From positions 1 to 64,000 of the forward strand of contig WFMF01000269.1 in assembly GCA_011033025.1 (NCBI GenBank): 64,000 nucleotides of DNA, written 5' to 3'. Source of the DNA: Beroe forskalii (lineage: Eukaryota > Ctenophora > Nuda > Beroida > Beroidae). Below, piece after piece: positions 1-64,000 of this stretch. How positions within the stretch are numbered: position 1 is the stretch's first letter; every line of letters begins with the position of its first letter. The position numbers were made by a program, and so were the translations under genes. The notes beneath the pieces are model-generated. The model had not been told where the DNA came from, searched no databases, and saw only the letters and a list, made by a program, of their open reading frames with translations.

Positions 1-1319
1 TTTTCCTTTTAAGGGGTTTTTTTTCCCTTTTTCTTTTTTAAAATTGTTAAAATTGGTAAATTAACCCAATTATCTGCCCAAAAATTTGTCAGAAAAAGTT
101 GTTAAATCGATGAGATGCCCCGGGTTTAAAAATCTAAAAAACCTCTCGACGTTAAAGTCAAGATCAATAAATTTTAAATGTTGCACCTGAGGGCATAAAG
201 GGGCTTGGGGGTTATCTCTTGATTTTTGGGGGCCCCTTGCTTTTTGGGTAGTTTAGAATAAAAAACGGGCAAAGTGTCAGATGTCTTTCAGCTTTGCAGA
301 AATAAATTGAACTTTTACCCTTTTGGACTACTATTAATGGTTGGTTATTTTATATCTATAGTCCCCTTTTTAACTAAAACCCTAAAAACAATGATTTCAA
401 TGATAACAGTAGTGGGAAATTAAAATCCAATCTAAAAATAAAAGCTTCAAATGCAAAAATTGCTTTGGCCCAAACCCCTTTTTTTTTATTGATAATTTTA
501 AAAATATCAATCAAATTTTTTAATCTATTTGGCCCCCTTTTAAGGGGGCGTTTACTTTCCCCAAAGTTCCCCTAAACCCCTATGACTTTGGAAACTATGG
601 GGATAAGTTTTTAAAGAAAAACTCTAAGGGTTGGTGGGGGATTTAAATTCCCTTTTCCCATTTTTCTGCCTCTTTTCATTGGGTTGCAAAATGTCATAAA
701 AAGGGGGTTTTTAGGGTCTTGATTCCTCAAAATTGTGTTTTAATGGGTGTTGGTAGCTTTGAAAACGACCTGCCCAAACCTGTAATCATACCCCTATTAA
801 GACACATCAACAGTGATTTGTCATGATTATTATACAAAGGGGGGGGGTAAAAGGAAATTTTGGGAAACTTTAAAGAAAACTTTGGCAAACACTTTTTGGC
901 AAACTCAAAAGTGGAGAAGCATTAAAGTTGCCAAAGTTTCTCAAAAATAAACCTTTTAGCCACTTTGGCAACACTTAAGGTACCTATAATATGCTTTCAA
1001 GGATGCTGAATCGATTCCCCAAGGTCTGTTTCGCATTTTGACGTTATCCAGAAGCTGTAACTGAGACTACATCACATTGAATAGGTGAAGGCTACAGTAA
1101 CAAATACGATATTTCATTACCCTCTTACTTTAAGTTTTATGCATTTAAGTACTAAGTAATCCGATCAAACTGTTGTATGAAGCCCTAAAAGCCGAAGCAT
1201 CCACATACATAAGTCTGATACTGCAGCATAAAATCAATAAAGTAAGCCCCACCGTGACCATTGGCCGGATTTTCATGTATTCCTGCAACATAACCCGACA
1301 TGTTGAGAATGCTAATTGC
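1..1319. other. Non-coding, low-complexity start of window
   Basis: AT-rich sequence full of homopolymer runs (long T, A, G and C stretches), without a convincing reading frame. Around 840-960 it contains a diverged copy of the TTTGGCAAAC-type motif array that is clearer at 4150-4310. The density of homopolymers suggests either decayed repeat or poorly polished assembly. I see no gene here. Confidence 0.6.
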
Positions 1320-3310
1320 CTAGTGAAGAGGTTTAATGGAGCCTAGTGAAGGCCTAGTGGAGGTGATTGGAGCCCTAGTTGGGCTTTGTAGAGCCTAGTA
1401 GAGCTGTGTTGGGCCTGGTGGTCACTAGGCTCAGCACCTTCCCTCATCCTCCACTGGCTCCACTAACTCTACACTAGACTCCTCAGCCTTCACTAGTAGT
1501 GGGCTGCTCACTCTTCAGTGGAGGTTGAGTGGGAGGCTATGTAGAACTATTAGGCTCCACTAGGCTCCATTCAGCCTCAAACCACTCAGCCTTCACTAGT
1601 AGTGGAAGTTGTGTGGAGGTTGGAGTTAGAGGTTAAGTGGAGCTAATAGAGGGCTGATTGGAGCCTGATTGGAGGCTAGTTGGGGCCTAGTGGAGGCTGA
1701 CTGGAGCCTAGTGGAGGCTGACTGGAGCCCTAGTGGAGGTTGTGTAGGGAGCCTGGAGGCTGTGAAGCCTTCTGGAAGCTTTAGAGACTGGTGGACCACT
1801 GAAACCAATCACTCTCACTGGAAGCTCCACTCAGCCTTCACTTTATAGTAGTGGAGGCTGTGGGACTGTGGAGCCTCTTGGAGGGCTCAGTGGAGGCTGA
1901 GGTGGAACCCTAGTGGAGGCTGGGTGGAGCTAGTGGAGGCTGAGTGGAGCCTAGTGGAGGCTGAGTGGTACATAGTGGAGGCTGGGAGGAGCCTTGTTGA
2001 GGCTGAGTGGAGCCTAGTGGAGGCTGAGTGGAGCCTGAGTGGAGGCTGAGTGGAGGCTGGTGGAGGCTAGTGGAGGCCTGAGTGGGGCCTGTGGAGGCTG
2101 GGTGGAGCCTAGTGGAGGCTGGAGTGGAGGCTGGTGGAGCCTAGTGGAGCCTAAGGTGGGATCGTGTGGAGGCTGAGTGGAGCTAGTGGAGGCTAGTGGA
2201 GGCTGAGTGGAGCCTAGTGGAGGCTGAGTGGAGCCTAGTGGGCTGGTGGTGGTGGAGGCAGTGGAGCCTAGTGGAGGCTGAGTGGAGCCTAGTGGAGGCT
2301 GGAGTGGAGCCCTAGTGGGAGGCTGAGTGGAGCCTAGTGGAGGCTGGAGTGGAGCCTAGTGGTGGCTGTGTGGAGCCTAGCGGAGGTTGGAGTGGAGCCT
2401 AAACAGAGGCTGAGTGGAGCCTAGTGGAGGCTGAGTGAAGCCTAGTGGAGCTATGGAGCCGAGTGGAGCTGGTTGGAGCCTGGTGGAGGCTGTGTGGAGC
2501 CTAGTGGTGGCTGTGTGGAGCCTAGCGGAGGTTGAGTGGAGCCTAGTAGAGGCTGGTTGGAGCCTGGTGGAGGCTGGATGGAGCCTAGTGGTGGCTCTGT
2601 GGAGCCTAGTGGAGGCTGAGTGGTGCCTAGTGGAGGCTGTGGGGAGCCTAGTGGAGGCTGGGTGGAGCCTAGTGGAGGCTGAGTGGGGCCCTGGCTGAAT
2701 GGAGCCTAGTGGAGACTGGGAGTGGAGCCTAGAGGAGGCTGTGTGGAACCTAGTGAAAGCTGAGTGGAGCCTAGTGGAGTCAGTCTGAGTGGAGCATAGT
2801 GGAGGCTGGCTGGAGGCTGGTGGAGGCTGAGTGGAGCCTAGTGGAGGCTGTGTGGAGCCTCTTGGAGGCTGGGAGTGGAGGCTGGGTGGAGCCTAGTGGA
2901 GATTGTGTGGAGGCTGAGTGAGCCTAGTGGAGGCTGGAGTGGAGCCCTAGTGGAGGCTGTGTGGAGCCTAGTGAGGCTGGTTGGGAGCCTGGTGGAGGCT
3001 GGTTGGAGCCTAGTGGTGGCTCTGTGGGAGCCTAGTGGAGGCTGAGTGGTGCCTTGTGGAGGCTGTGTGGAGCCTAGTGGAGGCTGAGTGGAGCCTAGTG
3101 GAAGCAGGTTGGAGCCTGATGGAGGCTGGGTGGAGCCTAGTGGTGGCTGTGTGGAGCCCAGTGGAGGCTAAGTGGAGCCTAGTGGAGGCTGGTTGGAGCC
3201 TGGTGGAGGCTGGGTGGAGCCTAGTGGAGGCTGAGTGGTTCCTAGTGGACGCTGTGGAGCCCAGTGGAGGGTATTTGGAGCTATCTGAAAGTTTGGAGTC
3301 TATGTATCTA
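1320..3310. repeat. 21-bp minisatellite, about 2 kb
   Basis: A tandem array whose core alternates GTGGAGGCTG and AGTGGAGCCTA, giving a period close to 21 bp with many point changes and small indels. The period is a multiple of three, so two stretches (2435-2698 and 3035-3313) stay open and read as a heptad of the type W-S-L-V-E-A-x. These are products of the repeat and not genes. Diverged half-units and inverted units (CCTCCAC, AGCCTCCA) continue to about 3660. Confidence 0.93.
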
Positions 3311-3756
3311 TAAATTGTTTTTCAAATTACTAAATTAGTGCACATTTTACCAGTTTTATTAATTGATTAAGGCTCAGTGAGCCTCCAAATAGTTTTCCAC
3401 TAGCTCTGATAGGCCTCCACGAAAATGTTATATTTCAGTTTCGGTGGAGGCTATTGGAGGTTTATTATTCTTCAGTGGAGGCTTAATCAAAATTTAGCCT
3501 CCATAGAGGTTGAGTGGAGGCTAATTGAAGCTAGTTGCTAGTGGGTGTTAATTAGCCTCAACAGTGGAGACTTTTTTCGAAAATTAGACTATTGCAACCA
3601 TTAGCCTCAATGGAGGCAAATTTTGAAATTATCCTACACTCAGCCTGCGGCCCCATGGATACTAATGCAGGCTAATTTTGGTCATGTTCCTGTGGTACCA
3701 TTTTGCCGAAGACACGTTATCTGATGAACTGGTGAAAGATAAGTAGATAGTAGATA

Positions 3757-3905
3757 CATGTATCCGGCAGTCTTGAACTATTCCGACACGACCGGCTGGC
3801 CGGCCGGCTAGCCGACCGGCTAACCGGCTAGCCGTCCGGCTGGCCGGTCGGCTAGCCGGCCGGCCAGCCGGTCGTGTCGGAATAGTTCAAGACTGCCATG
3901 TATCC
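3757..3905. mobile_element. Palindromic MITE with 8-9 bp target duplication
   Basis: A near-perfect 132-bp palindrome occupies 3766-3897. Its outer arm begins GGCAGTCTTGAACTATTCCG and its core is a run of CCGGCTAG/CCGGCCGG motifs. CATGTATCC stands directly on both sides (3757-3765 and 3897-3905), as expected of a target-site duplication; if the terminal C belongs to the element, the duplication is 8 bp. An 8-bp duplication is typical of hAT-like elements, which I infer but cannot prove. There is no coding capacity. Confidence 0.8.
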
Positions 3906-4149
3906 ATGTCTGGGAATTATAAACATCTCTTTTCTCCCTAACGAAAAGGTTCTCGAAATTCTAACCCCTGGTCCTTCAGCCCTAGGATACCTTTTGTAAA
4001 CAGTATGGTGCTTGAAAAGGGAAGGTCCAGGCTTCCAGGCATAAAGCCTCGAAGGGGAAGGTCTGAGAGAAAATTAAGCATTGGATATCGATTCAGTTCT
4101 TTTGAAAACCATTATGCACACGTCCTGTATGAACTGTGGACAAGAAATC

Positions 4150-4318
4150 AGAAATTGCAAAATTTTTGGGGTATTTTTGGCAAACTTTGGCAAATTTTGG
4201 CAAACTTTGGCAAACTATGGCAAACTTTGGCAAACACTTTTTTTGGCAAACTCCAAAAAAAGTGGAAGCGTTTGCCAAAGTTTGCCAAAGTTTGCCTTAC
4301 CCCCCCCCCCCCTATACT
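4150..4318. repeat. TTTGGCAAAC array with inverted tail and poly-C
   Basis: About eight copies of TTTGGCAAA(C/T) run to 4252, followed by copies of the reverse complement (GTTTGCCAAA) at 4268-4300 and a C-run. The sequence could fold into an extended hairpin. A diverged relative lies at 840-960. The small reading frames crossing it are products of the repeat. Confidence 0.8.
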
Positions 4319-7205
4319 AACTAAATAGCACCCCTCAACAAAATGAACCAGTCAGCAGTTAGTGGACTATTACCTACTGCTAATTACACTGTGATGAGTT
4401 GGCAGTAGGTTTTGCACAGTCATTTCTTAGACTGGTCTTCTTACCTTTTTTACGTATTTTAGCTAGCATTATCAATGTTATAGATAAGTCCAGCTCAGTT
4501 GTTATCTTATCATGTCAGCCCATGAAACTGCAATGATTGATGGAGTGAGAGGTTCCCAACTTCTAAAAGATTCAGCTATAATATGTCACTATGTCAGCTA
4601 CTCATGTTCACGTTAGCAACTTTATTTTCGAAACACTTTTTGCAGAAATGCCATTTTTCTGAGCCCTGAGGTGATGTATTGAAAAGTCATTTTAGCTCCA
4701 AAAACTGGGGTTTTTAAAGAAGCTGAAAACTGGCCATGATTCAAAATTCTGAGTGCATTATTTTCTTAGTTGAATCAATCATTAATCATGTTATTAAGTT
4801 TCAAGAGTCAACTGGTTAAAAAGTTCAGACGACGATATTGTAGATGGATTTCGATCCCCAGAAGTATTGTCCCATGTTATTTTGTCTTGTAAGGTATGTT
4901 AATTTGGTTCAGGCGAACGAAAACTGACGACGATTATCATATATGATTTTTGAAAGACTTTTAAGAAACTCTCTCGTATCGGTTTCACGGTTCAACTTCT
5001 ACCACTACCTCTTACTAAGAAAGTTCAGGATTAAAGTTTGTTGAGCAATAAGAATGTAGAATACTGTGACAGATGTCCATAATACACGACGAGTTAATAA
5101 AACTAACAGCTCCATTGCCGAATGCTTGTCGTCATCCACTTGCCCTTTAGATCCGTGATAATGAGATCAGAAGTAACCACCTGTTACATTTTAGTATTTC
5201 GTATCAACATGTCGAGGGGGAGAGGGGGGGAATACATGTTCCACCTCATCCAGGTGGGACACATGATTGTTGTGAGTGGTGACTCTGAACCCTCTCAGAT
5301 GATGAGCACCAGAACACAGCAATGCGGTAATTGAACTCGTTGTTATTCTATGCTGTAACTCCAAATTACTCAATTATTACTATGTACAAGAAAACAGTTT
5401 TTGCTGGAAGTAGAAACAATGCCATTGTTAAGTTATATAATAGAGGCGGGCCATTGTGGTCACTTAGCCTATTTCAGCTCCTTACTGATGGTTTCAGCGC
5501 CTTACTTATTTCTGATGGTTGTTAACCTATAGTATTGTTTGTTCTGCAGCTCTGAGGTCAGTATGATTTCACCAATTTAGATCAATTTAGTTCGAATGTG
5601 GGACAATAAATTTGCGCATTAGGACACAACTGAGCTACTTTAGATAATAATAAACCGTGAATTGAAGCATCAAATCACTTGCAATTGATTCATTTCAAGG
5701 AAGATTCCCAGGAAAACGCGTTTCGCGTACTCCAAAGTCAATACCTATAAGTTATGTATGCGAATTGTCTCGCAGTTCACCGTGTCCATTATAACCTTTG
5801 TTGAGAAGAAAAGCCTTTCACTGAAAGCCATCCATCGACAAAAAGATGCCTTAAAACGTTCTGGGTAACATTGAACTTGAGATCTTCTACGATTTCAGGG
5901 TAAAAACTTTCCAATTATCTGAGTTTGTAATATATAGGTAGTACCTAAGTTTCTTATATATGAGAAGCGCAAAATATTGGAAACATGGGAGTTAAAAGTT
6001 AGCTCTGGGGGTACTATCCTGAATATTCTCAGTAATTCCGAATATAATGTCTAGATTTCTGGCATATTATGCTGCCTTAATTCCATACTGCTTCTCAATA
6101 ATGCTACAATGCTGTGTGATAAACAGAGGAGTGCAAATCAGGGTTTGCACTTCACATGGGTTCTTCGGTAGGCTTCCTGATATTCGAATTATGGTGTCAT
6201 GAGGTAGGAATTATTGATAAGAGACACTGCTTTGTTTTGGTGGATGTTAATGTTGGCTCATATCATTTACTGGATAGCGTATGACTATGACAGCGTAAGT
6301 ATCTCGTTATCAGCCGTATCTTGTAACATGGAGAGTTCCTGTCACAGCTTGTGTGACAAGTAACTTTGTTGGATAGTCAGCTATAAGAAGTGTTATGGCA
6401 GCTGTCGAATAAATTTTGTCTTGAGACACACATCACACAATCACTGCAATAGCAAGCAAATCTTGCTGCTCTCGTGATCTACTTAATGTACTAGCTCTGC
6501 CCATTTCAAAGACTTTGCAAAGAACTGTATTTATAAATGGTCTGCTTATGATTACCTATAACTGTATCCTCATCACTCTTACGTGTATGATAAGGCCCCA
6601 GTGATTCGCATTGTGATGGTCACTGGTCATCACAATGTCAAGATTCGGCATTCGAAGTGGGCGTTCAGTGTATTGCTTCGATATGATATACTGGTATACG
6701 GTAGACGATAATGGTCAATGCCATTGTGTTACCGTGTGTGTATGCCGTATAATTTGATCGCAAGTGTGAACTGTTAATGCTTATTGCTTCCAACGATTTG
6801 GATCTTTAGCCCATAATTTCCATCATAGTGTATTAAGGTATTAACCTGAATCTTGCAACTGCCAACTATTTTATAATTTTCAACTTATATTAATTGATTA
6901 ATTCATATTTGGGAAAAGTACCTTCGCAATAAAATCAGTAGAATTCATTTCATGACAGTTCCTCAACTGGTCTGAGAGCTAACAGCACGTCCCTATTCTT
7001 TGTAAACCGTTATGAAGGAGTATGTGTTTAAAAGTTTATCTAGAGGGCAAAAACTCCCAGAAAAAATTTGGGCTTCCTTATACAGGCCAAAAATTGGAAA
7101 AATAGATTTTTGACCCAGATACTTTGTTTAAATGACATTGGAAAATGGGAAGTGCTTAGTCAAATGTAAACCGTAGGATTGTGCTTAGTTTATTTTTGGT
7201 TCCGA
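4319..7205. other. Non-coding interval
   Basis: AT-rich DNA with frequent stops in all frames. The longest frames (5122-5334, 5331-5525) lack any recognisable domain or codon signature. I see no gene, RNA or clear repeat in it. Confidence 0.55.
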
Positions 7206-7275
7206 ACTTTTAATAATAAAAACCGTTGAAAATGCAGGACTCCTGCATTGTCAACGGTTTAATTATTAAAAGTTT
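7206..7275. repeat. 70-bp inverted repeat (hairpin)
   Basis: The left arm AACTTTTAATAATAAAAACC (continuing GTTGAAAATGCAGGA) is mirrored by a right arm that reads TCCTGCATTGTCAACGG and ends TTAATTATTAAAAGTT, with almost no loop. It is probably a very short MITE or its remnant. No clear target duplication is visible. Confidence 0.75.
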
Positions 7276-7904
7276 GGTTTTCTTCTTGAAAATTATTCAT
7301 AATTTTTTTGTTTCCGTTCTTTTTTATTTGATCTTTTGTACTCTGTTGGCTCAATGTACCAGGATTTAATAATTTTCTATAGAGGCATGTGCCAGACAAC
7401 AGACACCAAATTAATTGGCAGAAGAAAGAAATGATTTCTGGACAATGAAATTTGTATACTTACTGATCTCTGATCTGTATTATTTAATTCTTCGCTAGTG
7501 AGTTGTCAATTATTTGTTTGAACATAAATTAATATATGAGTTGAAATTTTATTCAATGCATCCATATATATGCTGAATGCTCATATGTTTCAATAATACT
7601 GCAACATTAGTCGCTGTGGGCTAATTATTCGCCTATATCATCAAATCAACAGCGGTAGTCTTTCTGTGACATGCGTTTCCGGTTTTCCTTTACAAACACA
7701 TGCTAGAAGTAGCACAGAACAATACGCATGGCAGTTCATTTTATGCCAAACTTAAAGTTGAGAAGCTGCGTTAACGAAAATATCTGTTCTGTGATGAACA
7801 TGAGCTCGGCGTATATCGTTCATTAATATATAAGTTTTCTTTGTAGTGAATAATAATCGGAGAAACGGATGGTAATTCCATAATTGTGAATTGTACAGTT
7901 CATA

Positions 7905-7976
7905 TACAGGGTGTTTCATAAATAGTGTGACTTGAATAGTTTCAAAATAGTCACACTATTTATGAAACACCCTGTA
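7905..7976. mobile_element. Mariner-like mini-MITE, TA-flanked
   Basis: A 68-bp element (7907-7974) starts CAGGGTGTTTCATAAATAGT and ends with its near-perfect reverse complement, with a loop of about 16 bp. TA stands at both borders. A CAGGGTG terminus plus TA duplication is the usual signature of Tc1/mariner-derived MITEs. The family assignment is inference from the ends only. Confidence 0.8.
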
Positions 7977-8699
7977 TACCAGGTTCATTCTTTTACTAGT
8001 GTTCTCTTACTCTCTTAGTGCTATGATCGTCCTCTTATTTTTACAGTTATCATATAACTTCGTTTGAACAATTTAGGTTGTAATACCTTCATAGAACCAC
8101 ATTTCAGAGAATAATGTCATTCATCGTAGAAAAATAGAACGTAGCTGCCCATCATCAATTCATAGGAAATTGATTCTTATTTGTGGTGTCCTTCCCCAGT
8201 CGAGAAAATACCACAAGTGATCTGATATATTTTAGTATTTTCACAGATAAAGCACCAGTGGATTGCCTCATATTGACCTAAGGACCAAGTGGAGCTGTTA
8301 TTCTGAAATTTTGGCATTATATGGGAGCTTTTAGTATTGCACACGCGGGAGGTGCAGTGCTGGGTCATAAGTATAACTGTACTGTGAAATCGTTAGAATA
8401 AGAGTAAACCATATTGGAGCGTCTCGGTGAGCATTGCTTTATCTCCACTTCCAGGTTGGAGAAGTCATAATTTCTTTTTCTTAAAGAAGCTGGAAGAGCT
8501 TGTATTCTCTTTGTGAATTCTTCGGTCTGTTACCAAGATCTCAGCATTCTGATTCTAAGTTCTGTGAGTCTGTACTTTATTCCAATTTCCCAAAAGCAAC
8601 AAAACGTGCTAGGTAGAATTTTGTGAATCCTTCACAAAATAATTTCCAAAACACGAAGGCCCGTTTTTTCAATAACCATTTCACACCTCAGGACAATAT
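7977..8699. other. Upstream region of the GPCR gene
   Basis: No coding signal. It must hold the promoter and 5' untranslated region of the GPCR, or the intron before it, but I can identify no TATA box or splice site with confidence. Confidence 0.4.
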
Positions 8700-9773
8700 A
8701 TGGACGAGTACAGCAAGACCTATGACATTCTGTTTGGTACGATCCTCTTGATCGTTTCGATTCTCGGGGTTACCTTCAACGTCTTCGGCTTCATGTACTT
8801 CATCTCCTACAGTCGGAAGTCTATCGGGAACTCGCAGTACTTCCGACGACTCTACTCCGTCATTTCCCTTACTGACGCTCTCGTCTGCCTTTCTATGCTT
8901 CCCGTTGTTGAAGCAGCATTTTCACCCAACAGAAACGGCAGAATGTTCAACAACGACGGCTTCTGTCTCTTCTGGACCATAAAGTGGACAACCCTCCCGC
9001 AACTTTCTGTGTTTATGGTCGGTGTGCTGAGCCTCTCGAGACTAGTGCTCCTGGCTAAACCCACCTTGAAGATGCACACATGGCTGGCATTCCTGCTTCC
9101 TGCGCTATGTGTGGCTTGGAGTTTCTGTTCTTCTCTGGGTCTGATCTTCGGGGTCGGTGTCACTCAGCGGTACTACACCAACTGGCTGGGATGCAACTTC
9201 AACAACTTCGAACCAGAAGATATGGATAGGAAACTTACGGAGAAGGATCTATCACACGGCTTCACTTTGAGAGTAGTCTTTAACGTCATTCCCGGCCTTT
9301 CACCTCTCCCTATCACCATAGCCACCTTCTTATCTATGTTTTACCTAAGAAAGTCAATGAAAAGCGCCCAAAAGCTGTCAGGATCTCTAAAGAAGCACGT
9401 GGAATCAACAAAAACAGTGATCTTGTTCGCCTTCATCTACATAGCCCTGAACATCCCCTACATCTGTTCTCTGGTCTACTTCCTCTCCATCTGGAACACC
9501 CCTGAGCTGGGCGAGCTGACTGTTCGGGAGTACGAAGAGAGCCACAAGTTCACCGGCTCCCTCTTCCTGAGGACCTACTTGATCGCGCTGGTGAGCATTG
9601 CCACCATCACCCTCAACAGCTTCATCAACCCCCTGCTCTACTTCTGGCGGATGGACCACTTCAGAAGGTACGTGTTGAGGAGGAAGCTGGAAATCTTCAC
9701 GTCAGTCACCAGGGCCAACTCACTTACAAAGTTTAATAATTCTGTGCATCGGGACAGTAATCCAGCGGGATGA
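8700..9773 (+). CDS. Class A (rhodopsin-like) orphan GPCR, intronless
   Basis: A 357-residue seven-helix receptor in one exon. Predicted helices lie near residues 10-36, 52-74, 87-117, 127-152, 189-216, 236-263 and 288-315. Class A marks include SLTDA in helix 2 with the sodium-site Asp59, Cys89 at the start of helix 3 and Cys165 in extracellular loop 2 (the expected disulfide), and NPLLY at 310-314 in helix 7. The helix 3 DRY motif is altered to L-S-R at 112-114, and the helix 1 Asn is in an unusual setting (FNVFGF). After helix 7 comes a basic helix 8 and a Ser/Thr-rich tail that could be phosphorylated. The ATG at 8700 gives a short outer N-terminus, so the ligand is probably small or a short peptide. 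No ligand or subfamily can be named. Such intronless divergent receptors are often expanded in cnidarians and other invertebrates. Confidence 0.9.
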   Translation: MDEYSKTYDILFGTILLIVSILGVTFNVFGFMYFISYSRKSIGNSQYFRRLYSVISLTDALVCLSMLPVVEAAFSPNRNGRMFNNDGFCLFWTIKWTTLPQLSVFMVGVLSLSRLVLLAKPTLKMHTWLAFLLPALCVAWSFCSSLGLIFGVGVTQRYYTNWLGCNFNNFEPEDMDRKLTEKDLSHGFTLRVVFNVIPGLSPLPITIATFLSMFYLRKSMKSAQKLSGSLKKHVESTKTVILFAFIYIALNIPYICSLVYFLSIWNTPELGELTVREYEESHKFTGSLFLRTYLIALVSIATITLNSFINPLLYFWRMDHFRRYVLRRKLEIFTSVTRANSLTKFNNSVHRDSNPAG

Positions 9774-11316
9774 GAATCGTTCGTTGTTTGCGATGAGACA
9801 ATTATGGGAGCGGCAAAATACTAGGGACGTATGACATTCCCCAAATAATTTGATAATTTTCCCTAAAGATGAACTGATGGAATTATGTTTTTTACGAAAT
9901 CATTTTTGGGACGATTTTTTCAATCATTTGATAACGAATCATGTGGTGATGAAGTGTTCTAAAAATAATATGGCGGCCTTTATAAACACTAATTTTAGAA
10001 ATGGGCGCCTTTTTGAGATTTTTATTACATTAGAGAAAAAGTGAGTAAAACTTAATTTTTCGCTGGTTGCTGGTTCAAAACATACTTTGTTATCTAATTA
10101 TATTTTGTTTGATAATATAATTAGTTTGATCTAATTATATTTTGTTTGATAATAAGGTCCATGATTGTTTATTGTTGAGTTACGTTCTTCTTCTTTGCTT
10201 GATGAATATCTAATACCGGTCTTTGTTCTCATACAACATTTTGAACCTCATGGGAAATGTTTATACATTCTGAATGATTGCAGAAGGCATTGTGGCTTGA
10301 AATCAGCCAAAAATCAATGACGCAATATAAGAAATGGCCATCACTGTTTTTTCCCGATTACTGTAAAAACAAGGTATAATCAATAATCCTACCTCTCAGA
10401 AATCAGAAATACCATTGCAAAAAACAGATGGAAACGTGAGTAACATGAACTCGATCGCCAGTATTGTTATCATGATAAACGCACAGAATAACTAGTAGGT
10501 TAAGAATAGGCGGTTAAGAATAAGATTATTTCTATTATCAATATCATGACTAAAGTGCATTGCAATTTCTTTATAGAGAGTTGATGACGTTGAACCACCT
10601 ATTCTTTGTGCGTGCGTTCTAATAAATACCATGACGGTCCAACAATTACTCTGGGACCACAAAATAACCCAAATTAATTAATGTACTTCAAGGGAGGAGG
10701 ATTTGGAGGGTAACATAAAAACCATTGTAAAAGATAATTACGGCCATTGTGTTATTCTAATTGGAAAAATGCAATTAATACTTTAATAGTACTTTCGAAC
10801 TAAACTGGATGTACGCAGTTTTGCAACTGTTGCAACAAAAGCACGGTTTGAAAGTTATTCACTGATTTTTTGGTAATTGTTGATCTCGTTTTTTTCAAAA
10901 ATTTCCGCTTAGAAGCTACTATTTAATGTTCATCCCTCGACGGGATAACCACTAACCAAATCGTGTGGTTTTGAGGATCTAAGCGTCTGTATTATGGCTC
11001 ATGAATGAATCAAGTTTTTAATCGGCCGAAGTTTTTTCATTAATCGTGTCAATTAACAATTCGGCCTTCAGCCTCATCTTTTATTGCACTGACTAATGTA
11101 TGCAATTCGTATGATATACCCTATGAGCCTATATTCATTATCTCTCATTATCGAGACGACAGTTCCAACAGCGGATATAGCCTAATTTACAACCAGTCCA
11201 GTTTGCATTTTGGTTAAAAAGTTTAAATTACTAACCCAAGTTTATGCCGAAGTCTCAATATTTTTATCCTCAAATCCCCGAAGGTGTAAGTCAAGAAGTA
11301 ACTCTCAGATCTTTAG
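9774..11316. other. Non-coding interval between GPCR and transporter
   Basis: AT-rich, no convincing frame. At about 10085-10157 a segment containing CTAATTATATTTTGTTTGAT is present twice in tandem. The end of this interval should hold the transporter promoter and 5' untranslated region. Confidence 0.5.
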
Positions 11317-12810
11317 ATGGGTGACCTAGGAGACTTTCTAGAACTGAGTGAAGATACCCAGGGCTCAGGGGCTTCGTCATCAGGACAAGAGGAAACCTCT
11401 GAGAACGAGGAAGTGTTTGACGTGAACACTGTCATAGAGAAGACCGGGTATGGTCCTTATCAGAGGCGTGTTGTCATGGTGATGGGTGTCATGTCCATGG
11501 CAGACGCGGCAGAGATCTGGCTGGCTACCATCATCCTCAACGACCTTCAGTGCGAATGGGACTTGACAAGCGCCCAAAAGGCACTAATTCCAGCAATAGT
11601 TTACGTTTTCTACGCTTTTGGCAGCATCATAGCCGGGAAAGTTGCTGACAAGTTCGGTAGGTTCCCTATTCTGCTTATCAGCGGTTATTTGATAGTGATA
11701 TCAGCGGTTGCTTCTGCTCTGGCGCCATCCTACAATCTCTTCATCACCTGCAGAGCTTTCACTGGCCTCGGTATAGGGGCCAGCTACGGCTGCTCCATGG
11801 TCTACACAACGGAAATCATGCCAACTGTCAAACGGTCGTGGGGCATCATGATCCTGGAGTGCTTCTGGGTGTTCGGGAGCATGTACGAGTGCATCATCGC
11901 GTACTTCGTGATGCACCTGGAGGACGGCTGGCGGATACAGATCCTCCTGACAGCCCTGCCCTGTCTGATCATGCTGATAATGCTGCACTTCATGGACGAG
12001 TCCCCGCGGTACCTCGTGATAAACGACAACGAACCCAAGGCCATGAAGGTGGTGGAGAAGATCTGCAAAGCTAACGGGAAGGAGGTGCCTTGCGGTAAGA
12101 TCTACTGCTCGGACGAGAGATCGGGAGGGTATGCGGATGTGTGGGCAGCGCCCCTCACCAGCGGCAGTCTCCAGATCAGCATCCACTTCTTCTGCAACAT
12201 GTTCCTGGTGTTCGGACTAGCCCTCCTCGTTCCGGACATGATGTACCGGAACTACTGCGGCATGAGCACCGACATCTTCGACGCTACGTACGTGAACAGC
12301 GAGGGTTGCACGGTCTTTACTCGGGCGGAGTACCTGTTTCTTCTGGGGGTGGCAGTCTCCTACTCTCCCGGTATGTTTGCAGGGACAGTGGCAGCGGAGA
12401 CGATAGGCAGGCGGTGGGGCTTCATCATCTCCATCTACACCGGGGCCATGTTCACTACCCTCCTGCTCATCTGCGCAGACAGCATCTTCACCTACATCAT
12501 CCTGTTCTCGTCCTCCTTCTCCTACGGCACCTACAATCAGGTGCTCTGGATATACACCCCCGAGTTCTATCCCACCTACATGCGGGCTACTGCCATTGGG
12601 GTGCAGAATGGCATCGGCAAGTTAGGAGCTGCCCTAGGCAGCTTCCTGACAGCGTTTCTGGACGACATCGGGGTGCGGTGGACTGTGACGAGTTACATAT
12701 GTATCATCCTCCTGGCTTGCCTTACAGCGTGCTTCATGGAAAAGGAAACTAAAGGCCAGGCACTGGAGGATCAGCGGGTGGATGAGAACACTAGACTCAA
12801 TAGGAAGTGA
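11317..12810 (+). CDS. SVOP/SV2-like major facilitator superfamily transporter
   Basis: A 497-residue, single-exon MFS protein with about twelve membrane segments. An acidic Ser/Glu-rich cytosolic N-terminus (1-50) precedes TGYGPYQRR, which matches the start of the SVOP family core. Family motifs are all present: WMADA-like SMADAAEIW (60-68), loop 2-3 GKVADKFGRFP (107-117), DESPRYL after helix 6 (227-233), loop 8-9 ETIGRR (361-366), EFYPTYMRATAIG (416-428), and the C-terminal EKETKGQALED (475-485). The 310-336 segment with several Cys aligns with the large loop before helix 8 in SVOP. Vertebrate SVOP sits in synaptic vesicles and related SLC22-type proteins move organic ions, but the substrate here is unknown. 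The ATG at 11317 is the first in frame. Codon use is GC-rich in third positions, unlike the flanks, which supports a real gene. An AATAAA lies downstream at 12972-12977. Confidence 0.93.
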   Translation: MGDLGDFLELSEDTQGSGASSSGQEETSENEEVFDVNTVIEKTGYGPYQRRVVMVMGVMSMADAAEIWLATIILNDLQCEWDLTSAQKALIPAIVYVFYAFGSIIAGKVADKFGRFPILLISGYLIVISAVASALAPSYNLFITCRAFTGLGIGASYGCSMVYTTEIMPTVKRSWGIMILECFWVFGSMYECIIAYFVMHLEDGWRIQILLTALPCLIMLIMLHFMDESPRYLVINDNEPKAMKVVEKICKANGKEVPCGKIYCSDERSGGYADVWAAPLTSGSLQISIHFFCNMFLVFGLALLVPDMMYRNYCGMSTDIFDATYVNSEGCTVFTRAEYLFLLGVAVSYSPGMFAGTVAAETIGRRWGFIISIYTGAMFTTLLLICADSIFTYIILFSSSFSYGTYNQVLWIYTPEFYPTYMRATAIGVQNGIGKLGAALGSFLTAFLDDIGVRWTVTSYICIILLACLTACFMEKETKGQALEDQRVDENTRLNRK

Positions 12811-12909
12811 GGCTTGTCATATACTTTTTAGAGTGTGCAGTCATGAAAGAAAGTCCTATCATTGGGTTAAGATGCACAAGAAGGATACTCCGATAGTCAG
12901 AAATGTGTT

Positions 12910-12934
12910 GTACTCGAGATTAAATCTCGAGTAC
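12910..12934. repeat. Short XhoI-centred hairpin in 3' region
   Basis: GTACTCGAGAT is followed at once by its reverse complement, giving a stem of about 11 bp in the presumed 3' untranslated region of the transporter gene. The role is unknown. Confidence 0.55.
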
Positions 12935-12971
12935 TGGTGGTATTCAATACTCAAACAGTTTCAAGAAAAAG

Positions 12972-12977
12972 AAATAA
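12972..12977 (+). promoter_or_regulatory. Candidate polyadenylation signal of transporter gene
   Basis: AATAAA stands 162 bp after the transporter stop codon, with a second copy near 13021. The distance is ordinary for a metazoan 3' untranslated region. A T-rich or GT-rich element follows only weakly. Confidence 0.45.
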
Positions 12978-14162
12978 AATTAATATTTGGATCAACGGAG
13001 ATTCAGCAACGTTTCAGGTAAAATAAAAGTTCGATTGTCGATGTGTTTAAACTGAGTCCAGAGTCATGTATTGTTCGTTTGGTAACAAATTCTTAAGAAT
13101 AAAACCTCCGAATTGTTTTCTTAAAACAAAGATGAATCAAAGAAAAAGAGTTTGCTCAAGTTGTTAGTGTTACCATCATAATACATTTTCCACTACACTA
13201 AACAATGGGGCGGCGTGTAATTGAAACCCTAGCAGTGACAGACGATAGAATGTTAGACACACACCATCACACCCTCACGAAGTAGCTATATTCAGAGGCA
13301 CATAACTCTTTATTATTATTAGGAGTTATTGTTTAAAATGTGTACTCCACACCATTCGATGTCAATAAGAATATCAACGGTGTTAAACGAGTCAAATTAA
13401 TAATGTAATAATAAATTAATTATGCATAAAATTTAAAATTAGAATTGCATTTAGCTACCTATAACCTAATTAAGGGCTACAACTGAGCAGAAGAGCGTGA
13501 TTCCTGAACTGAACCATGAAATATCAATAACCATGAGAAAATTCAGAACCGGTAATTGATAAGGTCATTAAGAAATTACCTTAAGGGATTCTAAGAAATA
13601 TTTCTAAAAGTTATTCAGAAAGCATTGTCTGATGCGCTAGGGAAACTTTACTCTCAGGATAGATCATAGCATAGAGTAATAGGTAACAAATACTTCACTC
13701 TTAGGCAGCGGCAGCCTGCATTCCAGTAAAACAAAAGGAAGGGAATGTTCGCAAATAATGATAAAATTGTCAAGGTAAATATAGAATCGTGAAAACAAAT
13801 GTAAGGAGAGAGAAATGGGGTATCAGATTACCATATTCATATTGTAAAATGTGTAGAATTAGAATTAGAATTAGAATTCATATGGTCAAATTACATTTGT
13901 AATGACAGACCCTATATAAAAGTTAGAAATCAAAAGTTAAAAATAAGAAATGGCCAAAGAAATACTTATAGATGACATGGCAACACTGGGAGGTATACTG
14001 TATAGGTATTGAACAGAAACACAGGATTGAATTTAATTTTAAAATGCACGGCAAGTGGCAACTCGTGACAGTGACCACGATTTCACACAGTATGACGATG
14101 CGGAATGATCGCAAATTTCGTAATATTTCACCTCTTCGCAAGGTACCTTAGTACCAGAAAGA
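12978..14162. other. Non-coding interval
   Basis: AT-rich sequence with stops in all frames. A short run of GAATTA units lies at about 13857-13880. I see no gene. Confidence 0.5.
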
Positions 14163-14838
14163 TAGGCGACAAGAAATTAAGGCGATTTTGGAAAAATCGC
14201 CTTAAAGGACGAGTAAAGCGAAGAAATTTTGTTCAAATATCGTTCTGAGACGTTGTACACAGAATCTAGGGCAATTCTCTAATCTAATCGTTGAAAAACG
14301 AAGATTCTACCACACCCACAAGACGAGATATTCCCTTCCATATATTTATCATACATAACATGCACTTGATGTCGAAATCTGGTCCCCTTTCTATCCACGC
14401 GACCTTGCATGTTATGTACTTTGCATGTTATTTATCTTGCGTTTTGGTATAATTATCCATCCCATATGAGTGGTTTAACTCCGTTTTGTTTCGTCTAGTG
14501 GAATTCTCAATTTTCTGAGTCAATAATAAAAACCAACAAACCTATCTAATTAGTAATCGAGGCGTGAAAAATCAATCAAAACCGTCAAAAACAGTGCAAT
14601 GCAATATATACTGTGTTTACGTAGTGAACTCAGGGTGTAATTCGATACTGGGGACCATACTGCATCATATTTTGCGCCTAGAATTGCTCTTTGATTTAGC
14701 TATAGCGTGCGGTAGGAAGTGAATAGAAACATAGGACTTTGACTAAAGTGCTTTTAATTATGATACCTATCATAATATGAAATTTTTTATATACCTTAAA
14801 TTTCGCTTTACTCGTCCTTTAATATCTTGTCGCCTTAA
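14163..14838. mobile_element. Non-autonomous inverted-repeat element, about 676 bp
   Basis: The left end (TAGGCGACAAGAAATTAA, then AAAGGACGAGTAAAGCGAA) is mirrored at the right end by TTCGCTTTACTCGTCCTTT and CTTGTCGCCTTA. The left arm carries an extra 25-bp hairpin (AAGGCGATTTT and its complement) between the two blocks. The interior has no transposase-like frame. Family unknown. Confidence 0.6.
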
Positions 14839-15131
14839 TATCTGGTCGTCTAAATATCTGGTCGTCTTAATTTTTGAAAAGACTCTATTTTTAGCTATTT
14901 TTTCTCCCCAATCAACTTTTTTAATTCTTGATAAATAACTTGATAAATAACTTAATAGCCAGTAATCAGTGCAAAGTCTGGTATTACTGACGCTATGGCA
15001 CGATGTAAAGATGTCAGCATTGACTTTAGAATGTTGATTGACCCCTTTGAAAAGCTCAGGATCTGATACAGTACTCTATTTTGACGGCCCACTTAACAAG
15101 AATTTTTTGGCATTTTCGTTTAATTTTATAC

Positions 15132-15274
15132 ACCACCAAAACCGTTGGACGGTTGGTCTAGTAACCCCCCGCGGGTTTGGATGTGACAACGGAACCTGAA
15201 AAGGTCCAAAATGGACTGACCACATCCAAACCAGCGGGGGGTTACTAGACCAACCGTCCAACGGTTTTGGTGGT
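15132..15274. mobile_element. 143-bp MITE with about 54-bp inverted ends
   Basis: The element begins ACCACCAAAACCGTTGGACG and ends with the reverse complement. The arms pair over about 54 bp with one or two mismatches, leaving a loop of about 35 bp. No clean target duplication is visible. Two frames that cross it on the minus strand are chance. Confidence 0.78.
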
Positions 15275-15714
15275 CACAGAATAGGGATACAGTAAAAGTA
15301 TTTATCATAAACGCAATTTCTATCATTCTGCAGTTCAATTTTCAGAGGCTTCCCATGACGACAAATTCTGACCGATCGCCCTGAAACTCGTTTTATAGCC
15401 AAATCTCGAGGGCTAAAAGCAACGTAATGAAATAAAACATAATCCAATGAAAACTCTCTCAGTTACAGATGTTCAAAGTAGCGCAAAATAGCATTTTAAC
15501 GCAAAATACGCTATTCTACGCACCTTAGAAAATCGCGTATATCTCGATGAAAAATCGAGCTAGCCCAATTATCCATATGATTTTCTGAAAGCTCTTTAAA
15601 TTTGCTAAAAATCTTAACGAAAAATAAGGAGCTATCTCCTTTCCTTCTTGGTGAAAAATGCGCTCGAAAATGGCCTATTTTCGCTAAAAAAGCAATAAAA
15701 TTTCGCTAAGTTGA

Positions 15715-15744
15715 TGACGTCATAGTGACGTGATAATGACGTCA
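15715..15744. promoter_or_regulatory. Pair of full CRE-type palindromes
   Basis: TGACGTCA occurs at 15715-15722 and again at 15737-15744, two helical turns apart. This octamer is the classical CREB/ATF site. No gene start is recognised nearby, and the segment lies in repeat-looking DNA (repeats of GCAAAATA(G/C)), so function is doubtful. Confidence 0.3.
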
Positions 15745-15902
15745 CCAGAACTTCTCTTATAGCCTATAACACTTTCCTATCTTAGATCAACAAAACCTGA
15801 CCTTGATCATGTCTCTACCATTTCCCGTTCTTGACATCTCGGCCTTATAAATTGGGTCCCGAATTATCAGCTCTTATTAATATTAATCTTATATATTAAC
15901 TA

Positions 15903-15921
15903 GCAGGCCCGTTGGGCCTGC
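15903..15921. repeat. GC-rich 8-bp-stem hairpin beside CTAG
   Basis: GCAGGCCC-GTT-GGGCCTGC forms a perfect short hairpin in AT-rich DNA, bordered by TATATTAACTA on the left. Read on the minus strand, the hairpin runs straight into CTAGTTAATA, which resembles Helitron/Helentron-type ends. This is a similarity only. Confidence 0.4.
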
Positions 15922-16752
15922 ATATGCACAGATCACACAGCTACGCAAACGCAGCACCTCGTTTGCAAATTTTAAAAACTACCATTCAAATTGATTGGAT
16001 ACTTTTTGCCGCATCAAAAATTTCAATTAGATTTAAAGTTATTCATAACGAAATCAATTAAATCATTATTCAATTTTATGAAGGAGCAGAGTGGAAAATA
16101 GAACGGCGTCGGTTAGTATTAGTTATGCTAAACCATGTGATTTTTTGTTCCAGCGTTCCGTTTTGATTGCAAGAAGCCTTTAGATGTTTATTCTCATACT
16201 GATACTGACATTGCACCATTTTGTTTTGTTTACATTAATCCAGGCCAGGAACTGTCTTCGTAATCTGCTACACCTATATTCGACTCGATTGAATTGTACA
16301 CTTTGTAAACTAAACGGCTAATTTCGAAACTATAGTTACTATTGTTATCACCGACTCAGCATTGATTATCTGCCAAAGTCTGCCACAGAAAACAATTCAT
16401 CGAAAATATCCTCCGTTATTCAATTCCATGTCCATTCTCCATCTTGAGATCTTGAATTTGATGTAAAACAACGTCAAATTTTCAAAACTATGTCAGCACA
16501 GCATTTAACAGTAGTAGTGTAATGGAAAGCTCGCAGCACTGATTATAATCTGCACGTGCGCAAAAAATTAGTTTCCATAGCAACGGCACCTCTTTTCTCC
16601 CTTTCGCCTTGGCAAGCTCAAATTTAATTGTATACGGCGGCACAGACAAACATTATTCACGTGTGACTTTACTTTATGTAATAGATCTTATTATACACCT
16701 TGTGACACCAAAACGTCTCTCAAATTTTTATTTTTCTATACGCAGGGGGTTA

Positions 16753-16770
16753 CCGCCCTGGCCAGGGCGG
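16753..16770. repeat. 18-bp perfect GC palindrome
   Basis: CCGCCCTGGCCAGGGCGG is a perfect palindrome in AT-rich surroundings. No gene context explains it. Confidence 0.5.
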
Positions 16771-18417
16771 GAATTAATTTCATAGCCATTTCATACAGGG
16801 TGAGGGAGACGTCATAACACAAGCCACAAGATGAAATATAATATTTTAATTCTTTACCTGGTGGCATCAATGCATGCTCCGTCTCCTGACAGTGACTGTA
16901 GGCGTAGCGCCCCATTCTACATTGAATTATTTCAACGTTTAACAGCAAACGTGTCCGTTCCTTTGTCATTGTGAGGGAAAACTGAAAGTAAAATGTGATT
17001 GTGAAGGTGAATTTGAATCTGAAGATTGATTACCTTCGTAGTTCATGATCATCAGAAATTAAGAATGCGCTTTCAGAGAGAGTGCATGATTACGTTTGAA
17101 TGCTCGTCATGTCATTTTAAATTTTCTGTAAAATGCCAAACTAGACTTATCATTTATTTCCATGTAATATATTGGTGCTTGCATTAGCACCACCATCCCG
17201 CACCCAGGCAAGGGGTTTCTAGCTCGCAATTAGAATAGTGCATCCGGATGGGTCCCAACAGAGCTCTCTACAGTGGAAAGCTCATAGTTGCCACCGCCTC
17301 TCGCGTAAGCGTGTGGTTTGTGGAACTGGATTTGGCACCAAATGTGATATATTGTGCAGAATTAGAGTTTGTATGAACATACCTGTCACAGATACGGCGC
17401 CGGGTCCCATGATCCTATTGAAGGTTGAGAAGAGTGCTGGGATGTGTGATGTGATTGAGATCATATCCTGCTAATAAAATGAGTTTACATTCACCTTCTT
17501 ACTGCACTATAGCGTCTAATTTTGAAAAATATGGATTTAAAACTTTAAAATGACTGTGCAGTATCATGATAAGCTCATTTTCATTTGCACTTTTGGAGTT
17601 TAACTCGAACGACCCAAACAGACATTCAAATAGTTTAAATCAAAGAAATTCAGTCCAATTCAATGATTCTAAATCCTAATTAATTGATCACTAACCATAG
17701 ACCATTGCATTTGCATCATAATATTCAAGACTAGGAGTAGGAAGTAAAGACGTAGGATTCACTGAAAACTACACAAAGAAAGATACAGATGTAACAAAAG
17801 TCAAATTACTGATTCTCCAAAAGTTTATATAATATCATTTAAGTTGAGAAACCCAGCAATCCAACATCGGGAGCATTAAATATAAATATCTATTGAATTA
17901 GATAATTAATTCATCATCTATACGTCTTGTTGCACCAGAATTGATCCAGTATTATAGTATACATACAAGCACGTCTTATTGAACTATAATGGTAGCCGCT
18001 TTTAATGTTGCATGATTTCATTGAAATCAATGAGGCTACACAAGATTATTGGGAGTAGAACAGTCTGGCATCCAAGCTTAGAAATTCAAAATGGGTGCAT
18101 GGTGACAAGTTGTCTGAATCGCGATTAATCCATTTCAATCCAAGAGAATCATTGCTTTCATGTAGTTACCACCAATCATAAATCAACCAGTCAGTGATTT
18201 TCTGTTTAATAAAGCAAGCCATATATCAATTCATCGTTGGGAGTGAGATCTCAAGATCAGAGAGTAGCAAAAAGAATATCTTTGGTAGTATAGGAAAAGT
18301 TATGACGCCATAGTCCACACGATATTTGAAATGTGGCTTCTTTCATGTTCCAAGATAAGAGGTGGATCCCATTTGTCGTAGTAAACGATAATAAATTAGT
18401 CTTTATAAAAGAAAGGT
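16771..18417. other. Non-coding interval
   Basis: AT-rich with no convincing coding frame. The frames at 16736-16969 and 17238-17474 overlap on opposite strands or lack domain signals. This interval lies downstream of the AAAAE-repeat gene and may include its 3' untranslated region. Confidence 0.5.
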
Positions 18418-20733
18418 TTAAAACTTAAAGGTGGGAAAGGAATCCATATCATCAGCGGAACCATACATTTTCTTGATTCTTTCAAGTTCAGCTTGATGTG
18501 AGGCAAGGATCTCCGGGGTCAAACCTGGGATGAAAATGTTATTGGATACTGGTGAAAACTTACAATTTACCATCGATGATTCATCAGCAACTATAAGTCT
18601 ATGAATATCAAATTAAACAAAATGTTACGCCCAGTTATGACTTGAGTAAAACTCAGAATTCAGGAGCATTGAACGTTTAGAAATTTCTCTCCTAAGTTCA
18701 AGAGCGATATTTCAATTTTCGGATTAATAATTTCAATCATAACCTGGTAAACTTCCCGCACTGATATCTTCAGCGCTTGAAAACTCTTTCAGTAACTCTA
18801 GGAAGGCATCTTTGATAGGATCCACTCCAGCTAACACAGCAGCTTCAGCTTCAGCAGCAACTTGCTGCCTTTTTGCCTCAGCAGCAGCAGCCTCAGCAGC
18901 GGCAGCTTCAGCAGCAGCAGCCTCAGCAGCGGCAGCCTCAGCCGCGGCGGCTTCTGCAGCAGCAGCCTCAGCAGCAGCAGCCTCAGCAGCGGCAGCTTCA
19001 GCAGCGGCAGCCTCAGCAGCGGCAGCTTCAGCAGCGGCGGCTTCAGCAGCAGCAGCCTCAGCCTCAGCAGCGGCAGCCTCAACAGCGGCGGCCTCAGCTT
19101 CTGCAGCAGCAGCGGCGGCCTCAGCAGCGGCGGCCTCAGCTTCTGCAGCAGCAGCCTCAGCAGCGGCGGCTTCAGCAGTGGCGGCTTCTGCAGCGGCGGC
19201 CTCAGCAGCGGCGGCCTCAGCTTCTGCAGCAGCAGCCTCAGCAGCGGCGGCTTCAGCAGCAGCAGCTTCCGCAGCGGCAGCCTCAGCCTCAGCAGCGGCG
19301 GCTTCTGCAGCGGCAGCCTCAGCAGCGGCAGCTTCTGCAGCAGCAGCCTCAGCAGCGGCAGCTTCTGCAGCAGCAGCCTCAGCAGCAGCAGCTTCTGCAG
19401 CAGCAGCCTCAGCAGCGGCGGCTTCTGCAGCAGCAGCCTCAGCAGCGGCGGCTTCTGCAGCGGCAGCCTCAGCAGCGGCGGCTTCTGCAGCGGCAGCCTC
19501 AGCAGCGGCGGCTTCTGCAGCGGCAGCCTCAGCAGCAGCGGCTTCGGCAGCCTCAGCAGCGGCGGCTTGCAGCGGCAGCCTCAGCAGCGGCGGCTTCTGC
19601 AGCGGCAGCCTCAGCAGCAGCAGCCTCAGCAGCGGCGGCCTCAGCAGCGGCGGCTTCAGCGGCAGCCTCAGCAGCGGCGGCTTCTGCAGCGGCAGCCTCT
19701 GCAGCGGCGGCTTCTGCAGCGGCAGCCTCAGCAGTGGCGGCTTCTGCAGCGGCAACCTCAGCAGCGGCAGCCTCAGCAGCGGCAGCCTCAGCAGCGGCAG
19801 CCTCAGCAGCGGCAGCCTCAGCAGCGGCAGCCTCAGCAGCGGCGGCTTCTGCAGCGGCAGCCTCAGCAGCGGCAGCCTCAGCAGCGGCGGCTTCTGCAGC
19901 GGCAGCCTCAGCAGCGGCGGCTTCTGCAGAGGCAGCCTCAGCAGCGGCGGCTTCTGCGGCGGCAGCTTCTACAGCGGCGGCTTCTGCGGCGGCAGCTTCT
20001 ACAGCGGCAGCCTCAGCAGCGGCGGCTTCTGCAGCAGCAGCCTCAGCAGCGGCGGCCTCAGCAGCGGCGGCCTCAGCAGCGGCGGCCTCAGCAGCGGCAG
20101 CCTCAGCAGCGGCAGCTTCAGCAGCGGCAGCCTCAGCAGCGGCAGCCTCAGCAGCGGCGGCTTCTGCAGCGGCAGCCTCAGCAGCGGCGGCTTCTGCAGC
20201 GGCAGCCTCAGCAGCGGCGGCTTCTGCAGCGGCAGCCTCAGCAGCGGCGGCTTCTGCAGCGGCAGCCTCAGCAGCGGCGGCTTCTGCAGCGGCAGCCTCA
20301 GCAGCGGCGGCTTCTGCAGCGGCAGCCTCAGCAGCGGCGGCTTCTGCAGCGGCAGCCTCAGCAGCGGCGGCCTCTGCAGCGGCGGCTTCAGCAGCGGCGG
20401 CTTCTGCAGCAGCAGCCTCAGCAGCGGCGGCTTCTGCAGCAGCAGCCTCAGCAGCGGCGGCCTCAGCAGCGGCAGCCTCAGCAGCGGCGGCTTCTGCAGG
20501 GATTTCAGCTGCAGCCTCTGCAGTCTTAGCTTCTATTGCATCATTTCGAACTTTGTCCATTATTTCTTGAACTGACGATGACTTTTTGCTTTTCTTCATT
20601 TTCTTTCTCCTCTTCTTCTCTTCTTTTTCTTCTCGTCTCCTTTTATCATTTTTGTCCGAGAGATGTCGAGGTTGCCCGAACTTAGCTAGAATAGTACTGT
20701 TCGGTCCATTCGTTGCCTCGTAACTCCTCGTCA
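18418..20733 (-). CDS. AAAAE-repeat protein, spliced, with a 2-bp frameshift
   Basis: A gene on the minus strand, not recognised. The large exon (20733-18744) follows the acceptor TTTTTTCAG and opens with a polar stretch (T-R-S-Y-E-A-T-N-G), then a Lys/Arg/Glu cluster (K-R-R-R-E-E-K-E-E-K-K and on) that looks like a nuclear targeting signal. About 545 residues of AAAAE repeat follow, which should form a very long helix. The end is unique: A-K-R-Q-Q-V, then GVDPIKDAFLELLKEFSSAED. A 219-bp intron (donor GTTATG at 18743, acceptor ATCCCAG) leads to the last exon 18524-18418, which reads LTPEILASHQAELERIKKMY, then an acidic Asp/Met segment and TFKF-stop. The join is in phase. At about 19567 two bases are missing from one repeat unit (CTTGCAG for CTTCTGCAG), so the two halves lie in different frames. 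This could be a sequencing or assembly error or a real disabling change. No in-frame ATG is visible in the large exon (the frame first opens at a GTG at 20773), so the start lies in an unseen upstream exon. Confidence 0.68.
18870..20510. repeat. 15/30-bp coding minisatellite (GCN-rich)
   Basis: About 109 units of 15 bp, often paired as 30-bp units of the type GCAGCCTCAGCAGCGG followed by CGGCTTCTGCAGCG. On the minus strand it encodes A-A-A-A-E. On the plus strand it stays open as S-A-A-A-A or as Q/R/L-rich frames, which are shadows. Synonymous variation is plentiful while the minus-strand protein motif is kept, with rare changes such as V, T or S for A. This suggests selection on the minus-strand protein. 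Confidence 0.9.
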
Positions 20734-20911
20734 CTGAAAAAACTCTAATGATTCTAGCTGTCAAATCGGACACCTCCGATTGATGGATAATTACTGTTTT
20801 AAAAGTGGTTAGTGAATAAATCTATCATTATTGCGGAATGCGGGTAGTAGAAATTTAAAATTGGATGACTTTACGATAAAATTCAATATTCTCGATTCTA
20901 TAATACAGACG

Positions 20912-21105
20912 TACAGTCACTGTTCAAAAGAAAAGTGATTTCGATTTTTTGGCCCTTCTTATCGCAGTAAATTTCAACTTTGAGCGATCACTGTGTGAAT
21001 CTAAAAAATAGCAGCACCTTGATTGTTTCTGATATCATTTGACTGATCATAGACAGCGAAAAATTTTCAAGGTGCTGCCTTAACATCTTTTTGAACAGTG
21101 ACTGT
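20912..21105. mobile_element. MITE with Tc1-like ends, about 190 bp
   Basis: The left end is TA-CAGTCACTGTTCAAAAGA and the right end TCTTTTTGAACAGTGACTG, nearly exact inverted copies. A second inner inverted pair (AGCAGCACCTTG and CAAGGTGCTGC) lies around 21010-21080. The left border has TA; the right border has TG and may have mutated. Ends of this type are seen in Tc1/mariner-derived elements. Confidence 0.7.
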
Positions 21106-21329
21106 GCCTAATTAAGTTACTAGCTAGCAATTGATGAACAAGCTCCACCCTTTCGCATTGGCGGATTTAAGTTTGTCTAAATGAGATCGCAAAAAGATCG
21201 CGACGAGATTGGAAAAAAAATAGCATGTTCCATAAAAGTAACTCGCGCACTGTGTCCATCCTGAAGCAATACAAAATGGCGCATATATGCCGCACAAAAC
21301 AGGTCACGTGACTTTAGACTCGGTTACGT

Positions 21330-21920
21330 ATTAAGAACGGTACCTTATTAACTACGGTACCTTAGTAACAACGGTACCTTATTAACAATGGCACCTTATT
21401 AACAATGGGACCTCATTAACAGCGGTACCTCATTGACAGCAGTACCTTATTAACAACGGTACCTTATTAACAGCGGTACCTTATTAACAGCGGTACCTCA
21501 TTAACAGCGGTACCTCATCGACAGCGGTACCTTATTAACAACGGCACCTTATTAACAACGGCACCTTATTAACAACGGTACCTTATTAACAACGGTACCT
21601 TATTAACAACGGTACCTTATTAACAACGGTACCTTATTAACAACGGTACCTTATTAACAACGGTACCTTATTAACAACGGTACCTTATTAACAACGGTAC
21701 CTTATTAACAACGGTACCTTATTAACAACGGTACCTTATTAACAACGGTGCCTTATTAACAACGGTACCTTATTAACGGTACCTTATTAACAACGGTAGC
21801 TTATTAACAACGGTAGCTTATTAACAACGGTACCTTATTAACAACGGTACCTTATTAACAACGGTACATTATTAACAACGATACCTTATTAACAACGGTA
21901 CCTTATTAACAACGGTACCA
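21330..21920. repeat. 17-bp minisatellite, first block
   Basis: About 34 copies of a 17-bp unit, GGTACCTTATTAACAAC, with sporadic variants (CAGC for CAAC, CTCATT for CTTATT, TAGC for TACC). Each unit has a KpnI-type GGTACC palindrome. A second block with the same unit is at 23405-23865. Confidence 0.93.
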
Positions 21921-21939
21921 TATTTACAACACATAATTA

Positions 21940-22500
21940 AGCAAGACAACTTGATTACCAATAAAACGAATCGAAATAATGGCGAGATTTGCAGCACTCG
22001 GCCTTATATATGATGGCTGACACCACTCCGTCACCTATGACGAACAGCGACGTATGCACATTCCACATACCAACTCAATGACGTTGACACCACTCGTAAC
22101 CTAATCAAGCATGACGAAAGTTACGTGCACATACCAAGTCTGTGACGTTGACACCACTCACTTTTCAATCACTTTCCGCACTTCTACAGTTCTTTCTCCA
22201 ATCTCCCGCGACTATCCTATCACTACGTACGGCGCCATCCATAAAGGACGTCCACAAATATTCGGCCATTCTAGACCCCTCCCCCTTGTCCGCATTTCCC
22301 CAATTAAAATCTTTTCAGTCATTAATTTTGGGCACGAAATTTTACAGTTTTCTTAGTCCGCATTTGGCGTAACATCCCAACCCCCTCATTGCGTACTTAT
22401 TTTAATGGAATGCCCCTGCTCACATTCCTATCACACTTCTTTCACTTACTGTACTTTGGGACGGCGGCGCGCACGCTCGCGCGCTAATTATATAATTCAG
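21940..22500. repeat. Segmental duplication, left copy
   Basis: From AGCAAGACAACTTGA onward this unique-looking sequence matches 23868-24200 closely: ATGGCGAGA, TATATATGATGGCTGACACC, GACGAACAGCGACGTATGCA and GACGTTGACACCACTC occur in the same order in both. Together with the adjoining 17-bp arrays, the similarity spans about 0.8-1.1 kb per copy, at an offset of roughly 1.9-2.1 kb. It has no coding frame of note and contains a secondary insertion at about 22215-22420. Confidence 0.85.
22215..22420. mobile_element. MITE-like insertion in one copy of the duplication
   Basis: The right-hand copy of the duplication (about 24130-24150) lacks about 200 bp that are present here, so this is an insertion with a natural empty site in the same window. 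Its ends are imperfect inverted repeats: GGCGCCATCCATAAAGGACG on the left, and on the right the complement of GGGGCATTCCATTAAAATAA. Similar CCATCCATAAA-type ends are common in animal MITEs. Confidence 0.6.
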
Positions 22501-23164
22501 CGCGTCATTGCGCGCGGAAAACTACATAAAATCTGTACGACCGCGTACGCAATGTTAGCAAGAAAATGGACAGAGCAGTAGATGTTCTAGCCCAAAATTG
22601 TCATGATTCTACATGTGGATTTACCTATTGATCCTCGACATAGCATGCCGCGCGTGCCGTAGGAAACGCAAAAAAGCTCCAACTATTTTCCAAGAATATC
22701 TGCGAATGAGATCATGATACGGGTAAGGTTTCATCCAATCAAGCAGGCGACTCGGCGTGATCTATTACCCACTTCACTCAGTGATAATTACGTCCTAAAA
22801 CTTAGGATGTGATATCAAGCAGACATAATGTAAGCCACAAGGAGACGAAGTGGATACTTTAATTCACGGATTACTGGGAAATCCATGACAAAAATGAAGA
22901 GGAACCGCCATGTAGATCATGACGATTCCATGACAATTCTGCTAGAACATCTACTCGGACAGAGTGGCAAATTAGTGTGACAGTGTGGCAAAAGAGTTTG
23001 GCTGTCAAATTTCACACTGCTTCTAACCTTTTGAGAACACATGCCTTAATTGGCATCTCTTCGTGCTTGTGGTTTATCAGATATCATTATTGTACATATA
23101 TATAAATTATTGTTTCAAAGCCCTTATTGGTACCCCACCGTGGGTTTTCAACTTTTCAACGACA
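22501..23164. other. Non-coding interval inside minisatellite block
   Basis: Starts with a GCGC-rich patch (22458-22515), then AT-rich DNA with no coding frame. Confidence 0.5.
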
Positions 23165-23405
23165 AAGTGATTACCAGCCACTCCTACTACAACTCCCACT
23201 ACGCCTTCCTTGTTGATTTATGACCAGCCACTCCTACCACGCCTTCCTTGACGAGTGTTGACTAGCCCATGCTACCACGCCTTTCTTGACGAGCGATGAC
23301 CAGCCACTCCTACCACGCTTTCCTTGACGAGTGATGACCAGCCAGTCCTACCACGCTTTTCTTGACGAGCGATGACCAGCACCTCCTACTCCAACCATGC
23401 CTCCC
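23165..23405. repeat. About 38-bp minisatellite
   Basis: Five to six degenerate copies of a unit of about 38 bp containing GACCAGCCACTCCTACCACG and CTTTCCTTGACGAGTGAT. Partial copies recur at 24200-24275, beyond the second duplicated segment, so this array belongs to the same duplicated complex. Confidence 0.82.
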
Positions 23406-23865
23406 TTTCAACGGTACCTTATTAACATCGGTACCACGTTAACAACTATACCTTATTAACAGCGGTACCTTATTAACAACGGTAACTTATTAACAACGGT
23501 ACCTTATCAACAGCGGTACCTTATTCGGTACGGTACCCTATTAACAACGGTATCTTATTAACAACGGTACCACGTTGAAAACGGTACCTTATTAACAACG
23601 GTACCACGTTAACAACGGTACCTTATTAACAACGGTACCTTATTAACAACGGTACCTTATTAACAACGGTACCTTATTAACAACGGTACCTTATTAACAA
23701 CGGTACCACGTTAACAACGGCACCTTATTAACAACGGTACCTTATTAACAACGGTACCACGTTAACAACGGTACCTTATTGACAACGGTACCTTATTAAC
23801 AACGGTACCGTATTAACAACGGTACCTTTTTAACAACGTTACCTAATTGACAATGGTACCATTAA
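23405..23865. repeat. 17-bp minisatellite, second block
   Basis: About 27 copies of the unit seen at 21330-21920. A variant GGTACCACGTTAACAAC occurs at intervals in this block only, so the two blocks have diverged since they separated. Confidence 0.92.
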
Positions 23866-23867
23866 GC

Positions 23868-24205
23868 AAGACAACTTGAACAAACGAATCGAAATAATGG
23901 CGAGAAGGGCAGTACACGTCATTATATATGATGGCTGACACCACTCCGTCATCTATGACGAACAGCGACGTATGCACATTCCACAATCCACATACCATCT
24001 CAATGACGTTGACACCACTCGTAACCTAATCAAGCATACCGATAAACGTTACGTGCACATACCAAGCATGTGACGTTGACACCACTCACTTTTCAATCCC
24101 TTTCCGCACTCAAACAATTCTTCCTCCAATCATTCGCCACTACCGAGTGCTCACATTGCAATCACATTTAATTCACTTAATTTGGCACGGCGGCGCGCAC
24201 GAGTG
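23868..24205. repeat. Segmental duplication, right copy
   Basis: Counterpart of 21940-22500, sharing the ordered blocks listed there, but without the roughly 200-bp insertion. It ends at the same GGCACGGCGGCGCGCACG-type patch, after which the 38-bp repeat unit resumes. Confidence 0.85.
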
Positions 24206-24275
24206 ATGACCAGCCCCTCCTACTTCTGGCACATCATCCTTGACGAGTGAATGAGTGCTGACCAGCCACAAAACG

Positions 24276-24954
24276 TTACTGAATACCAACACTCGAACAC
24301 GGATTTAACTTCGCTTGGATTCGCTTGTTACATTTTGTAACAATTTTTTCCACTTTAACTCGAAGCACAAAAGGAATATTACAGCCTTAACTTGTGTTGG
24401 ACAAACATATAAAAAATATCACATTGCAACTTTGAGTTTGCGTGAGTACAGACTGCAGACTACATGTTAACTGTTCAGATGATAATACATTCCAATCTGA
24501 CGAAAACAAAATTAATTGCAACAAATTTTAGATTGTATGTGTGATGTTTTATATGAGCTTGGCTAAAATATAGGCTGATCATCGTCCATGCTAGTTGGTG
24601 AGCGACAATATAAAACAAAATTTTTAATCTTAGAACGGCTTGTATTTGATTCAAAGCCAAATCTGGACTCCTGAGTCCAAAAGTCCTTCGGACAAAGCTT
24701 TACAAGAATTCTACATTTGCCATTCTTGCCTTCGAGTCTAACTCTTATAGCAGCCCTTAACCCTGATCTTAAATCAAAACTGAAACCTTTGTGAAAACTC
24801 AAGTTTGAACACACTATTCAATGCATCCATCATCCTGCCATTTTTTACCTTAACAACACACTTCTGGTTAATAACAAATATTGCGAGTTAGAAACCTACG
24901 CTTCATCCAACTTTCCACACATGACGAAACCGGGTTTTGCCTCAACACACCTGA
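24276..24954. other. Non-coding interval
   Basis: A minus-strand frame of 83 codons (24563-24814) is open but matches nothing I recognise, and no good splice sites flank it. I treat it as uncertain and do not call a gene. Confidence 0.4.
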
Positions 24955-25045
24955 CTCACTTGAATCACTTGACGAACTTGACTCACTTGACGTACTTGAC
25001 ACATTTGACGAACTTGAAACACATGAAACACTTGACGTACTCGAA
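24955..25045. repeat. 9/18-bp short tandem repeat
   Basis: Repeats of CACTTGACGNACTTGA(C/A). The plus-strand frame through it reads as a run of L-D-E/D-x units, which is a product of the repeat. Confidence 0.75.
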
Positions 25046-25059
25046 ACAGTTACTACGTA

Positions 25060-26830
25060 CCAAGTAAAGTAGGAGGTTTGAGTCAGGTATGATCTGAAGT
25101 AGACGTAGATCGACGGTTTGAGTCAGGTATAGCTGTGACAACTGTGACACCTTACTACTTACCAAGTAAAGTAGAGGTTGATCTGACGGTTTGAGTCAGG
25201 TATAACTGTGACAACTTACTACGTACCAAGTAAAGTAGATGTAGATCTGACGGTTTGAGTCAGGTATAGCTGTGACAACTTACTACGTACCAAGTAAAGT
25301 AGATGTAGATCTGACGGTTTGAGTCAGGTATAGCTGTGACAACTTACTACGTACCAAGTAAAGTGGAGGTAGATCTGACGGTTTGAGTCAGGTATAACTG
25401 TGACAACTTACTACGTACCAAGTAAAGTAGAAGTAGATCTGACGGTTTGAGTCAGGTATAACTGTGACAACTTACTACGTACCAAGTAAAGTAGATGTAG
25501 ATCTGACGGTTTGAGTCAGGTATAACTGTGACAACTTACTACGTACCAAGTAAAGTAGAGGTAGATCTGACGGTTTGAGTCAGGTATAACTGTGACAACT
25601 TACTACGTACCAAGTAAAGTAGATGTAGATCTGACGGTTTGAGTCAGGTACGGTATGACAACTTACTACGTACCAAGTAAAGTAGACGTAGATCTGACGG
25701 TTTGAGTCAGGTATAGCTGTGACAACTTACTACGTACCAAGTAAAGTAGACGTAGATCTGACGGTTTGAGTCAGGTATAACTGTGACAACTTACTACGTA
25801 CCAAAGTAGATGTAGATCTGACGGTTTGAGTCAGGTATAGCTGTGACAGCTTGAAGTAAAGTAGAGTTAGATCTGACGGTTTGAGTCAACTTACTACGTA
25901 CCAAGTAAAGTAGATGTTGATCTGACGGTTTGAGTCAGGTATAACTGTGACAACTTACTACTTACCAAGTAAAGTAGAGGTAGACCTGACGGTTTGAGTC
26001 AGGTATAACTGTGACAACTTATTACGTACCAAGTAAAGTAGACGTAGACCTGACGGTTTGAGTCAGGTATAACTGTGACAACTTACTACTTACCAAGTAA
26101 AGTAGAGGTAGATCTGACGGTTTGAGCGGTTTACCAAGTAAAAGTAGAACTGTATACTGTGAGGTATAAAGTAAAGACCAGGATTTTTCGGGAGGGTATA
26201 CTGTGACTCGAGCCGCGAGTAGAGGTAAACATCTGACGGTTTGAGTCAGGGGCGCACTGTGACAACTTATTACGTACCAAGTAAAGGCGAAAGACCTGAC
26301 GGTTTGAGTCAGGTATAATTTTGACAACAAGAAATGTACCAAGTAAAGGACGATATTTGTTGAAACTAGACATCGAAATAGTATACAATCAAATGGAAAG
26401 GAGCTACAGTCAGAATAAGATCAAACTATTTAACCAAGCCAAAGTATATGATTATGATTATGACGGTTTTTATTCTAACTAGTCGAAGGTATTTTCTTCT
26501 GTGACAACTTACTACGTACCAAGTAAAGTGGATGTAGATCTGACGGTTTGAGTCAGGTATAGCTGTGACAACTTACTACTTACCAAGTAAAGTAGAGGTT
26601 GATCTGACGGTTTGAGTCAGGTATAACTGTGACAACTTACTACGTACCAAGTAAAGTAGAGGTTGATCTGACGGTTTGAGTCAGGTATAACTTTGAAAAC
26701 TTACTACGTACCAAGTAAAGTAGAGGTAGATCTGACGGTTTGAGTCAGGTATAACTGTGACAACTTACCTCGTCACAAGTAAAGTAGAGGTAGATCTGAC
26801 GGTTTGAGTCAGGTATAACTGTGACACGCC
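25060..26830. repeat. 64-bp minisatellite, about 25 copies
   Basis: The unit contains ACGTACCAAGTAAAGTAGA, GATCTGACGGTTTGAGTCAG and GTATAACTGTGACAACTTACT. The period is exactly 64 bp over most of the array (for example GACGGTTTGAGTC at 25185 and 25249). It degenerates and is interrupted at 26125-26500 by about 0.4 kb of partly foreign sequence, then resumes. There are no unique spacers, so it is not a CRISPR-type array. Confidence 0.94.
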
Positions 26831-27839
26831 CTTGTACACCGTTCCTCGGCCCAGCACCTGTATAGCCCTGTACATTGTCCCTCACTTCCCTAGAACAGAT
26901 GGGGCATTTAGGTTTAGTGATTGAATATAGCGAGAGAAAGTTTCAACTTTTTAAGTTCGAAGTTGGAATTAATCAATTAATCAATAACGGATAACTTGAA
27001 TGCATACAAAATATATTACAGATTAAGATCAACCGACACCTAATATTTCAGTATATTATCATGACTATGGTTAGCCAAATAGCCACGCCAGTATAAAGGT
27101 ATAAGCAAAGATAGAAAGTAATGGGAAGTATTACTACAGAGTATGAACGCGAATGAAAGGTTCTTACGAAATAAGGTTGAGGAAATAAATAGTAATTAAC
27201 TCAAATTTTACATCATCACGCAAAACATTATATAAATACGAATGAAATTATTATAAAAACAGAGAAACCGTAGCACCTCTAAGGATTATTTCTAAGTCTT
27301 CAAACAGAATGCTCCTAATTATTATTGAATTGATGGAAACATCAATGACAGAATTATCAGATCTAAAAGTTCAAAACATTCTTTTCATCTTCAGCGAGAA
27401 GTACAAATGAAGAAATGACACAGTAAAGTGTAAGTTGATAAATTGTTATCGCTTTGGAATTGCATTATATCAATCTAGATAATATTCGACCAGCATTGAT
27501 ATTGTGATTAGATCACCATTTACCATAAAAGTAGGCGAATTTGGATAAAAGATCGTGATATGAAAACGAACAGGTCCAGCTATTCATGATCATAGAGTCA
27601 TAGGAATACAAATGAGCAAATGATAATAAGAACCCTAAATATTATCTTAGGGTAGAAAACTTACTTGTGGCTTTCGAAAACATTTGCAGGGTATTGACGC
27701 ATTTACAAATGAAACCAAAAGTTGACCGTGAGATTGCATTCTGCTATTCTGTTTCATGATTTGTAAGAGCATGATAACTCCGCAAGCAATTATCTAATGG
27801 GTAGGATTTCAGGTCGCCGGTATTGATTTAGATCCCACC
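26831..27839. other. Non-coding interval downstream of UBA3
   Basis: AT-rich sequence with no frame of interest. It should contain the UBA3 3' untranslated region on the minus strand, but no polyadenylation signal stands out. Confidence 0.5.
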
Positions 27840-30621
27840 TCACTGCTCTAGCTCCTTACTTGACAGCGATATCCTGAAGTGAACAGGTACCTTCAGTCCT
27901 GGGTCAGTTACCACTATCTCCTGACAATCCACTATCTCAAGTTCTGAGAATGTTTTCTCTAAGTTAGGCCTCAGAGCTTGCTCCATTTGCGGAATGTTGC
28001 TCATGTACAAAGTCCGGGAAGTGTTCCCAACCACAGTAGTTAGGGTCGGTGATTTCAAGTTGAAACCCGTCTCCTCGCCCAACTTATCAAGGAAACACTG
28101 CAGTTTGTCAGACGGGGTGAAGCTAACTTCCTGCGTACTCCTCGAGCAAACGAGACAGTTTTCTTTCCGCTCGCTCTGGAAAGCGTAGGTGTAGACACCG
28201 TGGACGTTGTTGAACATCATGTAGTTATCAAGGTACATGTAGGAAGAGGTGGCGATCTTCATGCACTCGGTGACACACGCAGCGGCGATGGTGGCGTTAG
28301 TGGACGCCACCGCAGGGATGATCCGCTTAGTGACACCTTGTGTCAGTCTGTAGGTGACACCTGAGGGAGGGTTACTGTGTTAGTCTGTAGGTGACACCTG
28401 AGGGAAGGCAAATGGGTCAGTCTGTAGGTGACACCTGAGGGAGGATGACTGTGTTAGTCTGTAGTCCAATGTCTTATCTATAGAAGTATAGAGGTAACAC
28501 AGTAACACCTGAGAGAGGGTAACTGTGTCAGTCTGTAGGTGACAACTGAGGGAAGGCGACTGTATCAGTTTGTAATTTCTTGAACTCTGTTAGTCACACC
28601 TAACCGACTGTGTCAGTCAGTAAAGTGTGCGTAAAATTGAGTCAATGACAATTGAAAACAATCAAAAAAGCAAAAAAAAAATTGTTGCTCCATTGTCCAC
28701 GACTTCCCCCTTCCCCAGTTCATTTGACCCAAGTGCCCAAGTGGCCCAGTACCGTATGTATTCAATTACATACTATTAACTATGTATCCGATTAAAGTTG
28801 CAGGTAAATATGTAATTTCTTGAACTATCATCTAATTTTTCTCGGCATTTGCATTAATCATGTACATAAAAGAAGTAAGCACATCGTTTAAATATAATTG
28901 AGCTACCAGTTATCAGAAAAAGCAACCGAAAGCAAACGTCGATGTCACAAATTACCGAGATAGCAATTATGCAACGAATTGCAGCCCGGGAAATTAAAAT
29001 GCTGTTCAATGTATTAACAAAAATTTCGTTACGAAAACGCCATAAAAATGAAAATGAGACGATTGGAGACATTTAATTATGTGTAGCATCTCCTACATAT
29101 AGCTATCTATGTACACAGCGAACATAGCATGCAGGGTCTGGAGCAAGTCACAACACAGTAAGTCAGTTCGTGATTCTGCATTTTAGCTAGGAGAAGCGCT
29201 TCTCTACAGTTTGCAGCTGCTAGGGTATCATATTACATGTCCAGAGTGTAAATTTAGCATCAAATGTTCAGCAGTTAGAAGCGCATAAAATGCTACTGCA
29301 ATATTCAAACATAACATATTCAAACATGTATTTCATAATTGAAACCCAAATTTTATAGAGTAATGGTAGATAGTATTGCAGCACTTCTGTACTGTGGCGT
29401 TAAAAAGTATTCGAAGTAATGTAGCGGTAATATCAAAATTAAAAGTTTTATTCCGGAAAGGAATATCGTCATCGATAAAAACCATGCGAGCATTTGGTTG
29501 GTTAATGGTATTAGAAATAATAACTGTTCTATGTAATATCTGTGACCAGGGGCGACTGGCAACTGTTCGAATGTGGGATGGTATATGAGACTATTCAAGG
29601 GTAAAATTCGATCCGATTGAAGTACCGAGCATAGAATATCATGTTGGTGTATAAACCAGCCGATTCTTGTTACCGTGGAGCAAAAATTTACCTCACAGTT
29701 GTAAACTTTGTACAAGGTGAGGGCGATAAAAGAATCCAAGCACAAGTGTACTGCATTAATTCAAATATTATCAATGCTTAATTTATCTTATTAGTCCATC
29801 AGCAATCTTTAGTTCAATGTAAACTAAAATAACTTACCAGGTATGTTGTAAGTCTTTGCCCTCTCTACTGCACTCTTATAAAGCCATGTAATGTGGTGCG
29901 GATTATCCCCATCCACCTCTACACCTTCCCCAAAGGGCTGTTCCTTGGGCCACAACACGATCTTGGCATACTCGACACAGTGCTCTGGCAGTCTGGGAGT
30001 GTTGGCAATGGTGCAGAGAGGGTAGTTCTGTTGGGGAGGGTACAAGTCCATGTTGCACTCAATGCACGCTGTTGTGGTGGGTATGATCACCCGGCAGTGG
30101 CCTTTGAATGCTTCTGTTCCCCCATCCAGCAAGGGAATAATACTCTCGTGCTGCAGAGCTATGTTTAGAATCGTAGAGTTCATCCACCTACGGGCAGCAA
30201 CTGAGTCAAGACCACAGATCACCAAGTTGAACTGCAGGTAAAACTCGTCATCAAAATCCTGGATTTTCTTGAAGTGAGCCACATACTGAAGTCCTGGAAC
30301 TCGGTTCATAACTGACCGGACAGCTGCTTCTGCCTTTGGTTTTCCAATGTCATCTGGTGTGAAGAGGAACTGCCTGTTAAGGTTGGATAAGTCAATGGTA
30401 TCCATGTCAATAACATGGACAACCTTGAACCCTGACATCGCCAGACACTTGATGATCTCACAGCCCAAACCACCAGCACCCACCACCAGGATCTTGCACT
30501 GCTCCTGGAGCATGGGAATCATGTCTGGGTTGGGAGTGAAGTCTGGATCTGGGTTGCTACCTTGCCGAGTGAGAAGACGTGACAGATGTATGTCATAGTT
30601 TATTGGAATACTGCAATTCAT
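27840..30621 (-). CDS. NEDD8-activating enzyme E1 catalytic subunit (UBA3), two exons seen
   Basis: With NAE1/APPBP1, UBA3 adenylates NEDD8, holds it as a thioester and passes it to UBE2M for cullin modification. Exon 30621-29838 and exon 28360-27840 join across a 1477-bp GT-AG intron (donor GTAAGT) to give PG-VTYRLTQG, as in vertebrate UBA3, for 434 residues in all (human about 463). Adenylation domain: GAGGLGCE (48-55), MDTIDLSNLNRQF (73-85), GLDS-ARRW (137-146). Zinc Cys pairs: CIEC (186-189) and ENCLVC in the second exon. The catalytic Cys is C203 in PLCTIANTPRLPEHCVEY. A C-terminal ubiquitin-fold, E2-binding domain follows. The start is unsure. ATG at 30621 gives M-N-C-S-I-P without splicing, but ATTGCAG just inside it is also a good acceptor (exon from 30610), so a first coding exon may lie further right. 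Frame also remains open up to an ATG at 30798, which would add a hydrophobic stretch foreign to UBA3 and is unlikely. Confidence 0.93.
28335..28625. repeat. About 37-40-bp intronic repeat copying the UBA3 acceptor
   Basis: About six to seven copies, some decayed, of a unit that on the minus strand reads CCCTCAG-GTGTCACCTACAGACTGAC. The copy nearest the coding exon is the real splice junction. Others lie upstream in the intron, with intact acceptors at 28397 and 28444 and a near-intact one (TTGTCACC) around 28535-28545. The array therefore arose by expansion of the intron-exon boundary. Confidence 0.85.
28626..29837 (-). other. Remainder of UBA3 intron
   Basis: AT-rich intronic sequence between the acceptor-like array and the donor at 29837. 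Open frames on both strands at 29353-29745 have no recognisable content. I see no nested gene. Confidence 0.6.
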
Positions 30622-30798
30622 AGCCTCAAACATAGTAATACAGTAAGTAGATGAGGGTGATGTGTTAAAAAATACTTCAATTGACTTCAAATTGACAGGC
30701 TTTCCAGTAATATGAATAATCAGTCGTTCTTTCGAAATCAAGAGTTCATGGAAAATTGAAATGATTAAGAATAGCGCAATTGTCCTAAACACAATCAT

Positions 30799-31429
30799 TG
30801 GCAGATTTAAAATAGGACGTTACATTACTGTATAGGTAAAGAATGAGATCTGCATAAATAGCTAGGTCTGATAAAGCAGCCCTTTTTATCTGGCTTCTCA
30901 GTGATTAAGCGTTTCAAATCCAGAATCAACTATATTATGTGCTGACCACACTCATCAGGAAAATAAATTGATTGTTTCGTCAGTCATGGATCACGATAAT
31001 AATATTGAATTATAGAACATAATCATCTGGTTATAATACAAAATTTTTCTCAGACTAAATTGCAAACTGTACGAAAGTATGGAACAATACATATTTCATT
31101 AGTTTATTATCTACAGATGTGCATAGGTAATGAATAATAAATTTACTTGGTTCATAGGTACAAAATAGATTTAATATATTCATCTTCAACGAGATTTCTA
31201 CGTTTCTACATCACAACACCGTGTTCCAACTTATCTCTGTCCGAATTTATGAAACTTGAATTGTATATTTGTATATATTGAATGCCTATTTTCAACTTTT
31301 AAGTAGTACAGTTGAAACAGTTACAAAAAACAGAATAGGTGATAGAATAGGTGACAAATAGGTAGTGAGAACCCATAGCAGTACAAATTTGACAATTTTA
31401 GCATGTTCCCTCTTTAGTCTTTCCCTCTA
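30799..31429. other. Interval between GDPD1-like gene and UBA3
   Basis: Non-coding and AT-rich. The UBA3 promoter and first exon(s), and the 3' untranslated region of the GDPD1-like gene, should lie here or the first exon may lie further right. None can be fixed from sequence alone. Confidence 0.45.
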
Positions 31430-32422
31430 TCATCTTCCCAATGAATTATAAGCTCGGCCAACTGTTGAAGGTTGATGTTGATGTTCTTTACTGTAGAATT
31501 CTACCAATCGACTTGGGAAATCAGACATAATACCATCAATATTGAATTCACTTGCAACAGTAAACATTTCTTCAGAGTTTAAAACGAACAGTAAAACTTT
31601 GATATTTCTTTGATGAAGGTGCCAGAACAGTAGTCTATTCATACTCAAGAAATCTAAAACTTTAAGGCTTATCCTTTGGGTAACTGTCAACATTTCACTG
31701 AACTGTATCAAGCTAATACGTAGAAGTGGAATTGAAAAGAATGATTCTTTTATGGGGACAAATCCAAGTAAGCCCAAATAAAACATCAAATAGATAAATA
31801 TTACCTTTCCTATAGAAAAGAAAAGGGGAATCTTTTTGTTCACAGCATAGCACATACTATTTTTTGATTCATTCATATTTCCCCAAATGGTTTTGCCTAA
31901 CATTTCATGCTTCACAATTAGTTCTGAAACAGCATGAATTAAGGAAGGATCACCCTCTTTAGTATCGATATGAAACACCATTCTACTATGCTTTTCGAAT
32001 AGTTCATCAAGCATGACAAACTTCAAATCATTCTGATTACTGATGCACTTGACTTTGTCAAAGGCTAATGGTAACTGATTCTTATATTCGGGTAAATCTG
32101 AAAATAATGTTTCGGAGATGTTTCCCCGAATTCCAGTTACACGAAATAAATCATTGTCATGTGCAACGACAATGACCCCATCTTTTGTAAGCTGCACATC
32201 AAGTTCAATCATGTCAATTCCAAGTTGTTCACAGTTGTCAAATGCAGGCATTGTATTCTCAATAAACTCTCCTGCTCCACCCCTGTGCCCAGAAGCCCTA
32301 ACTGGTAATGATATGCCACAATGCTTTGTGTGTATAAGAGTGGGAAAAATAAATAGGAGCATGGAACTGAAGACATAGATAGAGATGATTGAAATTACGG
32401 TGATGGTCCATATATCTTCCAT
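31430..32422 (-). CDS. GDPD1-like glycerophosphodiester phosphodiesterase (lysophospholipase D type)
   Basis: A 330-residue membrane-anchored GDPD-family enzyme in a single exon. A hydrophobic N-terminal anchor (about 5-30) precedes the catalytic TIM-barrel start SGHRGGAGEFIENTMPAF (44-61). Catalytic and metal residues are in place: H46-R47, E73 and D75 (in IELDVQLTKDG), H88 (VVAHDNDL), and the FHIDTKE strand (150-156). A second hydrophobic segment near 200-222 followed by FVPIKE-FF, and the closing GIMSDFP, are as in vertebrate GDPD1 and GDPD3. Those enzymes release lysophosphatidic acid or N-acylethanolamines from lysophospholipids at internal membranes. That activity is inferred from family membership. 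Vertebrate genes have many introns, so the intronless form could be a retrocopy or reflect intron loss. The frame is intact. The start ATG at 32422 matches the family's short N-terminus. Confidence 0.93.
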   Translation of the reverse strand: MEDIWTITVISIISIYVFSSMLLFIFPTLIHTKHCGISLPVRASGHRGGAGEFIENTMPAFDNCEQLGIDMIELDVQLTKDGVIVVAHDNDLFRVTGIRGNISETLFSDLPEYKNQLPLAFDKVKCISNQNDLKFVMLDELFEKHSRMVFHIDTKEGDPSLIHAVSELIVKHEMLGKTIWGNMNESKNSMCYAVNKKIPLFFSIGKVIFIYLMFYLGLLGFVPIKESFFSIPLLRISLIQFSEMLTVTQRISLKVLDFLSMNRLLFWHLHQRNIKVLLFVLNSEEMFTVASEFNIDGIMSDFPSRLVEFYSKEHQHQPSTVGRAYNSLGR

Positions 32423-32498
32423 TCATCTAACCTCATTCCAATCGGATACCTATTAACTACCTAGGGTGTGTATGGTGATTTATACTCGATGGATTTGA

Positions 32499-32566
32499 GA
32501 TGTGCCGGTTACGTAATCTTAGTAATATTTGACATTGCTTGGTGACGTCACATGACCGGCACATCT
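32499..32566. promoter_or_regulatory. CRE and E/M-box cluster within an inverted repeat upstream of the GDPD1-like gene
   Basis: About 80-145 bp upstream of the start codon. TTACGTAA (32509-32516) is a PAR-bZIP/C/EBP-type site, TGACGTCA (32543-32550) a full CRE, and it overlaps GTCACATGAC, an M-box-like E-box. The cluster is bordered by AGATGTGCCGGT and its reverse complement (to 32566), so it may be a small MITE that brought the sites in. Binding is inferred from motif identity only. Confidence 0.5.
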
Positions 32567-34165
32567 TTACTCCGCCATGTTTAGTTCACATTCGAAGAAT
32601 CAAGTATATAACAATTTGATCAAATAATATTATCTAAATTCATACAAGGACCCAAATTTAGACAAGCGAACAGGGGCACAGTGGCACACGCATGGAATGG
32701 TACCAGCTTACCAAAACAATGAACACCCACTCTCATCTCAATTATTTCTCATACCTAAGGAACTGGAATTTATGCAAAACATGATGCAAACATGCAAATT
32801 GAGTAGGAAACTGATGCTGAAGCCTGAATACAGTACTTTACTAATACTAGTACTACTGAAAAATGGGATCCATGATAACGAAATAAATTGATTAGCTTAA
32901 ACTGAGGGCATCATTGTCTGAATGTGAGGTAATTTTTGGCTGTCTTAACAAAATCAACAGAAATCCTAGCACAGGACCATACTCCCTTAGGGCTTCAATA
33001 GACCCCCTTGTGGATCCCCTAAAATTATTTAAGTCACTAGCCAGTAGTATGGTAAGGTTTGCAACTAAGTTTAAAAGCGAGGGCGTGAGCACTGGGCAGA
33101 GCAGAGAGCAACCCATCAACATGTCAACATAGGGCCAATTTATTAATCGTTGAATAGTTTAATTGGTCTGTGGTGTGAGGGGGAAGAGGGATAATAAGAT
33201 TATTAAATCATAAATTCTCAGAGTGCCACTCCTAGATGATTTATCCATTCCTGAAGAGTTAAGAACATCAAGTTTGTGAGTAAAAGTGTAAAAGTCGGAA
33301 TTTATTTTAGTTTTCGTTTGACAAGAGACACTTCTACCGAAATATCAGAGCTTAAAGTTGAACTTGGCATCATGATTCCCATTGCATTAGGGTGGTACTT
33401 GGTCAAGATGCTAAGGATGAGTTCATGTACTTGGCCTTCCTAACAAAATCAATAGAAATCTTTGCACAGGATCATATTTGCTTCTAGGGCTTCCATAGAC
33501 CCCTTGTGAATCCCTTCAATTTGTTAAAGCCAGTACTATGGTAAGATGTGAAACTAAGTTTAACAGCTGGGGCACGAGCAGGGCAGAGAGCAATGGTGTT
33601 GATCTCTCAACAATTAATACAATAATTAATGTAATCATGGAAATTCGCAATATAGTAGAAATAGAAATAGAAATATACATACAAAGCCAAGTCATTGAGC
33701 AGTAACGTCAGACTTATGAACAGAAGGTATTCATAAAAATATATATTAAGATCTAGATTCTAACTAACTAGCATTTTAACTTTACGATGAAATGAAAAAA
33801 TGAAGACCTGTCTACCAAATATAGTTAACTTTCATAGTATACTTAGAAAACTTAATTTCAAAAATCTCCATAGAAAAATTTAAGAGCAAATTTCAAACTT
33901 TAAAAACTTTAAAAATATTTGTAATATTCAAAACATGGTCAAAAAATTAAAAAAAGTACATACATGGTCAATTGATTGATGGTTGCTGAAAAATTGATAA
34001 AGTGTGTAATGCTTGAAAATCCTCCGTGGAGGGGTGCCACTTTTATGGGCAGAGAATAAATAAATATAATTAGTAACCCTAATAATATAATATCAAAAGG
34101 CCCTTCAAAAATAGATTCCTTTTCAGTCAGAAAAGAAATTGGATACACGTTTGTTTCTTAATTCC
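32567..34165. other. Non-coding interval with a dispersed direct repeat
   Basis: No convincing gene. It contains two related segments (see 32938-33592). The rest is AT-rich, including a GAAATA microsatellite at about 33658-33676. Confidence 0.5.
32938..33592. repeat. Dispersed direct repeat, two copies of about 165 bp
   Basis: The segments 32938-33113 and 33432-33592 share ordered blocks: TAACAAAATCAA(C/T)AGAAAT, AGGGCTTC(A/C)ATAGACCCC, AACTAAGTTTAA and GGGCAGAGAGCAA-type ends. They are probably two copies of an uncharacterised interspersed repeat. Confidence 0.75.
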
Positions 34166-35613
34166 TCAATTATATACAAAGTGTGACAATGATGAACACA
34201 TCGTTGGAGTAATGACAGAAAGCAAAAATATGACCAGACTTGAGATTCCACATGCAATGAAGAGAAATGCAGGAAGACATGTGCCCAAACAGCAAATTGT
34301 ACCAATACGTTGGCAGCAAGCAAACCATGACCCTCTTTCAACATCTCCATAACTGGACTGAATTCCAGATGCTGTGGATCCTCCAGATACACCACCCCTT
34401 CTAAAACCACAGATATATGGCAAAGATAAGACAAAGAATACACCACATAGGATGGACAATGCAGTATAGGCGGTTTTCAGCTTTTTCAGAAATCTGAAAG
34501 AATCAAGGTATTAATTTTAAAAATCAAAAGGGTAAAATATGATTCAGGTAGGTACATATAATAATTTAAGAATTGATATATCACCCACAAGGATCAACTA
34601 GGATCCTTCATCCTAGCTCAGTTTAAAATTTAACTGAAATATCAGATATTTATTTATGAGCTGCATCATAGAATGAATAATTTTCAGTACTGTAGGTATT
34701 CTCTTCTTGGCTAGACGAAGTGAAATGAAAATTTTTTCTTAATCTCATCTTTACAACACAATACAATCAAATTTGAGATTTTCATGATGATGTTTTGATG
34801 AAATTACAAGTATTCTGGAAAAAAAAAGTTTGTTTTACTTTGCTGAGCCAAGAAGATAAGGGGCATGTATAGTACCTACATTGGTTGATCGAATGGAATT
34901 GGTCAATCAACCAACTCCATTTGAACGACTTATGTGTTTTACTGATCCCAAATGACTTGAATCATGGTTGAATAGGTAAGCAACTAAGCAATATTACCTA
35001 GAGTTTTTTTCCCAACTAATCCAACGATTTTGTGTAAAACACCTCATATGATCAAAATTTGATCATCAGCCAATCAACTTCATTTAATGAAGTTGATTGG
35101 TTGACCAATTCCATTCAATCAGCTGATGTACTATACATGCCCCTAATAATGAAGGGTTTGGTAATCAGTAAAAGTGCAAACTATGATATCCTAACTGAGT
35201 GCAAAGCACAAATCATAATATTTCATGAAAAGTTTGCACTGTTTACAAGTTACCTTACGAGGGATATTATAATTGTCTTAAGATGCTATTAAGGCAGTAG
35301 AACCACTACCAAATTTAATATTTTAATCCTCAAATGCCCTTCCTTTTAGGCCTCAATTTCTAGTTACTTTTAGGATTTTCAATATAGCAGGGCCTTGAAG
35401 TACATTGCCCCCCCCCCACCCGTTTTTAGGTGAGGAAAAGACACTTCCAGCAGACATTACAGTTACTTACTGTTCTTCAGTTAGTTTCTCGCAATTTCCC
35501 CAATATATTTCGGTTTTATTTGTATCTTCAGATTGACTTGAGCTTTGATCTCCAGATCCAGCTGTCACGATGATAGTTCCAGTCATCATAATGAAAATTT
35601 TCATAACCAACAT
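34166..35613 (-). CDS. Small two-exon membrane protein, family not recognised
   Basis: Exon 1 (35613-35471) and exon 2 (34493-34166) join across a 977-bp intron with consensus GTAAGT donor and CTTTCAG acceptor. The join keeps phase and gives 156 residues. The N-terminus MLVMKIFIMMTGTIIVTAGS looks like a signal peptide. A short luminal or outer segment follows with an N-glycosylation site (N-K-T at 32-34), then YWGNCEKLTEEQFLKKLKTA. The first membrane segment is near 57-79 (TALSILCGVFFVLSLPYI). A Gly/Ser-rich loop follows (GGVSGGSTASG), then a Cys-rich long hydrophobic segment near 108-143 (with CCLGTC), which could cross once or twice. It ends C-S-S-L-S-H-F-V-Y-N. No enzyme motif is seen. It could be a tetraspan-like or accessory membrane protein. 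The intron holds a MITE. Other frames over exon 2, including a 107-codon one, are shadows. Confidence 0.72.
34857..35146. mobile_element. PIF/Harbinger-like MITE in an intron
   Basis: A 284-bp element (34860-35143) starts GGGGCATGTATAGTAC and ends with the exact complement. An inner inverted pair is built on GAATGGAATTGGTCAATCAA and its complement. TAA flanks both ends. A three-base TWA duplication with G-rich ends is the mark of PIF/Harbinger elements, so the family is a reasonable inference. It sits inside the intron of the 156-residue membrane protein gene and carries no gene. Confidence 0.78.
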
Positions 35614-36684
35614 GGTTAATCTTCTCAAATTATGAGAGTGACTATTGCTTTATTCAATTAATAATATTTAACATTGTACTATATATCAACAATTAAAGAA
35701 TAAATCCTTTAAAACACAATCCTTTAAAAGATTGTACTACCTTAATACTAACAATGCAAATAATTATTCATTCAAACTATTTTTAACTTAATAACAACAA
35801 TACTAATTACAATCTAATTTGAGGATGATTAACATTCACACAGAGATCCTGAAGATGGAATCTTAAATTCCAAAACTGTCATTAGATTTGCGTGGTTGTG
35901 TGATATTGTAAGATTCATTCCATTCATTATCATCCTTGAGTTTCACACATATCTCTTTCACTTGATATCATAAAGTCTTTATGATATCAAGTGAAAGAGA
36001 TACGAGTGAAACTGAGGAGAGGGCAGCTGGGGCCTCTGTTAGCCTACTCTTACAGGTGAATGACACATGTAATGATGAATGAAATGGCAAATTAGACAAT
36101 GTCAGTAATGATGTCGATGCTATTGTAACAAAGGCTGCCAAGCTCAACTGTCCTAAGATCTGACACTGATGATGCTGCCACTGATAAAGAGATAAGTTTT
36201 AATATGGTTTCAAATTCTCTACTTCTCTAAGCATGTATCAACTGATGATATCATTCAAACTGATCCTGATGTAATTAACTATGAATCTTTCAAATATATT
36301 TGAATTAAAAAGAAATCTTTCTTCAAGACATCAATCTGCAAGACTTTTCTCCAACTCCGTACTTGAACACCAACATGATCCCTTTAGGTACTGCAATGTT
36401 GAGAGCAGCAGGATCTAAGTGAGTCACACCAAGATGAGTGGTGTGCAGGCATCTTCAGTCAAATACCTAAGCAGACACCCCCTGGCCCTGGTACCAGGGT
36501 ATAGCACCGTCAAGTGCAGTGACCACCTGCCTGAATGAAACTGAAACTTACTCTTTGGTCTTTGTTTGTACTCCAAGCATCAAGAAATTAAGCAAAACAC
36601 TTATGTTAATAAAGACTCTCTTGTTAAAGCACTTATCTATCATTATTTATCAAAAGTTGTGATCAGCTCAACAAGGAACTTTCC
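35614..36684. other. Non-coding interval with a long hairpin
   Basis: Upstream of the small membrane protein gene and before the LINE. It contains the hairpin at 35938-36016 and, near 36320-36400, a segment (CTTCAAGACATCAATCTG then TTTTCTCCAA) that recurs at about 40685-40730 and marks a dispersed repeat. Part of 36400-36684 may be the 5' region of the LINE. Confidence 0.45.
35938..36016. repeat. Long hairpin, about 35-bp arms
   Basis: GTTTCAC...TATCTCTTTCACTTGATATC is followed at once by its complement GATATCAAGTGAAAGAGATA...GTGAAAC. The centre is CATAAAGTCTTTATG. It is probably a MITE remnant. Confidence 0.72.
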
Positions 36685-38905
36685 TTGCCAGTAACCACTT
36701 CTGCCAAAACTGATTGCTCCTGTAATTATGATACTGTTATCTTCATAGATCTTTCGTTGGAATCAAGTGATGCAACAGTCTTGGAAAATAATTCTAGCTC
36801 TGATGAAAGCAGTAAGGATGAGAGCAGTTTAGATGAAAGCAATAATCCCAAGATTGATGATTTAAACCTTGATCTTGAAGAGAGTAGTTCTTTTGACTCA
36901 TCAAATAGTAATCCAGCTGAAAATGGTGATGTCTATGATAAAAAATTTGACAAAATTGATAAGCGTGTTAATGATCTTAAAAGCGTGTTGATCAAGCTTA
37001 TTATTATGTTGAACAAAATCATCCCTGCCCTTTCAGTTCTTCCCTCCCGATAGCTGTGCCCTCCTCTTCTGGTATTGAGTCCAATGTTTCTCAAGGAAGT
37101 TTATCTAGACTGAGTAGCTTAGGGATCGTTCACATATTACGTAATCAATTTTTGGCCAATTTCAACCCCCTCTCCTCCTCGTAATCAAGTTTACAGTAGT
37201 TGTATTTGCTACAATAAATTGTAACGTTATCATTCGGAAACCCCCTCCCTCCCTCTTGGTGATTATGTAATATGTGAACAATCCCTTACCTGTGAATAGT
37301 TCACCCACCAATGCAGTACTGAGCTATGCTGCAGTAACCAAGTCTATTAATCAGCCCTCTGTAAAGGTTGCTAAGTCTAACTCAGATTTCATGGTCAACA
37401 CTTCAGCTACTGATAATTCACCCAGTACACTTAATAAAGGCAAAAGCAGTGAAATCCTCTTGATAGTACCAAATGATAACATGAACAAGACTGCTCAGAA
37501 AAAATTTGTTGAAAACAAACTAAGGGACACTCAGGTAGAATTCGTTAGATCAAACCCCAGGAGCATGAAAGTCATTATTGGATTCAAGACAAAATCATTG
37601 AGGGATGAGGGTAAGGATAAAATTGATGTCTCTGGTGGGCTGGACGCTTTCCATCATCACACCAAGTCAGGAAACAAAATGCTTCCTAAAATATATCTTT
37701 ACAATGTCTTGGAGGATGTATTTGAAGGTGTTGACAGGTCTGAAGTTGAGGATACTGCTACTGTTAGAAGAAATGAAAAGAGAATTGTTTTAGACAAGGT
37801 ACTTGCTAAGAATCCATGTGTGAAAGAGCTGTATGAATCTGGCCATAGGTACACTAGAAGTCATATACATAAACAAGAACTCCTCTAATGATCATCTTTC
37901 AGTTGGCCTGAAAGTCTCACCAGCCATAAGACTTACTGTTCTGAGTTGCCAGGATGGAAATCTCTATATGGGCAATATCAGATATCAAATCAAGGATAGA
38001 TACCATGTCAAACACTGCTTCCACTGCCAGATGATTGGGCATGCATCATCAGACTGTCTAAAGAAAAGTAATGCCCCTACTTGCATGTTCTACAACGGGT
38101 AAACACAGATCATCAACCTGTCAGTCTAAGAACCACCAATCTAAACATTGTTGTGCCAGATGTCTTGCCTCACCTCAACCAAATGATGCTGAAGTGTATA
38201 AATCTCACAATGCAAGTGACAGTAGTTGCCCTGTCATGATGCGAGAAATTGAACACCTGAGAGACAACACTGAACTTCTATCAAAAATGTAATGTGACCG
38301 ATGGAGCAGAAACAGATGTCAGGCTCTCAGTTGGATGTTTTAATGCACAGTCAATGTGTAATAAAGTTAGAGGAGTCTTGGAGCTTGTAAATGAACGAAA
38401 TATTGACATATGCTACATTGCTGAGACCTGGTTTACATCCAAAGAATGTGCTAGGTTTGCTGAACTACATGAATGTGGGTATGATGTCCTGAATTATCCA
38501 AGGAAAGGAAGGGGTGGAGGAATTGCTTTCATTTATAATCTTGCTAAAATCAAACCAACAGGAAATAAAGTTACTGGTTTCAAATCATTTGAAGTTGCTG
38601 AATGTGTAACTAAAGGTGAAAATGGCTTAATCAAGCTCTGCACAATCTACTGTACTGTACTACTCAAAAAAGTCTAAGGATAAATATAACGAAACCAAAG
38701 TGAATACTTTTATTGAGGAGTTTGATAAATATCTTGATGACCTTGTCACAAAAGCTAGGTATCCAATTATCTGTGGTGACTCCAACTTTCATGTGCAAAG
38801 AAGTTCAGATCTCTTCATGAAAGTAGGGATTTTGTTCAACATGTTAAAGATCCAGCCCATTTCTCAGGTGGAACACTAGATTTGGTTATTTCTTTGCCCT
38901 CTGCT
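36685..38905 (+). mobile_element. Decayed non-LTR retrotransposon (LINE), 5' part
   Basis: ORF1-like pieces come first: an acidic Ser/Asp/Glu-rich segment and Lys/Ile-rich stretch (36685-37053), then SPTNAVLSYAAVTKSI and a globular region (37274-37888). Next is a CX2CX4HX4C zinc knuckle, CFHCQMIGHASSDC (38016-38057), and a second knuckle that has lost one Cys. ORF2 starts at 38294 with an APE-type endonuclease: CFNAQSMCNKV with the catalytic Asn, then IAETWF with the catalytic Glu, and GYDVLNYPRKGRGGGIAFIY. After a frameshift near 38650 come IICGDSNFHV and, after another, GGTLDLVIS. The frame then ends at a GC-rich block, and no reverse transcriptase follows. At least four frameshifts and a stop make it dead. 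Domain order suits a CR1/L2/Jockey-type element, but the exact clade cannot be told without the reverse transcriptase. Confidence 0.85.
37119..37288. mobile_element. MITE inserted into LINE ORF1
   Basis: The inverted ends are GGGATCGTTCACATATTACG at left and its near-complement (TAATATGTGAACAATCCC) at right, with TTA on both sides. Removing the element and one TTA makes the flanking ORF1 frame continuous (S-L-S-R-L-S-S-L to P-V-N-S-S-P), which shows that it landed in the LINE. Ends of the type TTCACATATTACGTAA are widespread in animal MITEs. Confidence 0.8.
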
Positions 38906-39385
38906 ATTGATGCACTACCGCGCCGTAGGGAAGCGCGCGGCGCGAACACACACCTATGCGGGCTTAGGAACCTAACCAGGGGCGTCGCGCTGCGAAACCA
39001 GGGCGCTGGTTGCTAAACACGGCGCACTTCCTCAGAACAGGAAGCGCGCGGCGCGTACGCCGCGCACACACACCTTAATAGACCTATGCGGGCTTAGGAA
39101 TGGGGTTTAGGGTTACCTAATAGTTAATATAGTCAAACATTGCATTGATCGTAGCGTAGGATGTTACCCTACCCTCGCGCGCGGTGCAACGTTCCACATT
39201 TGGACCGGACGTCACTTTGCAACCTCGCGCCAGTCAGAAGAAATAGACGGGGCAACGTCCATCGATGCTATTGATGGATTTCTCCCATTCCTAGCGCGCA
39301 ACAAGTTTGGAGTCGATGGACCGAGGGTCGTGTTGCATACCAGGAAAACGTTGCGTGCGCGGCGGAGGGCACTGGAGTGAAATTG
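38906..39385. other. GC-rich CpG-dense block joined to the LINE
   Basis: An abrupt change to GC-rich, CpG-rich DNA. Two direct copies of GGAAGCGCGCGGCGCG with TATGCGGGCTTAGGAA stand about 110 bp apart (38932 and 39045). No coding frame. It begins exactly where the LINE endonuclease frame breaks and ends where AT-rich DNA resumes, so it is a separate insertion or a rearrangement joint. Confidence 0.65.
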
Positions 39386-40017
39386 TGCTAAATAATTGTC
39401 AACATTTGATATTGATAAATTGGGTATGAGAATTAGAAATGGGTAAATACCATTATGCTTACTTTACTTTTTAATAATTTGATTATTATAATTTGTGATT
39501 GTATGATGAAAATTAAAACTGAGTATCATGATCATACTCATACTGAACGTTGAATCAAGCATTGATCCATGCCAAGAGCACTCTTCCAAATTCACAATGT
39601 ACTTCGCCTAATTTTGGACTTAATGTGATTTTGCTTTTGGTCAATCTTAAATTACCCTTAATTCACATTTTCCATTAAAAATTATGAACACAGCACACCA
39701 ACACAATAGCTTTTGGGAAACGTCTCTCATGTCAAATTAAGGTATAAAGCCAAAATTTGTCCCTATGGTTGTTCAGATATTGGCCTAGCCAGTAGCCTGG
39801 CAAACTTAGTGGATGTCCTTGCTGAACTGCATGTTAAACAAGGAACTGAAGCTAAAAGGTTCTGTTCAGAGTAGCTATTGCGTTTTATGTTGGTATATAC
39901 AAAGTGTGTTTTGCAACACAACCCCAGATTCCAGATTGATGTCTTGATGAAAGTTTTCTTAAAGATTTTAGATATTTTATGATATTCATACTGATTCAGT
40001 TCTAAGATATATTTAAT
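39386..40017. other. Non-coding interval
   Basis: AT-rich. The 93-codon minus-strand frame (39763-40044) has no recognisable domain. No gene called. Confidence 0.45.
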
Positions 40018-40371
40018 TGAAACATTCTTCAAACTTAACAACACTTAAACTTAACAATACTACTATATACAATCAAATTTGAGCTGAAGGTGTCACACTT
40101 TGTGGAGTTCCTGAAGAAGAGATATTTCATCTCGAATCTGACAGTTGAATAGTGGTGCAAAGTGTTTGAGTTTGATTTAATATTTGAGAATTTTTGTGTT
40201 TCACTGAAATGATCAATCACTTCAAACATTCTTCAAACTTACAACACAACACATATTAAATTAACTAACTGAGCTGAAGGTATCACACTTTGTGGAGTTC
40301 CTGAAGAAGAGATATTTTATCTCAAAACTGACAGTTGAATAGTGGTGCAAAGTGTTTGGGTTTGATTTCTT
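40018..40371. repeat. Tandem duplication of about 190 bp
   Basis: Two copies share GAGCTGAAGGT(G/A)TCACACTTT, GTGGAGTTCCTGAAGAAGAG and CTGACAGTTGAATAGTGGTG (first at 40081-40182, second at 40270-40371), each preceded by ACATTCTTCAAACTTA. Both can be read as E-L-K-V-S-H-F-V-E-F-L-K-K-R-Y-F-I then a stop. This looks like decayed coding sequence, but I cannot identify it. Confidence 0.72.
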
Positions 40372-41623
40372 CAAATCATTCCTTTTATTCAGAAGAACTG
40401 GGTTTTGATGAGCTGTGTTATTTATTTACATTATTTGCCCTTATTAGACTGGCCTTATTAAGTACAGCTCTTAATCTTTACACAATGTTCACACGATGGG
40501 AAAGTATCATTATCCAAGCAGGTGGCATGGTGCACTACCCCTGAGAGGTCAGGACATCTGGGTTATGTTTAATTGTTTAAGATTGGTTTAATTATTGGGA
40601 AAAGGAAAAAATGGATCTTATTTGCATTTTTACCGCATTGAAAATGATAATTGAAAATATTTATATTCTAAAAAAATTGATGTCCTTCAAGACATCAATC
40701 TGAAAAACTTTTCTCCAATTCTGTACTTTTACACCAAAAAGAACTAAAAGATCCTACCTTCCATCTTCTTACATCAGAACTCGACCATGACATGCATCAA
40801 TCCAATACAGCTGATGATCATGCCTTCATACCACAAATAATTGCTCCCAACAGTCCCTACATACAAGAACTTTTTATCAACCGAATCCGATTCTGAATAA
40901 TGCAGCATGAATTCATTGAAGGTCTCCCTTGCCACAGTAAAGTCAGTGATGAGAGTCCCTAAATCCCTAGCCTTACAGGATACATAGTTAGAGACCTATA
41001 TTGTTAAGAGAAATCAGTTAAAAGACTATAAAGAGAACCACTGCAAAGACCTCACCCTTGCAAAAGACTCTTGTTACTTTGTCAAAGATGTGTGTAAAAG
41101 ACCTATGCAAAGGACCCTTTCAAAAGACCTATGCAAAAGACCTGTGTAAAAGACCTATGCAAAAGACCTTTTCAGTCTTTTCAAAAAAGACTGAAAGAAA
41201 ACACTCATAACAGACATGTTTCATTTTAAGCTTTAGTAACATTGATGGGACACTTATATAATAGAAGTGAAAATTATGTAATTTGAAGTTTATTTGTATT
41301 GCAACTGGAGTTGGGCACCTCCATGTAAACTGCATCCTGTGAAATGCATTATTAGCCAATTTAAACTGCATAAAATTAATTAGCTTTCTTGGTTTAATAG
41401 TTTTTACATTTTTTGCAAGTCAATGTTATGCCTACGTGAAGAGGCTTGATAGTATAAACTTCTATGCTATTGTCAGATTTGATAATAATAATAATAATAA
41501 TACACCAAAAAGGTTGGCTAAATAAAGACAAATAAGGTTTTCTATATTATGTATTCAATGAAATTGTTAGGATGATTTTCCTTAGTTGCTTTACATTCTG
41601 CATAATGTGCTCATCCCCATCAG
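40372..41623. other. Non-coding interval with short tandem repeats
   Basis: Contains a dispersed-repeat relative of 36320-36400 at about 40680-40760, a CAAAAGACCTATG-type tandem repeat at 41030-41170, and an ATA microsatellite at 41481-41502. No gene seen. Confidence 0.5.
41030..41170. repeat. 13-16-bp tandem repeat
   Basis: Eight or so loose copies of CAAAAGACC(T/C)(A/G)TG. It becomes most regular at 41100-41165. Confidence 0.7.
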
Positions 41624-41676
41624 GAATAGAATGCTCCAAGGCAATTTCTAAAATTTACTTCCTCTCTATAGCAGAG
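41624..41676 (+). other. Candidate coding exon (weak)
   Basis: A 53-nt segment lies between a good acceptor (TCATCCCCATCAG) and a consensus donor (GCAGAG-GTAAGTAT). One frame is open through it (I-E-C-S-K-A-I-S-K-I-Y-F-L-S-I-A-E). Too short to identify. It might belong with the exons at 46874 and 47160, whose phase fits, which would put the foldback element in an intron. Confidence 0.25.
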
Positions 41677-42151
41677 GTAAGTATTTCTTGTTTTTTATGT
41701 AGATAGTAAATCAGATATAATTCAACTTTCTATACTCATAAATCTTTGTAAATTTGGAGCATAACCTACCCCTTAAATTATATACTTCTTGTCATGATTT
41801 TCCTAGATAAATACAGGGAAAGGCTTCCCACTACACTCAATTATAAATGATAGCACTATATTTTGCAATTACCATAGTGACCAAACATGCTTAAAGCAAT
41901 AAGCATTCATTGAGACTGTTATTATTAACAGCTGCATTTGATTTGATTAATTTATTTAATAATATTATTGTTGAGTATCAACTACCATACCTTATGTTCA
42001 AAAATGTTTGCAATTATTTTTATAGGGGGTTTATGACAAAGAAAGTTTTCAATTTTAATTTTTACCTTGCAAGCAAGGGTGAAGTCACCCAGAATGGAGT
42101 CCCATTGTTTCTCTGGTTCATTCTCGTCTCTTCGGAGTTGCAGCCTGATTT

Positions 42152-42577
42152 ATGTTTACAAGTAAACACAGTCGACTTGATCTTTTGATCTTGTTAGGAC
42201 CAGATGGAACTTTATCTTCCCTACAATGGATAAAGAAATTGATGAACTTAATTTCCATGATGAACTTGGAAGCTTCTGAAACTAACACACTACATCTTGT
42301 GGTTGGGGAGCATTGGGTGCCCATCAAATGCATTCAACCCCACAACACAGTCGCAAGTCCGTGTGCCACAGTGTTAGCTTTCAGTACACCATATCATTTT
42401 TGGTGTCTCATGCTTTATTTGGATCTGCCTAGCTCTCTGATGAAGGCATTTCTTTCATGGATCCCATCAAAGACTATGGTTGGAGTTGTTGGAGAGTTCT
42501 GTGGCTTGACTACAAAGATGACTGTATTTGTTCTACTAGTAAGGGTCGTATGTGCTCTGAACTGTAACCCCCTGTGA
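42152..42577 (+). other. Open frame of uncertain status left of the foldback element
   Basis: A 141-codon frame without recognised domain. An acceptor-like TTGATCTTGTTAG at 42185-42197 and a donor-like CTA-GTAAGG at 42539 could delimit an exon 42198-42538. The donor lies in the first bases of the foldback element, which argues against an old functional exon. The minus strand is also open over part of it. I cannot say whether this is coding, a pseudogene or chance. Confidence 0.25.
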
Positions 42578-45465
42578 ACTAAATAGTTAAGTAGGTCTGA
42601 GAACGTTTTTCGGTAGTTCATAGTCCATATATTCACCAGAAAAAACTCCCCGGATTCCGAGTTGGGAAACCCCTTTTTGGACCCCTTTTCTCCCGAATAG
42701 GGGCACAAACTTCAACCGGCAATATCTCAGCTTCTGATGGAGATACAGGCCGTATCGTTATACCAAACTATGCAGGATGAGCACATCATAGGCGACGAAG
42801 CATAGTTTTAAAGTCGTAACCCTTTAGTTTTGGAGTTATGGACGAAAACCTCTTTTTTAGCCCTACGCCAGAACCCCAAAATTGCCCTTTTTGATAAATA
42901 GAATCTGAAGGACCTAGAGAACTCAACGAGGACACTACGTCATGCAGAATCATCACATTATGGGGGGCAGAACATGGTTTCAAAGTCCTAACCCCTTTCG
43001 TTTAAGAGTTATGGACGAAAAACCCCTTTTTAGCCCTACGCATAACCCCAAAAATGCCCCTAGTCAATAAATAGAATCTGAAGGACCTAGAGAACTCAAC
43101 GAGGACACTACCCTGTGCAGAATCATCACATTTTGGGGGTAGAACATGGTTTCAAAGTCCTAACCCCTTCCGTTTAAGAGTTATGGACGAAAAACCCTTT
43201 ATTAGCCCTATGCGTAACCCCAAAATTGCCCCTATTAATAGATAAAATCTGAAGGTCGTAGAGACCTGAACGAGGACCCTAACCTATGCAGAATCATCAC
43301 ATTATGGGGGTAGAACATGGTTTGAAAGTCCTAACCCCTTTCGTTTTTGAGTTATGGACGAAAAAACCTCTTTCAACTCCAAAATTTTTAATCCAAAATG
43401 GAATAGAGCTTGGTTATATAAGTATATAAGATAGGGATAAAAATCAAATGAACACGGCATGATATTCCACAAAAATATAACAGTAAAATCGAACCTTTTC
43501 CTAAAAGAATGCAGAGGAAGTTTATAAAGAATAATTATGACACATCACATATATCTTAAACATTTCATCTACTGCTACTGCTAGAAACATACAATGCTAA
43601 CTTAAAGTGTTCCACTTTCTATAATGTAAACATGTCTCTATTTTGCAATAGATTACGACTACAGCTGCTATCGGGTTTAGGATAAACCTGATCTGATTTA
43701 CAGCATAGACCGGAATAGTTTTTATGTTATGAAGTTATGAGACGGAGTAATTTGAATACTCAGTGTCATACTAACCATGTTCAACTCATAATCAAATAAA
43801 ACATTGAGAAAGCCAAAAAACGTGGCACGTCATTGTGGTACATACTACATATTATAGTTTCATTAATACCCACAGTATCCCGGAAGATGCTCTCTACCAT
43901 GTCAGTATTCAATATGTTGTGCAGTATGATGCCCTCACGTAATATTTTAGGGTGTGCTTACTCCAATATATCACGTACATTGTACACCTCAGCACCCTTG
44001 ATCGTAAGGTGAATGTGAAACCTACTTAAATTTCATTGTCACAAAACAAATATCCCGTTAAACTCTCAATACCATGATCAAGTTGGCGTTCTAGTTCAAG
44101 GATATATTTACAAATGACAACGTGTTTCCGATCAATTGTGGAATAAAAAGCTTTGATAACATGAATTGAAAAATCTCAGTATTCTCAAAATTGTCGTCAT
44201 AGGCTTTTATGTCATTATTATCGAGCGACTCACGGTCTAACAGCTTTGGATTTCCTGGTGTGTAGTGTGCCTGACCTTTTTTTGACCTGGTGTAGTGTGC
44301 CTGACCTTTTTGAAACCCGATTCAAGATCTTCTAGACGATTTAATGCCAAACAAATTGTATCCTAAAAGGCACACGAAATTCTAACCTAGCAAAATAGTA
44401 AATGAATTTTTTTGTCTTTTATAATAATTTATTGATAATATTTTATTAAGTTCATTAAAGGCTCCTTCCACCGGATTAACACACCAGGAAACCATCAGCA
44501 ATCAGAACACCGATCATCATTCGTCCAGTTTTTCAAATGGTTTCAATTTCAATCATACAAACTTCTTTCATTACTCGGCTGTACGACGTTCACAGAAAGA
44601 GGACTATTTTGTTACTTTGTTACCCATGGGGCTGAAAATGGGGTTTTCGTCCATAACTCAAAAAATGAAAGGGGTTAGGACTTTCAAACCATGTTCTACC
44701 CCCATAATGTGATGATTCTGCATAGGTTAGGGTCCTCGTTCAGGTCTCTACGACCTTCAGATTTTATCTATTAATAGGGGCAATTTTGGGGTTACGCATA
44801 GGGCTAATAAAGGGTTTTTCGTCCATAACTCTTAAACGGAAGGGGTTAGGACTTTGAAACCATGTTCTACCCCCCAAAATGTGATGATTCTGCACAGGGT
44901 AGTGTCCTCGTTGAGTTCTCTAGGTCCTTCAGATTCTATTTATTGACTAGGGGCAATTTTGGGGTTATGCGTAGGGCTAAAAAGGGGTTTTTCGTCCATA
45001 ACTCTTAAACGAAAGGGGTTAGGACTTTGAAACCATGTTCTGCCCCCCCATAATGTGATGATTCTGCATGACGTAGTGTCCTCGTTGAGTTCTCTGGTCC
45101 TTCAGATTCTATTTATCAAAAAGGGGCAATTTTGGTGTTACGCGTAGGGCTAAAAAGAGGTTTTTCGTCCATAACTCCAAAACCAAAGGGGTTACGACTT
45201 TAAAACTATGCTTCGTCGCCTGTGATGTGCTCATCCTGCATAGTTTGGTATAACGATACGGCCTGTATCTCCATCAGAAGCTGAGATATTGCCGGTTGAA
45301 GTTTGTGCCCCTATTCGGGAGAAAAAGGGGTCCAAAAAGGGGTTTCCCCAACTCGGAATCCGGGGAGTTTTTTCTGGTGAATATATGGACTATGAAACTA
45401 CCGAAAACGTTCTCAGACCTACTTAACTATTTAGTTCACAGGTGGTTACTGTCGTACCCTTACTA
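42537..45465. mobile_element. 2.9-kb foldback element with long tandem-repeat arms
   Basis: The arms, about 42537-43385 and 44620-45465, are inverted copies of each other. The outer ends read TAGTAAGGGT, and further in GTGAACTAAATAGTTAAGTA. The left arm has about 15 extra bases near 42549-42563. Each arm contains about three copies of a unit of 170-173 bp marked by GAGTTATGGACGAAAA, GGGGTTAGGACTTT (or its complement) and AACGAGGACACTA. The inner 1.2 kb is AT-rich, with no transposase frame, and includes a direct repeat of GGTGTAGTGTGCCTGACC near 44260-44310. It fits the foldback class (long inverted arms made of tandem repeats). It is non-autonomous. No clear target duplication. Confidence 0.85.
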
Positions 45466-46873
45466 TACAAAGAAGTCAACCTTCAATATTGCATAATATT
45501 TTAGTGCTGAGGGGTTTATTAATTTTTAACCTTAATTCATATTATTGGATTGTTGACTTGGGCATTTCATTTCATTTATGCAGCCTGACCTTGGCAAGTC
45601 ACTAAAATGCAACTTTATTCTGTAAATATGTTCAGTTTACACCCACAGTATATATACTTTTTTAAGAGGTTACACATTATTTTTGTTTGAGGAAAAAAAA
45701 TCAATTTTGGCCTTCTCCTCTGATATTATGGTTTACATATATGTATAGATGGTCCTTTGGGGGTAGCCCTCTCAACTGTCTTAATGATTGCCTTGGTACT
45801 TTTCCCTTCTTTGTAATTAGAAGCAGTTTATATTCATTTATCCATATACTTGAATTTAATGGAATTGAAATATACATATCTCAAGAAACTTTCATAATAT
45901 CTGTAATTATTCATTAATATCAAAAAGTCTTTGAGGAGGGTTAGCAATGGACAAATTCTGAAAGGTTCAGTTAGCTGATATTTCCTGATAATAGTGTGCA
46001 CTAGTGATATTAATTGAAAAGAACTTCATCATTGGCCTTTGCTGAGCAAAGTTGAAGTATTAACAGCAGCAAAATCAAAGCAATATAATGCCTGCCTTCC
46101 ACTTTATTGAAATTTAAAGAGTTCAGGCATAGGTATTAGTTAAGTAGTTATGAAGCAGATAGTTCCTACCTATATCTGGTTTTTGAGTTGAGGGATGAAA
46201 AATTATCATGATATTTTAAATTCAATTCAGTTGGTAGTCTAGCACCCTGCACCATTCGTACCACTACAACTGTGTACTGCACAGTGTCATCCATTGCTGT
46301 ATCTACAACTCATGTGGTTAAAGCACCTGGTAACTTGAGAAGTCGAGATACAGTACAGTAAATTTTATGTGCTGATCACCACAGTCATGATATTTGCTAT
46401 ATGACAAAGGACCCTCATGACTATTGATATTAATAACTGTACATATACTACATGATGCTGTATTTATGTGGATAAATTGGAAAAGTTTCATGGATTTTCA
46501 TGGTGTACTGTTGGTACTGCAGTGAGCATCAAATCTTTTCTATTTATTTAATTTATTTATAGATTTTATTATCTTTTGATGCATGTTAATTTCGAGAGCA
46601 GTGTATGTTGCCCAATTTTTTTAGGTTATCATTAACAAATTATTCTTTCAAAATATGAAAAGAAAAAAACGTTCTCGAATATAGAAACAATGTAAATGAT
46701 AAATAATGTTATTTATCTTTAAAAACCCTTGAAAAGTTGCGGAGTTATATCTTTGCATGAACTTACCCCATTAGAATTTTTGCTTTTTCTACAATTTGTT
46801 TTTTGTGGTTCTGTAATTAATAAGAATATAGGCATTTATGTTCTTCTGAAATAATACAGTATTAATATTTCAG
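45466..46873. other. Non-coding interval
   Basis: AT-rich DNA right of the foldback element. The 76-codon frame at 45687-45917 is low-complexity hydrophobic and has no recognised features. Confidence 0.5.
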
Positions 46874-47192
46874 AACTGCAACGATGAAGCAAATAAAGAA
46901 AGATCAGAACAATCTGACCAACTCCCATTGGAAAGGGTAAGCAGATTTAACAATTTAATTACCACTTTTTTTATAACCACGGATAGTTCCTAAAATTTCA
47001 CAATAGTAGTATCACAGTAGAATGCTGCTAAATTGCTGACAATAATGCTTCATTGTTTTGCAAAAGATTTAAAATACCTATGTATTAATTTATTTTTTGT
47101 CTTGTTCTAGTCTTGTTCCATAAACTTGGGGTAAAACATTACTTAATTAATTTTTGCAGTCTCAAATACCAACTAAGTTTCCACCTTATTAG
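46874..47192 (+). other. Two candidate 3' exons of an unknown gene (weak)
   Basis: Exon 46874-46936 (acceptor TATTTCAG, donor AGG-GTAAGC) reads N-C-N-D-E-A-N-K-E-R-S-E-Q-S-D-Q-L-P-L-E-R. It joins in phase to 47160-47192 (acceptor AATTTTTGCAG), which reads SQIPTKFPPY and stops. Good splice signals and matching phase suggest the hydrophilic C-terminus of a (+) strand gene. Upstream exons are not identified apart from the weak candidate at 41624. Confidence 0.35.
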
Positions 47193-50100
47193 TGATTTTA
47201 CATCAAAATTATTACTTCTTGAGTAAATTCATCCAAATCGTAATTTTTGAACAATTTAATCAAAACACTTTAGCAGCTGTAATGCAAAACTTCCAATTCC
47301 ATGATTATTCTGTTATGGACTGTGATAGTATGATACCCTCAAACAAAGATTTCGTTGTTTTTAATGAAGCTATCAAACCAGTCGCAGCTTACAAGGAATA
47401 TCTTAAATTGAAAGTATTAGGTTCTTGTGATGCTGGCCAAAACACGGAAACTCATATCATCATTACCCATATGAAACTTTAGATATCAGATAGCTTTAAG
47501 CTTACCTATATACGTATGTCTTTGTATATACAGTGCTGATGAAATAATGACCCAGTAAAGCTCTAAATAGCGCAGTGATTTGTGTGCCTCAATCGATCCC
47601 AAGTTAAGAAAGTAGGGAGTTATAAATAGCTTGAAGTTTCCATAAATGAATAATGATATGATCATCATGACTACATTCAAGCGTGGTCTTTCTACTTTCC
47701 TACCTTCTCTACCCAAGTATTATTAATTTACTTTGCATCCACATTGCAACTGCTAATTGAAATCTTATGAATTGTGATACAAAGAGATACTCACACAAAT
47801 ACATGCCAACATGACGCCAATATGACATGATCTAGAGAATACAGACATTCCTGTTTGCCACCTGATATTAACATGTTCTAAGTAGGTGCCTTCAGTTCAC
47901 CCCAGCGACATGCATGCTGTCATGATGCTACCTGCGTTCTACTAGCTATGTGTGAAAAACAGGTGCTTTCTAGCAGCACCAACTGATCATCTGAAACCAT
48001 AATAATGACAGCAAATTCAGCAGTTATTTGTGTGTAGCCTTAACTTCCTGAGGACTTGCATCAAGAAGAACATGTTGCAACTCTTCCAGGTCTATCTGAA
48101 GCCAGACGTTTCTGTGAGCTGTCTGTACTCGTCTGATCTAATTTGTGGTACAGAATGCTTTCACTGTTTGTGTGCTACCAATTATGACTCACGAACATGT
48201 TGCAAATCTTGAGAGTCTGAGAAATTCAGGCATTTCTGCCTTAGATTGATTTATAGTTATTTGTTGTTCGGAAAGCTATCACTGATTGTTTATCATACCA
48301 ATGCCATAGTAACTGCGTTGAAGACTTTGAAAGAGAATTTTTCACATTCTGGCTAAGGATGTTGCTATTGTCTAATATAGATGGAGTGACGCACTTCACA
48401 GGCTACAGTCTAAAGATAATGTAAACAAGGGTGTTGACACAGAGGAACTAGGTGCAATGATCGCTGATCAGTCACTGATCGAAAGGGCATTACAAGTCAT
48501 TAAGAATGCCTCTTCTTTTTTTCACTTGTGCCATATTGCAGCTATTTCATCCCATATATAAATTCAATACAAGTATTTACTATTTAAATGTATCAATGAT
48601 TGAACTCGTGTATCGTATGCCTGACCCGTAGATTCGGCCTTTGTGCCTTGCAAACAAGACAAGATAATCCCCCATTCGTACATAATCTCGTTGAATTTTC
48701 TAATTATTTGAACAATATAGTGGTTAAACGTGACATGATTCCATTAGTATCGGAGAGATAATTACTACTTGAATATTTATGCCTTATCTTTTCTGACTTT
48801 TATACGGTTAATAAAATATTTGCTCAATTGATAATCAATCTGGGGTTGCGTCGAGAAACCTATATTTCAAATCTGTTGTCCGTTTTAATTCATACGTTCA
48901 AAGAAGTAATTGAAGTCTTTGCTTTTTGGCATGATTCTGCAGAACACATGGATTCACTCCTTTCACAGTTTTTCGTTTACCTACTCGTTTACTTTCAGTT
49001 ACTGTAGTAAGCTTCTATTCAGATATTATGCAATCTTGTGGTAGAATAAGCGCTGTTTTGCTATTATCATCAGCTTTTAGAACGAGTGTTTAAGGACGCC
49101 ACTTCAAGATTACTACTAATTATCTAATAAGCGGAGTAAACGGATGATTGCCTCGCCAGCTGTTGCTGTTACCTTGCTACTGCTGGACGCACCATGAAAC
49201 GATGTCTATGTTTCGTTTACTCGTTTAGTAATAAGCTGCGATGTACAGCAAACACCTTGTAGCCGTGATCCATATATCAATTAGAGATTTAGTGAACCTG
49301 AATGATTCAGTGAGCCTGGACTCACATAGACACACGGCGTTTAAGTTCTTAAAATAAACCTCAGTTTTGTTGAGTGAGATTGGAGTAGCACCTGTTTGCT
49401 ATGCATGCTCCGAGCTCCGCCATGTAATTACGGGTTATTAATGAAAGTGAGAAATAAGTCTATTAATATGTTGCTTACAGCAAGTTACAGGGTTTCTTCT
49501 TTCTATACCTTGCGGTAAAGGGAGCTGAAGTAAAGGCAATTACTAACTTCAAGAGGTGGTTATATTCCTCATTCTCTTATGTTGTTCAGTCCAGTTTGGT
49601 GTGTATCTCCAATCTTCATTGAGGTAAAAACTACACAACCATGCAGTGTCAAGGTTAGGACTCGGGTTAAGAGAACTTTACAGTTATAATAGGTAAATAG
49701 TCAGAATTTTTCAAGTCAAGTTTTCAGACTGATGAAAAGAACTTTGTTTTCTACATATCAACCTTCAGATACAATAGCTCATTAGGTCATTTTATTGCCT
49801 GCACCATCAACCATGACTCCCTCAAGGCTCTACGACTTCCATGAAATAGGCACCATTATGCTATTATGGGCAATAAAATATACTAAAATTTAATAATTTA
49901 ACGGATTCCGAGTCCCAATATACCCTTAATGCACTCTAGTAATCCTGCATGTGTTCGACTATTAAATTTCTAATTTTGACCTTATGAGTACCAATCTCTG
50001 GAGTGTACCAATCTAGAGACGCTAATATTCCTACTCCTCCACAGTCCCATACCTTGAAATAAAGACGATTTGTGAAATAACAGAGGTAATAGGTAATAGG

Positions 50101-53100
50101 AACACTTCCTGAGATACCTGATAAAATTCCTGAAATTGGTCTGATATTAAGGACAGTCCCAGAGAGGATTCCTGACACTTTACTATAGTTCACCATTAGC
50201 ATCCATCTTCTCCACATAGAATCTACAAATTTCTCATTTATTTGCATTTCTACGTGAATATTTCTACATGTAATGTGGTCATGTAGTAATATTACAATAA
50301 TATAATGTTTCCTATAATGTTTCTCTACTGACGTAATGGCTTCATGTACTCAATGGAGAATCTGAAAATATAATGTTGAGTGGGTAGTACTGCAGCATGA
50401 TTTTGGTATATCTTCCGTCTAATGGATCGGTACATTAGCCTTTAATGATGAGAGTGCAGCTTTGTTCAACATCACGCATATTCTCTTGAAGCAGACGTTA
50501 CTGGGTTTACTGTTTACATTGTACTGCTGCTTTCAGATTTCTAAGAGTTGTTTAATGATTCGAGTCATATTATTATGTTATATCGGATGTTTTACACAAC
50601 ATAATATAATATGTATGTATTACTACAAGCATTCCCATGTTGTGTATTTTATGAGTGAAATGTCTGCCAGTGTGCTTCCAAAGAGCTGATAAGTGAAGGC
50701 CTTCCCTATCTCACTTAAGTGTAGATATTACACTGTTATACATGTTATTTTCAGTTCTATGTCGTGGCGGATGTTGCCAGCAAGTTCTGATAAGCTAATA
50801 ATACCCACCAATGACTTGGTATTTTACAGTGCTTCAGTGTACTGAGAATTATCATCGCTTTAGAACTTTAGAAGATGATACTGCCTCCTTTTTACAGCAT
50901 CATGTGATGTCTTTCTCAGCTATAATTTATGTTATTTAGTTATTTCATTTAATGCAGTAATAAAAAAAACCTGGTTTGCCTGGTTCATTGAGACTGAAGG
51001 AGATATTTGAAAAGGCTATGTCAGAGTGGATGATATTTTGTGTGGCGCCAGAGAATGGACACTGTTCAGGACGAAAATAGGCCTTACTTCAAAAATCAAT
51101 CCTTCACTAAATTGCAATTTGTAAACCCTTGCTCTTTTCTGTAAATTTGTCTCAATTTATAAGCAATGCCATTGAAGTTGAACCTGTGCAAATTTTGCAA
51201 AACCTTCAAGAACATTCAAGAATGCTCTAGCTTTAACTTTAGAAATGAGTGTTCACTATCAAAGTATATGAAGAAATTTTAGGTCTACATTAATACGTCT
51301 TCACAAGTTTGAATCTTGCTCCACTGGACTTAGAAATCATCATTTTTTGATGAAAATTTCTCTTCTATTTTCAAAAGCATCTTAATCATAAATAAAACAT
51401 AGTTGTACACTTTTCATGTTGTATAATCAATACACTCTACCGCTAAAACATCAAACAATATCAACATTCTCAAATCATTTAAAATCTTGAACTTTTAAAA
51501 TAATTTGGAATTTTAAAACAATTCTCCTTGATACCTAGTACTGCTGGTGGTCAACAACAGATTGTCGCATATCGTCCCATATTATGATCAATTTACAGTA
51601 TTATTAGAGAGGTATATATATTATCTGACGAATAAAGAATATAATATCTTTAGAAAACATAATGTTTTAAAATATTATGTTGTGTTGTATATTCACCGTC
51701 CTTTACAAAAGTAAACTGCGAGTGTGTGGTTTGAACTCGAATTGATAATTGGGTGACCTTTGTTAGGCCCTGGTCACTTGTAGTGATAACATGTGATAAC
51801 CACGTGACCTACAGACTGTGTTTGTTTGTTAAACGTGTTCTGTGCTCTGTAAACGTGTTTATTTAAGTCGGTGTATATTCAGAGGGCAATTGTGCGAATG
51901 TGTGTTTGAATGAGCGCTCGAATGTGTGGATCTGTTGATGTATCGTGTACTTTTGTGTGTGGATGCATCTTCGTGTTGAGTGTTGACTGTGGACGGTGGA
52001 TGTATGTTTGTATTGACTGTGGAGTGTGGACGGCGGATGTATGTTTGTTTTATTGAGTGTATGTCATGCGGTGGTGTGTGTTAACACGCGCACTCTCACA
52101 CAGCACATCATAATATTCCCTTTGTGTCTATAGAAAAGTAGAAAGGTCGGAGCGTCATGTCAGTCCTTGCTGTGTTTGTTGTGTAATAATCCGTGATGTC
52201 AATTGTCAGCTGTCTATAATGGACTGACAATGTACACGTAGCAAGCAATCAAGCAAGCAATCAGGACTCCAATTCCAGCTACTTTGAGGAATCTTCTCTA
52301 CTGGTGAAGTGATGGGGAAGTTTCATCATAGTGGCACACACAAAGTGATGTACTGACATGTTTCATGGCATATCGCATAGTGGCATGAGGCATGTCATGA
52401 GACACAGCGGCATGCCATCAGAATAATATGTTGAGTTGACCTATCAATACATCATACTAAATAAGAGATGTACACACAGAGTCGTGGAAAGCGGTGACTT
52501 CCGACTGAAAGGTTTGTTTGTGCTGTTGTGTGATTCAAATATTCAAGCTTCCAAGCAGTGTGACGCAACCTCTCGATTGAAACGCAGCATTCTCCTTAGA
52601 GATAACACAGTAATTTGATTTGCCACATTCCCAAGCATTCTTTTTCTCCACGTTTCTCTTGTAAAATGCCGTAATTTCATTAGGAGATAACTTTAAAACT
52701 TTCTCACAATTATAAGTAGGAAACTGAGAAGACCACTGTGGTGGTCTGTATGTCTTCTTCATTAGAAAAGTAGGAAGCAGTACCTATCTTTTCCAGTTTA
52801 TTGAAGTATCGAGTACCTATCTTTTCTAGTTTCAGGGATACTTTACCATACTCCGTTCCTACCTACACTCTACAGTATCTCTCTATCGATTCTATCGTTA
52901 TAAGTCCATAGTATAAAAGCGTACAGTCAGGTACCGTGTCCATACGCCACAGCAGGCCACGCACAAGCAGCTTGTGTTTGGGGTGACGTCAGAGCCAGGA
53001 ATTAGAAGGGGGAATTAGTGACGTACTTCATCTGTTTCTTGGGGGCGGAGGTAGCATTAAAAGCACTCCTAAACACCATTATTAACTAACAATCCTCTAA

Positions 53101-53994
53101 CCACTGAGAAGAATCAGTGGTGAAACGCCTTGGATATCATTAGAATGTGCAGTAAAAATACACGGTGTGTACTAATGTACAACACAAAAGCAGCTGTACA
53201 CAAACACACACTCGTTATGGGGGCGTGGAAAGTCCGTGTAACCATAGTAACATGATGTATGTAGGCTGGTTAACTGACTGCATAACAATGTAATCTTATT
53301 GCATACTGTGCGGTGCATATCTCAGCTGCGTGTATTGCACAGTCTGTGGCAATGGGACTTGTTTCCCACCGGAGTGATGAAGTGCCAGGGAACCTCACGG
53401 CAACATATTATTGTTATTACTCAAATAACAGGTGGAAGGGAAATACGTCATTATCATATCGTTGCATGGTGAAGTGTCGCAGTCAAATTGTCTACTTATC
53501 AGCCCGTTTAACATTATCACGGTGATGTTATCATTCCATCGGATGCTCTGAATTCTGATTATCTCACTGTTAGGAATGTAGTGTTTTTAAAAAGCACCAC
53601 CGAATCACGTCATGCTAGGTGTACATGTACAATCTCATGATGTACTTTTCATGTTGTCACAGTGGCAGTTGTGAGTTTTATGTGAGTGGCAATGAGCGTT
53701 TGACAGTTGTAAGCGGTAAAAACAGACTCTTACGTCAAAATTAAATTGTCGAAATGAGAGAACTTATCAAAAACGAACAGAATCAAAACGGAAAAACAAT
53801 TACCGTATGGTGCCCCTGAGACTCAAAATTTGAGAATCTGAAATTGACAAAATTCTTATGATACACGAATTATACCCTGTCTCCCTTTACTTCAAGAAAC
53901 CCCATCTTCCACCGAATTCCATCCTTTTCATTCCTTCATTCACTCCTCTGTAAACCCCGGGCGTCACCACTTATTACCCGCTTTCACTCCTCCC
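47193..53994. other. Long interval without convincing genes
   Basis: Mostly AT-rich. A 3' open stretch (to 47482) follows the candidate exons and starts at a GTG. It could be chance or an extra exon. A degenerate duplication of about 125 bp, keyed on GAACATGTTGCAA, lies at 48060-48300. GT-rich low-complexity DNA occurs at 51890-52080. A full CRE octamer (TGACGTCA) is at 52984-52991. Upstream exons of the 54.1-kb gene may be hidden here. Confidence 0.4.
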
Positions 53995-54180
53995 TATCTG
54001 ACAGGATGACGAGTAGTATTCAACCTATCTCGCTCCCCTCATTCCCCTCCCCTACTCCCCTCCCCTACTCCCCTCCCCTACTCCCCCCCCTCCGTACTTC
54101 CCTTCACCATCTCACTTACTCACTTTTCCCTATCTGACAGGATGACGAGTAGTATTCAACCTATCTCCTCCACCTCCTCC
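53995..54180. repeat. Duplicated exon border around a C-rich microsatellite
   Basis: TATCTGACAGGATGACGAGTAGTATTCAACCTATCTC occurs twice (from about 53996 and from 54131; the quoted core is TATCTGACAGGATGACGAGT). Between the copies is a repeat of CCCCTCCCCTACT. Both copies carry the same splice acceptor CTGACAG, so one is a duplicate of the exon start. Confidence 0.82.
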
Positions 54181-54674
54181 TCTACTCGTGATACGAGACA
54201 ACACGACACTGCGTACATGTTGTACCGTGGTGCAGCCGAGTACAGGTACACTCTCTCTAAATACTTTTCTGATTTGAAACAACTTATATTTCATTACTTC
54301 ATTAAATGTCTCGAAATAAAACAATAGATCGGAAATAATTTTCATTGAAGTTGCAGTGGTTGGATACATTTCCATGTATCGATGTATATTGTATCTGATA
54401 TCCAATAAACCTGTACAAAAGTTGGTGATATCTCGAAGCACTAACCTCCCTCTCCCCTTAGGACGCCGGACTACGCCACCTCGCGACACCCGCCCCCGGA
54501 GTTCAACTCCCGGTCCCGGTCCTCGGATTCCTCGTACGACACGAGGGCGGACAGCGCGGACACGCGACACAGCGGCTCCTCAAACCCCGCCAGCCGCAGC
54601 AACTCCGACAACAGGAAACAGAGCAACCCGCCCACCCGCAGCAACTCCGACAACAGGAAACAGGGCAAGGAGAA
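54141..54674 (+). CDS. Two exons of an unrecognised Ser/Arg/Asn-rich protein (partial)
   Basis: Exon A (54141-54245; acceptor CTGACAG, donor CAG-GTACAC) reads M-T-S-S-I-Q-P-I-S-S, ending A-Y-M-L-Y-R-G-A-A-E-Y. Exon B (54462-54674; acceptor CCCCTTAG, donor GAA-GTGAGT) continues in phase as R-T-P-D-Y-A-T-S-R-H-P-P-P-E-F-N-S-R-S and ends in an imperfect tandem repeat, (R-S-N-S-D-N-R-K-Q) twice. Exon B is much more GC-rich than its flanks, and third positions in this frame favour G/C, unlike the other two open frames. The segment looks intrinsically disordered and phosphorylatable. No family recognised. The first and last exons are missing. The Met at 54142 may be internal. Confidence 0.5.
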
Positions 54675-56495
54675 GTGAGTCGGTGGGGTGCTGTCTGTTT
54701 GCATATCTGTAGGTCTGTGTGTGTCTGTTCTATCTATCTATAGCTGTTTTTGGATGCATGTGTGATTGTGCGATCATTGATTCAGCCTGTTGTACAAACC
54801 TAGTAAATAACGAAAGGTTTACGTTACATTCTTTCACTTTTTATACTTTTATAGCTCTTTCTAAAAAAGAATGGCCTTTGCAACCATAGCATTTTTGAGT
54901 AATTGACAAATTGTTGGGTCGGTGTACTGTTTGACAGTTTGAGCTGTTATGTGAAAGGGATTAATGTGTCTCAAAGTTTCCAAGTCTACAAATTACAACG
55001 AGGATTTCTTGGGGCGAGAAGAATCAGTGATCTACGGTCGTATTTATTTTCATAAAAGTCTGAATAAAGTCTGAATTCAGTGATATCCACGAAAATTATG
55101 CCTGATGTACCATTGTCTTGAGACGTGTAGTCCAAGACAAGTCTGGACAATGGCCATGGTGATATGATGGAAATGCCAGCGGTTTACCCGGGTTTACTAT
55201 TTCACAATAAAAATATTGGTCATGTTTTTTATTAAGCATGCTGCTCATTCGGACTATTGAAGTTATAGAAACCCTACCTTGGCTAATCTTCAAGCATTCA
55301 CCTTGAAGCTTTCAGGTCTTACATTTACATTTCACCTTGCTCAGGATGCTTGGAGCACCTGACACTCTGACACAAATAACTGCGAATTCCTAGAGCCGTG
55401 TATTTAGACGAATAACGAGTCCCGGGTGTGTTTTGTGATGATATACCTCGAAAATCTGCAGTAAGATCAGTTGGGTCAATGACTAGTTCCCCAGTCTAAG
55501 TTAATTTTAGAAGTAATGTAGGTGATATTGTATTATCTTTAGTAACACTAAATATATTAAGTTTGTGAACTAAAAATAAAGATCCCTGTTTCCTGTAATT
55601 TATATTCCTGTCCCGGGCCCCCGGCTATAAATTAAAGCATTACATGATGAACAAAACACAGCCTTATTTGGGAATTTGGAATAACCAACGCGATATTTTG
55701 TAGAGCTACTATTCTGCTGAGTAAACATTGCACTTCTTAGCAAAACATACAAATGTGGTGGGGACTGTATTCATATCTTTAAAACGTGTATTTGTCTTTA
55801 AAACAACCAGATAATCCTCTACTCGCTTTACAAAGCGCTCAACGATTTCTGTATGCTTGATGAATGGAATCGTTTAAAGATCGTGTACTTGTGCTAAGAA
55901 TTTGTTTAATTGTTGCACAATTTCTTGGCACGCGCGCATAATTACTTTCAATGAAGATTTACTGGGATAGAATTGATCTGTAATCTGTATTGCATGTCCT
56001 GGAGGATTTTTTGAAAAAAGTGGGAGGAATTGAAAATTAAGTAAGATTTCAAAGAATACGAATTAAAATGATATCATGAACTTGGATCGGAACAAATAGT
56101 TTTGGAATAATCAGATATTGACTTAGCAGAAATAAGTGATAATCAATTATTGTAGAAATTTGAACAAATTAAACACGTAGTACCTAACAGTTATGAAATG
56201 TGATGGTCTCATTATCATTAACAAGTCCCTAGGCAAGGTATGGCAGACATTGTCTGGAATACTAGAATTAACAATGATAATTGTGTGTTCTGTTTGAAAG
56301 GACCACCAATCCAACCGAATTTGATATCGTCCAGAGCTGATCTTTTAAATACTTAGAATTCCTCTCAAATCGTTGATTTAACGGTCCTATCATTGTTACC
56401 ACGGATAATTTCACTGTCATGAACCCATGCATATTCAATGATCTCTCAGAATTATATACACTTTAAAATATAAGTATCTTCCTAAATCCAATAAT
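54675..56495. other. Non-coding, probably intronic
   Basis: AT-rich DNA between exon B and the open frame at 56496. No clear exon seen. Confidence 0.4.
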
Positions 56496-56798
56496 GTGAC
56501 AGGTGCCCAGCATGCATTCCATTCAGATCAATTGCAATTGTGTCGCATGGTGTTCAGCCCCATTGACATGAGAACAGCGGAATCCTGTTACAAACCCGAA
56601 CTGTATTCCCCAGACAATCTGGCTTGCGGGAGAAAGAAGACAGGATTTCGTCACAAATCCTCCACTTTGAGCCATGATAATGACGTCACCGGTCACAGAA
56701 CTTTGTCCTTTAGTCGGACTTGTGAGAGCGCATTATCCCTCCTCTCCATCCCCTCCCACAGCCTGCTCATCAGTAATTGCAATGACTTAGATTTGTGA
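56496..56798 (+). other. Possible terminal exon (weak)
   Basis: Follows a good acceptor (AATGTGACAG) and stays open for about 95 codons to a stop, with a composition richer in GC than the flanks: H-A-F-H-S-D-Q-L-Q-L-C near the start and Ser/Leu-rich near the end. It could be the last exon of the 54.1-kb gene. A direct join to exon B falls out of frame, so another exon would be needed between them. Confidence 0.28.
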
Positions 56799-59700
56799 GG
56801 AATAGACCTTGAAATCCAATATATCCCTGCTAGATGTCCCACTGAGGACTGGCCACTCCGTGAATCTAAAACAACAACAACTAAAACATTATATATAGAG
56901 TTGAACGTTTGTCTCTTCCCTAGCTTCTTAACGTGTACACCATCTGATACTTTCCTTTCGTCGACACACTCGCACCTGTTCGTCCGACTTTTCGGACTTT
57001 GTATATAACAATATTCTTTGATAAAAGTTCGTAGGTATAACGTTATATATAGTTTTTTTGTAAAGTAATTGAGTCGAGTCTTTGTTTGTTTTCGCGGATT
57101 TTGTTACTTCGAACTTGACTGTACATGGAACATCTCTGTCTTAACTTTAGTCGGTGAGTATAAGTCACTTTCTGCTTCTCTGGTTTCGTTAGTAGTACTG
57201 AGTAGTCATGATTATTATACGAAGTTTAGCAAAAATTGAAGAATATTTATAGTAAAACTCAACAAGGGGTGTTGCGAAAATTACGTTTTTATAAACTTTT
57301 TCAAGTTGTACTATTGTTCCGTATTCAAAATTGAAGAATAGGCTATCTATAAAGCAATCACGTTTGCTGTCGCACGGCGTTACAATTCCACACGTGGAGC
57401 CTCGCTATTTACTGGTAAAATATTCGGGGTAACTTCCAGTGGGTCAACAATTACCTATAATTAGAGCAGAGGCTGTGTATACTGCATAAACTAGAAATTA
57501 TTCATGTTGATTATGTGCTATTATCAACGATCGTTGAATAGCTACCATGATGCGATGTAGGTACACTTTTTTTTTATCAATCACGTTTCCGAACATCACT
57601 TTGAAACATTATTACTAAATTTGGATGATTCAAACGATCTAACGATGGGAATGAAAGAAATATGTACAGGAAAATTTAAATTTTGTTCGCTGCTGTATTT
57701 CCGATATAGGAATAAAGAAAAATCCATTACTCAAACACTCTGTGGTATAATAATGTCTCGACAACAAAAGGCTGCGTGCATGAATCAGTCATTCGACGCG
57801 GTCAATAACTCACTTTAAAGTGTGATGATGTCGTCATGGTATTGGCGTGTGGCGGTCGCTTGCTCACTTGATGTACCATTAAGGCACGTATACTATGTGG
57901 TGGCAACAATTCGTGAATTGCTGCCCGTGATGTAAGTTCCATGATTGTCAATAAATACACGCCATATTCTAATGTATTCAGATGACTTTCAAGTCCATCA
58001 AAGCGTAGCCTAATTAATCATGCGAGTCACTTAACAATCAATTTCAGTTCACTACGAAAATATATGCCTTTAATTGGATTTGTGATTTATATCCAGCATG
58101 TTTCATATTGATAACCATTTAAGGATATCTCTAAAACACCATGACGTGTAAAACGTCAGACAAATTCGTGGCGGTAGGCATCAAACCCCTTAATTACTTT
58201 CACCTCGACCAATTCTTCACTAAAAGCTTAACAGAAGTAATGGCTTGCCAGAGCTTATTAACTTTTAAGGGCACCTGGTCACAGCAATCCGAAACCATCG
58301 CGTCATAAATTGAGCTCACTGCAGTGGTATTAAAGTATTAATTGCTTCCGAGTTCCAACTTTTGCGTAAAGTTTGATTATTCTTTGGTCGCCTTACAATT
58401 CAGCTCTGCCATGCAGTACGAATTTTAGTTAGCTCATGATATTGAAGTATTGAAATCTATGATTGAATTTCTGGCGATGTTCCACCGAAGTTCAAATACA
58501 TTCCATACCAGCCAGTTGTTGATTTCTGTGGAATGATAAGCTTCGTTTGCTGTTTCCTGGTTGAAGAGAGCTTGTTGAGATTACAGTGCATTTAGAATTT
58601 CATTGAAATCTCCGTAGAAATCAGCCATTTGAGGAGGAGCATTAGTCGTGGTGGTTCATCGATTATTTAAGTCTGCATCTACAGTCTGTAGCTATGAAAT
58701 GAATTTGTTATGATTTAAAGGCTACCTGGGTTCCCTGTACTAACTTGTTCTACCCGGAATGTTCTAATTTCCTAGGTATTCAAATACCAATATATCTCCA
58801 ATGAAATTTGACTCATTGCTCAATACTCTCAACTGAAAGGTTTGGTTGAAATGTGAGAGATAAAGCTTTGAAGTTTCTATAGGATGTGTGCATCTATTAC
58901 AGTATAATAACTTGGTATAACATCAGCTTTCTATAATAACGCTAGTCTACTATATGCGATGAAAACAAGTAAATCCATGAAGTATAATTACAGTATTAGG
59001 TGTGCACACTGCACAGTCAAAATGAGCAGGTATTAGGTAAGTCCAGGAAGATTCCCCACGGTTCAGTGAATTTACACACCACCATGACCACCTGGAACCT
59101 GTTATCGGAACTGTGTGTGTATGTTTATATGTAGGTTTGTATGTACATCATATGTTTGTGTGTATACAGTGTACCCTCGTTAGAGGTTCACACCTAGAAA
59201 TCCTTGGCCTTGTAGTCACACGGTTGGAATGAGCTAAAGATAAGTGGTAAATTGATTCCATTTGGTGTATCGATTACAACAGGGACTGTCCATGATAACA
59301 GACTTCTTGTTAATTTCAGTCGTAATTATATGTTTTTCTGAAATCAGATATGAAATCAGAATAATTCATTAAATATTCAATATTCAATAATTTGAAACAT
59401 TCGTCTAATCCCCAAAATTTGGCACAATTTTGTTGTTTTTTTGACCTTGAATTTAAATTTCGTACCTACACAGTTACAAGATCAGGATATTTTGGTCGTT
59501 GGGAATTTCAAGAATATGTCATAACAAGGAAGAAATTTATGATTTCCTTATCTGTTTTAAGACGCTTGAGGATCGCATAACATGACAATATGACCGGATT
59601 TCGAATAAGGACTTTGCACTGCGATGTCTAGTTAGCGTCTGGTGCTTGGTGGTACGTCCTTTTCCTGACGCTATGCTTCTATGAACGGTTTTAAAACTTT

Positions 59701-62700
59701 TACCGTATTTAAGATCAAATGCGACTGTTTAAGAGTTTTGATATGCGTCCACTTTGAAGTTTTAAGTGCAAATATGTGACCGTTTTGTACTTCAGCCTCA
59801 TTGCTCATGCTCCCGTTTACTGATCATATAAACGCCTATAACGTTTTGCGAGTTTTATGGTTTTGGCTCATATTTTAAAGCAGTCTCAATCAATGTGTTC
59901 ACAGTTCTTGAATTGTTGACTTTTTGAAGTGATTATGGCTACTTTCCTGGTGTAAAGTTACCACTCAAGAATGAAGGAATTAAGGAGTACTTAATTGGAG
60001 AAAATTTGGAGAAAATTTGCCACAACTCTGTCAATCCAGCAATGCAGTAGAAATACTGTAAATAATTATAAATATACGGACTGGAATATGCATAATGCAT
60101 TGAGATCGGGGTAACAATCACATGATTACCCAATTGCTGTTTAATAATGAATATTAAATTTGAATATTGAATTTCTGTGGATTCTCCAATTATCACGATT
60201 GAATGGCAGTCTTCGTTATCAGTTATTGCTAGATGTGATTAGGTACTGTGTTACGTTCTTTCAGTGTTTTGTATCGATTCTGTGTAGCATCGAATCGGTA
60301 TCGGTGGCACTGGCCTCTGATTTTTCCCTGAGCTCGCAAGCCTGTCATATTTGATTCTAATGCTTGCAGATACGTCCAACGCGTAAAGTGCAACAAAACG
60401 TGTCCCTTAGACTACGAATTAAAAGTAGCATTTTATTCTCACCTTACTGTTAATGATTAAAAAGTGGGAATATTCTCACCGATTATACCCTTTCTAGACG
60501 TAGTAGCTGGTGAGCCATCCTGCGTCAGTGTGTGTATGGAGAGGGGTACAACTCATGGTTTTATATTTTGATTGGTAAGACATTATTTCTTTGCAATAAT
60601 CCTGAACGCACACTATTGTCACTTTGACACATGTTCGGACCTCATAAAACACCTGGGTTTACAACTCACACAGTAATAATGGTGTGTAATGCAACTGTGA
60701 AAGTCTTTATTTGTAAGGGAGAGAATCGGTGTAATATTGCATTTAGTCCAGGTAACCATGCGGTATGCAGGGCCGCTTAGCGAGTTCTGATTTAAAGTCA
60801 TTGTCAGACTGTGAAAGGGTGATTGAAATGATATGGCTGAGCAGTGACCAGCGGGCACTATTAGTCGTAACTGTCGAAGCCATCTTTTTCCGCTAATCAC
60901 TGTACCAGTGATTAGCGGACCCCCTTAGCCTCACTAACAGTCTCTACCAGGGGACTAGAAAGAGCCTAGCCCCACAAAAATAGCCCCCACCCTTTCAACA
61001 CCCATGATGTGTCCCATACCCACCCAGTGAGACTTTGCACTCTGTCACAACATCACATCACTTGTGTTGTTTACCAGTTAGAGTGGCACTCTAGTCAGGA
61101 GTGGGATAGTTTAATCATACCCCACTCCCCACCTTACCACGACACTTGGGCACCCTTGTGCACGTGCGAGCCATTGTCTACTCAGGGGCCATGCCTTCTG
61201 GCTGTCAATTGTATCCAACATAGCAGGTACTAGCTACTTTGATAGATTGAATTGGAAATACCCTCAATCCAATTTCCATTTGGTACAGTGCCCACATCCC
61301 GTCTTGTAATCATGATATTGGACGGCCTTTGTATCGAGGAAGTTTTATGAATTACCAGTGACAAGATTGTTCACGGGCATGGTCGTGTTATATAGCAGCT
61401 TTGCTACCAAATGGGTTCGGGGATGCTCTCCGATCCAGTGAGCTTTGTAGCAGTTTAGGAAAAATTTGCTAAATTGTAACGTATGCGGAAACCATTTAAC
61501 AAGCTTAACTATATGTGTCAACAATTGTCCATTGCCTTAGGGAAGGAGGTGAAATTATTGGGAAGTTGCCAAGTATCAATAATCAGTGAGCTACCACGAG
61601 CAATGGATGTGATATATTGCTTGCCTATTGTAACCCATGTGCTGTTCTCCATTGGATGGAAAGGTCTGAAAAGCACTTCTATAAAGTATTGAAGCTGCTC
61701 TGTTACTGCTCTGTTACTGGGCGTTAACTACAGCCTCCGTCACAGAGGGAGAAGTGGTTTTTAGAAGCTATTGTGTCTTGTAATGTAGAGGTATAATACT
61801 ACTAGTGTGAGTATTATAATTATTATTCACTAGATAATGAAGGTATAGCCAGGGCTTTTACAAAAACTATGTTAATTATCTATTAATTATCTATAAGTTT
61901 AGATGTTTAGATTGAACCACCCCACGTTTCAGTAGCCGAAATCTTAGTCACTCTAAAATCTGAACACTCTACAGTAAATATCTTTCCAATTTACCTACTT
62001 TAGTAAAAGTTTATGATTCAATATCTTTAATTTGCCTGGATTAGTTTCACACTGAAAATTTAGCTAAGGTCTACAAACCGACAGTACGGCTGCACGCTTA
62101 CAACTTTACAAAACTTGGCAACTTCTCATCTTACCATCCAGTCACCAGTAGCTCTGGCCCATTGCCAATTTCACATGGAGTGGGACAGCTGGATATAAAG
62201 CAACCTGGAGCTTGACTGAATTGTTTCTCCTAAAATGTAGGGGCTTTCAAATTTCAATAGTAATTAACCGTGCTTCAAGATGTCTTATTTCAGAACTTCT
62301 TGAATATTTTTGAAAGTTGGAGGATACGATTTAGGCATGTAGACTGCCTAATGATCACTGATCACCGGTCTGAGTCCGTCTGGATTTTTGTTTACATTGC
62401 ATTGTCCACCAGTGTTGAGTCAAGAACAATGTTTCATTAACTGCATGTAGTCCAGCTTTTCAAAGCTCTACTAACAATGTACACACTGCAGTACACACAC
62501 AGAGTTTGTATTTAATGACAGAGCACTGTTGCAGTACCTGGTCATTGGTCTACTGTACTACAGTCTAAAGATCGAGATGCGGCCATTACTTGTGATGATC
62601 TGGCTACATGGATCAAAATAGCCTCACGATAATAGACCAGTGAACGGACAAAAGTCCGCTGGACATAACTGAGAAAGAGCGGTACAGGAACAATGCTGTT

Positions 62701-64000
62701 CCCTTGAGTAACTTCACCTCGACAAAATAACCCTCCCCCACCATTGAGACATTGGAACGGAAATTCATTGTTCGGCTGACTCTGCGCTTCCAAATCCGGG
62801 TTAAAGTTAGGCTAGGGAATAGGGTTTAGGTAAGGGCTTAGACACCTAAATTATTACCAAACAATAGATAAGTGTTTATGATTGATTAACAATCTCTACA
62901 TTAGATCATGGTTCCTCTGAGCACTACGGTTGAACTGTGTACACCCACACTGGACAATAAACAGTAACTGTTGGTATATACACACAAATATACACTCCAC
63001 ATATTACATAATATAAAGACGGCATGTTTACTTTTCAAATGAGGGAAATACCCCTCCTCCTCCTCATCTTACTCCCAATTCGATCCCTCCTCAAGATGCT
63101 TACTAATTTCATTCCACTCTTTGCCAATCAGCACTCCTCTCCGGTTCCTAATTAGCGGCTAATTTGAGTGATAGAGTTGCGTAATTGTCCTGATTATGAT
63201 GGGTCAAAGTAGGAGGAGGAGGAATTAGGAGGGAATGTTTATACTGGATGATGTCCCTACATACTTGAGTGTAATGTGTGTGTGGGCTTGCAGCTCTGTG
63301 AGTCTGTGCTATCATATGAGGCACATAATATGAGCGAATGTATCTTGCGAGTGGAGTGTACACTGTACCGACATATTATTATCTAAATTTCATCTGGAGA
63401 TAAACAGATAAGAAGTAGTCAAGTATAAGAACCAAATCTGATATTTGTGATGACCAGGAGGTAAATTTTCAAGGGATTATGATTGGTAGTCCCTAATCAT
63501 AATCATATAATGACTGATTATTGAAGGAGGAGGTACCTAACTTTCTGTTGGAACGTAGACCTGAATGGTATGAAACTGGGAAATGCTTTGTTCATTGTTC
63601 ATCTGTATTTCCACTGTAATAGTCATATCAAAATTTTCAAGAAGGGTACTGCTAAGCGAAGGAACGACTGTTCTCTGTTTTCTGTCGCTAATTAAACAAT
63701 TAAGTGTCGCCATTGATCTGTCGCCATCAAGCTTTCTCCATTACTCTCCTCATATAGAGTCTGAGTAAGAGTATGTCTCAGGAATTTAATGTTATTAAAA
63801 TTTAATGTTATCAAACAGTAAATTACTAACGATTAGTCTATTAATCTGCTACTTCGTATTTCTTTGGAAAGCAACGTACCAGCAGTTTTCATTGTTCGTT
63901 CGCCGCCAAATTATTTACTGTAGTATAAATTATTTTCATAAAATGACCCTTTTGTTTTGACTCAATAAAAATAAGGCTCCGTCATTCGTCGCCACTTTTT
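56799..64000. other. Long interval without recognisable genes
   Basis: AT-rich throughout, with short frames only and no domain signal. Low-complexity GT/TGTA stretches occur near 59110-59170. I see no RNA gene, clear repeat array or mobile element. Distant introns or regulatory DNA remain possible. Confidence 0.45.

Follow-up and report, generated by a model that had tools for sequence, protein, structure and literature searches.

The peripheral stalk of the mammalian ATP synthase is described as comprising b, d and F6 together with OSCP, with the C-terminus of ATP8 reaching b, d and F6 (PMC6131620), and human cells without F6 are reported to contain no assembled ATP synthase (PMC10743364). 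By its title, a 2001 study by Velours reports that bovine F6 substitutes for subunit h in yeast. In Drosophila, Knon is described as a testis paralogue of subunit d that carries 532 extra residues, pushes the ATP synthase towards monomers and is required for the Nebenkern (PMC5364652). The same paper describes a fly testis paralogue of F6, 147 amino acids long as compared with 106 for its sister, which is required for mitochondrial elongation and whose knock-down damages spermatid mitochondria (PMC5364652). According to that account, gross mitochondrial shape is unchanged by Knon in flight muscle, which limits the use of Knon as an analogy (PMC5364652).

We analyzed a stretch of 64,000 nucleotides of Beroe forskalii DNA (contig WFMF01000269.1, positions 1 to 64,000; hereafter the window) in which an F6 domain follows a long AAAAE array on the minus strand. 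The gene resembles Knon and the fly testis F6 paralogue, as these are described in PMC5364652, in being a stalk-subunit paralogue with a large charged extension beside a normal copy; as for Knon, the genome holds a second, short copy of the subunit, here on contig C477. The extension of Knon is however C-terminal on subunit d, rich in E and K and predicted to be unstructured, whereas the present one is N-terminal on F6 and made of A and E only, and the fly testis F6 paralogue gains only ~40 residues as compared with ~530 here (PMC5364652). The ATP synthase of Euglena likewise has a stator enlarged via extended or extra subunits, but in the description of PMC6930080 this enlargement consists of extensions of OSCP and d and of extra subunits, and not of a simple repeat on F6. 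Among the open-licence PMC papers listed in a literature search, none names an F6 that carries an alanine-rich array.

Gene layout and F6 identity of the tail

The features of the gene are listed below in the order of transcription.

20498 to 20764, minus strand: part before the array, with the presequence-like LTARIIRVFSVTRSYEATNG and then a K/R-rich segment (from translation and composition)
19582 to 20497, minus strand: N-side AAAAE array, 306 residues, sharing its frame with the basic part
19553 to 19581, minus strand: frame break, with a 2-base deletion relative to the repeat register near 19568 and the stop of the N-side frame at 19553
18877 to 19566, minus strand: C-side AAAAE array, 230 residues, in the F6 frame and within ORF 18733..19968
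18744 to 18876, minus strand: N-terminal portion of the F6 tail, AKRQQ...SLPG (from the PF05511 match of the joined tail and from solved F6 chains)
18525 to 18743, minus strand: GT-AG intron of 219 nt interrupting the F6 domain, splice sites intact
18418 to 18524, minus strand: final exon with the remainder of F6, LTPEIL...FPTFKF, and stop TAA (PF05511)

The array is built on a 15-bp unit with a 30-bp higher order at 18875-20499, and its minus-strand reading, coding over 18877-20497, is AAAAE. The array is real, although the initial annotation had put it at about 545 residues and we count 536: 306 on the N-side of the frame break (239 A, 62 E, 3 V, 1 S and 1 T) and 230 on the C-side (179 A, 49 E, 1 T and 1 V). 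Downstream of it we read AKRQQVAAEAEAAVLAGVDPIKDAFLELLKEFSSAEDISAGSLPG, then the intron (18743-18525), then LTPEILASHQAELERIKKMYGSADDMDSFPTFKF and a stop. The exons on either side of the intron join in phase, as had been proposed from the first reading of the sequence.

The joined tail of 79 residues matches the Pfam profile PF05511 (coupling factor 6) with an E value of 2.7e-11 and 44.1 bits, above the cut-off of 27.9, and covers positions 35 to 95 of the 97 in the profile; the last exon by itself reaches 25.6 bits, below the cut-off. In a search against solved structures the top matches were F6 chains (9b0x_L, E 9e-9; 8h9g_L, E 5.8e-7). Designed ankyrin proteins were numerous among the best 60 of the 98 sequences found up to E 10, with E values from 2.8e-4 upwards, and we take these for chance similarity of Ala- and Leu-rich helices. 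On these sequence matches the tail is identified as an F6 domain, of the peripheral-stalk subunit family of the ATP synthase. The C-terminus had been described as unique and conserved-looking; it is conserved, but it is not unique, since it is the domain found in PF05511 and in solved F6 chains. While the tail thus passes the profile cut-off for coupling factor 6 (ATP5PF/ATP5J; PF05511), the gene differs from an ordinary F6 in having ~620 residues (88 + 536) ahead of the F6 domain, as compared with ~17-20 in the short copy.

A search of the 216 Mb genome with the PF05511 profile gave two loci, the gene in the window and the one on C477. The latter consists of MSLRNTLRLLPAIRQLS, an intron and then a one-exon F6 (exons joined by eye), lacks the intron that interrupts F6 in the window gene, scores 34.7 bits against PF05511 and is of normal short length. 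It is identical to the window tail in 25 of 63 columns, and its best match to solved F6 chains has an E value of 1.6e-3, as compared with 9e-9 for the window tail. This indicates that the copy bearing the array has the more typical F6.

Counted from LTARIIRVFSVTRSYEATNG, 88 residues precede the array, of which 24 are K or R and 13 are D or E. LTARIIRVFSVTRSYEATNG resembles a mitochondrial presequence when read by eye and is a candidate only. The basic cluster had been read as nuclear in type, and a nuclear protein held by a long AAAAE helix would agree with a K/R-rich cluster ahead of the array. This cluster lies however between a presequence-like stretch and a domain of the mitochondrial ATP synthase, and the nuclear reading is therefore not supported; with F6 at the C-terminus, we find such a protein hardly credible.

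The open frame of the part before the array extends to 20821. We looked for a first exon and start codon among ATG-to-donor candidates of up to 300 nt with at least 5 of 7 donor bases, and none of the 11 candidates (starts in 20850-25900) was convincing. A MITE-like element (window 20905-21115) with perfect 17-nt inverted ends (20913-20929 and 21089-21105) precedes the open frame by about 150 bases; among 83 candidates in the genome, of which 40 were scored, it has 39 further matches, mostly partial, at 85-93% identity. Two arrays of one 17-bp unit (TATTAACAACGGTACCT in rotation), with 36 copies at 21329-21930 and 27 copies at 23409-23860, also sit just upstream of the F6 gene.

The frame break and the coding status of the array

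The array had been taken for one reading frame, which does not hold because of a single 2-base deletion near 19568. The reading frame that contains the basic part closes with EAAAASRRC and a stop at 19553, and the F6 tail is in a different frame. Alignment of the repeats gives eight indels in the array, seven of them multiples of three and the remaining one being these 2 bases. The gene is thus not open from start to stop in the assembly. The F6-side ORF (18733..19968) contains no Met and, as assembled, no ordinary product therefore links a start codon to F6. This ORF nevertheless runs without a stop from the C-side array into the first F6 exon, so that the fusion of the 230 C-side residues to F6 is independent of the frame break.

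The break may stem from an assembly error in the repeat, from a polymorphic allele or from a young pseudogene, three causes that are not distinguishable. We searched the assembly for a second allele: the N-terminal part matched contig C324 only (one match), and of the three matches of the tail, two lay on C324, one for each exon, and the third was the diverged copy on C477. Elsewhere in the window a sugar/MFS transporter (11317-12810, 497 aa) and a GDPD-family enzyme (31430-32422, 330 aa) have long open frames, an indication that the bases outside repeats are accurate.

If the locus were a young pseudogene, an F6 copy would have expanded its repeat and then lost its frame, with the short F6 on C477 doing the work. 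The 2-base break, the F6-side ORF without Met, the lack of a convincing first exon among the 11 candidates and the existence of a second F6 gene agree with this reading, which we nevertheless consider unlikely. The window F6 is the closer of the two to solved F6 chains, its splice sites are intact and the array has no further frame-breaking indel. Moreover, amino-acid changes are not commoner after the break, where they affect 2 of 168 Ala cells, than before it (5 of 240).

Mismatches to the repeat unit fall on codon positions 1, 2 and 3 in the proportions 3/5/147, that is 147 of 155 on the third. A 21-bp array in the same window (1889-3270), with no known coding role, shows 34/24/50 mismatches and only 1 of its 37 indels is a multiple of three. 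A least-change count over 21 unit types (102 units of 15 bp, other unit lengths being left out) makes at least 14 of 20 changes between unit types synonymous, against 29% expected (p = 1.7e-4). Synonymous variation under a kept protein motif had been put forward as a sign of selection on the protein, and this count agrees with that part of the claim. Against it stand the 11 variants that occur in a single unit only, 5 synonymous and 6 non-synonymous, which indicate that the newest changes are hardly filtered, and the plus-strand reading of the array as AAAAS, which scores an identical 14 of 20. The assignment of strand and frame therefore rests on the flanking domains and not on the repeats, and we rejected the repeats alone as evidence of strand. 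The openness of the frame was likewise rejected as evidence of coding, because the array is also overlapped by five more ORFs of 177-610 aa, which use other frames or the opposite strand.

Two other readings bear on these counts. In one, the gene works as F6 and the AAAAE array is a minisatellite of neutrally varying length that forms part of an exposed linker and that the cell removes or ignores. The window is rich in minisatellites and the near parity of the newest changes would suit such a tolerated expansion; all 9 changes among the 10 unit types with at least two copies are however synonymous, in contrast to the single-copy variants (Fisher p = 0.014), and we regard this reading as distinctly improbable. 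In the other, the array does not code for protein, for instance because it lies in an intron, and a short F6 is spliced from the flanking exons. Several frames are open regardless and the repeat contains, by eye, many CAG acceptor-like sites, but the third-position pattern and the indels in multiples of three are unlike those of the comparison array, making a non-coding array very doubtful. Slippage in whole codons could account for part of the third-position pattern. That the array codes for protein is supported by the third-position mismatches and the indel lengths. A search for RNA families gave no match within the window.

Proposed function of the extension

We propose, with a probability of roughly 0.55, that the gene encodes an F6 paralogue whose long negative arm alters the packing of the ATP synthase in a Knon-like manner. 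The data show an F6 domain joined to an array with coding features; the rest, namely import, assembly into the enzyme, the helix, the effect on packing and restriction to a tissue, we infer. The frame break would be an assembly error or confined to one allele. A nuclear-encoded paralogue of F6 would have gained ~530 residues of AAAAE between a probable presequence with its basic segment and the F6 domain. The latter would dock in the stalk and displace the short F6, for which the long F6 would substitute in some cells. The extension, helical by its composition, would project from the stalk as a rod, ~80 nm long if its 536 residues form a single unbroken helix with a rise of 0.15 nm each, and would carry one negative charge per five residues, evenly distributed about the rod. 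By its bulk and charge the rod would space adjacent ATP synthases or impede their pairing, and the changed spacing would shape inner membranes in some cell type, by analogy with what has been proposed for Knon in fly spermatids.

Single alpha-helix (ER/K) domains are long, charged helices that stand alone, and the array resembles them in being long, charged and probably a lone helix. These domains alternate E with K or R, whereas none of the 536 residues of the array is K or R; E-K bridges are therefore absent here. On a 100-degree helical wheel the Glu resultant is 0 for AAAAE as compared with 0.42 for a heptad control, and the heptad-like face of a coiled coil is thus missing. As Glu is spread evenly round the helix, a lone, soluble, negative rod would be expected and not a coiled coil. 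If F6 truly bears such an arm, nature would have provided a test of how the bulk of the stalk controls dimer rows and cristae, and the idea drawn from Knon, that variants of stalk subunits shape mitochondria, would reach beyond insects.

Other stalk subunits and mitochondrial context

Within the exons that matched, no extension was seen in the other stalk subunits d, b and OSCP. Subunit d has one locus with a 154-aa open frame, subunit b has two matches above the cut-off and one below, and OSCP has two matches, both on one contig. Two subunit b matches, G000:C224:299978-300193 (+) and 318356-318490 (-), are 18 kb apart and cover different parts of the profile; this opposite-strand pair may reflect two separate genes for b or an unusual arrangement.

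COX1 was found on contig C1134 (13,339 bp) and needs TGA to be read as Trp. ARAGORN detected no tRNA in two stretches covering this contig, a weak result since the bacterial code was used. C1134 also carries a long ND5-like ORF (by reading) followed by two large ORFs of 368 and 313 aa, and the matches to ATP6 are on a different contig, C176, in two pieces. These features fit the account in PMC6991124, by which ctenophores have no mitochondrial tRNAs and a nuclear ATP6, and the Beroe forskalii mitogenome has two large unidentified ORFs after ND5. It describes ATP8 as missing from ctenophore mitochondrial genomes and as undetected in the nuclear DNA of Mnemiopsis and Pleurobrachia. With ATP6 nuclear and ATP8 not found, the ctenophore ATP synthase is, by that account, already altered (PMC6991124).

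A bolder version of our proposal, which we think quite unlikely, is that the stator was rebuilt in one comb jelly lineage, within a phylum without detected ATP8. Cristae would then be organised by a rod of up to ~80 nm on the more typical F6, this rod tethering or spacing the enzymes of several dimers.

On C1134 the opening of a 127-aa ORF seems, by eye, to recur at the beginning of the 368-aa ORF (L013, 971-1354 and 4206-5312). In the window, the arrays of 172/173-bp units at 42768-43373 and 44629-45210 are, judged by their consensus, apparent reverse complements of one another. E2_bind and ThiF domains are encoded on the minus strand at 27840-28379 and 29824-30819, and presumably belong to one UBA3-like gene.
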